Source: a virus. From it: DNA of 40,837 nt. The notes under the pieces are model-generated. The model was given only the letters and a program-made list of their open reading frames with translations, had not been told where the DNA came from and did no database searches. The translations under genes were made by a program, and so were the position numbers. Where the stretch lies: the IMG/VR virus record IMGVR_UViG_3300025759_009508, positions 1 through 40,837 of that record; one strand, 5' to 3'. Positions 1-40,837 of the stretch are shown here, piece after piece (within the stretch, counting starts at the first letter, position 1; each line of letters opens with the position of its first letter).

Positions 1-222
1 CAGCAGTATGTGGAATGGATTGCCAATCGTAGAATGAAATCAATTGGACTTAAACCGATCTATGACGTACCCGCAAAGAATAACCCACTCCCCTGGACGG
101 AACATTGGATTTCGTCGAAGGGTCTTCAAGTTGCTCCTCAAGAAACGGAAGTTGAATCTTATATCGTCGGAGGAATCAAACAAGATGTTACCGAAGATAC
201 ATTTGCAGGGTTCTCCTTGTAA
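1..222 (+). CDS. nrdB: Ribonucleotide reductase class Ia small subunit, C-terminal end (partial)
   Basis: Only the last 73 codons are in the window; the frame is open from base 1. Seen: an ending with WIANRRM, a PLPWTEHW stretch, VAPQETEVESYIVGG and a C-terminal acidic-aromatic tail (DTFAGFSL). These match the end of class Ia NrdB, where the last residues dock to the large subunit and VAPQExEVxSY precedes the tail. The enzyme holds the di-iron/tyrosyl radical and supplies deoxynucleotides for phage replication. The catalytic core lies upstream of the window. The next small gene overlaps its last 38 bases in another frame. Confidence 0.93.
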   Translation, partial: QQYVEWIANRRMKSIGLKPIYDVPAKNNPLPWTEHWISSKGLQVAPQETEVESYIVGGIKQDVTEDTFAGFSL

Positions 223-349
223 AGGAAATTGTAAGTGCAACTGTGTAAAAACTGAAGATGCACTAGAGATGTATAGAGAAGCAGCAAAATCCGATGCTTT
301 TCTATTTGGTGATTATGATGGTTATGAAGCATATACTAAGGACTCCTAA
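185..349 (+). CDS. Small cysteine-rich protein overlapping the nrdB end
   Basis: 54 aa starting at ATG 185 inside the nrdB end, in the +1 frame. Seen: a cysteine cluster CKGNCKCNC near residues 13-21, then an acidic, tyrosine-rich C-terminal half. The cluster could bind a metal or take part in redox, and the place after nrdB invites comparison with glutaredoxin-type genes, but there is no CPYC motif and it is too short for that fold. Its stop lies within the stem of a strong terminator, so it closes the nrd transcript. Function unknown. Confidence 0.6.
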   Translation: MLPKIHLQGSPCKGNCKCNCVKTEDALEMYREAAKSDAFLFGDYDGYEAYTKDS

Positions 350-366
350 GGGAGTCCTTTTTTTTA
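338..366 (+). terminator. Rho-independent terminator after the nrd genes
   Basis: AAGGACTCC and GGAGTCCTT arms with a short loop, followed by a run of eight T. The small gene's TAA lies in the hairpin. The same AAGGACTC stem recurs at 33940 and 34859. Confidence 0.88.
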
Positions 367-372
367 TAAATA
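365..372 (+). promoter_or_regulatory. T4-like late promoter box TATAAATA
   Basis: TATAAATA directly after the terminator and 28 bases before the ATG of the long 724-aa gene. Known: T4-type phages use this extended -10 box for late transcription by gp55/gp33. Inference: the following gene is a late, virion-related gene. Confidence 0.65.
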
Positions 373-400
373 TCCTTATAAAGGGTAATTTAGAATTAAG

Positions 401-2575
401 ATGAAATCTTTATCGCAGTCTGATTATGGACTAATTCGAAGTTTATATCAGGATGTTTATGCTCCTGATATTGCAGAAAGTATTTTAGATGAATTTACTG
501 ATGAAGATCTTGATGATCTTACAGATGAATATATCGAAGAGCAAGTAATAGAATTCTTCCAAGAGTGCTTGGAAGAAGGATTAGATATTGATATTGTAGA
601 GCAAACGATTTGTGAGTCTGTTGATACCGAGTTAGAAATTCTTACTGAGGTTACAAATCCTGCACAAGTTGCTGCAATGAGAATGAGGGATAAAACCTCT
701 GCAGCATCTGGAGAAGGTCAGAAATCAGACAGAGATGCTGGAGCAGCTGCTAGAGCAAAACTCAAAGTATCTAAGCAAAAAGTTGGAAGTGCTTCTCCCG
801 AAAAGAAAGCATCAAAACTTTCACAAATTAAAGGTGCAGTTAAGAAAGTAGGTCAGGCAGCAAAAGGTGGTATAGGTCTTGCTACAAGAGCAGTAGGAAC
901 TGCAGTGAGAGCAGGTAGTGCAGTCAAGAGTGCTGCTAAGAAAGGATATGAGAGAGGAAGACAAGGTTCTGGTGGAGGTTCTTCAAGTTCTTCTTCTGAT
1001 AGTGGAAGTTCTTCATCATCAGGCACTGGTTCTTCTAGTTCTTCTGACAGTGGAAGTTCTTCATCATCAGGCACTGGACCATCTTCCAGTTCTTCTAGTG
1101 GTGGTGGATCGTCTTCTGCGACACCTAAGAAGAGAAAGGATGGTCTTCTGAAGAGAGGACTTAAGAAGGTCGTCAGAGGCATTACAAAAGGTGTTTCTGC
1201 TGCTGCTGGTGCAGTTAAGGCAGGTGCTGATTCACTTACAGATAGAGCAAGGAAAGAGGATATGAATTACAACAAAGAACTCGCAACAATCAAAGAACTT
1301 TATAGACAAGTTTGTAATCATCAAGAAGAAGAACCTGAGCAACTTGATGAAGCAGATTCACTTGCTGCAATGCAAGCAAGAAGAGAAAAGCGTCTTGCCG
1401 CACAAAGAAAACGTGAAGGCACTAACGACAAGGGAAAAGACTTTGGTCATGACTATGTTGCGAAGAGAAGGGAAGATAATATGAAAAAAGAAGAAGTTGA
1501 AGAGTATATTGATTTCCTTATTACTGAAGGATATGATTGCTCTGACCTTACCTGGAATGATATGTATGAGGAGTATGAATCTTTAGATGAAGGTTTACGT
1601 TCTGCAGTAAAGAGACTTCTTGGTGGGAAAAAGAAAGAAGAACCAGCAAAACCAATGAGTAGAGGTGACGAACTTCGTAAAAAGTATAATGTTGGTCCAG
1701 AAAGGTCTGATACTTCTGCTAAAGCTCAAATTCTTAAGAAGACCCGTGCAAAAGCAGAGAGTGATCAAAAAGAATTTGGTGGTTCACGTTATTCTAAAGG
1801 TGTTGCAGATAGATCAAAAGCAGCACATGAACGTCAATTGAAAGGTGGTTATAGTAAGTATGGTGCTGATGATGCGAGAGGCAGTGGTAACAAAGCACGC
1901 AAACGTGCCGCAGCTTTAACTAAAGAAGAACTCGAAGCAACCGGTCTCTTTACTGTGAAAGAGATTGAAGCACTTGTGGAGTCAGAGAATGTTGATGAGG
2001 CAATGAGTTCTTATGATCGCAATCGTAAGAGAGCAGCACAGAGAGCAGCAGATAGAAATGCTGCGAGAGCTGCTGGTAAGACTGGTGTAGTTCCTGGTGT
2101 AGGTTATGTAACCCCTAGAAGGGAGAAAGAAACTTATACTGACGAGAAAGGAACCGTCCGTCATAAGTCTGGTGCTAAGAACGAAGAATTTGAGCAACTT
2201 GATGAAGTCTCTGATAGAAAAGTTAGAGCAGTGAGAGATGCTCGTGAAAAGCAGTGGAATAAGCAGTTTGGTAAAAATCGTGTTAAAGACCCAACAGATG
2301 ATATGACTGATAAAGTCGATAAGTTGATTGACCAGAGAAACAAAAGAACTGGGTCTAAAGTGAAAAAGACTACTATGGGTCAGTTAACAGACAAACATAG
2401 GAAAGAAGAACTTGAATTAGATGAGAACCGTCGTGCTGCCAGTGCTGCTGGTGGTTACAAAGATGACTCTAAGAAGCAAACTGATCCTTCTAAGGCAGGT
2501 TTCACCGGTATTTCTAATAGTATAGCAGATATCATGAAGCAGAACAAAGAGATTGAAGCACGTAAGAAAAAGTGA
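401..2575 (+). CDS. Long Lys/Ser-rich phage protein, possible internal head protein
   Basis: 724 aa, unrecognised as an enzyme. Seen in order: an acidic helical N-terminal region (about 1-90), a basic Ala/Lys-rich stretch with 'KKG/RAG' patterns (about 100-190), a Ser/Gly-rich linker with an internal repeat (about 190-240), then a long, strongly charged region in which EEL-LDE segments alternate with Lys/Arg-rich stretches. LDE occurs repeatedly (for example EQLDEADS, ESLDEGLR, EQLDEVSD, LELDENRR). Known: T4 prohead protease gp21 cuts after (L/I)xE. Inference: it may be a precursor packaged in the head and cut into basic peptides. It is preceded by a late promoter box and followed by a terminator. 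A tail or DNA-binding role is also possible. Confidence 0.6.
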   Translation: MKSLSQSDYGLIRSLYQDVYAPDIAESILDEFTDEDLDDLTDEYIEEQVIEFFQECLEEGLDIDIVEQTICESVDTELEILTEVTNPAQVAAMRMRDKTSAASGEGQKSDRDAGAAARAKLKVSKQKVGSASPEKKASKLSQIKGAVKKVGQAAKGGIGLATRAVGTAVRAGSAVKSAAKKGYERGRQGSGGGSSSSSSDSGSSSSSGTGSSSSSDSGSSSSSGTGPSSSSSSGGGSSSATPKKRKDGLLKRGLKKVVRGITKGVSAAAGAVKAGADSLTDRARKEDMNYNKELATIKELYRQVCNHQEEEPEQLDEADSLAAMQARREKRLAAQRKREGTNDKGKDFGHDYVAKRREDNMKKEEVEEYIDFLITEGYDCSDLTWNDMYEEYESLDEGLRSAVKRLLGGKKKEEPAKPMSRGDELRKKYNVGPERSDTSAKAQILKKTRAKAESDQKEFGGSRYSKGVADRSKAAHERQLKGGYSKYGADDARGSGNKARKRAAALTKEELEATGLFTVKEIEALVESENVDEAMSSYDRNRKRAAQRAADRNAARAAGKTGVVPGVGYVTPRREKETYTDEKGTVRHKSGAKNEEFEQLDEVSDRKVRAVRDAREKQWNKQFGKNRVKDPTDDMTDKVDKLIDQRNKRTGSKVKKTTMGQLTDKHRKEELELDENRRAASAAGGYKDDSKKQTDPSKAGFTGISNSIADIMKQNKEIEARKKK
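993..1077 (+). repeat. Tandem repeat in the Ser-rich linker (48-bp period)
   Basis: Two copies, offset by 48 bases, of a segment coding for serine and glycine; positions 1001-1029 and 1049-1077 are identical. It is in frame, so copy-number changes would only change linker length. Confidence 0.8.
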
Positions 2576-2597
2576 TATAAAACTCACATAATATTCC

Positions 2598-2634
2598 AAG
2601 GGGGCTTGACAAGTCTCCTTTTTTTATGTAGACT
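2598..2634 (+). promoter_or_regulatory. Terminator hairpin with an embedded -35 box
   Basis: AAGGGGGC pairs with GTCTCCTT (two G-U pairs) around loop TTGACAA, followed by a T run: an intrinsic terminator at 2598-2625. The loop holds TTGACA (2606-2611), and 17 bases later lies TAGACT (2629-2634), a weak -10. The terminator is clear; promoter activity is less sure. Confidence 0.6.
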
Positions 2635-2652
2635 AGGTTTGTCCCCGTTAAA

Positions 2653-2660
2653 GATAAATA
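2653..2660 (+). promoter_or_regulatory. Late promoter-like box GATAAATA
   Basis: GATAAATA lies 22 bases before the ATG at 2683. It fits the NATAAATA pattern seen at 365, 9418, 10138, 12520, 31876, 33188 and 37410. Confidence 0.45.
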
Positions 2661-2682
2661 ATAGCTCATTGAGTTCTATACA

Positions 2683-3132
2683 ATGAGTTATGAGAATTCT
2701 TGGATATACAATAATGAACCTTTTGAGTCTGATGCTATTGGGAACTACTTTGGTTTTGTTTACTGTATTACCAATAAGACCACCGGTAGAAAATACCTTG
2801 GAAGGAAATACTTTTGGTCATTCAGAACCCCACCAGGAAAAAAGAGAAAAGTAAAACAAGAATCTGATTGGAAGAAATATTATGGTTCTTGTCCTGAGTT
2901 GAAGGAAGATATAAAAAGATATGGCAAAGAGTTCTTCAGTAGAGTAATACTAAGTCTTCATGAGAAGAAGGGAGATTGTAACTTTGAGGAGACCAAGCAG
3001 TTGTTTCTAAATAATGTGCTATCAGAGGCACTTGACAACGGAGCACCAGCATACTATAATAGCAACATTCTCGGCCGTTACATGCGGAAAGATTATGGAA
3101 ATTTTGGAAAAGACTCTACAGGTGACTCATGA
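2683..3132 (+). CDS. GIY-YIG-like nuclease-fold protein
   Basis: 149 aa. Seen: FGFVYCITNKTTGRKYLGRKYF (residues about 23-44), which has the spacing of the GIY-YIG core (VYxI..N..NGKxYIG), then a YYGSC segment, a KEFFSRVIL strand and a late NFEETKQLF helix with a conserved-looking glutamate. GIY and YIG are degenerate (VYC, YLG). Known: phage GIY-YIG proteins include homing and DNA-degrading endonucleases. It stands as an ordinary gene in a late-type cluster with no intron nearby. Inference: a DNA endonuclease; activity uncertain. Confidence 0.6.
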   Translation: MSYENSWIYNNEPFESDAIGNYFGFVYCITNKTTGRKYLGRKYFWSFRTPPGKKRKVKQESDWKKYYGSCPELKEDIKRYGKEFFSRVILSLHEKKGDCNFEETKQLFLNNVLSEALDNGAPAYYNSNILGRYMRKDYGNFGKDSTGDS

Positions 3133-3298
3133 GTGGGCAGTTGACAGACTGCACATTCTCTGTGACATGAAGACGGATGATGTGCTAAAATCTGTAGAAG
3201 ATGCTCATGCGATCCAGTCAGAGTTTGCCGAATGGTTAGACCCTAATCTTGAGGATCATGAAATCTACTCACTCGAATATCTTGGAGACAATGATTAA
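3095..3298 (+). CDS. Small acidic hypothetical protein
   Basis: 67 aa from ATG 3095, overlapping the upstream gene by 38 bases. The sequence is helical and acidic (for example KSVEDAHAIQSEFAEWLDP), with no signal peptide or membrane segment. The start is not certain because no clear ribosome-binding site is seen. Its stop overlaps the start of the lysozyme-like gene, pointing to translational coupling. Function unknown. Confidence 0.55.
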   Translation: MEILEKTLQVTHEWAVDRLHILCDMKTDDVLKSVEDAHAIQSEFAEWLDPNLEDHEIYSLEYLGDND

Positions 3299-3878
3299 AT
3301 CACTTTTTGGAATTGGAGTTCTTGCAAGTGTATTTGCAATTCCTTCCCCACCAGAACCTGAACAAGTCAAAGTAACGCAGGAACCAGAACCTCTAGAGGA
3401 AATTCTTATTGAAGAAGAGACTTGGAAATGTCCTAGTTGTACACCTAACGAAAAAGTTGTTCTAGCAGCACTACAGGAGCACACAAAGATCTCTGATCGT
3501 AATGCTCTTGCTACAATCATGGGAAACATTCAGCAAGAATCTAAATTCATTGCTAATATCTGTGAGGGTGGTGCTCGTGTTACTTATGAAAATTGTTTGA
3601 GAGGTGGTTATGGATTAATTCAGTGGACTTCTATCAATCGATATAGAGGACTTGGAAACTTTGCAGTGAAGTATGATTGCAATCCAAGTGAATTAGATTG
3701 TCAGGTCCGTTGGATGATTAATGAACCTATCTTCCAAAGAGTTCTTCCACAATTTGAAGGTGGTGGACAAACGGTATCTTATTACATGAGACCCGCATAC
3801 TACTGGTTAGGGTGGGGTATCAAAGGTAATAGAGAACTTTATGCATATGACTACACTAAGAAAATGGTATGGGCATGA
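3291..3878 (+). CDS. Phage tail lysozyme-like muralytic enzyme
   Basis: 195 aa from ATG 3291, which overlaps the previous stop; an earlier in-frame ATG at 3249 would only add residues before a membrane segment. Seen: an N-terminal hydrophobic anchor or signal (IKSLFGIGVLASVFAIP), a Pro/Glu-rich linker, CPSC, then IMGNIQQESKF, CEGGARV and GGYGLIQWTS..RY.GL. The glutamate in QQES and the GLIQW segment fit the phage tail lysozyme family (glycosidase cutting peptidoglycan). Role: cell-wall penetration or lysis; the N-terminal segment suggests export or membrane association. The following genes overlap by four bases, as in one operon. Confidence 0.75.
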   Translation: MIKSLFGIGVLASVFAIPSPPEPEQVKVTQEPEPLEEILIEEETWKCPSCTPNEKVVLAALQEHTKISDRNALATIMGNIQQESKFIANICEGGARVTYENCLRGGYGLIQWTSINRYRGLGNFAVKYDCNPSELDCQVRWMINEPIFQRVLPQFEGGGQTVSYYMRPAYYWLGWGIKGNRELYAYDYTKKMVWA

Positions 3879-4294
3879 TTAAAAAACTTAAATCACTTTT
3901 TATTAAAAAAACACCAAAAGTAGAATGTTTGATTGATGACTTGGAAGCACCATTATTTGAATGTGGGTCAGGACATTTTACTCAAGGATATGGTTCTTTT
4001 GTAGGGCAGTTTGCTCCTAAGTATTTAAAAGATGATCCCTGGTTTGGTCCGGCAGTTTTATCCGAACCTCAAATGACTGTCAAAGAAGCATATGAACATG
4101 CAGTATCTGACAGACAACTCTTACATGAAAATGAGACAGTAGAACCAAAAGATATTCATGAAGTAATATATAATATTGCTACTAGTCATGGGAAAACTAC
4201 GACGCAACTTGACCCCACTCCACAATTTGGAAGTGGTTCTGAGAACTTTCAGGAAGGTTGGCAATCTGGAACTGGTTGGGAGCAATTTAGATGA
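3875..4294 (+). CDS. Hypothetical protein downstream of the lysozyme gene
   Basis: 139 aa if started at ATG 3875, which gives an ATGA overlap with the upstream stop; ATG 3869 adds two residues. Seen: a basic start (MIKKLKSLFIKK), then Gly/Phe/Tyr-rich segments (SGHFTQGYGSFVGQF; FGSGSENFQEGW) and an acidic middle. No transmembrane helix. Its place in the lysozyme operon suggests a virion or lysis role, but no family is recognised. Confidence 0.6.
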   Translation: MIKKLKSLFIKKTPKVECLIDDLEAPLFECGSGHFTQGYGSFVGQFAPKYLKDDPWFGPAVLSEPQMTVKEAYEHAVSDRQLLHENETVEPKDIHEVIYNIATSHGKTTTQLDPTPQFGSGSENFQEGWQSGTGWEQFR

Positions 4295-4500
4295 TTGATG
4301 ATTGGCGTTATAGTGAACAGAAGTTGAAACTTCGTGAGTCTGCACTTAAAGTTCTTCTCACTAAATATGGTAGTCAACTAAAAGAATCATTGCCCGAATA
4401 CAGTAATCAATCAATGTATGAATGTACTCATGATTGGGTATCGCAAGGTAATGTAAATACTAATGGCATTATTAAATACTTTGAGGCATATTATAGATGA
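4291..4500 (+). CDS. Small hypothetical protein
   Basis: 69 aa, with ATGA overlaps to both neighbours (4291 and 4497), so it is probably translated in a coupled operon. Predominantly helical and soluble (KLKLRESALKVLLTKYG). No recognised motif. Confidence 0.6.
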   Translation: MIDDWRYSEQKLKLRESALKVLLTKYGSQLKESLPEYSNQSMYECTHDWVSQGNVNTNGIIKYFEAYYR

Positions 4501-5168
4501 AAAAACTTTTACTATCTCTTCTCGGATGTGCCGTGCTGACTGGAACAGCATATGCTGGAGATGAAAAAATAACCAGAGGATACAATAGTAATGATTCTTT
4601 AGGATGCATGATGTTACGGGAATGCACCGATAATGTTCAAAGAATCTCAAGTATCAAAGATATTCAAGATAATTATCCCAACTCTGATTATTCTGCTGTT
4701 GCTACTGAGTTTAATGAGATGTTGGACTCCCTTGATAAAATCGGAGTTATGGTTTTTCTAGGAGATCAGAAATATTTTCCGATAGGTAATCGTGGTGTTT
4801 ATCATACTGTAAGTAATAACTTTTTTCTGAATGATGCATTTATGGGTAGACAATCTACATTGATGAGTGTGGTTAGACATGAAGGATGGCACGCTGCACA
4901 AGATTGTATGGCAGGAACAATTAATAATTCACTGATTGCTATTATTCTTCCTGAGGATGATGTTCCTTCTATTTGGAGAGAAATTGCCGAAAAAACTTAT
5001 CCAAAATCTGTTGTTCCTTGGGAAGCAGAAGCATCATGGGCAGGAAGAACTGAAAATATGACTGCTGATGTTCTTGCAGCATGTGCTACTGGTAAGATGT
5101 GGGAAATTTATGAACCGACTCCTTTGACCCGTAAGTACTTAGTGGAAGAAGGTTACATTACTAAATAA
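4497..5168 (+). CDS. Exported protein with an HEXXH zinc-peptidase motif
   Basis: 223 aa. Seen: a signal peptide (MKKLLLSLLGCAVLTGTAYA, likely cut after AYA), then a mature domain with VVRHEGWHAAQDC around residues 125-137. HEGWH fits the zinc-binding HEXXH motif, and a later glutamate-rich segment (WEAEASWAGRTEN, about 179-191) could give the third ligand. Several cysteines suggest a periplasmic, disulfide-bonded protein. Inference: a periplasmic or secreted metallopeptidase made next to lysis/tail genes. No family is recognised beyond the motif, and HEXXH can occur by chance. Confidence 0.55.
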   Translation: MKKLLLSLLGCAVLTGTAYAGDEKITRGYNSNDSLGCMMLRECTDNVQRISSIKDIQDNYPNSDYSAVATEFNEMLDSLDKIGVMVFLGDQKYFPIGNRGVYHTVSNNFFLNDAFMGRQSTLMSVVRHEGWHAAQDCMAGTINNSLIAIILPEDDVPSIWREIAEKTYPKSVVPWEAEASWAGRTENMTADVLAACATGKMWEIYEPTPLTRKYLVEEGYITK

Positions 5169-5260
5169 TATCATCCTAAACAGATAACCTGCCAAGAAGA
5201 GTTTTGTGAAACCTCTTGTGTTATAATGGTGAACTCTTTGTTGGATAACAAAATTTAAGT

Positions 5261-5455
5261 ATGACATCTTTAACTAGAGATATACTAATTAAGACTATCG
5301 TTGCTGAAGAAATGAAACTATGCGATAGTTTTGATTATAAAGAACAATTACAAAAAACATATCACAAATGGGAACATGAATCCAGTGATAGATTGTGTCA
5401 AAAATTTAATCAAATAGAGAAAACAAGTATCACAGTTGATCTTCTTAAACCATAA
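5261..5455 (+). CDS. Small hypothetical protein
   Basis: 64 aa, preceded by a 92-base gap with an AT-rich TATAAT (5222-5227) but no matching -35. Charged and helical (EEMKLCDSFDYKEQLQKTYHKWEHES). No motif recognised. Function unknown. Confidence 0.5.
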   Translation: MTSLTRDILIKTIVAEEMKLCDSFDYKEQLQKTYHKWEHESSDRLCQKFNQIEKTSITVDLLKP

Positions 5456-5474
5456 ATATAAGAACCTGCAGGTT
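5451..5474 (+). promoter_or_regulatory. Late promoter-like box and perfect palindrome
   Basis: CATAAATA (5451-5458), a one-base variant of the late box, is followed by the perfect 12-bp palindrome AACCTGCAGGTT (5463-5474) just before the ATG at 5479. The palindrome could be a hairpin or a protein site. Confidence 0.35.
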
Positions 5475-5478
5475 TTTA

Positions 5479-5937
5479 ATGGACGAAGAAGTTAAGAATC
5501 GAGAGATAAAAAATAAAAATATTTTTGGTAAACTTAAAAATTCTGTTGATGATAAAGAAGAACAATTAGAAATTTTATCAACTTTTGTTCGACTTGCTAT
5601 TTTAGTATGGAGTGGTGGAATACTCACACTTGCATATATTAAGTTACCCGTTGCTTTAGGTATTCCCGAACAAAAATTAGATCCGACTTTTATTGCAAGT
5701 GTCTTTACTGGAGTTTTAGCAACCTTTGGTGTTCAGGCAGCAAAGAAAGCAGGAGAAAATGGTGGTAATGGAGGTGGAATTAGTAAGGAAGACTTACAGA
5801 AATTAATTGATGCCGCTGCACAAACTGCACCTGCTCAAACTATAAGAGTTGAGCAAGGTCCAATTAGAATTGCAAATGGTGAACCACCAATTAAACCTGT
5901 ACCAATGGATCCTCCTAAACCTCCTTATTCTTTATAA
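5479..5937 (+). CDS. Two-helix membrane protein, possible holin-like
   Basis: 152 aa. Seen: a charged N-terminal 30 residues, two hydrophobic segments (about 35-60, LAILVWSGGILTLAYI; about 70-88, FIASVFTGVLATFGV), a Gly-rich turn (NGGNGGG) and a Pro-rich tail ending PPKPPYSL. Topology and nearness to the lysozyme-like gene would suit a holin, but the long Pro-rich tail is not typical. Inference only. Confidence 0.55.
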   Translation: MDEEVKNREIKNKNIFGKLKNSVDDKEEQLEILSTFVRLAILVWSGGILTLAYIKLPVALGIPEQKLDPTFIASVFTGVLATFGVQAAKKAGENGGNGGGISKEDLQKLIDAAAQTAPAQTIRVEQGPIRIANGEPPIKPVPMDPPKPPYSL

Positions 5938-5940
5938 TAA

Positions 5941-6150
5941 ATGAATTTAATATTGCGTCCACTTGATAATGTTACCGATCCTGTGTGGTCAGTGATTATA
6001 TGCGTAATTCTGGCATTAGCACTTGCACTAGTCATGGTGATAAATATACTTCAGATGGCTTTTGCGGAGATGAACGATGGGGCAGATGACGCCACCGAGC
6101 AGGAAGAGTTGTTACAACTTTCGAGTGACGGAGATCAATCGTGTTCTTGA
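5941..6150 (+). CDS. Single-span membrane protein
   Basis: 69 aa. Seen: one long hydrophobic helix (VWSVIICVILALALALVMVINIL, split around residues 15-38) and an acidic tail. The last 74 bases overlap the thermonuclease gene in another frame, so either start could be misplaced, but the helix lies outside the overlap. Function unknown. Confidence 0.5.
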   Translation: MNLILRPLDNVTDPVWSVIICVILALALALVMVINILQMAFAEMNDGADDATEQEELLQLSSDGDQSCS

Positions 6151-6538
6151 TGGTGATACTATTGATGTTACTATCGACCTCGGGTTTGATTTATACAAGA
6201 AAGAAAGAGTTAGAGTTGCTGGAGTTGATACACCGGAAAAGAGGACGAAAAACTTAGAGGAGAAGGCACTTGGAATCGACGCAACCAACTGGCTCAAAGA
6301 GAAATTGGAAAGTACTATTGCTGGTGACGATGAGTTGTCTGTTAGGACTGAACTTGTTGGTGGCGTCGGCAAATATGGCCGTCTTCTTGGTTGGTTATAC
6401 ATTGGGGACGAGTCAGTGTCCCTTAACGAACAAATGATTACCGAAGGATATGCTCATGCGTATGATGGAGGTACTAAAGATATGAATCTTGAAGCACTTC
6501 GTGAGATTCGTAGAGCACATGGAACTTTAGTAGAATGA
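6077..6538 (+). CDS. Thermonuclease-like (staphylococcal nuclease family) nuclease
   Basis: 153 aa. Seen: INRVLDGDTIDVTIDLGFD and RVRVAGVDTPE near residues 20-55, then ELVGGVGKYGRLLGWLYI and LNEQMITEGYAHAY. These are the TNase pattern: the DGDT aspartates and the D in GVDTPE bind calcium, and the KYGRxLG segment carries the second catalytic arginine. The enzyme cuts DNA/RNA phosphodiester bonds. A GGAG lies seven bases before ATG 6077, supporting this start. Role inferred: host nucleic acid breakdown or nucleotide recycling. It overlaps the upstream membrane-protein gene by 74 bases. Confidence 0.85.
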   Translation: MGQMTPPSRKSCYNFRVTEINRVLDGDTIDVTIDLGFDLYKKERVRVAGVDTPEKRTKNLEEKALGIDATNWLKEKLESTIAGDDELSVRTELVGGVGKYGRLLGWLYIGDESVSLNEQMITEGYAHAYDGGTKDMNLEALREIRRAHGTLVE

Positions 6539-6624
6539 TGAGTGGTTTATTTGTATTTGGATTTATAACGTTACTTTGTTATACACTACATATTACATGG
6601 CCTATAAAAAAAGGTAAAAATTAA
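6538..6624 (+). CDS. 28-aa membrane mini-protein
   Basis: ATG 6538 overlaps the nuclease stop (TGATG). Seen: one hydrophobic helix (LFVFGFITLLCYTLHITW) and a basic end KKGKN. It fills the gap between two genes exactly. Typical of very small phage membrane proteins; function unknown. Confidence 0.45.
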   Translation: MSGLFVFGFITLLCYTLHITWPIKKGKN

Positions 6625-6625
6625 A

Positions 6626-6895
6626 ATGCAAAAATTAGTCAATGTAATCGCATTACTTTCTGGTCTTGTGTCTTTATCAGTTGTTGGTGGTGGTGCTTAT
6701 CTTTATCTCAATAAGGATGCAATGATTGAGCAGGTAAAGGAACAAGCAACAGAACAAATTACTAAAGCAATTACGGAAGCACTTCCTGGTATGATTAATT
6801 CTGCATTACCAGAAATGCCTAGTATGACTGGTAATGTTCTTCCGGAATCTACACAATCAGTTCCTTCGATGACTGGAGGGGCACTGCCTTTCTGA
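6626..6895 (+). CDS. N-terminally anchored membrane protein
   Basis: 89 aa. Seen: an N-terminal hydrophobic segment (VIALLSGLVSLSVVGGGAYLYL), an amphipathic Glu/Lys/Gln helix (about 33-55), then a Pro/Met/Ser tail with the repeated phrase PSMTG (two copies). One base separates it from the previous stop. Function unknown. Confidence 0.6.
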   Translation: MQKLVNVIALLSGLVSLSVVGGGAYLYLNKDAMIEQVKEQATEQITKAITEALPGMINSALPEMPSMTGNVLPESTQSVPSMTGGALPF

Positions 6896-6942
6896 AAACT
6901 TTATGAGAATTGTTAAATATATAATAGTAAATGTGAATTCTT

Positions 6943-7074
6943 ATGTCTGTTTCTAATGCAAAGAGAAGAAGGTCTAATGTAAAGAAAAAGACAGATAACG
7001 AAAATAGATTTTTTCTTTATGTAATTTTTTATCATCTGTTTACCGGTATTGCTGGAATTTTTAAGAATGATTAA
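6943..7074 (+). CDS. 43-aa basic membrane mini-protein
   Basis: ATG 6943 to TAA 7072-7074; the stop overlaps the next start (TAATGG). Seen: a basic N-terminal half (AKRRRSNVKKK) and a hydrophobic C-terminal half (FFLYVIFYHLFTGIAGIF). The tight junction supports it being real. Confidence 0.5.
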   Translation: MSVSNAKRRRSNVKKKTDNENRFFLYVIFYHLFTGIAGIFKND

Positions 7075-7775
7075 TGGAGAATATTCCTAATATTGAAATA
7101 CGACCAATATCCATAAGTCCGATTAGATCTTTGGATATCCCTAAGTATGTAATTGCACCATCACAATCGATACCAACTGCTGCTCCTGTAACGGTTAATC
7201 TTGGTTTTCCTATTGTTAATCTTCCTGGATGTGTGGAATCCAATAAGGAGAATAATCCAAAGAACACTGCTCTACTTCAAGATGATCCAAATGGAACACT
7301 GACATTTTGTGATGCTTCATTACCATCTTATAATCCTATAGATTTTAATGCTGAGGATTATCTTCAACGATCAAAAGCACCTGTCCCTCCTTATAAACCT
7401 CCGGAGACAGATTTTAAATCGCCCCAAATTAAACCACCTACTATACCTAAAACTGAAATACCTATAATTAAAACTGAAGAAACAGAAGAACCTATAATAG
7501 AAGAACCTATTAACATCATAGATTACCTACCATCAACGGATGCAATTATATCAACTACTGTTATTGCTGCTGCTGCGGCAACTAGTGCATTGGTTGCTAG
7601 ACCATTAGCAAATTTTCTTTTAAAAATTATTAGACCAGTTATGAAGAAAGTAATTAAAAAAGTTTCTACTAAATTTGGTAAGGAAGAAATTTTATTGAGT
7701 GTTGAAGAACGTAGAGAAATTCAAAGAGAAAAAACTGAAGCATTAAGAGCAATTAGGAAATTAAGGGGACGTTGA
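7074..7775 (+). CDS. Pro-rich membrane-associated protein, possibly virion-linked
   Basis: 233 aa. Seen: an N-terminal region rich in Ile/Pro/Ser, a Pro/Thr/Glu-rich middle with PIIKTEE and PIIEEP repeats (about 125-150), an Ala-rich hydrophobic segment (TTVIAAAAATSALVA, about 161-175), and a basic coiled end (VEERREIQREKTEALRAIRKLRGR). Its stop overlaps the convergent minus-strand gene by 15 bases. No family recognised; a structural role is a guess from context. Confidence 0.55.
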   Translation: MENIPNIEIRPISISPIRSLDIPKYVIAPSQSIPTAAPVTVNLGFPIVNLPGCVESNKENNPKNTALLQDDPNGTLTFCDASLPSYNPIDFNAEDYLQRSKAPVPPYKPPETDFKSPQIKPPTIPKTEIPIIKTEETEEPIIEEPINIIDYLPSTDAIISTTVIAAAAATSALVARPLANFLLKIIRPVMKKVIKKVSTKFGKEEILLSVEERREIQREKTEALRAIRKLRGR

Positions 7776-8609
7776 TATAACACCACCAAGATCTTCTGCT
7801 TTCTTTGATATTGGTGTTGGAATAGAATGTCTATGTTGTGGAATTACTCCACCTGGATTAGTGACTATAATATCTGCACATACTGAATAATATGGAGACT
7901 TGGGGTGAAAATAAATTCCCTGTTTTTTAAGTTCTCCGCAATTCTTAAGTCGGGCAATCTCAAAGTCTAATCTTTTATTTGCAATCAATTGTTGTTGCAA
8001 TTCTATTTGAGTTGCTGCTGCTTGTTTACATTGTTCTTGTAATTTGGCATCTAATGGTTTGGACCAAGTAGCAGAAAATCCAAGACTCAAACTATAATTA
8101 TCTTTTTGACCTGTTCTTATTGGAACTCGATACAATATATCTCCTGGATTATCTAAAGATCCATCTTCATCAAGGTCTCTTAAATCATATACTGGATCAT
8201 TATAAAAATCTTCAAAGGGTTTCTGTGCCGATACGGCACCTGTTACATAGGGTGTAAAGTTGAGAGTGGGACCTTGACATTGTATACCTCCACCGTAGGT
8301 GTTCGTAATATAAGGTCCCTGAAGGACTTGTATAGCCTGGTTTGTAACGGAACCTGAAGAGTTAGCAACAGGAGCAGCAGTAGCAGAGACACCACCAACA
8401 GTTTCAGCATAAGAAGGAGAAGCAAATAATAATGTAATTACTGTGAGAAGATACTTGTAGTTGTTGTAACGCTGTCTAATTCCGTTGTTCTTTGTATAAT
8501 TGTTTGGTTTGAAATTCCAGGACCTTGATAAGTTTCTGTAAACTGAAATGCCTGTCCTGGTTTTGTTACTCTCCAGTTGGGTTTGTTGTTCAGATTTAGA
8601 TTTGTCCAT
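7761..8609 (-). CDS. Exported hypothetical protein, third gene of the minus-strand block
   Basis: 282 aa if started at the only in-frame ATG (complement of 8607-8609), but this overlaps the upstream gene by 172 bases and puts about 50 polar residues before a clear signal peptide (YKYLLTVITLLFASPSYA, cut before ETVGG). A non-ATG start near the upstream stop (about 8440-8470) is more natural. The mature part has a Gly/Asn/Thr-rich N-terminus, a DPVYDLRDLDEDGSLDNPGD acidic stretch, a Gln-rich helix and paired cysteines (C near KNCGEL and SVCADI). Cell-surface or virion protein inferred. Confidence 0.55.
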   Translation of the reverse strand: MDKSKSEQQTQLESNKTRTGISVYRNLSRSWNFKPNNYTKNNGIRQRYNNYKYLLTVITLLFASPSYAETVGGVSATAAPVANSSGSVTNQAIQVLQGPYITNTYGGGIQCQGPTLNFTPYVTGAVSAQKPFEDFYNDPVYDLRDLDEDGSLDNPGDILYRVPIRTGQKDNYSLSLGFSATWSKPLDAKLQEQCKQAAATQIELQQQLIANKRLDFEIARLKNCGELKKQGIYFHPKSPYYSVCADIIVTNPGGVIPQHRHSIPTPISKKAEDLGGVISTSP

Positions 8610-8881
8610 GATGAAGTCACCCCATCGATATTATTTGATGTAGAATTAGTTCCTGGTGTTATACTGGAACCATCCATTTGGACATTGGTTCCAGTTACAC
8701 TATATTGATATCCTGTATTATAATTTATAGAGTTTATAGTTTCACTTACTTTAGTTTTTGTTTCTGTTGTGGATGTTTGGGAACCTTGCGTAAAGTTGGG
8801 AACAACTGGAACTGCCCCTACTGGTTGAAGCAGACCATGTAGAATACTTAAAATTAAACCCAATCCAATAGATTCTTTCAT
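8438..8881 (-). CDS. Exported Ser/Thr/Asn-rich protein, second gene of the minus-strand block
   Basis: 147 aa. Seen: an N-terminal hydrophobic signal (IGLGLILSILHGLLQPVGAV), then Thr/Ser/Asn-rich strands (SVTGTNVQMDGSS, FQFTETYQGPG, TTELDSVTTTTS). The phrases 'YQYSVTGTNV' and 'FTETYQG' echo 'SYSVSGSNV' and 'FTEAFTQG' in the next gene upstream, so the two may be distant relatives. It starts right after that gene's stop. Function unknown. Confidence 0.6.
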   Translation of the reverse strand: MKESIGLGLILSILHGLLQPVGAVPVVPNFTQGSQTSTTETKTKVSETINSINYNTGYQYSVTGTNVQMDGSSITPGTNSTSNNIDGVTSSWTNLNLNNKPNWRVTKPGQAFQFTETYQGPGISNQTIIQRTTELDSVTTTTSIFSQ

Positions 8882-9385
8882 TTATCTAACGGTAATTTCA
8901 GATACGAATTGTCCTGTTGCACTTGTACCAGCACCACCGGCAGTTAGAGGTCCGATAGTACCTGCAGAATCAATAGAACCTGCAAGAGTTCCTGCGACAC
9001 CACCGGCAGTTGTAGTGACTTCTCCATAAGCAGGGAGAGAACCTACAACACCTGAAGAAACTGATGTTCCGGAGTTGATCACATTAACGGCATCACCTTG
9101 TGTAAATGCTTCTGTGAAGGTGACTGCTGCACCATCGGTTGTTTGTGTGTATGTGCCAGCATTCATTGTTGCTGCAGAGGTGGCACTTGCAGGTGCTGTA
9201 AGACCACCAAGAGTTGCTGAAACATTACTACCACTTACGGAGTATGAACTTCCAATTCTTGTTGCTTGTGATGCTGCTGCATCAACAGTCAATTGAACAC
9301 TTGAAGATAATCTACTTGTAATATCGGCATGTGCCGAAGGTGTCATCAAAAACATCATACCAAAAAAAAGCAGTGATTTTTTCAT
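8882..9385 (-). CDS. Exported Ala/Thr/Gly-rich beta-type protein, first gene of the minus-strand block
   Basis: 167 aa from the ATG whose complement is 9383-9385; an ATG 12 bases earlier adds MHRK. Seen: a signal peptide (KKSLLFFGMMFLMTPSAHA) and a low-complexity Ala/Thr/Gly/Ser mature region (SVSGSNVSATLGGL, GTYTQTTDGAAVTFTEAFTQGD, AGGVAGTLAG) with almost no charged residues, typical of beta-rich surface proteins. It heads the only minus-strand transcription unit in the window. Function unknown. Confidence 0.65.
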   Translation of the reverse strand: MKKSLLFFGMMFLMTPSAHADITSRLSSSVQLTVDAAASQATRIGSSYSVSGSNVSATLGGLTAPASATSAATMNAGTYTQTTDGAAVTFTEAFTQGDAVNVINSGTSVSSGVVGSLPAYGEVTTTAGGVAGTLAGSIDSAGTIGPLTAGGAGTSATGQFVSEITVR

Positions 9386-9417
9386 TTTTCGATGCAATTT
9401 GTTTGTAATTATTTAGT

Positions 9418-9425
9418 TATAAATA
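9418..9425 (+). promoter_or_regulatory. Late promoter box TATAAATA
   Basis: TATAAATA 24 bases before ATG 9450, in the divergent gap between the minus-strand block and the plus-strand coiled-coil gene. Confidence 0.6.
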
Positions 9426-9449
9426 ATGTGAAATAAAATTTGATTTGAA

Positions 9450-9683
9450 ATGAACGAACAGCAAAATCACCTTTCGCAATTAATCGAACAAAGAGTAGCA
9501 CTGTCGCAAAAGTTGGAAGGAATCCAAACACAATCCACAAGAACCAGAGATTTAATGTTAAAGACTCAAGGTGCTATTGAGTATTTGGAAGCAACCGGAG
9601 TCAAATTGCCGGAACCAGAGATCACCGAAGAAGCAGAAGCAGAAGCAGAAGTATCTGAGACGGAAGTTGTAGAAGAGGGTTGA
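9450..9683 (+). CDS. Coiled-coil protein with an acidic tail
   Basis: 77 aa. Seen: a Gln/Leu-rich helical N-terminal half (HLSQLIEQRVALSQKLEGIQ) fit for a coiled coil, and a tail with repeated Glu-Ala (EEAEAEAEVSETEVVEEG). Preceded by a late promoter box. Its end overlaps the -35 of the next promoter. Function unknown. Confidence 0.6.
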   Translation: MNEQQNHLSQLIEQRVALSQKLEGIQTQSTRTRDLMLKTQGAIEYLEATGVKLPEPEITEEAEAEAEVSETEVVEEG

Positions 9684-9708
9684 CGGATACTGATTAATCT
9701 CTTATAAT
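9680..9708 (+). promoter_or_regulatory. Sigma70-type promoter upstream of the tRNA region
   Basis: TTGACG (9680-9685), 17 bases, TATAAT (9703-9708). It is well placed to transcribe the HNH remnant and tRNA-Arg. Confidence 0.7.
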
Positions 9709-9843
9709 AAACATGTTGAGATTGCTCATAAAAAAGCAGTATCAACCTTTGAGGGAGACACTTTAATAAGTGTTATAAACTCAAAAGAAAACTTAATGGC
9801 ATTATGTCCTAATTGCCATTGGGAGTATGATCACAATCTGTGA
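9694..9843 (+). pseudogene. HNH endonuclease remnant (C-terminal part only)
   Basis: An open frame of 49 codons without an ATG start ends at TGA 9841-9843. Seen: VEIAHKKAVS, then NSKENLMALCPNCHWEYDHN at the end. This is the C-terminal pattern of HNH nucleases (an E-x-x-H element followed by NL.LLCPNCH). The first zinc cysteines and N-terminal half are missing, and a promoter replaces the upstream coding part. Inference: the leftover of a homing endonuclease gene beside the tRNA genes. Confidence 0.65.
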
Positions 9844-9850
9844 TTACTTT

Positions 9851-9923
9851 GCCCCGTTAGCTCAGGAGACAGAGCACGAACCTTCTAAGTTTGCGGCCGG
9901 GGGTGCGAATCCTCCACGGGGCG
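9851..9923 (+). tRNA. tRNA-Arg (anticodon TCT)
   Basis: Cloverleaf drawn by hand: acceptor GCCCCGT/ACGGGGC, D stem GCTC/GAGC, anticodon stem CGAAC/GTTTG with loop CTTCTAA (TCT at 9884-9886), T stem GGGGG/CCTCC. Reads AGA, a common codon in this AT-rich genome. Odd: the T loop is TGCGAAT instead of TTCGAAT, so position 55 is G. CCA is not encoded. The discriminator is G9923. Confidence 0.9.
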
Positions 9924-9956
9924 TTGGTCCTTATGGACCTTCCTGACTAAACCCAC

Positions 9957-9985
9957 TTGACAAGAACTCAATCTTGTCTTATACT
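9957..9985 (+). promoter_or_regulatory. Sigma70-type promoter for tRNA-Gly
   Basis: TTGACA (9957-9962), 17 bases, TATACT (9980-9985), 46 bases before the tRNA-Gly 5' end. So each tRNA has its own early-type promoter. Confidence 0.75.
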
Positions 9986-10031
9986 ACCTCTTGTGTGGAG
10001 GAAGTGTGTCGGGAGAGCAATCTCCCATTTT

Positions 10032-10102
10032 GCGGAATTAGTTTAGAGGCAAAACTAAAGGTTTCCAACCTTTCGTCACCAGTTCGATTCTGGTATTCCG
10101 CT
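10032..10102 (+). tRNA. tRNA-Gly (anticodon TCC)
   Basis: Acceptor GCGGAAT/ATTCCGC, D stem GTTT/AAAC, anticodon stem AAAGG/CCTTT with loop TTTCCAA (TCC at 10064-10066), T arm ACCAG TTCGATT CTGGT. Reads GGA, a codon used often in the neighbouring genes. CCA not encoded. A TTTCGGG/CCCGAAA hairpin (10102-10127) follows at once and may set the 3' end. Confidence 0.93.
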
Positions 10103-10137
10103 TTCGGGTTATCCGAATATCCCGAAAAATTGATGAG

Positions 10138-10145
10138 TATAAATA
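10138..10145 (+). promoter_or_regulatory. Late promoter box TATAAATA in a palindrome
   Basis: TATAAATA sits inside GAGTATAAATACTC, 95 bases before the first barrel gene. The leader that follows holds small hairpins (GAACC/GGTTC near 10174-10189; TGCGG/CCGCA near 10200-10219) and ends in GAGG before the ATG at 10241. Confidence 0.5.
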
Positions 10146-10240
10146 CTCCGTTACTTACTGTAACGAATTACAACAGAACCAGTCGAGGTTCTTAACATCT
10201 GCGGGTAACCATTCCGCAAGTAAAAAAACGAGGAAAACAA

Positions 10241-10615
10241 ATGTTCAAAACGACTATCGCTGCAGCTGCCGCTGCAATTGCTCTTGCCCCTGCTGCCGCC
10301 CTAGCCGGACCCTATGTCAACGTCGAAGCCAATTCTGGTTGGACTGGATCTGATTATGGTGGGACTGCCACAGACCTGCACGTAGGTTACGAAGGTGAAC
10401 TGGGTGAGTCTGCATCCTACTACGTCCAAGGAGGAGCTACTGTAGTCTCCCCTGATGGTGCTGAAAGTGACACTGTTCCTTCTGGTAAGGCAGGTCTCGG
10501 TCTTGCACTGACCGACGCACTGGGTGCATATGGTGAAGTCTCCTTCGTCGGTTCAGGTGACTCTGACATCGACCGTGGTTATGGAACCAAATTGGGTCTT
10601 AAGTACTCCTTCTGA
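10241..10615 (+). CDS. Exported small outer-membrane beta-barrel-like protein (copy 1)
   Basis: 124 aa. Seen: an Ala-rich signal peptide cut before GPYVNVEA, then alternating strands (DLHVGYEGELG, SYYVQGGATVV, AGLGLALTDALGAYGEVSFVG, GTKLGLKYSF) ending in phenylalanine. Terminal aromatic residues and short alternating strands are typical of outer-membrane barrels. It resembles the next gene (10818) in length, GPYV start, 'GY/YEW' middle and KY-x-F end, so the two are paralogues. A good ribosome-binding site (GAGG) precedes the ATG. Inference: a small porin or surface barrel. It has its own terminator and a late-type promoter, unlike its paralogue. Confidence 0.65.
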   Translation: MFKTTIAAAAAAIALAPAAALAGPYVNVEANSGWTGSDYGGTATDLHVGYEGELGESASYYVQGGATVVSPDGAESDTVPSGKAGLGLALTDALGAYGEVSFVGSGDSDIDRGYGTKLGLKYSF

Positions 10616-10646
10616 TCTTCCATATAAAATAAACATCTAGATGTTC

Positions 10647-10673
10647 GGGGACTCTGACGAGGGTCCCTTTTTT
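10647..10673 (+). terminator. Rho-independent terminator after barrel gene 1
   Basis: GGGAC...GTCCC with an outer G-T pair and a run of T. It is preceded by the perfect palindrome AACATCTAGATGTT (10632-10645). Confidence 0.8.
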
Positions 10674-10730
10674 ATGCTTTGGTTTATAGGAGGTTAAAAT
10701 TAGTATAACCCACTCTATATACTGAGGTTT

Positions 10731-10786
10731 ACTTTAAGTCAACTTAACTCTTACTTAAAGACAGATCTGAATGGGTTTGTTATAAT
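10731..10786 (+). promoter_or_regulatory. Pho-box-like triple repeat and promoter of the barrel-2/pstS operon
   Basis: Three 8-base repeats at an exact 11-base period: ACTTTAAG (10731), ACTTAACT (10742), ACTTAAAG (10753), separated by 3 bases. Known: cyanobacterial Pho boxes are tandem 8-bp (C/T)TTAA(C/T)-type repeats with 3-bp spacers, bound by PhoB/SphR, and cyanophage pstS responds to host phosphate stress. TATAAT (10781-10786) follows; AAGACA (10758-10763) lies 17 bases before it as a poor -35, as expected of an activator-dependent promoter. Confidence 0.7.
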
Positions 10787-10817
10787 AACCAAGTAATCAC
10801 AAAACAAGAAAAAACAA

Positions 10818-11174
10818 ATGAAAGCATTCGCAGTTGCCCTGCTCGGTCTGGCGATCTCCGCCCCCGCTATAGCAGGTCCATATGTAGAGTCCAAGTCCGA
10901 GTTCAAAGGAACTGATGAGGAGTTCGGTAAGCAAGTCCACCAAGGTCGTGTTGGATATGAGTGGAAGACAGGAAACTTTGCTCCATACATCGAAGGTGGT
11001 GCTGGAGTATCTGTTCCCGATGGTGGTGAGCAAGAAGGTTTTACTGCTCTTGAAATCGGCAGTAAAGTAAAGATTACTGACAATTTCAGTGCTTATGGTA
11101 AGTGGGAAAACATCTTCCAAGAAGATTCTACTCGTGATTGGAAAGTCGAAGTCGGCACTAAGTACAAGTTCTGA
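10818..11174 (+). CDS. Exported small outer-membrane beta-barrel-like protein (copy 2), co-transcribed with pstS
   Basis: 118 aa. Seen: a signal peptide (KAFAVALLGLAISAPAIA, cut before GPYVESK), then short strands (GRVGYEWKTGNFAPYIEGGAG, KVKITDNFSAYGKWENIF split by turns, VEVGTKYKF) ending in phenylalanine. Paralogue of the gene at 10241. It lies behind the Pho-box-like repeat, and pstS begins 10 bases after its stop, so the pair is one operon. Inference: an outer-membrane channel or surface protein made under phosphate stress, perhaps helping phosphate cross the outer membrane. A role in the virion cannot be excluded. Confidence 0.65.
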   Translation: MKAFAVALLGLAISAPAIAGPYVESKSEFKGTDEEFGKQVHQGRVGYEWKTGNFAPYIEGGAGVSVPDGGEQEGFTALEIGSKVKITDNFSAYGKWENIFQEDSTRDWKVEVGTKYKF

Positions 11175-11184
11175 GCATTAGATA

Positions 11185-12144
11185 ATGAAACTCAAAGCAA
11201 TCGCAGCAGCTACAGCAACTATTCCTCTTATGGTTGCCTGTGGTGGATCTAAAGAAACATTTCAAATAAGTGGAGCAGGTGCTACATTCCCTGCTCCACT
11301 TTATACAGCATGGTTTCAAACCATGGCAAGTGAAACTGGCAATCAAGTAAACTATCAAGCAGTTGGTAGTGGTGCTGGTGTCCGTCAGTATATGGCTGGT
11401 ACAGTTGACTTTGGTGCCAGTGATGGTGCTGTAAGTGATAAGAAGCAAGATATCCCCATGATTCATATTCCTATGACTGGTGGTGCTATTGTTCCTGCTT
11501 ACAATATGCCTGGTTGTGATGTCAAGATGACACAGACACAACTTGCTGATGTATATCTTGGTAAGATTACTAACTGGTCCACCTTCGGGTGTGCTGATGC
11601 TAAGATCCTTCCTGTATTCCGTTCTGATGGTAGTGGCACCACAAAAGGTTTCACTAACTCACTATCAGCATTCTCTCCCGAATGGAAAGAGAATGTCGGC
11701 ACAGGTAAGGCAGTAAAGTGGCCTACTGGTGTTGGTGGTAAAGGTAACTCTGGTGTTGCCGCACAAGTTAAACAAGTTCCTGGTGCCATTGGTTATCTAA
11801 ACTATGGTTATGTGAATGGTGGTAAGTTTCAACAAGTATCCTTACAAAACAAAGCAGGTAACTATGTAAAAGCAAATGCTGAAACATCTGCAGCAGGTCT
11901 ATCAAGAATTGTCTTGGACGATCAACTTCGTGGTGCTGATGCTAACCCTGCTGGTGCCAATGCATACCCTATTGTCTCCCTTACTTGGGTCCTAGCATAC
12001 CCTGAGTCTAAGACTGGGGTGAAAGAAACTCTTCGTTATATGTTGAGTGAGAAATCACAGGCAATGTCTGATAGTCTTGGTTATGTTCCACTCCCTGAGG
12101 ACCTTCGTCAGAAAGCACTTGCTGCTGTTGACAGTATCGAATAA
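11185..12144 (+). CDS. pstS: Periplasmic phosphate-binding protein PstS
   Basis: 319 aa, normal length. Seen: an N-terminal signal with a possible lipobox (PLMVAC, Cys about 19), then SGAGATFPAPLYTAWF, VGSGAGVRQYMAGTVDFGASD, FRSDGSGTTKGFTNSLS and ALSxxSQA-like end. GAGATFPAPLY, DFGASD and SDGSGTT are the phosphate-contacting loops of PstS. It binds inorganic phosphate for the host PstCAB ABC transporter; the phage carries no pstC/A/B here, so it must work with host proteins. Placed second in a Pho-box operon and followed by a strong terminator. Known auxiliary metabolic gene of cyanomyoviruses. Confidence 0.95.
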   Translation: MKLKAIAAATATIPLMVACGGSKETFQISGAGATFPAPLYTAWFQTMASETGNQVNYQAVGSGAGVRQYMAGTVDFGASDGAVSDKKQDIPMIHIPMTGGAIVPAYNMPGCDVKMTQTQLADVYLGKITNWSTFGCADAKILPVFRSDGSGTTKGFTNSLSAFSPEWKENVGTGKAVKWPTGVGGKGNSGVAAQVKQVPGAIGYLNYGYVNGGKFQQVSLQNKAGNYVKANAETSAAGLSRIVLDDQLRGADANPAGANAYPIVSLTWVLAYPESKTGVKETLRYMLSEKSQAMSDSLGYVPLPEDLRQKALAAVDSIE

Positions 12145-12156
12145 TATAAGTATAGT

Positions 12157-12181
12157 GGGGGACAATAGTCCCCCTTTTTTT
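12157..12181 (+). terminator. Rho-independent terminator after pstS
   Basis: GGGGGAC / GTCCCCC, loop AATA, followed by seven T. Perfect 7-bp stem. Confidence 0.92.
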
Positions 12182-12358
12182 ATGAAAAAGAAAATCAAAA
12201 AGTCGGAACAAAAAATTGCAGACTGTGATAACATTTATGATATGATTGAGATATTACAGAGTCGTATTGAGGAAATAGAAAATGAACACACGCAATTGAT
12301 TCGTAAGATGGGAGAACTAAATAGTCGCGTAGACGACTTTTCTACAAATGAAAATTAA
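12182..12358 (+). CDS. Small coiled-coil protein
   Basis: 58 aa, ATG 12182 directly after the T run of the pstS terminator. Seen: a Lys-rich start, then a heptad-like helix (IYDMIEILQSRIEEIENEH and on to RVDDF). Overlaps the next small gene by 11 bases. No ribosome-binding site is clear. Function unknown. Confidence 0.5.
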   Translation: MKKKIKKSEQKIADCDNIYDMIEILQSRIEEIENEHTQLIRKMGELNSRVDDFSTNEN

Positions 12359-12524
12359 TCTTTGGTACTCTAAGAGTATGAGTCAATGGAGATGGACTCT
12401 CTGTGAAGAATTTAAAAATGGTGTTACGAAAGTAGAGCAACATGCCGGACAACGTGAGAAATTGCGAGATGCAATGAATGATGTTGCTAATACAGTAGAG
12501 TATATGTTAGAAGAAAAATTATAA
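12348..12524 (+). CDS. 58-aa hypothetical protein
   Basis: ATG 12348 to TAA 12522-12524. Seen: a Trp-rich start (INLWYSKSMSQWRWTL) and a helical acidic end (REKLRDAMNDVANTVEYMLEE). The 11-base overlap with the upstream gene and the abutting late promoter box support it. Function unknown. Confidence 0.5.
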   Translation: MKINLWYSKSMSQWRWTLCEEFKNGVTKVEQHAGQREKLRDAMNDVANTVEYMLEEKL

Positions 12525-12527
12525 ATA
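12520..12527 (+). promoter_or_regulatory. Late promoter box TATAAATA
   Basis: TATAAATA overlapping the stop of the previous gene, 33 bases before the ATG at 12561. Confidence 0.6.
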
Positions 12528-12560
12528 ACTGAAAACTGAAGACGTATAAAGAATTATACA

Positions 12561-12818
12561 ATGGAAAATATAAAGATTAGGTGTCGTTCCTGTGGAAAGG
12601 AATTGGAAGGACACCCGAGTAAGACAGTTTCTTGTGGTTGTTCTAATATGGCAACTATTCGTGGTGATAAGATTTCAGCAATTGACTTATCAAATGTTGT
12701 TATGGTAAACTCTTATCAGTCTAAAAATAAAAAAGGAGTTCTTTCACAGGAAGATATTCTGTGGCAGGAACAAAGAAAGCAACGCAAAGTTCGTAAAATG
12801 AATTTTGAGACTAGGTAA
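12561..12818 (+). CDS. Zinc-ribbon-like small protein
   Basis: 85 aa. Seen: IRCRSCGKEL and SCGCSN, giving C-x2-C and C-x-C pairs 15 residues apart, typical of a small zinc ribbon. The rest is polar, with a basic tail (RKQRKVRKMN). Late promoter in front. Possibly a nucleic-acid-binding regulator; family not recognised. Confidence 0.6.
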   Translation: MENIKIRCRSCGKELEGHPSKTVSCGCSNMATIRGDKISAIDLSNVVMVNSYQSKNKKGVLSQEDILWQEQRKQRKVRKMNFETR

Positions 12819-12838
12819 TATTAGGAAATCAAAATAAG

Positions 12839-12866
12839 TTGACGAATACAAATTAGTAACTATTAT
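12839..12866 (+). promoter_or_regulatory. Sigma70-type promoter
   Basis: TTGACG (12839-12844), 16 bases, TATTAT (12861-12866), just before the ATG at 12874. A start site within or just before that ATG would leave almost no leader, so it may serve 13034 onwards as well. Confidence 0.5.
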
Positions 12867-12873
12867 AGCTAAT

Positions 12874-13053
12874 ATGTATTTCAATCTAAAAACCATGGAC
12901 GAGCACACCTACAATAACTGGGTGAAAGTCAAAGAAACTTTTGAGTCATCTGGAAATACCGACAATTTCTTTTATCAGAGAGCATGTGTAATTGTTTCTG
13001 GTGGTCCGGATCCTATTGATAAAATGATGAAAAATGAACCATCGGATGGATGA
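12874..13053 (+). CDS. 59-aa hypothetical protein
   Basis: ATG 12874 to TGA 13051-13053. Seen: YNNWVKVKETFESSGNTDNFFYQRA, written here in two parts of a helical soluble protein, then VIVSGGPDPIDKMM. If the promoter at 12839 is used, translation could begin at a later ATG (12895, MDEHTYNN). Overlaps the next gene by 20 bases. Function unknown. Confidence 0.5.
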   Translation: MYFNLKTMDEHTYNNWVKVKETFESSGNTDNFFYQRACVIVSGGPDPIDKMMKNEPSDG

Positions 13054-13249
13054 AATAAAATCAGAACAATATGTCACTCAAAAAGAGTGTCAGGAGATGA
13101 TCGACGATGCTATTCGGAGACACAATAGAAACGCAGGTATTATCAGCATGTGTGTGGGGTGGGTTGTCTTATGTTTATTTGCTGAGGGCCTTCTCAGATT
13201 GATTGGTGTTATTCCACCATTACTACCATGGTTACAAATTAAGTTATAG
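13034..13249 (+). CDS. Single-span membrane protein
   Basis: 71 aa (or 67 from ATG 13046). Seen: a charged N-terminus with KECQEMIDDAIRRHNRN, then a hydrophobic helix (IISMCVGWVVLCLFAEGLL) and a Pro-rich hydrophobic end. Function unknown. Confidence 0.55.
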   Translation: MNHRMDEIKSEQYVTQKECQEMIDDAIRRHNRNAGIISMCVGWVVLCLFAEGLLRLIGVIPPLLPWLQIKL

Positions 13250-13258
13250 GAGAATTTT

Positions 13259-13729
13259 ATGAAAGTAGGAATGATTGGTTTAGGTCGTACTGGTGAAGGT
13301 ATGTCCCGTCGTATGATTGAAAAAGGGATTGAAGTTTGGGGTTATAGTAGTAGTAGCTATGAGAATGCCTGTGGACAATATGAAGCAGGATACATTAGTG
13401 GTGTTACTACTTCATTAGAGTATCTTGTCCAAGCAGTTAAATCTGATGGTCTTAGATATACTAGTGCCGGAAAAGTTCCTGGTATCTTTCAAATCACACT
13501 CCCAGAGCAAAAGGCAGAAGACACACTTGATGAGTTACTACCTTTACTTGAGGAGGGTGATATCATCATTGATCACAGTACCACAGACATAAGAAAATGT
13601 CAGGAACTGGAACTGTACTGTTCTAAGTTAGGTATCTTATATATTTTCTCTGGGGTATATGGAGCACATGTTGCTATTGATGCTTGCGCTAAAATTTTTC
13701 AATCCTTATCACCAGGAAATATAAAATGA
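13259..13729 (+). CDS. gnd: 6-phosphogluconate dehydrogenase-like, NAD(P)-binding domain only (truncated)
   Basis: 156 aa, about half or less of a full-length Gnd. Seen: VGMIGLGRTGEGMSRRMIEKG (nucleotide-binding loop, residues 3-23), TLPEQKAEDTLDELLPLLEEGDIIIDHSTTDIRKCQEL, matching the Gnd N-domain order. The usual D-x-G-x-SGG substrate loop is replaced by IFSGVYGAHVAIDAC, and the whole helical C-terminal domain with the catalytic lysine is absent. A strong ribosome-binding site (AGGAG) precedes ATG 13259. Full gnd is a known cyanophage auxiliary gene for NADPH production. Inference: a decayed or re-purposed copy, not an active oxidative pentose-phosphate enzyme. Confidence 0.75.
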   Translation: MKVGMIGLGRTGEGMSRRMIEKGIEVWGYSSSSYENACGQYEAGYISGVTTSLEYLVQAVKSDGLRYTSAGKVPGIFQITLPEQKAEDTLDELLPLLEEGDIIIDHSTTDIRKCQELELYCSKLGILYIFSGVYGAHVAIDACAKIFQSLSPGNIK

Positions 13730-13857
13730 CCTTAGCACATGTCTTACTTTGGGGAACACTACCCTTTTTATGTGCCACCATTTATTTCGGGCACAGAAAA
13801 GGTGAAAATGTCTACTATGAAAGTGACAAATATGACGGAAATGGAACAGCGCATTAA
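13726..13857 (+). CDS. 43-aa membrane mini-protein
   Basis: ATG 13726 forms an ATGA overlap with the gnd stop. Seen: a hydrophobic helix (LAHVLLWGTLPFLCATIYFG) and a polar tail (GENVYYESDKYDG). Its frame overlaps the next gene by 50 bases. Function unknown. Confidence 0.5.
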   Translation: MTLAHVLLWGTLPFLCATIYFGHRKGENVYYESDKYDGNGTAH

Positions 13858-14044
13858 AATGAGACATGCGTTTGCCATGTCTTCATTTTCTAGAATGTTT
13901 TCTCCAAATAAAATTACACATGAGATGAGAACACTTTGTATTGACTGGTCTGAAAATATTGATGAAATTCCACCTGCTAAAGACTTATATCAAGTTGATC
14001 GTTACTTTTTAGAACTATGGAAAACATGGTCATTGCCTTCATAG
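13808..14044 (+). CDS. Hypothetical protein
   Basis: 78 aa from ATG 13808, preceded by AAAGGTGAA; ATG 13841 is an alternative. Seen: Met/Arg-rich helical start (MEQRIKMRHAFAMSSFSRMF), then LCIDWSENIDEIPPAKDLYQVDRYF. Soluble. Function unknown. Confidence 0.55.
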   Translation: MSTMKVTNMTEMEQRIKMRHAFAMSSFSRMFSPNKITHEMRTLCIDWSENIDEIPPAKDLYQVDRYFLELWKTWSLPS

Positions 14045-14100
14045 TATTTTATTCTTTATTCGGTTTATTTCTTTTTATCCTTTCAATTTTACAAGAGTAA
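14017..14100 (+). CDS. 27-aa membrane mini-protein
   Basis: ATG 14017 inside the previous gene's end, TAA 14098-14100. Almost wholly hydrophobic (VIAFIVFYSLFGLFLFILSI). Its stop overlaps the next ATG (TAATG). Confidence 0.4.
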   Translation: MENMVIAFIVFYSLFGLFLFILSILQE

Positions 14101-14261
14101 TGTTACATTTTGCTAGGTTCTGCGGAACAGTATTAAACAATCCATGGGGTTGTGGATTTTTGGCATGGTGTCTTGTGTTTGTTCCTGTCGTAGGAATGTG
14201 GGCAGTCCACAAATATAACTGGCAGCACTGGGCACCATTTGACAGAGAGCACTATAGGTAG
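14100..14261 (+). CDS. 53-aa membrane protein
   Basis: ATG 14100 to TAG 14259-14261. Seen: a membrane helix (GFLAWCLVFVPVVGMWAV) and an aromatic/charged tail (YNWQHWAPFDREHYR). The fourth gene in a chain of short overlapping frames (13726-14261). Function unknown. Confidence 0.5.
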   Translation: MLHFARFCGTVLNNPWGCGFLAWCLVFVPVVGMWAVHKYNWQHWAPFDREHYR

Positions 14262-14272
14262 TATAATATATG

Positions 14273-14345
14273 AGTTGAGAAATCAACTGCGGTGCTCCCC
14301 TTCAGTAGGTTCAGGAGTAGCGGCGATAGGAACCTACTTTATTTG
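14273..14345 (+). ncRNA. Two-hairpin element, candidate small RNA or terminator
   Basis: AGTTGA-GAAA-TCAACT (14273-14288) is a 6-bp stem with a GAAA tetraloop. AGTAGGTTC (14304-14312) pairs perfectly with GAACCTACT (14330-14338) around a 17-base loop, followed by TTATTT. No ORF fits. It separates the mini-gene chain from the next promoter, so termination is the simplest reading; a processed RNA is possible. Confidence 0.45.
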
Positions 14346-14371
14346 ACTACATAATTACAACACCTTATAAT
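14343..14371 (+). promoter_or_regulatory. Strong sigma70-type promoter
   Basis: TTGACT (14343-14348), 17 bases, TATAAT (14366-14371), 22 bases before ATG 14394. Confidence 0.8.
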
Positions 14372-14393
14372 ACACAGGTAATCAAAACGGACA

Positions 14394-14615
14394 ATGGCAC
14401 TGACTGAAAAATTCAAGACCAAAGATTTGGATATTCTTCGTAATGCTGCAAAGGGTGAAATCTTTTTAGATGTAAAAAATCCAAAACTCTTTAAAAAAGT
14501 TCGTAAATATTATGAATCTAATGGGGTCGTATTTTCTGGAGATCCTCTTGATGATTATGAAATCATGATGGACTATCTTTATTCTGATTTACAAATTTCT
14601 GTTGAGATTGTCTGA
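14394..14615 (+). CDS. Hypothetical early protein
   Basis: 73 aa. Seen: a helical, Lys-rich N-terminal half (KFKTKDLDILRNAAKGEIFLDV) and an acidic C-terminal half (DDYEIMMDYLYSDL). Directly behind a strong early-type promoter, so expressed early, and overlaps the next start by one base. No family recognised. Confidence 0.6.
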   Translation: MALTEKFKTKDLDILRNAAKGEIFLDVKNPKLFKKVRKYYESNGVVFSGDPLDDYEIMMDYLYSDLQISVEIV

Positions 14616-14875
14616 TGAATGTTGTACAAAAACCAATCGTTCTTCTTGAACGATCTCCTTATCGTTATATCCAAGTTGGCACTTTGGAAATCAATGGTAA
14701 ACCGGATTGTCGTATTCAAAAAGCAGATTCATATACCGGTCGTTATCGTGATATGTATCTCTGTGATAATGAATTGCAACTGATGACTGCTATGGAGGAT
14801 TATGAATATACCAAATGGTTAGATCCAGATGGTATTCCTTGTTATGTTAGAGACTCGGTATCGTCTGAAAACTAG
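14615..14875 (+). CDS. Hypothetical early protein
   Basis: 86 aa, TGATG junction with the gene above. Mixed alpha/beta composition (VLLERSPYRYIQVGTLEING, MYLCDNELQLMTAMEDYEYTKW) with no signal or membrane helix. Second gene of a short early operon. Function unknown. Confidence 0.6.
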   Translation: MNVVQKPIVLLERSPYRYIQVGTLEINGKPDCRIQKADSYTGRYRDMYLCDNELQLMTAMEDYEYTKWLDPDGIPCYVRDSVSSEN

Positions 14876-15006
14876 ACCTGGTGGAGTCATATGACCCTCT
14901 TATGAGTTTACGGCATCTCTCAAATGCCGTTGGTGCGGGTGGGTTACTACCGTCCAGTTTCTTGCTTCTGGTCAAAGAGTAAGTGGCGTGCATGGCAAGA
15001 CCTTAT
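14876..15006 (+). other. Gene-poor stretch with a possible structured RNA and a mini-ORF
   Basis: No ORF of normal size. It holds the palindrome GTCATATGAC (14886-14895), a GGCAT/ATGCC hairpin, CCAG/CTGG and GGTC/GACC pairings, and CTTGC/GCAAG arms further out. It also holds ATG 14902 to TAA 14980-14982, 26 codons, with a non-random-looking product (RHLSNAVGAGGLLPSSFLL). No ribosome-binding site is clear. It could be a small RNA ended by the terminator at 15007, a short peptide gene, or both. Confidence 0.35.
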
Positions 15007-15036
15007 AAGGAGAGTTGCATAAACTCTCCTTTTTTG
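15007..15036 (+). terminator. Rho-independent terminator before the glycan island
   Basis: AAGGAGAGTT / AACTCTCCTT, perfect 10-bp stem, loop GCATA, then T run. It marks the left border of the island. Two TATAAT-like boxes (15038-15043 and 15046-15051) follow but neither has a convincing -35. Confidence 0.92.
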
Positions 15037-15064
15037 GTATAATATTATAATGATACTATAGTAT

Positions 15065-16063
15065 ATGAAAGTTGCTTTAATAACAGGAATTACTGGGCAA
15101 GATGGTTCATACTTAGCAGAACTTCTCCTTGAAAAAGGTTATGAAGTTCATGGTATTGTTCGTCGTGCTTCTTTGATCAATACTCATCGCATTAATCACA
15201 TTTATGAACAAATTAATCTTCACTATGGAGATCTGACTGACTCCACTAATCTTGTAAGAGTTATTCAGCAGGTTCAACCAGATGAGATTTATAATCTGGG
15301 AGCACAAAGTCATGTAAAGGTATCGTTTGAGATGCCTGAGTATACGGGTCAGACAGATGCTATAGGCACCCTGAGAGTGCTTGAGGCAGTCCGTTTGCTT
15401 GGTATGGAGAATAGGGTTCGTATTTATCAGGCATCCACCAGTGAACTCTATGGTTTAGTACAAGAAACTCCGCAGACTGAAACTACACCTTTCTATCCAC
15501 GTTCTCCTTATGGTGTTGCAAAACTCTATGGGTACTGGATAGTAAAGAACTATCGTGAATCATACGGAATGTATGCCTGTAGTGGTATTCTTTTTAATCA
15601 TGAGTCTCCAAGACGTGGTGAGACCTTTGTAACTCGTAAGATTACAATGGGTCTCAAAGCAATCTCTGAAGGAAAGCAGGAGTGTTTATATCTGGGCAAT
15701 CTTGATGCACTTCGTGATTGGGGACATGCTACAGATTATGTTGAAGCAATGTGGTTAATGCTTCAACAAGAAGAACCCGAAGACTTTGTGATTGCTACTG
15801 GTAAACAATATTCAGTTCGTCAGTTTGTTGAGGAATCTGCACCTTATTTTGGTATGAATATCCGATGGGAAGGTTCTGGTCTTGAGGAAGTTGGTATTGA
15901 TTCTGATGGTAAAACGGTTATCAGAATTGACTCTAAATATTTCCGTCCTGCTGAAGTAGAGACCTTATTAGGTGATGCCTCTAAGGCAAAGAAAAAATTG
16001 GGTTGGGAACCTAAAACTTCTTTTAAACAATTGGTTGAGGACATGTGTAATCATGAATGCTGA
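15065..16063 (+). CDS. gmd: GDP-mannose 4,6-dehydratase
   Basis: 332 aa, full length. Seen: [19 protein letters not shown] (residues 4-22, Rossmann loop), [21 protein letters not shown], the S-T-SELYG segment, [10 protein letters not shown] (YxxxK catalytic pair), [17 protein letters not shown] and [14 protein letters not shown]. These are diagnostic of GMD. It turns GDP-D-mannose into GDP-4-keto-6-deoxymannose using bound NADP. The next gene, fcl, overlaps by 11 bases and completes GDP-L-fucose, for which a GT10 fucosyltransferase lies at 19199. First gene of the island; GDP-mannose must come from the host. Confidence 0.97.
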
Positions 16064-17003
16064 TAGTAAAATTTACGTTGCTGGTAACACTGGATTAGTG
16101 GGATCAGCAATTGTTCGTATGCTTCATATGAAGGGTTATACGAATATTATTTCTTCACCTTCTTCTCATTGGGACTTGAGAAGACAAGAAGATGTTGAGA
16201 GGTTTTTTGAAATCAATGAACCTGAATATGTTTATCTTGCAGCTGCAAAGGTTGGTGGTATTGGTGCAAATAAAGATTATCCTGGACACTTCATTTATGA
16301 TAATCTGATGATTCAGTCGAACATCATTCATACTGCATATAAGTTTGGTGTTAAAAAACTTCTGTTCCTTGGTTCTTCCTGCATCTATCCAAAGATGTGC
16401 GAACAACCAATCAAAGAAGAATACCTGATGACAGGTCCTTTGGAACCAACTAATGATGCTTATGCTATTGCTAAGATTGCTGGTATTAAGATGTGTCAGG
16501 CATATCGTCAACAGTATGGATTCAATGCTATCTCGTTAATGCCTACAAATCTATATGGTCCTAATGATAACTTTGATTTAGAGTCATCTCATGTTCTTCC
16601 TGCGATGATTGCAAAGTATCATCATGCAAAGACTGAAGGATATACTATTGATATGGGTGGTCCCTGGTGGCCAGATGTAAAACTTTGGGGTGACGGTTCG
16701 GCACGGAGAGAGTTTCTTCACGTTGATGACCTTGCCGAAGCATGTTATACTTGTATGAAATATTATGATTCTTCAGAACCAATTAATGTTGGAACAGGAG
16801 AAGACATTACTATCAAGGAACTTGCAGGTATTGTTTCTGATGTGGTTGGGTATCCAGGTCAAACAACATGGGATACTTCAAAACCTAATGGAACTTCACG
16901 TAAAGTTCTTAATGTGGACAAGATAAAGTCTCTTGGTTGGGAACCAAAGATTGATTTGAAAGAAGGTATTAAATCAACTTACGAATGGTATAAAGATCAA
17001 TGA
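16053..17003 (+). CDS. fcl: GDP-L-fucose synthase (GDP-4-keto-6-deoxymannose epimerase/reductase)
   Basis: 316 aa from ATG 16053, overlapping gmd. Seen: [16 protein letters not shown] near the start, [50 protein letters not shown] (YxxxK), [50 protein letters not shown]. These match Fcl/WcaG. It carries out 3,5-epimerisation and NADPH reduction to GDP-L-fucose. [18 protein letters not shown] is preceded by a short insertion (MGGPWWPD). Coupled with gmd; supplies the GT10 enzyme. Confidence 0.96.
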
Positions 17004-17671
17004 AATTTCTTACATTTTTAAATTCTGGATGTCATGATATTTGTTTGAATATGTTAAGGTCTGCTGAAAAAGTGGGCATTGATATGGATGACTTTATTAT
17101 TGCATGTATGGATGAAGACGTTTATAAGTCTTTTATTCTTGAAGGTTATAAAGGTGCTTTTCTTTATATGGATAGTAACTTAAAAGAATATCAGGATTGG
17201 ACTTTTGATAGTAATAGTGGATTTAGAAATGTGGTTCGTCACAAGTGGAAGATCATTAATCAGGTCCACAAAGAACATCCTAATCTGATGTGGGTTGACA
17301 CTGACATTGTATTCAAAGAAAATCCTGTTGAGATTCTGACCGGTCATGAAGAAGTATTATTTCAAACTGATGCTCCTGGGTCTACAATCTGCACTGGCTT
17401 TATGGTATTTAATGAGACTCCCGAGTGCCGTCAGTTAGTAGAAGAATGTGGTGCAGATGATTCTGATGATGATCAACTAATCATGAATCGCATTGCACTT
17501 ACAAAATATAATGATAATATAGCATTATTATCTGAGGATCTATTTCCTAATGGTAATGTGTATTATCAGCAAGGCAAAAAAGAAAATGCAATGATTGTTC
17601 ACAATAATTGGATGGTCGGTGTAGAAACCAAAATCAATAAGTTTAAGGAGGAAGGACTGTGGTTTATTTGA
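17000..17671 (+). CDS. GT77-type nucleotide-diphospho-sugar transferase
   Basis: 223 aa, ATGA overlap with fcl. Seen: KWKIINQVHKEHPNLMWVDTDIVF (DTD = DxD metal/nucleotide-sugar site, about residue 99), ICTGFMVFNET, DDDQLIMN and a final HNNWMVG. This order (DxD, GxMxF, DQ, HxN) is that of the Nucleotid_trans family of GT-A glycosyltransferases. Donor and acceptor unknown. Soluble, with no membrane helix. Part of the island's operon. Confidence 0.75.
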   Translation: MKFLTFLNSGCHDICLNMLRSAEKVGIDMDDFIIACMDEDVYKSFILEGYKGAFLYMDSNLKEYQDWTFDSNSGFRNVVRHKWKIINQVHKEHPNLMWVDTDIVFKENPVEILTGHEEVLFQTDAPGSTICTGFMVFNETPECRQLVEECGADDSDDDQLIMNRIALTKYNDNIALLSEDLFPNGNVYYQQGKKENAMIVHNNWMVGVETKINKFKEEGLWFI

Positions 17672-18513
17672 AAGAAGATTATCTGAGACCAAAGTCTCTT
17701 ACACCAACATATCCTCCCTATCATCAAGGAGAATATCTAGAGGAATATTTTTACAGTCATTATCAACAATTAGAAGATAAACCAGAAAGAGAATATATTG
17801 ATATCTTCTGGTCAAATATTTTTTGTAATAAGATTTGGGCAGGACAACCATATCCTGATCTGCAAAATCTTATGTATGACACACTAAGTGCAGATGGATC
17901 TTACTTTACTATTTGTCAACAAGACGATGGACCCTTTGAAGATTTTCCTGAGGATACTATGATCTTCTGTGCCGGTGGTAATCGTAAGAAAGGAAATGTA
18001 ATTCCCATTCCATTGGTATGTTCTTCTATTCCGGAAACTCCTAAACAAGAGCAAAAATACTTTGCTTCCTTTATTGGATCCAATACTTATTGGGTGAGAA
18101 CCGATATGATGAAAGCATTCCGTGGAAAGGATGACTGTCTCGTCAAAGCAGGAAACTGGGATATTAATGTTGGAGAAGAAAAACTGAATAACTTCCTTGA
18201 TGTTATGTCTGCTTCTAAATTCTCTCTATGTCCTAGAGGATATGGAACGACAAGTTTCAGACTCTATGAGTCCTTCCAATTGAATACCGTTCCTGTTTAT
18301 ATTTCTGATGACCATGCACTTCCTTGGTCTGACGAATTGGATTGGGAAGAATTTTGTGTTATAATTGATGATGATAATATTGGAAATACTTACGATATTT
18401 TGAAAGGTATTTCTGATGATACATACAATGAGATGTTGAAGAAAGGTAAAGAACTTTATCAGGATTACTTTTCACTTCAAGGTGTCTTTGAGAACATTAT
18501 TAAAAGAGTGTAA
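17659..18513 (+). CDS. Exostosin-like glycosyltransferase (GT47 type)
   Basis: 284 aa from GTG 17659, chosen because AAGGAGG lies 7 bases before it. Seen: IDIFWSNIFCNK, DDGPFEDFPEDTMIF, FASFIGSN, then SKFSLCPRGYGTTSFRLYES, followed by QLNTVPVYISDDHALPW and DWEEFCVII. The SKFxLCPRGxGxxSxRLxE...VPVxxxD block is the exostosin signature for nucleotide-sugar binding. A GT-B inverting glycosyltransferase; in eukaryotes members make heparan or xyloglucan chains, in bacteria various glycans. Substrate unknown. Overlaps both neighbours. Confidence 0.82.
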   Translation: MVYLKEDYLRPKSLTPTYPPYHQGEYLEEYFYSHYQQLEDKPEREYIDIFWSNIFCNKIWAGQPYPDLQNLMYDTLSADGSYFTICQQDDGPFEDFPEDTMIFCAGGNRKKGNVIPIPLVCSSIPETPKQEQKYFASFIGSNTYWVRTDMMKAFRGKDDCLVKAGNWDINVGEEKLNNFLDVMSASKFSLCPRGYGTTSFRLYESFQLNTVPVYISDDHALPWSDELDWEEFCVIIDDDNIGNTYDILKGISDDTYNEMLKKGKELYQDYFSLQGVFENIIKRV

Positions 18514-19202
18514 TGAATAAAATCTTTGTTTGTCATCATTCACCACTGACACATAGAAAAGAATATTTGATTAATTTCTTTTCATCTAAAAATATTGAAG
18601 TGGAGTGGGTTGAAAATTTCTCTCCAGAAGAAATTGTTGAAACTTATGATGAAGTGATAGGGACGAAAGATTTAATCATTAATCCTAATGTTCCTGGTGT
18701 TCAGCAGAATCAATATACGTTGTATGAAAATGCTGGTAAAAGAGTTTCTATCCCTGAACTTTCATTATATTTGAAACATCAATATTGTTTTGAACAACAG
18801 ATTGAAAATGAATATGAAACAATAGTTATTTTGGAAGATGATATTATGCTTCCGGATAACTTTGAAGAATATTTAAATGTTTGTTGTGAAGAGTTTGATA
18901 ATTATAACCCAAAATTAGATTGTGTAATGTTGGGTAGTTGTTTTGGTTTTACATCTCCATATATTAAAGAGAATAGACTTATTCATTATGGGGAAAATCA
19001 ATTGACAAGATGTACTCATGCAATGATGTTTTCTTTAGATGCTACTAAGAAGATAATACAAAACCTTTATCCAATAAACTGGCCAATAGATTTTAAATTA
19101 AATGAAATTATTATTAAAGAAAATTTGAAAGTTGGTTGGACAGAACCATCACTGCAACAAGCATCTCACTTAAATTTAGATAGATCCTTTATTCAATCAT
19201 GA
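18513..19202 (+). CDS. GT25-type glycosyltransferase
   Basis: 229 aa. Seen: an IFVCHHSPLTHRKEYL start, SIPELSLYLKHQYCFEQ, then VILEDDIMLPDNF (the EDD metal motif, about residue 109), MLGSCFG, CTHAMMFSLDATKKI and INWPIDFKLNEI. This matches GT25 (LPS beta-galactosyltransferase type), where S-C-xxSH and LEDD bracket the donor site. Donor not predictable. Overlap of one base with the previous stop. Confidence 0.82.
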   Translation: MNKIFVCHHSPLTHRKEYLINFFSSKNIEVEWVENFSPEEIVETYDEVIGTKDLIINPNVPGVQQNQYTLYENAGKRVSIPELSLYLKHQYCFEQQIENEYETIVILEDDIMLPDNFEEYLNVCCEEFDNYNPKLDCVMLGSCFGFTSPYIKENRLIHYGENQLTRCTHAMMFSLDATKKIIQNLYPINWPIDFKLNEIIIKENLKVGWTEPSLQQASHLNLDRSFIQS

Positions 19203-20056
19203 AAATAACATTCTCTGACTTCTGGCAGTATCCAAAAGCATTTGATCCAAATAACAATTTCTTTATTCACATCATTCGTGATTTGTTTGAGGATGTTGAG
19301 GTTGTAGAACCCGAAGATGCTGATGTAATGTTCTTCAGTTTGTTTGGGAATGAGAATGGTAGATATAAAGATTGTAAAAAAATATTTTTTACGGGTGAAA
19401 ATGTAAGACCCAATTTTAAGAGGTGTGATTACTCTTTAACTTTTGATGCTGATGAGCATGAGGGTAAAAATTTTAGACTTCCTTTGTGGTATCTTTACAT
19501 TGATTGGTTTGAAGTCAATAGTTATGATAATCCTGATTGGTTGATTCCAGAATCATATCTATACAATCATAATGAATTTACACAAAAGAAGAAAGACAAA
19601 TTTTGTTCCATAGTTTATGGTAAACAAATTGAATCTAGAATTAATGCAATTCAAAATATATCCTCTAACTACAAACAGGTAGATGTTTTTGGGAAAGCAA
19701 ATCCGAATTACTATTTGCCAGACGGTGAAAAATATAAGTTAGATTTGATTTCTAATTATAAGTTTTCATTGTGTTATGAGAACTCTGTAACTCCTGGATA
19801 TCATACGGAGAAGTTACTCCACGGAAAAGTTGCAGGAAATATTCCAATTTATTATGGAGATAAAAGTATAGGTGAAGATTTTAATCCAGATTGTTTTATT
19901 AATGCAGTTGATATGTCTGATGAAGAATTGATTCAAAAAATCATTGAATTAGATCAATCAGATAATTTGTATAATAAAATGGCAAAAGAACCAATCTTTA
20001 CCGAGAAAGTATCCCTGGATAATATCAAAGACTTTTTGTTTAAATCTTTATCATGA
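19199..20056 (+). CDS. GT10-type alpha-1,3/4-fucosyltransferase
   Basis: 285 aa. Seen: FFTGENVRPNF, ADEHEGKNFRLPLWYLY, then YKFSLCYENSVTPGYHTEKL (about residues 186-205) followed by GNIPIYYGD and DFNPDCFI. F-x-L-x-x-ENS-x-x-xGYxTEK is the core signature of GT10 fucosyltransferases and binds GDP-fucose. Together with gmd and fcl in the same operon, this gives a complete branch from GDP-mannose to a fucosylated product. Acceptor unknown; alpha-1,3 linkage is a family expectation. Confidence 0.9.
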   Translation: MKITFSDFWQYPKAFDPNNNFFIHIIRDLFEDVEVVEPEDADVMFFSLFGNENGRYKDCKKIFFTGENVRPNFKRCDYSLTFDADEHEGKNFRLPLWYLYIDWFEVNSYDNPDWLIPESYLYNHNEFTQKKKDKFCSIVYGKQIESRINAIQNISSNYKQVDVFGKANPNYYLPDGEKYKLDLISNYKFSLCYENSVTPGYHTEKLLHGKVAGNIPIYYGDKSIGEDFNPDCFINAVDMSDEELIQKIIELDQSDNLYNKMAKEPIFTEKVSLDNIKDFLFKSLS

Positions 20057-20781
20057 ATATTCATTTAGTTTCTTTTGGTGCACCATTTCATAGTTTTTCT
20101 AGAGCACACTCTAGAGTGTTACAGAATGCTGAAAATTTTGGTGTTTTTTCTAGCATAAATTTATTTTCGGAAAGGGATATATTTAATTTTTGTCCGGAGA
20201 TAATTCCCTATAAAAAGTTTTTATCCTCAACCAGAGGTTATGGGTATTGGATGTGGAAGTCTTTTTTGGTTTCTAGAATGATGGAGTTGTCTTCTGATGA
20301 TGATTTAATATGCTATGCTGATATTGGATGCACATTTAATGACGCAGGTATTGCAAGGTTTGGAGAATACTGTGCTTTAACTTCAGAATATGGTTCTTTA
20401 TGTTTTGACCTGGGACATTTAGAACGGGCATATACTAAAATGGATACCTATAAGAAAATATTTCCAGAAACTCTTGATCATTTAAATACAGGACAAAGAT
20501 GTGCAACTACCTTTCTCCTTAAGAATACTCAAGACAATAGAAATATTTTTGAGGAAATAAAAAAAATATCTGTAGAAAATAATCATTTTTATATTACTGA
20601 TGTTCCATCACAAGAACAGAACCACGAAGAGTTTAAAGAACATAGGCACGATCAATCAGTTTTTTCACTCATGAGTAAGAAGTATAAATTCTATTGTATT
20701 CCTGATGAAACATATTGGGCACCTAACTGGAATGTTAAAGGTAAGGATTATCCAGTATGGGCTACTAGAAATAAATTTTGA
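20053..20781 (+). CDS. Putative glycosyltransferase with RGYGYWMWK motif
   Basis: 242 aa. Seen: TRGYGYWMWKSFLV (about residue 60), then LSSDDDLICYADIGCTFND, where D-I-G-C stands at the place of a DxD site, and a C-terminal HRHDQSVFSLM. RGxGYWxWK-x-n-YxDxGC is found in a group of bacterial and giant-virus glycan enzymes of GT-A type. Inference: a glycosyltransferase with unknown donor. ATGA-type overlap with neighbours. Confidence 0.65.
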   Translation: MNIHLVSFGAPFHSFSRAHSRVLQNAENFGVFSSINLFSERDIFNFCPEIIPYKKFLSSTRGYGYWMWKSFLVSRMMELSSDDDLICYADIGCTFNDAGIARFGEYCALTSEYGSLCFDLGHLERAYTKMDTYKKIFPETLDHLNTGQRCATTFLLKNTQDNRNIFEEIKKISVENNHFYITDVPSQEQNHEEFKEHRHDQSVFSLMSKKYKFYCIPDETYWAPNWNVKGKDYPVWATRNKF

Positions 20782-20789
20782 AATCTAAA

Positions 20790-21581
20790 ATGAGAACAGC
20801 ACTACTACTTTGTGGACAAATGAGAACCTTTGATCATCCAAAGGTTCTAGAGCACACTAATAGATTGAGTGAAAAATTTAACTGTGATGTCTTCATATCT
20901 ACATGGAAAAATCGTGGTGTTTCTATGTGGAGTGTTAGATCTCAGAATCCTGAGTTATACAAAGATGACGTTGATGATGTCATAACCACCAGTGATATTG
21001 AAAAGTTTGTAAATGTAAAGGACTATGTGATATCAGATTATGATGAGTATCTTGATAATCTTTGCTCCGATGAAATAAAATCTTTATTGCATAGATGGTA
21101 TAATAATAAAGAGTATGGTTTGGTGGCAAGCAGTAGTCCAGAATTCTATACAATGCATCTTGCTGCTCAGATGAAGAGAAAATATGAAAGTGATAATTCA
21201 TTTACATATGATGCTGTAATAAGAAGTCGTCCTGACTTTTTACATTTACATACTGATATTGAAGAATATTTTGATGATTTGGAGAATGTGTGTTATCATA
21301 TTAACACTGGAAAAACATATTCTCCCAATAGAATTTACTCTATGTTCTTGTTGGGAAATTCCAAAACAATGGATATTCTTTGTAATTGTTGGGAAGATTA
21401 TGGCAAACTAGCAGAAACAAATCATTCTATTAACTATGGTAAATATGATGCATGTAGAATGATGTATGCACAATGTATTGAGAATGATATTAGAATTCAA
21501 AGTTTTGATAAAGTTCTTGGAGATTGTTTCAGACTTGAAAATTATAGTGATTATGAATTTTTTAAAAACTGGTACTCATAG
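20790..21581 (+). CDS. Putative glycosyltransferase, CGQMRTF family (copy 1)
   Basis: 263 aa from ATG 20790; TTG 20778 would add four residues, but ATG fits the family start. Seen: ALLLCGQMRTFDHPKVLEHT, CDVFISTW, then YDAVIRSRPDFLHLHTDIEE (R-x-RPD, about residues 148-154), YSMFLLGNSKTMDIL and YDACRMMYAQC. The early G-Q-x-R-x-F and middle R-x-R-x-D pair recur in the genes at 22682 and 23414, so three related enzymes lie in the island. Likely GT-A-type sugar transferase; substrate unknown. Confidence 0.6.
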   Translation: MRTALLLCGQMRTFDHPKVLEHTNRLSEKFNCDVFISTWKNRGVSMWSVRSQNPELYKDDVDDVITTSDIEKFVNVKDYVISDYDEYLDNLCSDEIKSLLHRWYNNKEYGLVASSSPEFYTMHLAAQMKRKYESDNSFTYDAVIRSRPDFLHLHTDIEEYFDDLENVCYHINTGKTYSPNRIYSMFLLGNSKTMDILCNCWEDYGKLAETNHSINYGKYDACRMMYAQCIENDIRIQSFDKVLGDCFRLENYSDYEFFKNWYS

Positions 21582-22685
21582 ATGACTGAAAGAAACATTT
21601 GTATTTTAGATAATAAAGCATCCGTAAAAAAAATATATACTTTGGAAAGTTTCCCTGTCTTTATGGGATGTGTTGATACACCTATAGAAGATGATATCTT
21701 TTTTGATCAGGACTGGGGTGTTTCTGATAACGGATTGATTCAATTGAAAACTTTAATCGATCCAAATATTTTGTATGAAAATTCTCATACTCCCGGTAGT
21801 GTTGGAAAGATATGGCAACAACATCATAAAAGATTCTTTGAATTTATCATTAAAAACTCTGATAATATTGATAGGTATCTTGAAATAGGGGGAGCATCTG
21901 GAAGTCTATGGAAAAACTTTTCCACTTTAGATTCTGAATTTAGTTATGAAATCATTGAGCCATCACATCAAGAGTCTTCTGATTCTAGGTTAAAATATAT
22001 TAGAGGATTTTATGAAACGCAATCTTTTAGTAAAAAATATAAATGTATTATTCATTCTCATGTTTTTGAACATGCATATAATCCTATAGATTTTCTTAAA
22101 AAAATATTTGAAGATCTTGCAGATGATGGTGTTCAGTTTATATCAATACCAAATATGAGACATTGGTTGAAACAAGGGTATACGAATACGATAAATTTTG
22201 AGCATACTTATTATCTTGATGAGTTTGTTTTGGAGCACGTATTATCAAAAGCAGGATTTTCTATTGACAAGAAAGTAGTCGATAAACATTCTATCTTTGT
22301 AAAGGCAATTAAATGTAGTGATATTGTTGATGTTGATGTAAATTTTGAATATTCTAGAGACTTGTTTTTAGATTACATCTATAAGTTAGAGAGTGATGTG
22401 TCCAATATACTTAATAATATAGAAGGTAATGCTTATCTTTTTGGTGCTCATGTTTTCTCTCAAACCCTTTTGAATTTTGGAATAGATGAAAGTATAATCG
22501 TATCCGTATTAGATAATGATATAAAAAAGCAAGGTAAAAGATTATACGGAACTAATTTAAAAATACAATCACCTGAGGTTCTTGGTGATATGAATAATCC
22601 AACTGTGATACTTCGTGCAGGAGTGTATACTGAAGAAATAAAAACTCAAATATTAAATATAAATTCAACAACACAATTTGTATGA
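21582..22685 (+). CDS. Sugar C-methyltransferase-like protein (two-domain SAM-dependent)
   Basis: 367 aa. Seen: GLIQLKTLIDPNILYENSH and QQHHKRFFEFI near 50-90, YLEIGGASGSLW (SAM loop, about 104-115), IIHSHVFEHAYNPIDFLK, then PNMRHWLKQGY and, after residue 280, AYLFGAHVFSQTLL with a second Rossmann-like region to the end. This is the layout of the NovU/TylCIII-type deoxysugar C-methyltransferases. Odd: the N-terminal zinc-finger cysteines of that family are missing. Inference: methylates a keto-sugar nucleotide or related intermediate in the island. Confidence 0.7.
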   Translation: MTERNICILDNKASVKKIYTLESFPVFMGCVDTPIEDDIFFDQDWGVSDNGLIQLKTLIDPNILYENSHTPGSVGKIWQQHHKRFFEFIIKNSDNIDRYLEIGGASGSLWKNFSTLDSEFSYEIIEPSHQESSDSRLKYIRGFYETQSFSKKYKCIIHSHVFEHAYNPIDFLKKIFEDLADDGVQFISIPNMRHWLKQGYTNTINFEHTYYLDEFVLEHVLSKAGFSIDKKVVDKHSIFVKAIKCSDIVDVDVNFEYSRDLFLDYIYKLESDVSNILNNIEGNAYLFGAHVFSQTLLNFGIDESIIVSVLDNDIKKQGKRLYGTNLKIQSPEVLGDMNNPTVILRAGVYTEEIKTQILNINSTTQFV

Positions 22686-23410
22686 GAATAGCTTTACTTA
22701 TAATTGGCAGGTTAGATAGTTTTGTAAAAGATTATGATTCTTTAAAAGAGATAGTTCTTGATAAGTTATCTCCCGATATTTTTTTCTCAGGACATCCAAA
22801 CAAGAGTGGAATCGATTATTGTAATCAAAAAATTAAAGAACTTTGGAATCCTAAGAAATATCTTCTTAGAGAATATACTGATGAAATTAGAAAAGAAGTT
22901 CATCCAGATGATAGTAAATTTGATAGAAGAAAACGAGCAGAAGCAACACCGCATACATGGTTATCTGGAATGTATAATTTAAAAAAGTCGAATGAATTTA
23001 AAATGGAGTATGAGAAAGAAAATAATTTTACTTATGATCTATGCTTAAAGGCCAGAGCTGATGCTTTGTGGCATACTTTTATAAAAGAAAAGGAGTTGGA
23101 AAGAGCAAGGATTGATGATAATATTTTAATTCCAACTGCTTGGGATTTTAAATCTGTAAACAAGTTTGGAGTGTCTGATACTTCTGCTTTGTGTAATTCT
23201 GAGACTATGAATAAGTATTCATCTCTCATTGATTGTGTTGATCAATATTTCGATGAGGGGAATGCTTTCCATCCAGAAACATATAATGGAATTCATATAG
23301 ATAGAATGGGATTAACAAGAATACCGGTTAATGGTGGAATAGATCCCTTTACAAATCAACCTAATAAGTCTGGTTGGTTTGTAATAGACCCTGACAGACG
23401 TTCTTGGTAA
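22682..23410 (+). CDS. Putative glycosyltransferase, CGQMRTF family (copy 2)
   Basis: 242 aa. Seen: MRIALLIIGRLDSFVKDYDS (I-G-R-x-x-x-F in place of CGQMRTF), DIFFSGH, NFTYDLCLKARADALW (R-A-D in place of RSRPD) and NGIHIDRMGLTRIPVNGG. Length and motif order match the genes at 20790 and 23414. ATGA overlap with the methyltransferase. Donor unknown. Confidence 0.55.
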   Translation: MRIALLIIGRLDSFVKDYDSLKEIVLDKLSPDIFFSGHPNKSGIDYCNQKIKELWNPKKYLLREYTDEIRKEVHPDDSKFDRRKRAEATPHTWLSGMYNLKKSNEFKMEYEKENNFTYDLCLKARADALWHTFIKEKELERARIDDNILIPTAWDFKSVNKFGVSDTSALCNSETMNKYSSLIDCVDQYFDEGNAFHPETYNGIHIDRMGLTRIPVNGGIDPFTNQPNKSGWFVIDPDRRSW

Positions 23411-23413
23411 ATT

Positions 23414-24085
23414 ATGAAAGTTGCTATTTGTTTTTTTGGATATCCTAGATATTATGATCTATGGAAAAATAAATTTGAAAATTTTTATGATGAATGTGAA
23501 GTAGATTACTATGCCCATTTTTGGGAAGAATCAAAATTGGATAAAAAGAAATTGCTTGCTGAGTTTGACTTTAAGGATGTAATTATAGAAAAGCAAAGGG
23601 AAGATTTTTCTGACATACCAGAACAAACAGATCTTTCTAAGATAACAAAAAGTGCATTTCAAACACTTTCTCCACTGTACTCATTGAAAAGGGTTGGTGA
23701 AATTATACAAAAATTTAATGAGGAATATGATTTTGTTATTGTAACAAGAACGGATGTAGGGTGTATTTGTGATGAGTCAATAAAAGATTATGAGATGAAT
23801 AAGGATGAACTTTATTTTTCATATGTTAGGGGTGACGAATGGTTAAACACACATCTTGATGCCAAATGGTTTTGTGCTTCAGCAGATAAAATTTTAAAGA
23901 TCTGTGAAATATACGACAACTTGACAAATTACTTACAAGGTGATAAGATACCTTTGTGCCATCATAGATTATTTTTTCATAGTCTGAGAGAATATCGTGA
24001 AAAAATGAATATGGTATGTGTAAATCCATCTGCCGTAAACGGTGGTTGGGTCTTTTTAAGAAACAGAACGACTTCAGAAATTTAA
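23414..24085 (+). CDS. Putative glycosyltransferase, CGQMRTF family (copy 3)
   Basis: 223 aa. Seen: VAICFFGYPRYYDLWKNKFE, CEVDYYAHFWE, LSPLYSLKRVGEII and YDFVIVTRTDVGCI (T-R-T-D at the R-x-R-x-D place), then HHRLFFHSLREY. The Y-D-x-V-I-x-x-R-x-D strand is shared with the other two copies. Shortest of the three. Donor unknown. Confidence 0.55.
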   Translation: MKVAICFFGYPRYYDLWKNKFENFYDECEVDYYAHFWEESKLDKKKLLAEFDFKDVIIEKQREDFSDIPEQTDLSKITKSAFQTLSPLYSLKRVGEIIQKFNEEYDFVIVTRTDVGCICDESIKDYEMNKDELYFSYVRGDEWLNTHLDAKWFCASADKILKICEIYDNLTNYLQGDKIPLCHHRLFFHSLREYREKMNMVCVNPSAVNGGWVFLRNRTTSEI

Positions 24086-24098
24086 TTACTACTTCAAC

Positions 24099-25526
24099 AT
24101 GAATATTTTATTTCCAATTGCTGGTCTTGGGACTAGGTTTAAAAATAATGGATATATCGATTCCAAACCATTTGTAAATTTTAAAGGCAAATCCTTGATC
24201 GAGTGGTCTCTTTCTTCTTTAAAGATTGCTGGCAAGTACTTTGTCATCGTTAATGGATTAGAAAAAGAATATATTGATATTATTAATAACATTAAAGAAA
24301 AGTATTATCTTAATTTAGAAATTGTTGACATTGGAAAGTCCACACTCGGTCAAGCAGAAACTTGTTTGTTGGGGATTAAGAAAGCAAATATCAATACTTC
24401 CGAACCATTAATCATAACTAATTGTGATCAATATACTCCTTGGAACTCTAACAAGTTTTTAAGTTTTATTAGAAACAATGATCCTGATGGAGTTGTAAGT
24501 ACATACGATCATCCAAACATTGAGGTAGGATCTGATAGTCCTTATAGTCATATTGAACTTGATGAAAATGGTTATGCAACTCGTCTTGCTGAAAAGATTG
24601 CCATATCTCCTTTAGCACTTAATGGCATATTCTATTGGAAAGAGGGAAAATCTTTTATCCAAAGTGCCGAACAATTAATGTCTGATGATACTGATGCTGG
24701 ATGGTCAACTGGTAAAATGTCCTGTGTTAAAGAAAAGTATGTATCTCTTACTTATAATTACCTAATTTCTGAAGGTAAAAAAATTATGAATTATCATATG
24801 GAAGGTGATGAGTTTGTCTCTCTCGGTAGTCCTAACGATATCATGCTTCATATTAAACGTCAGAATGTAATGCAGGCAGTTGAAGATCTTCGTAATGGTA
24901 AACCCATTGTTATGGTCGATGATTATGATCGTGAATTTGAAGGTGATATTGTTCTTGCAGCAGAAAAAGCAACGGCAGAGAATCTTCTCTTCGCAATGCG
25001 TCATGCAAGAGGTTTGATGTGCCTTCCTTGCACACAAGAGAAACTGGATCAGTTTGGTATTCCTATGATGAACTCTAACGGGTGTGATGAGTTTGGAACT
25101 CCTTTTGCTACTAGTATTGATGCTGTTGAGGGAGCTACAACTGGTATGTCTGTTAATGATCGTGTAGCAACTATCTCTACTTTCTTATCAGATTCTTCTG
25201 AACCAAAATCCCTTGCTCAACCAGGACACCTGTTCCCTCTTCGTGCCCGTCCAGGACTTCTTAGTGAGAGACGTGGACATACTGAAGGTTGTGTAGAGAT
25301 TCTGAAACTTGCTGATATGAAGCAAGTTGGAGTAATCATTGAGATTATGGATGAGTATGGTAAAATGATCAAAGGAGACAATCTGAAACAATTTGCTGAT
25401 ATCTACAATCTTACATTTGTCTCTATTGAGGAACTTCATGATGAAGTTTACAATAAAAATTCTGTAGGTAGTGTTCCATTGTCTGTTGTTGATGAAGAAA
25501 CACTTGAGTCTATGGCAAAGATTTAA
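24099..25526 (+). CDS. Fusion: sugar nucleotidyltransferase-like domain + 3,4-dihydroxy-2-butanone-4-phosphate synthase (RibB)
   Basis: 475 aa. N-domain, about 1-250: FPIAGLGTRF (5-14), SKPFVNFKGKSLIEW, ITNCDQYTPW (106-115, D110 a likely metal ligand) and LSPxxLNG-like PLALNGIFYW, i.e. the NTP-transferase fold of sugar-phosphate nucleotidyltransferases. C-domain, about 257-450: VDDYDREFEGDIVL (273-286), RGLMCLP, TTGMSVNDRVATI, PGHLFPLRA, RRGHTEG (391-397) and EIMDEYG. Every active-site segment of RibB is kept, including the two metal ligands (E in DREFEGD and H394). RibB turns ribulose-5-phosphate into L-3,4-dihydroxy-2-butanone-4-phosphate plus formate. ATG 24870 (M258) might also start a free RibB. 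No other riboflavin gene is near; the fusion points to glycan use of the C4 product, which is inference. Confidence 0.87.
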   Translation: MNILFPIAGLGTRFKNNGYIDSKPFVNFKGKSLIEWSLSSLKIAGKYFVIVNGLEKEYIDIINNIKEKYYLNLEIVDIGKSTLGQAETCLLGIKKANINTSEPLIITNCDQYTPWNSNKFLSFIRNNDPDGVVSTYDHPNIEVGSDSPYSHIELDENGYATRLAEKIAISPLALNGIFYWKEGKSFIQSAEQLMSDDTDAGWSTGKMSCVKEKYVSLTYNYLISEGKKIMNYHMEGDEFVSLGSPNDIMLHIKRQNVMQAVEDLRNGKPIVMVDDYDREFEGDIVLAAEKATAENLLFAMRHARGLMCLPCTQEKLDQFGIPMMNSNGCDEFGTPFATSIDAVEGATTGMSVNDRVATISTFLSDSSEPKSLAQPGHLFPLRARPGLLSERRGHTEGCVEILKLADMKQVGVIIEIMDEYGKMIKGDNLKQFADIYNLTFVSIEELHDEVYNKNSVGSVPLSVVDEETLESMAKI

Positions 25527-26488
25527 TGGAATTTACGACTAGAGCATATAATAGTTTTACTCTAAATCCTCAAACCAAAGCTAGTGTTATTAAGACGAGT
25601 GAAGAAGATAGATTGAAGGGAGAAGCAAACTACTATTTGGATCTTCCTAAAGATTTAAAAGTATTCTTCCCAAGACTAATTGATTGCAACTTACAATCTC
25701 CATACTCTTTAGAGTTAGAATATTATGCTTATAATAATCTTGGAAATGTAATGGTATCATCAGACTATGATGATATTTTTTGGGAAAATGCATTTGATTT
25801 TCTTTTGGGATATATTAATTGTTATAAAAATTCTAAATCAATTGATGCCAATCGTAGAGATTCTCTGTTGATGTTTATTGATAAGACAGAGAAAGAGTAT
25901 GTCAATCTGATGTATAACTTCGATTTCTTTCAAAACTTATTGAAAGAAGAAGAATTTCTTTTGAATGGAAAGATACTTAAATCCTTTGATACTATATGGG
26001 GAGAGATAAAAAAATTTATTGAGACAAAATTAATCGAAGATAAATTTTATTTTATTCATGGTGACCTCTGCTTTAGTAATATTTTGTATGGAGTAAATTC
26101 TATTACAAATGATCTAATTCTTAAGATGATTGATCCTAGAGGTATGTTTGGTGAAACCAAATATTATGGTGATCCTTATTACGATCTGGCAAAAATTTCT
26201 CACTCTTGTAATGGTGGGTATGAGTATTTCATTTATGATAAGTTTAATATAAATGTAATAGATAATCAGTTCGATTTAAAGTTTGAAAACGAATCTAGTA
26301 AACAAAATATTAATAATAAGTTTGTAGATTTGGTCAATAGATTTGGTTTTGATTATAAGAAAATAAGATTGATTGAGGGATGTATATTTATTGGTATGTG
26401 TGCTAGACATTATGATAGTCTAGAAAGACAGAAGGCAATGTTTATTACTGGACTGAATATTTTGAATGAAATCTATGAGACACTATAA
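25526..26488 (+). CDS. APH/choline-kinase-type phosphotransferase
   Basis: 320 aa, overlapping the fusion's stop by one base. Seen: FYFIHGDLCFSNILYG (HGD at 178-180), then LKMIDPRGMFGETKYYGDPYYDLAKISHS (D203 as metal ligand, written here only for its position). HGDxxxxN...IDP/D-x-x...GDPxxDLA is the catalytic and Brenner motif of aminoglycoside/choline/homoserine kinases. N-lobe is weakly conserved. It likely phosphorylates a small alcohol or sugar; between a nucleotidyltransferase and a HAD phosphatase this looks like a 'kinase - nucleotidyltransferase' activation route. Substrate unknown. Confidence 0.75.
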   Translation: MEFTTRAYNSFTLNPQTKASVIKTSEEDRLKGEANYYLDLPKDLKVFFPRLIDCNLQSPYSLELEYYAYNNLGNVMVSSDYDDIFWENAFDFLLGYINCYKNSKSIDANRRDSLLMFIDKTEKEYVNLMYNFDFFQNLLKEEEFLLNGKILKSFDTIWGEIKKFIETKLIEDKFYFIHGDLCFSNILYGVNSITNDLILKMIDPRGMFGETKYYGDPYYDLAKISHSCNGGYEYFIYDKFNINVIDNQFDLKFENESSKQNINNKFVDLVNRFGFDYKKIRLIEGCIFIGMCARHYDSLERQKAMFITGLNILNEIYETL

Positions 26489-26831
26489 ATTTTGTTTTGA
26501 TCTTGACGGAACTCTCTGCCATATAAGAAAGGAAGGTGAACATTATAGTGATGTAAAACCAATTCCTGGAGCAATAGAGACTCTTCAAAAACTAAAAGCA
26601 GAAGGTCATTACATTATTATAATGACTGCTAGGAACATGGTTACTCATAATAATAACTTGGGTAAAATTATTGCCAAGCAATCACCTATTGTGGTAGAAT
26701 GGCTAGATAAACACGGTATTCCTTATGATGAACTTCATTTTGGAAAACCAGTTGCAGATTTTTATGTTGACGACAAAGCAGTCAGACTAGAAAACTGGAA
26801 AACTTTTAACGAAACTTTAAAACAATTATGA
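26466..26831 (+). CDS. HAD-superfamily phosphatase
   Basis: 121 aa (or 118 from ATG 26475); overlaps the kinase gene by 23 bases. Seen: FCFDLDGTLC (motif I, DxD, about 9-18), IIIMTARN (motif II), LHFGKPVADFYVDDKA (motifs III/IV, K and DD). A capless HAD of the small type often found in capsule and LPS gene clusters. Removes phosphate from a small sugar or alcohol phosphate. ATGA overlap with the transaldolase-like gene suggests the two act in one route. Confidence 0.8.
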   Translation: MKSMRHYKFCFDLDGTLCHIRKEGEHYSDVKPIPGAIETLQKLKAEGHYIIIMTARNMVTHNNNLGKIIAKQSPIVVEWLDKHGIPYDELHFGKPVADFYVDDKAVRLENWKTFNETLKQL

Positions 26832-27637
26832 GAGACTTTTTCTTTGATACTGCTAATGTAGATTTCATAAAATCTACTATGGATAAGTATGGATCCGATA
26901 TTAATCCAAAATTCGTTCGTGGTGTGACTACAAACCCAAATGCCTTTAGTAAGGTAGATAAGTATCACCTAGATGAATGGTTGGATCATGCGGTAGTCAT
27001 GGGCAAATTGGTTGCAGATATCCGTGGAGATAATGAAGGTGAGATTCATATTCAAGCACCTTATTCTCATCTTGATCCTGAAGTAATTCTTGAGTATGCT
27101 AAGATTATTACTAATGCAACTCAAGGAACTTGTAAGGTTGGTATGAAAATTCCTCCCTATCAAAAAGCTTTAGAATATGTTGATCAATTTAATGAATATG
27201 TAATCACTAATGTTACTGGTCTTGCAGATTCTTCAACTGCACTAAAGTGTTGTACTTATGACGTTGGATATATCAGCATCATTCCTGGTCGCATGGAAGA
27301 GGTTGGAATTGATGCACAATCTGCTATTGCTTTTGTGAATCAGTGTAACTTTGGAAATACTGAAATCATCACTGGTAGTCAAAGAACTACCGAACAGATC
27401 ATTTATTCTTTCTATCTTGATACTGTTCCTACCATTGGTGAGAAGTGCTGGGCAGACATTTTCCAAGGAGATAACTTCCAACGCATTCTTAATATGGAGT
27501 ATGGTTACGAATCAGTTGGTCCTTTTAGTCCAACTATCTCTGATGATAATATTAATCTATCTCTTGCTTTCTTTGAACAGATGAATAAACTCGGAGATAC
27601 TGCCCGTAAAGATTTGGAACAAAAAATTTCCCAATGA
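26828..27637 (+). CDS. Divergent transaldolase-family aldolase in the glycan island
   Basis: 269 aa. Seen: FFFDTANVDFIKSTM (4-18), RGVTTNPNAFSKV (31-43), CKVGMKIPPYQKALEYV (102-118, K107 the likely Schiff-base lysine), TNVTGLADSSTALKCC, YISIIPGRMEEVGIDA and IITGSQRTTEQ. The order matches TalC/fructose-6-phosphate aldolase proteins (DTAD, TTNP, IKVP, PFVGR, AASxR). It is about 50 residues longer than the talC copy at 35483 and differs strongly from it. Class I aldolase chemistry on a sugar phosphate is expected; the place next to HAD, kinase and RibB fusion suggests making a special sugar, not pentose-phosphate flux. Confidence 0.8.
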   Translation: MRDFFFDTANVDFIKSTMDKYGSDINPKFVRGVTTNPNAFSKVDKYHLDEWLDHAVVMGKLVADIRGDNEGEIHIQAPYSHLDPEVILEYAKIITNATQGTCKVGMKIPPYQKALEYVDQFNEYVITNVTGLADSSTALKCCTYDVGYISIIPGRMEEVGIDAQSAIAFVNQCNFGNTEIITGSQRTTEQIIYSFYLDTVPTIGEKCWADIFQGDNFQRILNMEYGYESVGPFSPTISDDNINLSLAFFEQMNKLGDTARKDLEQKISQ

Positions 27638-28584
27638 AGATAGCTTTTCATGATAATGCCCTCTCTTTGAGGGGGACTACTGTAGCAATTTATGATTGGG
27701 CATATTGGACTAGACACTATCTTGGTCTTGATCCAATTATCATGTATGATAATAAAAATAAATTTAATGATGTAGGAGTTATTGAAAAATTTTCAAAAGA
27801 GTTTTCTGTTTTTTCATATAATGATAAGTCTGAAATAGATAAGATTCTATCTCAAAATAAATGTGATGCTTTCCTTATGGAGAAGGGTGGTAAACCGGAC
27901 GGAATTATTTCTACAGTAGCAAAGAATTTGGTCAATGCTATTTCGGTATGTTCTGTCTCCGATATTCATGGTGATGTATATGCCATGGGATCAAAGTGGT
28001 TATCAAAGATAACTGATTATCAGATTCCATATGTACCATATATGGTACATCTTCCGGATGTTGAGGAAGATATGAGAGAAGAACTATCTATCCCTAAAGA
28101 CTCTTTGGTTTTCGGTAGAAATGGTGGATGGGAAACTTTTGATTTGCCTTTTGTAAAGCAGGCAATAAAACAAGTATTGGATGAAAGATCTGATGTCTGG
28201 TTTATTTTTCAGTTCACTGAACCTTTTATTGAACATGAGAGAGTGATCTACTTACCTGGAACTTCTGATATGAATATTAAGGTGAGGTTTATTAATACTT
28301 GTGATGCTATGCTTCATGCTAGGCATGTTGGTGAATCGTTTGGACTTTCCTGTGCAGAGTTTTCAATTAGAAATAAACCTATCATTACTTATGAAAAATC
28401 GCCGGAAAGAAATCATATAGATACACTTGGAGAAAAGGGGATATACTTTGAAACTGAATCTGATATTTTACATATTCTGAAAAATTTAGACAAGGTGGAA
28501 ATAAATTCTTTGCAATGGAATTGTTATCAAGACTACACTCCAGAAAAAGTTTGCCAAAAATTTAAGGAAATTTATTTGAATTGA
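27634..28584 (+). CDS. GT4-like glycosyltransferase
   Basis: 316 aa. Seen: MKIAFHDNALSLRGTTVAIYDWA at the start (shown split here as family-like G-T loop), VYLPD-like MVHLPDVEEDMREEL, FGRNGGWETFDLPF, CDAMLHARHVGESFGLSCAE (E-S-F-G-L-x-x-x-E, about 228-247) and IITYEKSPERNHIDTLGEKG. The ESFGLxxxE element is the GT4-type donor-phosphate motif of GT-B enzymes. ATGA overlap with the previous gene. Donor unknown. Confidence 0.68.
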   Translation: MKIAFHDNALSLRGTTVAIYDWAYWTRHYLGLDPIIMYDNKNKFNDVGVIEKFSKEFSVFSYNDKSEIDKILSQNKCDAFLMEKGGKPDGIISTVAKNLVNAISVCSVSDIHGDVYAMGSKWLSKITDYQIPYVPYMVHLPDVEEDMREELSIPKDSLVFGRNGGWETFDLPFVKQAIKQVLDERSDVWFIFQFTEPFIEHERVIYLPGTSDMNIKVRFINTCDAMLHARHVGESFGLSCAEFSIRNKPIITYEKSPERNHIDTLGEKGIYFETESDILHILKNLDKVEINSLQWNCYQDYTPEKVCQKFKEIYLN

Positions 28585-28585
28585 T

Positions 28586-29479
28586 ATGAAATCATTAGTA
28601 ACAGGGGGAGCAGGATTCATTGGATCTCACATTGTAGATAAACTTCTTGAGATGGGTCATGAAGTTGTTTGTTATGATAATGAGAGTGCAGAATCTAATG
28701 AAGATTTTTATAGAAATCCTAAGGCTTACAATATAAAAGGTGATATTAGAGACTATAAGTTATTGAAAAACTCAATGACTAATATCGATTATGTGTTTCA
28801 TCTTGCTGCCGAGTCTAGAATTCAACCTGCTATTTTGAATCCTATTGAGGCAGTCAGTGTGAACTGTGTAGGCACGGTTACTGTTCTTCAGTGTGCCCGT
28901 GAGGCAGGTGTAAAGAAAGTAATCTATTCTTCTACTTCATCTGGTTATGGATTCAATGAACCTCCCAATGATGAACTTCAGAGTGATGATTGTCTGAATC
29001 CTTATTCAGTATCTAAAGTTACTGGTGAAAAACTTTGTAAGATGTATACTAACTTGTTTGGATTGAAAACAGTTTTTCTCAGATACTTCAATGTATATGG
29101 AGAAAGGCAACCTCTGAAGGGTCAATATGCCCCTGTAATAGGCATCTTCTTACGTCAACGTGCAGGTAAAGAATCTCTTACAATCGTTGGGGATGGAGAG
29201 CAACGTAGAGATTTTACGCATGTTTCTGATGTTGTGTCTGCTAATATTTTGGCAGCAACAAAAGAAGTTCATGATATGAATTATGGACAGTTATATAACG
29301 TTGGTAATGGAGTAAATTATTCCATCAATGAAATTGCCGATGCCATTTCTAGTAATCAAATAAACATTCCACCAAGAATTGGAGAGTCAAGAGTAACTCT
29401 TGCGAATAATAATAAATTAAAAAGAACCTTTGAGTGGGAACCAAAAGTAAACTTAATGGATTGGATTTCTGATCAATGA
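28586..29479 (+). CDS. NAD-dependent sugar-nucleotide epimerase/dehydratase (SDR)
   Basis: 297 aa. Seen: SLVTGGAGFIGSHIVDKLL (3-21), GDIRD, VFHLAAESRIQPAI, VIYSSTSSGYG, NPYSVSKVTGE (YxxxK), RYFNVYGERQPLKGQYAPVI, GDGEQRRDFTHVSDVV and YNVGNGVNYSINEIA. A typical extended SDR close to UDP-GlcNAc/UDP-glucose 4-epimerases; the family member cannot be named from the motifs. It supplies a modified nucleotide sugar to one of the island's transferases. Two bases separate it from the gene before. Confidence 0.85.
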   Translation: MKSLVTGGAGFIGSHIVDKLLEMGHEVVCYDNESAESNEDFYRNPKAYNIKGDIRDYKLLKNSMTNIDYVFHLAAESRIQPAILNPIEAVSVNCVGTVTVLQCAREAGVKKVIYSSTSSGYGFNEPPNDELQSDDCLNPYSVSKVTGEKLCKMYTNLFGLKTVFLRYFNVYGERQPLKGQYAPVIGIFLRQRAGKESLTIVGDGEQRRDFTHVSDVVSANILAATKEVHDMNYGQLYNVGNGVNYSINEIADAISSNQINIPPRIGESRVTLANNNKLKRTFEWEPKVNLMDWISDQ

Positions 29480-30186
29480 ATCTTATTATAGAATATTTTA
29501 ACTCTCGTAATCATATGAGAAACGGAGAGTATCTTTATTGTCTCCATCAAAATCTTGCCAATGATTTGATTGATAAGGTTTATATTTTTATGGAAGGTGA
29601 TTCGGAACTAAACTTCGATTCTCCTAAAATTCATAGAATAGTGAGAAAAAATAGACCAACTTATAAAGATCTTTTTGATTTTTGTAATCAAGAGTTGGAA
29701 GATCAAATCTGTATAGTTGCAAATGCAGATATTATTTTTGATGATACTCTTCGATTCTTCAAGAGTCTTAATATGGAAAAACAATTTTATGCATTGAGTC
29801 GATGGGAAATATCTACTACAGATGGTAAGAACTGGGAAGTTGAACCATATGATAATTCAGCATCACAAGACTCTTGGATTTTTAAAACTCCAATACCAAC
29901 ATGTAATGCTATGAATTATACGATGGGTAAACCTGGTTGTGATAATAAGATTACATATCATATGAGAGAACTTGGATATACCTGTCGTAATCCTGGTAAG
30001 AAAGTAGTTACGATTCATTTTCATCCCACTAACTTTAGAACTTATGATATAAGAACTGATAGAGTTCCGGGACCTTATTTGTTGATTGCTCCTGTGGATA
30101 ATTTTTCAGGAGAACCAGTTTATATTGATATTGACGGATTTGATGAGCAAGGTAGAGCATACATTATACAAAAAAGTAGTGAATGA
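29476..30186 (+). CDS. Putative glycosyltransferase, last gene of the island
   Basis: 236 aa. Seen: NLIIEYFNSRNHMRNGEYLYCL, IHRIVRKNRPTYKDLFDFCN and ICIVANADIIFDDTL, where N-A-D-I stands at a DxD-like site, then ALSRWEIS and a DSWIF segment followed by GKPGCDNKITYHM. 'ANADI.FD.TL...ALSRWE...DSW.F..P...GxPGCDN' is a pattern seen in bacterial capsule-type transferases. It ends just before a strong terminator-promoter unit that closes the island. Confidence 0.6.
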   Translation: MNLIIEYFNSRNHMRNGEYLYCLHQNLANDLIDKVYIFMEGDSELNFDSPKIHRIVRKNRPTYKDLFDFCNQELEDQICIVANADIIFDDTLRFFKSLNMEKQFYALSRWEISTTDGKNWEVEPYDNSASQDSWIFKTPIPTCNAMNYTMGKPGCDNKITYHMRELGYTCRNPGKKVVTIHFHPTNFRTYDIRTDRVPGPYLLIAPVDNFSGEPVYIDIDGFDEQGRAYIIQKSSE

Positions 30187-30189
30187 CAC

Positions 30190-30228
30190 AGAGAGGGGCT
30201 TGACCTCTCTTTATTTTTCCTATATAAT
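30190..30228 (+). promoter_or_regulatory. Terminator closing the island, fused with the hli promoter
   Basis: AGAGAGG (30190-30196) pairs perfectly with CCTCTCT (30204-30210), then TTATTTTT: terminator. TTGACC (30200-30205), 17 bases, TATAAT (30223-30228): a near-consensus promoter whose -35 lies in the hairpin loop. One short segment ends one operon and starts the next. Confidence 0.85.
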
Positions 30229-30255
30229 ACTGTAATGTTTCTTCACAAAACTCAA

Positions 30256-30474
30256 ATGACTGTAACAACCGAAGACGGTGGACGCACAAACATGTGGGCC
30301 ACTGAACCCCGTATGTATGTCGATCCCTCTTATACTGAGGCATATGGTCTTGAGACACATGCAGAACGTGCAGAGAAACTCAATGGTCGCACTGCAATGA
30401 TTGGATTTGCTGCTGCCCTGGTTTCTTATGCTACGACTGGTAGTGTGTTCTTTTTCGGACTCTTTGGTTTCTGA
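30256..30474 (+). CDS. hli: High-light-inducible protein
   Basis: 72 aa from ATG 30256. An in-frame ATG at 30235 exists, but the promoter's -10 ends at 30228, so the transcript would start at about that ATG; 30256 is preferred. Seen: a polar N-terminus, then AERAEKLNGRTAMIGFAAAL, the chlorophyll-binding helix with ExxNGRxAMxGF, and a hydrophobic end. Hli proteins protect photosystems from excess light by quenching or carrying chlorophyll and act in the thylakoid membrane. A common cyanophage auxiliary gene, placed upstream of petF and psbA. Confidence 0.93.
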   Translation: MTVTTEDGGRTNMWATEPRMYVDPSYTEAYGLETHAERAEKLNGRTAMIGFAAALVSYATTGSVFFFGLFGF

Positions 30475-30478
30475 GTAC

Positions 30479-30507
30479 TTGACAATGTATCAAATCTTGT
30501 TTACAAT
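30479..30507 (+). promoter_or_regulatory. Promoter for petF
   Basis: TTGACA (30479-30484), 17 bases, TACAAT (30502-30507). Overlaps the start of a 28-codon ORF. Confidence 0.7.
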
Positions 30508-30571
30508 GACTAGCATTGCCTTCTTTGTATTGTTGGCATATTCCGTAGAACAATTATCCGAAACTTATTAA
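30485..30571 (+). CDS. 28-aa membrane mini-protein (possible)
   Basis: ATG 30485 to TAA 30569-30571. Seen: a hydrophobic helix (ILFTMTSIAFFVLLAYSV) and a polar tail EQLSETY. Size and single helix are like small photosystem or cytochrome b6f subunits, but no family is recognised. The petF promoter overlaps its first half, so it could only be made from the hli transcript. Confidence 0.35.
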   Translation: MYQILFTMTSIAFFVLLAYSVEQLSETY

Positions 30572-30574
30572 ACG

Positions 30575-30868
30575 ATGACTTTTAACATTACTCTCCGCAC
30601 TCCTGATGGTGCTGAAACCACTGTCACTTGCGAAGATGATCAATACATCCTTGATGCTGCCGAAGAAGGTGGAGTTGATTTAAACTACTCTTGTCGTGCC
30701 GGTGCATGTTCTTCCTGTGCAGGTAAAATCGTATCTGGTACAGTAGATCAAAGTGATCAATCATTCTTGGATGATGATCAAATTGAAGAGGGATTTGTTC
30801 TCACTTGTGTTGCATATCCAACTTCTGATGTTATACTTGAAACTGAACAAGAAGAAAACCTCTACTGA
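30575..30868 (+). CDS. petF: Plant-type [2Fe-2S] ferredoxin
   Basis: 97 aa, full length. Seen: [26 protein letters not shown] (with the CxxxxCxxC cluster about 40-48) and the fourth cysteine in FVLTCVAYP (about 78). Carries electrons from photosystem I to nitrogenous, NADPH or bilin-reducing steps. In infected cells it may feed phage-favoured reductive metabolism such as ribonucleotide reduction or bilin synthesis; this is inference. It has its own promoter and a TGATG junction to the next gene. Confidence 0.95.
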
Positions 30869-31185
30869 TGCACGGAAGTCTTGAACCAGAAGATCGAGTA
30901 ATGGACACTCCATCTGTTTATGAACAAGTTGCTTCTCTTGCCCAAAAATATGGGTGGGAAGAAGGTGATAATATTGTAGTTGAAATGGCAGGAACTCAAG
31001 TTTCTGGTATTGATGTAGGTGAAGTGTATAACAAGAAATGGCAATCACCTATTGGGACTCGAAAGTATAACAAAGAAGCATTCATTGTTATCAAAAATCT
31101 TTCACGAGACCCATGGACTCCTTCTAAACCTATGGATAGAGAACATAAACCACAACATCCATATGAATCAGTATCAAATGCCTAA
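30868..31185 (+). CDS. Hypothetical protein downstream of ferredoxin
   Basis: 105 aa from ATG 30868 (alternative ATG 30901). Seen: VYEQVASLAQKYGWEEGDNIVV, SGIDVGEVYNKKWQSP and a Pro/Lys-rich tail. Soluble; no metal or signal motif. Co-transcribed with petF. Confidence 0.55.
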   Translation: MHGSLEPEDRVMDTPSVYEQVASLAQKYGWEEGDNIVVEMAGTQVSGIDVGEVYNKKWQSPIGTRKYNKEAFIVIKNLSRDPWTPSKPMDREHKPQHPYESVSNA

Positions 31186-31327
31186 TCCAAATCAACTCTA
31201 TGATGATATGGAGAGACTAAATGCCCTTTACGAAGAACTCTGCTGGGCACATGATGATGAATTAGTATTCACTCATGAAAATGGTAGAGTCATTATTTAC
31301 AACAAAACGCAGGAGCAAGAACAATGA
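31163..31327 (+). CDS. Small hypothetical protein
   Basis: 54 aa from ATG 31163 (or 49 from ATG 31178). Seen: MPNPNQLYDDMERLNALYEE, CWAHDDELVFTHENGRVIIY. Acidic, alpha/beta composition. Overlaps neighbours on both sides (31185 and 31324). Function unknown. Confidence 0.55.
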   Translation: MNQYQMPNPNQLYDDMERLNALYEELCWAHDDELVFTHENGRVIIYNKTQEQEQ

Positions 31328-31431
31328 ACGAAAGAGCAGAACGTATTAATGGTTGGGCAGCAATGATTGGTGTCATTGCCGCAATGGGATCATATGCAGC
31401 AACAGGTCAACTTATTCCTGGAGTATGGTAA
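31324..31431 (+). CDS. hli: Short high-light-inducible protein
   Basis: 35 aa, too short for most gene callers. Seen: NERAERINGWAAMIGVIAAM, the Hli helix with ExxNGxxAMxG, followed by SYAATGQLIPG. W replaces the usual R of NGR. ATGA overlap with the previous stop. Same photoprotective family as the gene at 30256; a minimal single-helix form. Confidence 0.85.
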   Translation: MNERAERINGWAAMIGVIAAMGSYAATGQLIPGVW

Positions 31432-31432
31432 G

Positions 31433-31558
31433 ATGATGTTATTAGCAACCTTTATGTTGGGTGCTTTTATAATTCATTCCGTATTTACAGAAGACATTGA
31501 TGATGACGATGATATGGGTGGTGGTATGTTGATACCAGCACAAATCCCAATTCAATAA
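31433..31558 (+). CDS. 41-aa membrane mini-protein
   Basis: ATG 31433, one base after the hli stop. Seen: a hydrophobic helix (MLLATFMLGAFIIHSVF), then an acidic stretch (TEDIDDDDDMGGG) and a short tail. Function unknown. Confidence 0.5.
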   Translation: MMLLATFMLGAFIIHSVFTEDIDDDDDMGGGMLIPAQIPIQ

Positions 31559-31563
31559 CAGAC

Positions 31564-31609
31564 AAAAAAGACTTTACTCTATATACTGAGTAGAGTCTTT
31601 TTTATTATA
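31564..31609 (+). terminator. Long rho-independent terminator
   Basis: A 16-bp stem with one G-U pair (31564-31579 with 31588-31603), bounded by A6 and T6, so it may work in both directions. Confidence 0.92.
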
Positions 31610-31770
31610 TGCCAAAGAATCAATTGAATAAGGATGAACTGATATGCCATGTTCTTAAACTTAAGAATGAAGTAGATGAAGAATCGAAAGCAGTTTGGCA
31701 GAAGGAAAAGGACCTAGCACATAAGTATCTCAATAAGGTGTTGGATCGAATTCAGGAATATCGATACTAG
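31609..31770 (+). CDS. 53-aa charged helical protein upstream of psbA
   Basis: ATG 31609 to TAG 31768-31770. Seen: an almost wholly helical Lys/Glu-rich product (KDELICHVLKLKNEVDEESK and WQKEKDLAHKYLNKVLDRIQE). No signal. Sits between a terminator and the psbA promoters. Function unknown. Confidence 0.6.
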   Translation: MPKNQLNKDELICHVLKLKNEVDEESKAVWQKEKDLAHKYLNKVLDRIQEYRY

Positions 31771-31773
31771 GGC

Positions 31774-31802
31774 TTGACGGGATTTTCAAAGACCTGTATG
31801 AT
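31774..31802 (+). promoter_or_regulatory. Early-type promoter P1 upstream of psbA
   Basis: TTGACG (31774-31779), 17 bases, TATGAT (31797-31802). It lies 245 bases before psbA and gives a longer leader than P2. Confidence 0.65.
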
Positions 31803-31849
31803 AGACGGGTCTTCGGGAAACCACCTCAAAACACTCCCAACACGGGGGG

Positions 31850-31883
31850 TTGACAAGGAAGGAAAACCGTAGTATTATAAATA
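31850..31883 (+). promoter_or_regulatory. Overlapping early (P2) and late promoter of psbA
   Basis: TTGACA (31850-31855), 17 bases, TATTAT (31873-31878), overlapped by a late box TATAAATA (31876-31883). Inference: psbA can be transcribed throughout infection from nearly the same start. Confidence 0.75.
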
Positions 31884-31892
31884 AGTCAGCAA

Positions 31893-32026
31893 GTTAAGAA
31901 ATCAACACATTTCTTAACTGTTCTTAACACCCCTCAAACCGAGACCTATAGGGTGTATAAATCACGTCTCTCATATCCCCGGCTGAGGGTGCTGGGGAAA
32001 TAGTAACTCCACCATTCCCTGATGGT
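31893..32026 (+). ncRNA. Structured 5' leader of psbA
   Basis: Seen: GTTAAGAAAT/ATTTCTTAAC hairpin (31893-31918, perfect 10 bp), GAGAC/GTCTC arms (31941-31945 and 31966-31970), a 7-bp hairpin with one G-U pair (31977-31997, loop TGAGGGT) and ACCAT/ATGGT (32011-32026, loop TCCCTG). AGGG of one loop can pair with CCCT of the other. Known: photoRC RNA motifs lie in the leaders of psbA in marine cyanobacteria and cyanophages. Inference: a photoRC-like element controlling psbA mRNA. Confidence 0.55.
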
Positions 32027-32047
32027 CTTACTTTTTCGTACAAAACA

Positions 32048-33124
32048 ATGGCTACAACTCTTTCAAGGCAACAATCAACCCCATGGCAGAATTTCTGTGA
32101 GTGGGTAACTTCAACAAACAATCGTCTTTATGTCGGTTGGTTCGGTGTACTGATGATCCCAACACTGCTTGCAGCAACTGTCTGCTTCATTGTTGCATTC
32201 ATCGCAGCACCTCCCGTCGATATTGACGGTATCCGTGAACCCGTAGCAGGTTCACTCATGTATGGCAACAACATCATTTCTGGTGCAGTTGTCCCAAGTT
32301 CAAATGCAATCGGTCTCCACTTCTACCCAATCTGGGAAGCAGCATCACTCGATGAGTGGTTGTATAACGGTGGTCCTTTCCAACTGGTAGTCTTCCACTT
32401 CCTTATCGGCATCTATGCTTATATGGGACGTGAGTGGGAACTCTCATACCGTTTAGGTATGCGTCCATGGATCTGTGTAGCATATTCTGCTCCAGTCGCT
32501 GCTGCGAGTGCAGTATTCCTCGTCTATCCTTTCGGTCAAGGTTCTTTCTCCGATGCTATGCCTCTTGGTATTTCTGGTACTTTTAACTACATGCTTGTAT
32601 TCCAGGCAGAACACAATATCCTTATGCACCCGTTCCACATGCTCGGTGTTGCTGGGGTATTCGGTGGATCTCTTTTCTCTGCTATGCACGGAAGTCTGGT
32701 TACATCTTCACTCGTCCGTGAGACGACTGAAACCGAGTCACAGAACTATGGTTATAAGTTCGGACAAGAAGAAGAGACTTACAACATCGTCGCAGCCCAT
32801 GGTTACTTCGGCCGTTTGATCTTCCAATATGCTTCATTCAACAACTCACGTTCCTTGCACTTCTTCCTTGCTGCATGGCCCGTTGTTGGCATCTGGTTCA
32901 CTGCTCTGGGCGTTAGCACAATGGCCTTCAATTTGAATGGCTTCAACTTTAATCAGTCCGTCATTGATGGTCAGGGTCGTGTGCTCAACACATGGGCAGA
33001 CGTATTGAACCGTGCCGGTCTTGGTTTAGAAGTGATGCATGAAAGGAACGCCCATAACTTTCCTTTGGATCTTGCTGCTGCTGAGTCAACTCCTGTTGCA
33101 CTTACTGCACCAACCGTTGGTTGA
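32048..33124 (+). CDS. psbA: Photosystem II reaction centre D1 protein
   Basis: 358 aa, full length, uninterrupted by an intron. Seen: WGVLMIPTL-type first helix, [53 protein letters not shown] (Tyr-Z), [16 protein letters not shown] (His ligands of P680 and iron), and [10 protein letters not shown] at the C-terminal processing site. The residue before W in MGREW (E129 here, position 130 in standard numbering) is Glu, as in high-light D1 forms. It replaces fast-turning host D1 so that photosynthesis powers infection. Two early promoters, a late promoter and a structured leader precede it, and a strong terminator follows. Confidence 0.99.
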
Positions 33125-33150
33125 GTTAGTTAGAAAAACTGAATAACAAG

Positions 33151-33177
33151 AAAGAGACCTTTGGGTCTCTTTTTTTA
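33151..33177 (+). terminator. Rho-independent terminator after psbA
   Basis: AAAGAGACC / GGTCTCTTT with a 4-base loop, then T run. Confidence 0.92.
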
Positions 33178-33187
33178 TGTTATAATG

Positions 33188-33221
33188 TATAAATAATTCC
33201 ATACCATACTTCCATACCATA
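33188..33221 (+). promoter_or_regulatory. Late promoter box and 12-bp direct repeat before the EndoVII gene
   Basis: TATAATG then TATAAATA (33188-33195). TTCCATACCATA occurs at 33197-33208 and 33210-33221, a perfect repeat of 13-base period that touches the ATG. A regulator site or slippage product are both possible. Confidence 0.6.
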
Positions 33222-33590
33222 ATGAAAACTTGTAGCAGATGTGGGCAAACAAAAGAACTTGATGGGTTCTCTAAAAGAAGTAGCAGACCCTCTGGTGTCC
33301 AATCAAAGTGTAAGGACTGTGAAAGAGAAGTTCGTAGACAATACTATAAACCCCATGAGGTTGCACGAAGAAAGTTTAGGCTCACAGAAGACCAATATAA
33401 TAACTTGATGTCTAATACAAACTGCCAAATATGTGATACAGAACTAACCAAGAAGTGTATTGACCACTGCCACTCCACAAATAAGATACGGGGTGTGCTC
33501 TGCAACAACTGCAACACCGCACTGGGTCTTGTAGGAGACAACACCCAGATTATCCAAAGTATGATTAACTACTTAAGTATAAACTCGTAG
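33222..33590 (+). CDS. Endonuclease VII-type HNH endonuclease next to psbA
   Basis: 122 aa. Seen: CSRCGQTKELDGFSKRS with CKDCERE (first zinc site), then CQICDTELTKKCIDHCHSTN and KIRGVLCNNCNTALG (second zinc pair; DHCH is the His-Me catalytic core). This is the pattern of the recombination endonuclease VII family (T4 gp49 fold), often found as free-standing homing endonucleases in cyanophages. It lies directly downstream of psbA. Inference: a selfish gene that helps move psbA alleles, cutting psbA-type sites in rival phage. Confidence 0.88.
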   Translation: MKTCSRCGQTKELDGFSKRSSRPSGVQSKCKDCEREVRRQYYKPHEVARRKFRLTEDQYNNLMSNTNCQICDTELTKKCIDHCHSTNKIRGVLCNNCNTALGLVGDNTQIIQSMINYLSINS

Positions 33591-33616
33591 GCATAAATTT
33601 TTGTTTCCTAATTGTA

Positions 33617-33645
33617 TTGATTTACACACAAATCATCTATATAGT
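33617..33645 (+). promoter_or_regulatory. Possible sigma70-type promoter
   Basis: TTGATT (33617-33622), 17 bases, TATAGT (33640-33645), about 75 bases before the GTG start at 33722. Confidence 0.45.
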
Positions 33646-33721
33646 GGTAGAATTGGAGAGTTGAGTAAAGTGTAACTAAGTCGATTTTTATTATGAGTAA
33701 ATTTTATTCGTGGAGGTTATT

Positions 33722-33907
33722 GTGCATAATCTAATATCCTATAATCAATTAGCAGGATGGAAAGAAAGTTTTAAAAGATTCGGTAAAACTCTAGACAGAA
33801 GTATAGAGGAATCGGATCTAATCAATGATTATTACAATTGTCTAATTGAGTGTGATGATAATCAGTCATCATGCAAACGTATATGTCGGGAAGTTCTTAG
33901 GGAATGA
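33722..33907 (+). CDS. Small cysteine-containing protein with GTG start
   Basis: 61 aa from GTG 33722, chosen because GGAGG lies 5 bases before it; the other in-frame GTG (33710) overlaps that site. Seen: LAGWKESFKRFGKTLDRSIEE and a C-terminal YNCLIECDDNQSSCKRICRE with four cysteines in two pairs. Could form two disulfides or bind a metal. Function unknown. Confidence 0.6.
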   Translation: MHNLISYNQLAGWKESFKRFGKTLDRSIEESDLINDYYNCLIECDDNQSSCKRICREVLRE

Positions 33908-33939
33908 TGCATATGGTCTTATTTAAATATTAATATATT

Positions 33940-33966
33940 AAGGACTCTTGAGGAGTCCTTTTTTTT
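33940..33966 (+). terminator. Rho-independent terminator
   Basis: AAGGACTC / GAGTCCTT with loop TTGAG, then eight T. Almost the same hairpin as at 338 and 34859. Confidence 0.9.
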
Positions 33967-33977
33967 GTGGAAAGCAA

Positions 33978-34006
33978 TTGACACCTCACCCGTAATGCCT
34001 TATAAT
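33978..34006 (+). promoter_or_regulatory. Consensus sigma70-type promoter
   Basis: TTGACA (33978-33983), 17 bases, TATAAT (34001-34006). Both boxes perfect. It drives the Asn/Gln-rich exported protein gene at 34047. Confidence 0.9.
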
Positions 34007-34046
34007 GATCTCGAACACAAGTTCAGACACCTCTCAGAAAAATTAA

Positions 34047-34832
34047 ATGAAAACCAAAGTATTTTTGTCTACTCTTGCAATCCTCGGAACTCTAACCACT
34101 CCTGTTTTTGCATCTGGTCAAACCATTAAAAATGGTAACGATGTAGAAAATACTAATCGCAATAAAGTAGAAAATACCAATCGTAACTCCATTGATAATA
34201 GTAGCGATAATACCAATCGAAATCGCAATAAGAACGACAACTTTAATAGCAACACTGCTGACAACAGCAACCGTAATACAAACAACGCTGATAATACCAA
34301 CAGCAATATCCAAGGACAGGGCCAAGGTCAACTCCAAGGTCAAGCACAACAAGCTACCTCTGACCAAGGACAAGATCAATCTCAACAAGCTTCCTCCAGT
34401 CAGTCTCAAACCTCTGCTAATAATGGAAACTCTCAAGGAACATTTGTTGATGCTTCAAACCGTAGCACCAACACCTATGTTGAACTTCCAGAAGCAGCAG
34501 TAGCACCTCTTCCTGTTGGAAATGCTGGTAGTGGTGGTATTGGCGATATCGTCGTTCCCTTACCCGGTTTCCAAGTTGGTGCTTTCTATTCCAATGATGA
34601 CAATGCTGGATATGGGAGTGGTACAAGTCGTAATGCTACTGGTGTAACTGCTGGTTTCAGTGTTCCTCTTGGTGCTGGTGAGTTTCGTGAAGCAGCACGT
34701 AATGAGGTTCGTCGTCGTGCAGCATCTCAACGGATTCAGTTAATCAAAGAAGCAGTATGGCTTCAGCAAAATGATATTGAAGTCACTGCTGAAGCATTCC
34801 CCGAACATTATGCTGCAATGGGTCTTGATTGA
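34047..34832 (+). CDS. Exported Asn/Gln-rich low-complexity protein
   Basis: 261 aa. Seen: a signal peptide (KTKVFLSTLAILGTLTTPVFA), an Asn/Asp/Arg-rich region with many (N)TNRN-type steps (about 26-88), a Gln/Gly region (QGQGQGQLQGQAQQ, about 89-125), a Ser/Gln stretch, then a folded-looking part (FQVGAFYSNDDNAGYG, TAGFSVPLG) and a basic helix (FREAARNEVRRRAASQRIQLIKE). The late part resembles an outer-membrane-type or adhesin end. Strong early promoter in front, own terminator behind. Surface or periplasmic role inferred; function unknown. Confidence 0.6.
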   Translation: MKTKVFLSTLAILGTLTTPVFASGQTIKNGNDVENTNRNKVENTNRNSIDNSSDNTNRNRNKNDNFNSNTADNSNRNTNNADNTNSNIQGQGQGQLQGQAQQATSDQGQDQSQQASSSQSQTSANNGNSQGTFVDASNRSTNTYVELPEAAVAPLPVGNAGSGGIGDIVVPLPGFQVGAFYSNDDNAGYGSGTSRNATGVTAGFSVPLGAGEFREAARNEVRRRAASQRIQLIKEAVWLQQNDIEVTAEAFPEHYAAMGLD

Positions 34833-34858
34833 TATAAAAAACTAAATATTAATGCAAT

Positions 34859-34884
34859 AAGGACTCTGAATGAGTCCTTTTTTA
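34859..34884 (+). terminator. Rho-independent terminator
   Basis: AAGGACTC / GAGTCCTT, loop TGAAT, then T run. Confidence 0.9.
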
Positions 34885-34894
34885 ATGGTCGAAT

Positions 34895-35134
34895 ATGAGT
34901 AAAAAGAAAAAGAGTAAAACAATTTGGAGATTGTGGTGTAAAGCACTTGGACAGAAAGCATCAGATAATGATAAAGAATCTGATATTGTTGCCATCATCC
35001 GAACATTTGTTTTTCTTACATATCTCATTACCAATATTGCAATCGTTTCAAATGCAGTAAGACATTGGAATGATAATGAATCATTTAATCAGGGATTCAC
35101 AACACATCCAAAGTATCCAGACATAAGAATGTGA
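34895..35134 (+). CDS. Single-span membrane protein
   Basis: 79 aa. Seen: a Lys-rich N-terminus (SKKKKSKTIWRLWCKALG), a membrane helix (IIRTFVFLTYLITNIAIVSNAV) given here only in outline, and a polar tail with Pro/Tyr. Precedes petE by 25 bases and may be in its operon. Function unknown. Confidence 0.6.
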   Translation: MSKKKKSKTIWRLWCKALGQKASDNDKESDIVAIIRTFVFLTYLITNIAIVSNAVRHWNDNESFNQGFTTHPKYPDIRM

Positions 35135-35159
35135 TAGATAGAGTACTTGCAAATACTCA

Positions 35160-35483
35160 ATGAAATTTCTTTTTGCATTTCTTGCTACACTCTTTCTTGC
35201 CGCACCTGCATGGGCTATCGATGTTACAATGGGTTCTGGTGGAAACTTGATTTTTGACCCATCAGATGTTACAATTAATGCTGGAGATACCGTTCATTTT
35301 GTGAATGGTATGCTTCCACCCCACAACATTATTGTTGAGGGACGTGCTGATCTTTCAAGAGAATCACTAATGTTTAATCCTGGAGAATCACAAGACATTG
35401 TTTTTGCCGATGCCGGAGATTATACTTTCTTCTGTGCTCCTCATCAGGGTGCCGGAATGACAGGAACTATTCACGTTAACTAA
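35160..35483 (+). CDS. petE: Plastocyanin
   Basis: 107 aa. Seen: a signal peptide (KFLFAFLATLFLAAPAWA, cut before IDVTMGSGG), LIFDPSDVTINAGDTVHFVN, PPHNIIVEG (first copper His) and FFCAPHQGAGMTGTIHV (Cys, His and Met copper ligands). All four ligands are present. Carries electrons from cytochrome b6f to photosystem I in the thylakoid lumen. Its stop overlaps the talC start (TAATG), a petE-talC operon. Known cyanophage auxiliary gene that keeps electron flow going when host expression falls. Confidence 0.97.
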   Translation: MKFLFAFLATLFLAAPAWAIDVTMGSGGNLIFDPSDVTINAGDTVHFVNGMLPPHNIIVEGRADLSRESLMFNPGESQDIVFADAGDYTFFCAPHQGAGMTGTIHVN

Positions 35484-36133
35484 TGAAAATATTTTTAGAT
35501 ACTGCTGATATCGATGAAATCAGCAAGGCAAATACAACAGGAATGATTGAAGGAATCACAACCAATCCTACTTTGATTAAAAGAAGTGGTCGTGATCCTG
35601 TAGAAGTTATCAAAGAGATTTCTTCTATGAGCAATCAATTTGAATCTGTATCGGCAGAAGTTGTTGCCGATACTGCCGAAGAAATGATTGACCAGGCAAG
35701 TGAATTTGAAGGACTTTGGAATGTTACAATCAAAGTTCCTTGTACTGTAGAAGGACTGAAGGCATGTACTGCACTTGCTGCCGTTGGAAGAAAGGTTAAT
35801 GTAACTCTTATCTTCTCTGTGGCACAGGCAATTCTTGCTCGTCGTGCAGGTGCCGCATATGTTTCTCCTTTTGTAGGAAGACTGAATGATAACTCTGTTT
35901 CTGGAGTTGCACTTGTTCAGGCAATTGCTGGTGTTTATGATCGTCACTTTAGTACAACTCAAGTTCTTGCCGCATCAGTTCGTGATGTTCATCAGGTAGG
36001 AAGATGCTTTGATGCTGGTGCGAACATTTGCACTATCCCTCCAAAAGTATTCTGGGGAATGTATAATCATGTTCTAACGGATCAAGGTTTGGAGCAGTTT
36101 CAGCAGGACTGGAATTCTGTTAAGGGTCTGTGA
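35483..36133 (+). CDS. talC: Transaldolase (TalC type)
   Basis: 216 aa, normal for TalC. Seen: MKIFLDTADIDEI, IEGITTNPTLI, VTIKVPCTVEGLKAC (K84 the Schiff-base lysine), VNVTLIFSVAQA, YVSPFVGRLND and AASVRDVHQV. Moves a three-carbon unit between sugar phosphates in the pentose phosphate pathway. Known: cyanophage talC shifts host carbon from the Calvin cycle towards NADPH and pentoses for nucleotides. Coupled with petE. Distinct from the divergent relative at 26828. Confidence 0.97.
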   Translation: MKIFLDTADIDEISKANTTGMIEGITTNPTLIKRSGRDPVEVIKEISSMSNQFESVSAEVVADTAEEMIDQASEFEGLWNVTIKVPCTVEGLKACTALAAVGRKVNVTLIFSVAQAILARRAGAAYVSPFVGRLNDNSVSGVALVQAIAGVYDRHFSTTQVLAASVRDVHQVGRCFDAGANICTIPPKVFWGMYNHVLTDQGLEQFQQDWNSVKGL

Positions 36134-36228
36134 TTAGTTCATCTACACCCGATAAACTGGCAGAGATTATTCGGGACACTTGGCCTCAACTCTATCGAAA
36201 ACAAAAAGTAGGTATAACTTCTCATTGA
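36130..36228 (+). CDS. Possible 32-aa protein after talC
   Basis: GTG 36130 overlaps the talC stop, TGA 36226-36228. Seen: SSTPDKLAEIIRDTWPQLYRKQKVG, of which 20 residues form a plausible amphipathic helix. No ribosome-binding site apart from coupling. The psbD promoter's -35 overlaps its stop. Weak candidate. Confidence 0.35.
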   Translation: MISSSTPDKLAEIIRDTWPQLYRKQKVGITSH

Positions 36229-36253
36229 CTTCTATTGTAAAGAAGTGTAAACT
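36225..36253 (+). promoter_or_regulatory. Promoter of psbD
   Basis: TTGACT (36225-36230), 17 bases, TAAACT (36248-36253), 26 bases before psbD. GGAG precedes the ATG at 36280. Confidence 0.65.
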
Positions 36254-36279
36254 AAATACCATAAGTTTATTACGGAGTT

Positions 36280-37341
36280 ATGACTACTTCATCACTTTCA
36301 CCCCCAATTACACAAAGAGGATGGTTCGATGTCTTGGATGACTGGCTTAAACGGGATCGTTTTGTCTTTGTGGGCTGGTCTGGACTACTACTTCTTCCCA
36401 CTGCTTATTTGTCAATTGGTGGCTGGCTTACTGGCACAACTTTCGTTACGTCGTGGTACACCCACGGGTTGGCAACTTCCTATCTTGAAGGTGCTAATTT
36501 CCTTACAGCGGCTGTGTCAACGCCTGCTGATGCTATGGGTCATTCTCTTCTTCTACTTTGGGGTCCTGAGTCTCAAGGGGACTTTCAGCGATGGCTCCAA
36601 CTTGGAGGGCTTTGGTCCTTTGTTGCTCTCCACGGTGCATTTGCACTTATAGGTTTCATGTTACGTCAGTTCGAACTGGCACGTCTCATCGGTATCCGTC
36701 CTTACAATGCGATTGCTTTTTCCGGTCCTATTGCTGTATTCGTGTCTGTATTCCTCATCTATCCTTTGGGACAGTCATCTTGGTTCTTTGCGCCGAGTTT
36801 CGGTGTTGCGGCGATTTTCCGATATTTATTGTTTATCCAAGGATTTCATAACATCCTCCTCAACCCCTTCCACATGATGGGTGTTGCGGGTATTTTGGGA
36901 GGAGCACTACTCTGTGCTATCCACGGAGCAACTGTAGAAAATACTCTCTACGAAGATGGTGAAATGTCTAATACATTCAAGGCATTTGATTCTACACAAG
37001 AAGAGGAGACCTATTCAATGGTCACTGCTAATAGATACTGGTCTCAAATCTTTGGTATTGCATTCTCCAATAAAAGATGGCTCCATTTTTTCATGCTTTT
37101 CGTGCCTGTAACAGGTCTCTGGATGGCGTCTATTGGTATTATTGGATTGGGTCTTAATCTTCGTGCTTATGAATTTGTAAGTCAAGAAATTCGTGCTGCT
37201 GAAGATCCTGAATGGGAAAACTTCGTAACCAAGAATACATTGTTGAATGAAGGAATGAGAGTTTGGATGGCAGAAATTGACCAGCCACAAATGAACCTAA
37301 ATCTACCAGAAGAAATTTTCCCAAGAGGAAATGCTCTCTAA
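36280..37341 (+). CDS. psbD: Photosystem II reaction centre D2 protein
   Basis: 353 aa, full length. Seen: [23 protein letters not shown] (start block), [73 protein letters not shown] (Tyr-D), [17 protein letters not shown] (His ligands) and the acidic [15 protein letters not shown] end. D2 pairs with D1 in the PSII core. Many cyanomyoviruses carry psbD with psbA; here they are 3.2 kb apart. Followed by a terminator and a homing endonuclease gene. Confidence 0.99.
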
Positions 37342-37357
37342 ATAATAATGCTTTTGT

Positions 37358-37430
37358 CTGTGGTTATTCAAGAGCAAAAAGATTGGGGGCAGAAATGTCC
37401 CTTTTCTTGTATAAATAATAATAACCACAG
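37358..37430 (+). terminator. psbD terminator and late box within an 11-bp inverted repeat
   Basis: CTGTGGTTATT (37358-37368) is inverted as AATAACCACAG (37420-37430). Inside lie GGGGCA-GAAA-TGTCCC (37386-37401, one G-U pair) with TTTTCTT, a terminator, and TATAAATA (37410-37417), a late box for the endonuclease gene. Confidence 0.7.
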
Positions 37431-37442
37431 TCAAAAAGCAGA

Positions 37443-38123
37443 ATGAACTATTACACTTACGCATATTTGCGTCAAGATGGAACACCATACTATATTGGTA
37501 AAGGTAAAGGAAATAGAATATATCAAAAATCTGGAGATGTCATAAAACCTCCAAAAAATAAAAATAGAATTATATTCTTAAAACAAAATTTAACCGAAGA
37601 TAATGCTTTTAAGCATGAGATTTACATGATTTCTATCTTTGGAAGAAGGGATTTAAATACTGGAATTTTACATAACAGAACAAATGGTGGGGAGGGTGCA
37701 TCTGGTCACATTCAAAGTGAAGAAACAAAACAAAAAAGAAGCATTGCTTTAAAAGGAAAATCCAGACCGCAAGAAGTAAAAGAAAAAATAGGAAATAAAA
37801 ATAGAGGAAAAACTCATAGTGAAGAAACCAGACAAAAAATAAGTGATATTCATAAAGGTAATACTTATTGGGTTGGAAAAAAACATAGTGAAGAATCAAA
37901 AAAGAAAATGAGAGATGCTAAAATTGGTGGCACAAGTCATATGAGTGGGAAAACTCACAGTGAAGAAACCCGACAAAAAATAAGTGCCTCTAAAAAAGGA
38001 AAATCAAATGGATGTGTGGGTAGAAAATATTCACCAGAAACAATAGAAAAAATGAGACAATCTGCTCTCAATAGAAAAAATAAAGAACTCAAAACACTGG
38101 TAGAAAATTTGGAAGCTCTATAA
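37443..38123 (+). CDS. GIY-YIG homing endonuclease with NUMOD3 repeats, next to psbD
   Basis: 226 aa. Seen: YYTYAYLRQDGTPYYIGKGKGNRIYQ (GIY-YIG core as Y-A-Y...Y-Y-I-G, R at about 24), EIYMISIFGRRDLNTG and NRTNGGEG, then DNA-binding repeats of the NUMOD3 type: SEETKQKRS, GKTHSEETRQKIS (twice), GKKHSEESKKKM and YSPETIEKMR. This is a free-standing SegB-like homing endonuclease. Downstream of psbD it mirrors the EndoVII gene next to psbA. AT-rich with Lys-rich coding. Its stop begins the first copy of a 36-bp repeat. Confidence 0.92.
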   Translation: MNYYTYAYLRQDGTPYYIGKGKGNRIYQKSGDVIKPPKNKNRIIFLKQNLTEDNAFKHEIYMISIFGRRDLNTGILHNRTNGGEGASGHIQSEETKQKRSIALKGKSRPQEVKEKIGNKNRGKTHSEETRQKISDIHKGNTYWVGKKHSEESKKKMRDAKIGGTSHMSGKTHSEETRQKISASKKGKSNGCVGRKYSPETIEKMRQSALNRKNKELKTLVENLEAL

Positions 38124-38156
38124 ACCACTCCCTAAACCGTCACAGCACTCCTTGAC
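38121..38156 (+). repeat. 36-bp direct repeat, left copy
   Basis: Bases 38121-38156 are identical to 38684-38719. The left copy includes the stop of the GIY-YIG gene and ends in CTCCTTGAC. It holds the 5' arm of a terminator and TTGAC of a -35 but lacks the matching 3' arm and -10. Confidence 0.95.
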
Positions 38157-38167
38157 CACCTATCAAA

Positions 38168-38680
38168 ATGAAAAATTTTAAACCACAAAATTTTCTTAAG
38201 AAATATAACCAATATTTATTTTTCTATAATGGATACCTTTCCAATTGGGATGATACTCCCTTTTTAGATCCTCGTAGTACTGTTTTATATAACTGTTCTG
38301 AACAGTATATGATGCAAAAAAAAGCACTATTATTTAATGATTTTGATATTGCTAAAAAAATTATGACTAAAACTGACCCTGGGGATCAAAAAAGCCTTGG
38401 GAAAAAAGTAAAGAACTTTGATAAACAAATTTGGAATAAACATGCAAGGCAGATTGTTTATGAAGGTTGTTTCTATAAGTTTACTCAAAATGAAGATGCC
38501 TATGAATATCTATTGAAAACCAAAAATTATTATCTGGTAGAGGCATCGCCATATGATACTATCTGGGGTATTGGTCGTGACAGTAGTGAAAGGGGAATTG
38601 AAGATCCCAAATACTGGAGAGGGACTAACTGGTTAGGTCAAGTATTGACCCAACTCCGTGAAGATCTTTATTACAAATAA
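38168..38680 (+). CDS. NADAR-domain N-glycosidase
   Basis: 170 aa. Seen: LFFYNGYLSNWDDTPF, YNCSEQYMMQKKALLF (E in EQYM is a key residue), KSLGKKVKNFDKQIW, YEGCFYKFTQNEDAYEYLL, YYLVEASPYDTIWGIG and WRGTNWLGQVLTQLRE. These are all the signature blocks of the NADAR (YbiA/COG3236) family. Known: NADAR proteins cleave N-glycosidic bonds of riboflavin intermediates, and some remove ADP-ribose from guanine in DNA, reversing DarT-type toxins. Inference: an anti-defence enzyme against DarTG-like systems or a metabolic repair enzyme. Bracketed by a 36-bp repeat, so likely a recent insertion. Confidence 0.9.
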   Translation: MKNFKPQNFLKKYNQYLFFYNGYLSNWDDTPFLDPRSTVLYNCSEQYMMQKKALLFNDFDIAKKIMTKTDPGDQKSLGKKVKNFDKQIWNKHARQIVYEGCFYKFTQNEDAYEYLLKTKNYYLVEASPYDTIWGIGRDSSERGIEDPKYWRGTNWLGQVLTQLREDLYYK

Positions 38681-38683
38681 AAC

Positions 38684-38719
38684 TAAACCACTCCCTAAAC
38701 CGTCACAGCACTCCTTGAC
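38684..38719 (+). repeat. 36-bp direct repeat, right copy
   Basis: Perfect copy of 38121-38156, 563 bases downstream. Here the sequence continues into GGGGTGCT and a -10, so this copy is the complete terminator/promoter. Confidence 0.95.
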
Positions 38720-38768
38720 TGGGGTGCTTTTTTATTGTATACTGAGAGGGTTAGAAACCCTCTTTTTT
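38707..38768 (+). promoter_or_regulatory. Terminator fused with the purC promoter, plus leader hairpin
   Basis: AGCACTCC/GGGGTGCT (one G-U pair) with a T run is a terminator (38707-38733). TTGACT (38715-38720), 17 bases, TATACT (38738-38743) is the purC promoter. Next AGAGGGTT-AGA-AACCCTCT (38745-38763) and T6 form a second terminator that covers the likely start site, so it would stop upstream readthrough more than purC mRNA. Confidence 0.8.
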
Positions 38769-39467
38769 ATGGAAGTAATTATAGAAGGCAAGGTCAAAAC
38801 TGTTTATCAGGGTGATGATGCTGATCGTGTGATCATTGAGTATCATGATAAGGTAACTGCTGGTAATGGAGAGAAAGAAGACTATCCTTTGGGAAAGGGA
38901 TCACTCTGTTGTAGTATCTCATCTCTTATCTTTGAGAAACTTGCTGAAGCAGGTATTCCGACTCACTATGATTGTATGGTTGGTGCAAACAAAATGATTT
39001 GTAAGAAGGTAGACATCGTTCCATTAGAAGTTATTTGTCGTAATCGTGCTGCCGGATCTATTGTTCGCGAGACAACTCTTAAAGAAGGACAACCACTACC
39101 ACAACCAATTGTTGAGTTCTTTCTGAAGGATGATAGTAAGCATGATCCTTTACTTACACCAGATCGTGTGCGTTTGATGGGATATAATCCTGAACCTTTT
39201 GTTGAGATGACACTACGGATTAATGATTATCTTCGACAGATGTTTTATATTATGGGTATTGATTTGGTTGACTTCAAGATTGAGTATGGTTATGATGCTC
39301 ATGGTGATTTGTATCTTGCCGATGAGATTAGTCCTGATAGTATGAGACTGTGGAAGATTGGTGGTGATGAACGATTTGATAAGGATCTATTCAGAAAAGA
39401 TGAAGGTGATATTGTACCTGCCTATCGTGAGATACTTGACCGACTACAACCCCTTGCTATTCAATGA
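38769..39467 (+). CDS. purC: SAICAR synthetase (phosphoribosylaminoimidazole-succinocarboxamide synthase)
   Basis: 232 aa from ATG 38769, the first ATG after the promoter. Seen: EGKVKTVYQGDDADRVIIEYHDKVTAGNG, of which the GKxKxVY and D-KxTAxNG parts are the ATP loop; PLEVICRNRAAGSIVRE (substrate loop), VDFKIEYG and LADEISPDSMRLW. These match PurC, which joins aspartate to CAIR with ATP in purine synthesis. Cyanophages often carry purC and purM to sustain nucleotides for genome replication. Heads an operon running to purM. Confidence 0.97.
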   Translation: MEVIIEGKVKTVYQGDDADRVIIEYHDKVTAGNGEKEDYPLGKGSLCCSISSLIFEKLAEAGIPTHYDCMVGANKMICKKVDIVPLEVICRNRAAGSIVRETTLKEGQPLPQPIVEFFLKDDSKHDPLLTPDRVRLMGYNPEPFVEMTLRINDYLRQMFYIMGIDLVDFKIEYGYDAHGDLYLADEISPDSMRLWKIGGDERFDKDLFRKDEGDIVPAYREILDRLQPLAIQ

Positions 39468-39700
39468 CCATCAAAGAAAAGAAAGCACTTATTAAAACAC
39501 TTGAGAATGCCTACAACACTTGTTTTGATTGTGGACATAAGTATGGAGTTTATTCTGTAGGATGTTCATCTGTGTATGAATCAAAGTGTGGTGTATGTGG
39601 TGAGACAAAACCCATCACAGAAACCAGGGACTTTGGTTATTTCATCACTGGTATTCGTAAACTTAAACTTGAGATTCAAAATGAAACACGAAATCCCTGA
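39464..39700 (+). CDS. Zinc-ribbon-like small protein
   Basis: 78 aa, ATGA overlap with purC. Seen: NTCFDCGHKYGVYSVGCSSVYE and KCGVCGETK, giving two C-x2-C pairs that fit a zinc ribbon. Helices flank it (KKALIKTLENAY; GIRKLKLEIQNE). Possibly nucleic-acid or protein binding; no named family. Confidence 0.65.
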   Translation: MTIKEKKALIKTLENAYNTCFDCGHKYGVYSVGCSSVYESKCGVCGETKPITETRDFGYFITGIRKLKLEIQNETRNP

Positions 39701-39953
39701 CATCATTAGAAAGAACTGCTTTGATTGTTTCAAGAGTTTGAATGCTGCTGAGAGAGCAGTTGTTATGTTTGGTGAGGAAGAGTATCGTAAGTCATTAGAC
39801 CTTGAGAATGATGATGCTCCCTGTTGGAAGATACCAAGTGGAGAGTCAACTACCTTTGTTGGTTGGAACCCTATGTGTATCCCAACAATGGATTACATCT
39901 TATGGAAACTAAAACGTCGTGAACAAATCGATAAAGGAGAAATCATTGGATAA
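39681..39953 (+). CDS. Hypothetical protein in the purC-purM operon
   Basis: 90 aa from ATG 39681, overlapping the previous gene by 20 bases. Seen: IIRKNCFDCFKSLNAAERAV (C-x2-C), then FVGWNPMCIPTMDYILWKL. No signal or membrane helix. Function unknown. Confidence 0.6.
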   Translation: MKHEIPDIIRKNCFDCFKSLNAAERAVVMFGEEEYRKSLDLENDDAPCWKIPSGESTTFVGWNPMCIPTMDYILWKLKRREQIDKGEIIG

Positions 39954-40116
39954 ATTATCTAAAGAAGAGATGAGAACTAAGATCAAAGAGTTCTCTGCAA
40001 TTCTTAAAAATCAAAGAGTGTATTGGGATGAAGAGGACAAGAAAGGATTTACATATTCTTGTGATCTAATCTCACAATCATTGATTACATTATACATTCG
40101 TTTAGGAAGAGACTGA
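39946..40116 (+). CDS. Small helical protein with a TTG start
   Basis: 56 aa. TTG 39946 is chosen because AAAGGAG (39933-39939) sits 6 bases before it; a GTG at 39919 lacks such a site and makes a longer overlap. Seen: KLSKEEMRTKIKEFSAILKN and YSCDLISQSLITLYIRLG. TGATG junction with purM. Function unknown. Confidence 0.55.
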   Translation: MDKLSKEEMRTKIKEFSAILKNQRVYWDEEDKKGFTYSCDLISQSLITLYIRLGRD

Positions 40117-40837
40117 TGGACTATAAAACTTCTGGTGTTGACATTATCAAGGGTAGATCTTTTGTAGAGTACATCAAAGCACTGGCACCTAACATTGGTG
40201 GGTTCAATGGAATGATGGAAGTTCCATCAGGATATGAGAAACCTGTATTAGTATCTGGTGCCGATGGTGTTGGAACTAAAATTAACATTTGTAGGATTGC
40301 CCGTGATTACACCACTATTGGTCAGGATCTCGTTGCTATGTGCGTCAATGACGTTATATGTTCTGGTGCTAAACCATTATATTTTCTAGATTATATCTCT
40401 ACTAAATCACTTGATGATAATGTCACTGATATTGTGAATGGAATTGCCACTGGTTGTGCTATGGCAGGAATGGAATTGTTAGGTGGAGAAACTGCCGAAC
40501 ATTTTAGAGCAACTGATTATGACCTTGCTGGTTTTTGTACTGGTGTTGTAGAGAAGAATGATATTGTTGATGGAACTAATATTCGATCTGGTGATGTAGT
40601 CATCGGTATTGAGAGTAGTGGACTTCATAGTAATGGATATACTCTTGTTAACTATTTGCTTAACAGAAATTACATTTACTATAAGGAGATGCCAGAACTG
40701 CTGAGACCCACTACCATCTATGCCCGTCTGATTCGAAACCTGTTGTTGGAACAGGTTCCTATCTCAGGTATGGCACACATCACAGGAGGAGGACTTCCTG
40801 AGAACCTTCCACGATGCCTTCCAGAGCATCTGACTGT
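40116..40837 (+). CDS. purM: AIR synthetase PurM (partial, runs off the window)
   Basis: The first 240 codons are present. Seen: YKTSGVDIIKGRSFVEYI, LVSGADGVGTKINICRI (signature GxDGVGTK), TIGQDLVAMCVNDVICSGAKPLYFLDY (NDxxxxGAxPLFFLDY), LLGGETAEHF, AGFCTGVVEK, GIESSGLHSNGYTLVN and ISGMAHITGGGLPENL. PurM closes FGAM to AIR with ATP, two steps before PurC. Last gene of the operon seen here. Confidence 0.97.
   Translation, partial: MDYKTSGVDIIKGRSFVEYIKALAPNIGGFNGMMEVPSGYEKPVLVSGADGVGTKINICRIARDYTTIGQDLVAMCVNDVICSGAKPLYFLDYISTKSLDDNVTDIVNGIATGCAMAGMELLGGETAEHFRATDYDLAGFCTGVVEKNDIVDGTNIRSGDVVIGIESSGLHSNGYTLVNYLLNRNYIYYKEMPELLRPTTIYARLIRNLLLEQVPISGMAHITGGGLPENLPRCLPEHLT

Follow-up and report, generated by a model that had tools for sequence, protein, structure and literature searches.

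A NADAR gene at a probable site of module-mediated cassette exchange between psbD and purC in a Llyrvirus-like cyanophage fragment

How does a gene come to lie between psbD and purC of a cyanophage, bracketed by two perfect copies of a short sequence, with the control region of purC left whole? The question is raised by a NADAR gene in a virus genome fragment of 40,837 nucleotides (IMG/VR record IMGVR_UViG_3300025759_009508; this whole stretch is the window). Over 91% of its first 20 kb, the window was 92% identical to Synechococcus phage S-SKS1 (Llyrvirus), a similarity that no other named phage came near, and this match identifies the window as a fragment of a T4-type cyanomyovirus (Llyrvirus-like). 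The gene order talC, psbD, variable genes, purC, purM is common to many relatives. We consider it probable that the psbD-purC interval is a plastic cargo site, at which cassettes are exchanged through a repeated terminator-promoter module in the manner of the promoter-early stem-loops (PeSLs) of T4-type phages. Features of the interval are collected in Table 1.

Table 1. Features of the psbD-purC interval (window coordinates)
Feature	Position	Strand	Basis
psbD (photosystem II D2), upstream edge of variable interval	36280-37341	+	Pfam Photo_RC 2e-74; kept in relatives
TATAAATA, T4-late-promoter-like box upstream of endonuclease	37410-37417	+	Read in sequence, counted; promoter role putative
Homing-endonuclease ORF, 226 aa, GIY-YIG-type N terminus by sequence, NUMOD3 repeats	37443-38123	+	NUMOD3 1e-33; phrog homing endonuclease
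C-terminal tail ELKTLVENLEAL, also carried by the different (HNH) endonuclease that S-SKS1 has at this locus	38083-38123	+	DNA comparison
Left repeat copy, half-module ending at TTGAC, without terminator or -10	38121-38156	+	Repeat search, folding, -10 check
NADAR cargo gene, 170 aa, intact	38168-38680	+	Pfam PF08719 1.7e-48
Right repeat copy, first half of full terminator-promoter module	38684-38719	+	Repeat search, module comparison
Intrinsic terminator stem-loop of module, with -35 in loop	38707-38728	+	Folding; covariation
Promoter-like TTGACT-17-TATACT for purC	38715-38743	+	Read in sequence; kept in module copies
Second hairpin and T-run in purC leader, just before ATG	38744-38764	+	Folding; present in S-SKS1
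purC (SAICAR synthetase), downstream edge of variable interval	38769-39467	+	Pfam SAICAR_synt 1e-67

The repeat pair and the module before purC

The two repeat copies are identical at 36/36 positions, in direct orientation, with an offset of 563 bp and the NADAR gene between them. With up to three mismatches allowed, a search of the window for the 36-mer returned these two perfect copies and nothing else, and 100 shuffles gave none. No longer exact direct repeat was found in the window, where the runner-up (29 bp) lay within a coding tandem repeat.

The right copy starts 3 nt past the NADAR stop codon and runs on into a full module of ~60 bp, which consists of a terminator that carries the -35 of the next promoter in its loop, followed by the -10. 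The terminator has an 8-bp stem and a T-run (-13.5 kcal/mol; z -3.1), and the promoter-like site comprises TTGACT (38715 to 38720), a 17-nt spacer, and TATACT (38738 to 38743). Across 20 distinct module copies, 96.9% of stem cells were paired; 7 of the 20 carried a two-sided change from G-C to C-G, and the covariation score exceeded that of all 500 shuffles. This covariation supports a real RNA stem, and we infer that the module acts as both promoter and terminator. A composite of intrinsic terminator and sigma-70-type (early) promoter in one short motif was found at the right copy only. The left copy had no fold (-2.0 kcal/mol) and no usable -10. The earlier note's description of the repeat, with a right copy that continues into the terminator and purC promoter and a left copy cut off after TTGAC, was thus accurate.

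Bases 1 to 3 of the left copy are the stop codon TAA of the upstream endonuclease ORF, and the inner left junction of the insert reads TTGAC-CACCTATC. The TAA that opens the right copy was considered as a relic of the same stop codon; this idea was dropped, as modules of other phages often have CTAA ahead of CCACT at their start. The right copy is homologous to the stretch that precedes purC in many cyanophages, and DNA similarity to relatives starts at 38687, within this copy. From the -10 onward (window 38738), the purC leader is again matched in S-SKS1, S-RIM12, L054, and L068 (L numbers denote sequences compared here), and the hairpin between the -10 and the purC start codon is strong.

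The NADAR cargo gene

The translated gene scored 165 bits against PF08719 (family cut-off, 35.1), and its residues E45, K52, E125, D130, and W133 align with the corresponding residues of 8bau_A, for which catalytic or ADP-ribose-binding roles have been described (PMC11543638). The product is a predicted NADAR ADP-ribose hydrolase in which the published active-site residues are kept. No DarT partner adjoined the gene. Its GC content (31%) is low, yet it falls within the range seen along the window, 17% of sub-windows being as low, which makes this weak evidence of foreign origin.

The insert holds the NADAR gene and short spacers only. Neither a transposase or integrase gene nor an inverted repeat pair at the insert ends was found, so that the transposase and terminal inverted repeats of a transposon-type insertion with target-site duplication are lacking. 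A PF08719 search of S-SKS1, ACG-2014b/e/i, and S-RIM12 returned no NADAR. The best relative of the protein was from Synechococcus phage B23 (70% amino acid identity), and relatives in IMG/VR were at most 50% identical. No donor phage with a module-flanked NADAR gene was found among the IMG/VR relatives and B23, and the B23 genome gave no module match.

Relatives and the order of events

Comparison with relatives indicates which junctions are old. In S-SKS1, the order is endonuclease tail, full module, two other genes, second module, another gene, and purC; its HNH-type endonuclease ends in ...ELKILVENLEAL-TAA and directly abuts the full module. Since S-SKS1 has the tail, the TAA, and a full module in succession, the outer junction on the left predates NADAR. 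That on the right (module-purC) is likewise old, because ACG-2014e and ACG-2014i carry one full module directly before purC, contiguous with it and without NADAR. NADAR was absent from all relatives tested except B23, where its position differs. With ancestral outer junctions and relatives that lack the gene, NADAR is a newcomer and both inner junctions are new. No genome was found with exactly the window's endonuclease, a single module, and purC, and an exact 36-mer scan of IMG/VR for an empty-site allele gave no contig, save possibly the window's own record. The left copy matched the purC-side module of S-SKS1 at 31/31 bp and was less like the S-SKS1 module 3′ of the endonuclease, the pattern to be expected if it was copied recently from the right copy. 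We infer that the NADAR event was recent, and a putative excision of the gene between the two copies is plausible.

The earlier note read the arrangement as a NADAR insertion that duplicated part of the purC control region, and proposed a search for relatives with a single copy and no NADAR. ACG-2014e and related phages, with their full module directly before purC, are such relatives, and together with the outer left junction of S-SKS1 they bear out the late arrival of NADAR at the purC control region. In its strict form, this reading has a single illegitimate insertion duplicate 36 bp of that region, much as a long target-site duplication would arise, and gives the repeated nature of the module no part in the event. 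It accounts for ancestral outer and new inner junctions and for identical copies that both resemble the S-SKS1 purC-side module. However, the insert is one gene with short spacers and no transposase or integrase, and what is repeated coincides exactly with the conserved first half of the module, of which relatives carry several copies. Contig L037 has an exact repeat of this half on either side of unrelated cargo. We regard a single insertion of this kind as possible but unlikely.

It is also conceivable that two strains sharing the 36 bp were joined during metagenome assembly, as the contig is an IMG/VR-type virus record and the module is common to several strains. However, the left copy is incomplete, so that a mis-join would need another molecule carrying a half-module and NADAR, and the arrangement yields intact ORFs and a sensible terminator position. 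Assembler k-mers are normally longer than 36 bp, which also counts against a mis-join. An artefact is therefore highly improbable.

A module family at the joints of variable regions

The module is scattered among phages. Copies, partial ones included, numbered five in L037, four in L027, three in L025, and at least two in S-SKS1, always between small cargo genes; relatives carried two to five copies or pieces per contig, and the 40.8-kb window carries one full and one half module. The same cargo families recur in different orders between module-bearing phages. The contents of the psbD-purC interval differ among S-SKS1, S-RIM12, ACG-2014b/e/i, L037, L068, and L054, with modules at the joints. 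This distribution does not fit the part of the earlier reading in which the repeat is a specific mark of NADAR insertion. The earlier note named two findings that would refute it, and both were made: two full modules are present in S-SKS1, which lacks NADAR, and the module lies scattered between many cargo genes. Its half is also repeated around other cargo in L037.

The two S-SKS1 modules are 82% alike over the first half, and within-contig identity of module copies is only 76 to 82% in several phages, so homogenisation of copies is not universal. A module 83% identical was also seen in cyanopodovirus S-RIP1 (L192:3001-3057), shortly after psbA; its presence in this unrelated podovirus implies that the module crosses phage families. 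A near-exact scan of bacterial genomes for the full module gave no match and hence no sign of a host-chromosome origin.

Among 28 distinct copies of the first half, 25 extend into the terminator; the other 3, in the window, in L037, and in L029, all break off at one and the same base, immediately after TTGAC. L037 (2746 to 5195) has a 32-bp exact direct repeat of the half-module, ending at TTGAC, around ~2.4 kb of cargo, and the half copy of L029 precedes the same cargo; the bracketed cargo of L037 consists of glycine/tyrosine-repeat genes. Unlike the left copy of the window, the half copies of L037 and L029 are followed by another -10 at 17 nt and may serve as promoters.

These half copies raise the alternative that recombination or a nuclease acts on the half-module itself (~32 to 36 bp, with its end exactly at TTGAC) as a separate target, and that cargo is repeatedly inserted at the -35, each time with a half left upstream and a full module downstream. 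If so, the control of the downstream gene would never be broken by cargo insertion. The three half copies that end at TTGAC, two of which (L037 and L029) adjoin the same other cargo, are the evidence for this reading; we consider it quite improbable.

A second cassette in the window has a similar outline. A gene of no known family (34047 to 34832; 261 amino acids) lies between two 41-bp terminator repeats that are 85% identical (33924 to 34883), the first of which is followed by a perfect consensus promoter, TTGACA-17-TATAAT (33978 to 34006). At this place, seven relatives carry one terminator and no such gene, which is a directly visible empty site. That a cassette of generally similar build has an empty site strengthens the cassette reading of the NADAR site.

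The neighbouring endonuclease

The T4-late-promoter-like box upstream of the endonuclease gene (TATAAATA) is also present in S-SKS1 (L002) at 2674, and the tail and half-module DNA is 89% identical over 75 nt to S-SKS1 (L002, 3204 to 3278). Alignments with distant HNH relatives extend to the end of the tail, whereas those with the window endonuclease's own relatives stop at residue 212 of 226. By these alignments the tail is assigned to the HNH family, and since the protein's own relatives stop at residue 212, one endonuclease gene appears to have replaced another while keeping its last codons. In L112 and L117, similar tail DNA was seen just past the endonuclease stop codon.

An endonuclease could also have brought in the cargo. 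The GIY-YIG-type enzyme might have cut in or near the module, break repair then importing NADAR with a co-copied flank, so that NADAR would be a homing passenger. The endonuclease gene directly abuts the left copy and seems to have displaced a different HNH endonuclease here, apart from its tail; nuclease genes have been reported at exchange boundaries between phages (PMC10448857), as have endonuclease-flanked cyanophage cassettes (PMC3037559). However, most module-flanked cargo in relatives has no adjoining endonuclease, and neither NADAR nor a module match was found with the closest relatives of this endonuclease (L112-L117). Endonuclease-driven capture is thus an improbable explanation of the NADAR site.

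Proposed course of exchange

Under module-mediated cassette exchange, the reading that we favor, each module would end the upstream transcription unit and start the next one. Its repetition between cargo genes and across phages would supply homology for recombination, the presumed route of exchange, and genes would be gained, lost, or swapped as cassettes between module copies, together with their terminators. NADAR would have come in as such a cassette. The event would have left purC preceded by a complete module and placed an identical copy of the first 36 bp of that module after the endonuclease gene, so that purC control would have stayed intact. NADAR would lie in the psbD/endonuclease unit, ending at the terminator, with the left copy giving it no separate promoter, and its placement upstream of that terminator makes transcription with this unit likely; purC would keep its own promoter.

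The second copy might have arisen in either of two ways: a crossover in the first half of the module that copied the recipient's half to both ends, or a local duplication of the first half of the purC module during illegitimate insertion. Either would produce a perfect repeat that stops at the edge of homology. A plain module-to-module crossover does not predict a left copy without its second half, and this counts against it unless the left end of the donor was already truncated.

Module joints of this kind would help to explain how auxiliary or counter-defence genes such as NADAR can move without disturbing psbD and purC. The module sequence also makes the exchange idea testable across genomes and read sets.

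Comparison with known systems

As a member of the NADAR/YbiA family (PF08719), the window gene resembles its B23 counterpart in having a full-length domain with the published residues present. The two differ in setting: B23 NADAR (L031:2963-6138) sits between genes for nicotinamide-nucleotide adenylyltransferase (NMNAT) and nicotinamide phosphoribosyltransferase (NAMPT), a possible NAD repair cluster, whereas the window NADAR stands alone between the endonuclease gene and purC.

The locus shares with the endonuclease-flanked zwf/gnd cassettes of cyanophages (PMC3037559) and with HEG-islands (PMC10448857) the placement of cargo next to a homing endonuclease gene, within a variable region close to photosynthesis genes. 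In comparison with those systems, the shared boundary here is a regulatory module, and most relatives have no endonuclease at the site. Endonuclease-linked exchange as described in those reports may contribute and is not needed in most relatives.

The closest parallel is with PeSLs, which, as summarised in PMC4503421 from Arbiol et al. 2010 (doi 10.1093/gbe/evq006) and Comeau et al. 2014 (doi 10.1093/gbe/evu129), are promoter-terminator motifs repeated between small genes of T4-type phages and bounding gene exchange. On the strength of that summary, the likeness lies in a composite motif, repeated in variable regions, at the limits of gene swaps; the window module differs in belonging to another sequence family, in carrying the -35 within the terminator loop, and in having a conserved lead of ~20 bp before the stem. 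For cyanophage S-PM2, PMC4503421 concluded that PeSLs occur too thinly to account for gene acquisition. In contrast, the module family described here is dense, with half-modules exactly repeated, and this density suggests that the mechanism operates in cyanomyoviruses other than S-PM2. PeSL-type exchange is already known in T4-type phages, and the NADAR site is a well-preserved example; what the present family would add is a dense set of terminator-promoter modules serving as joints for gene exchange in marine cyanomyoviruses, a route that had been doubted for S-PM2.
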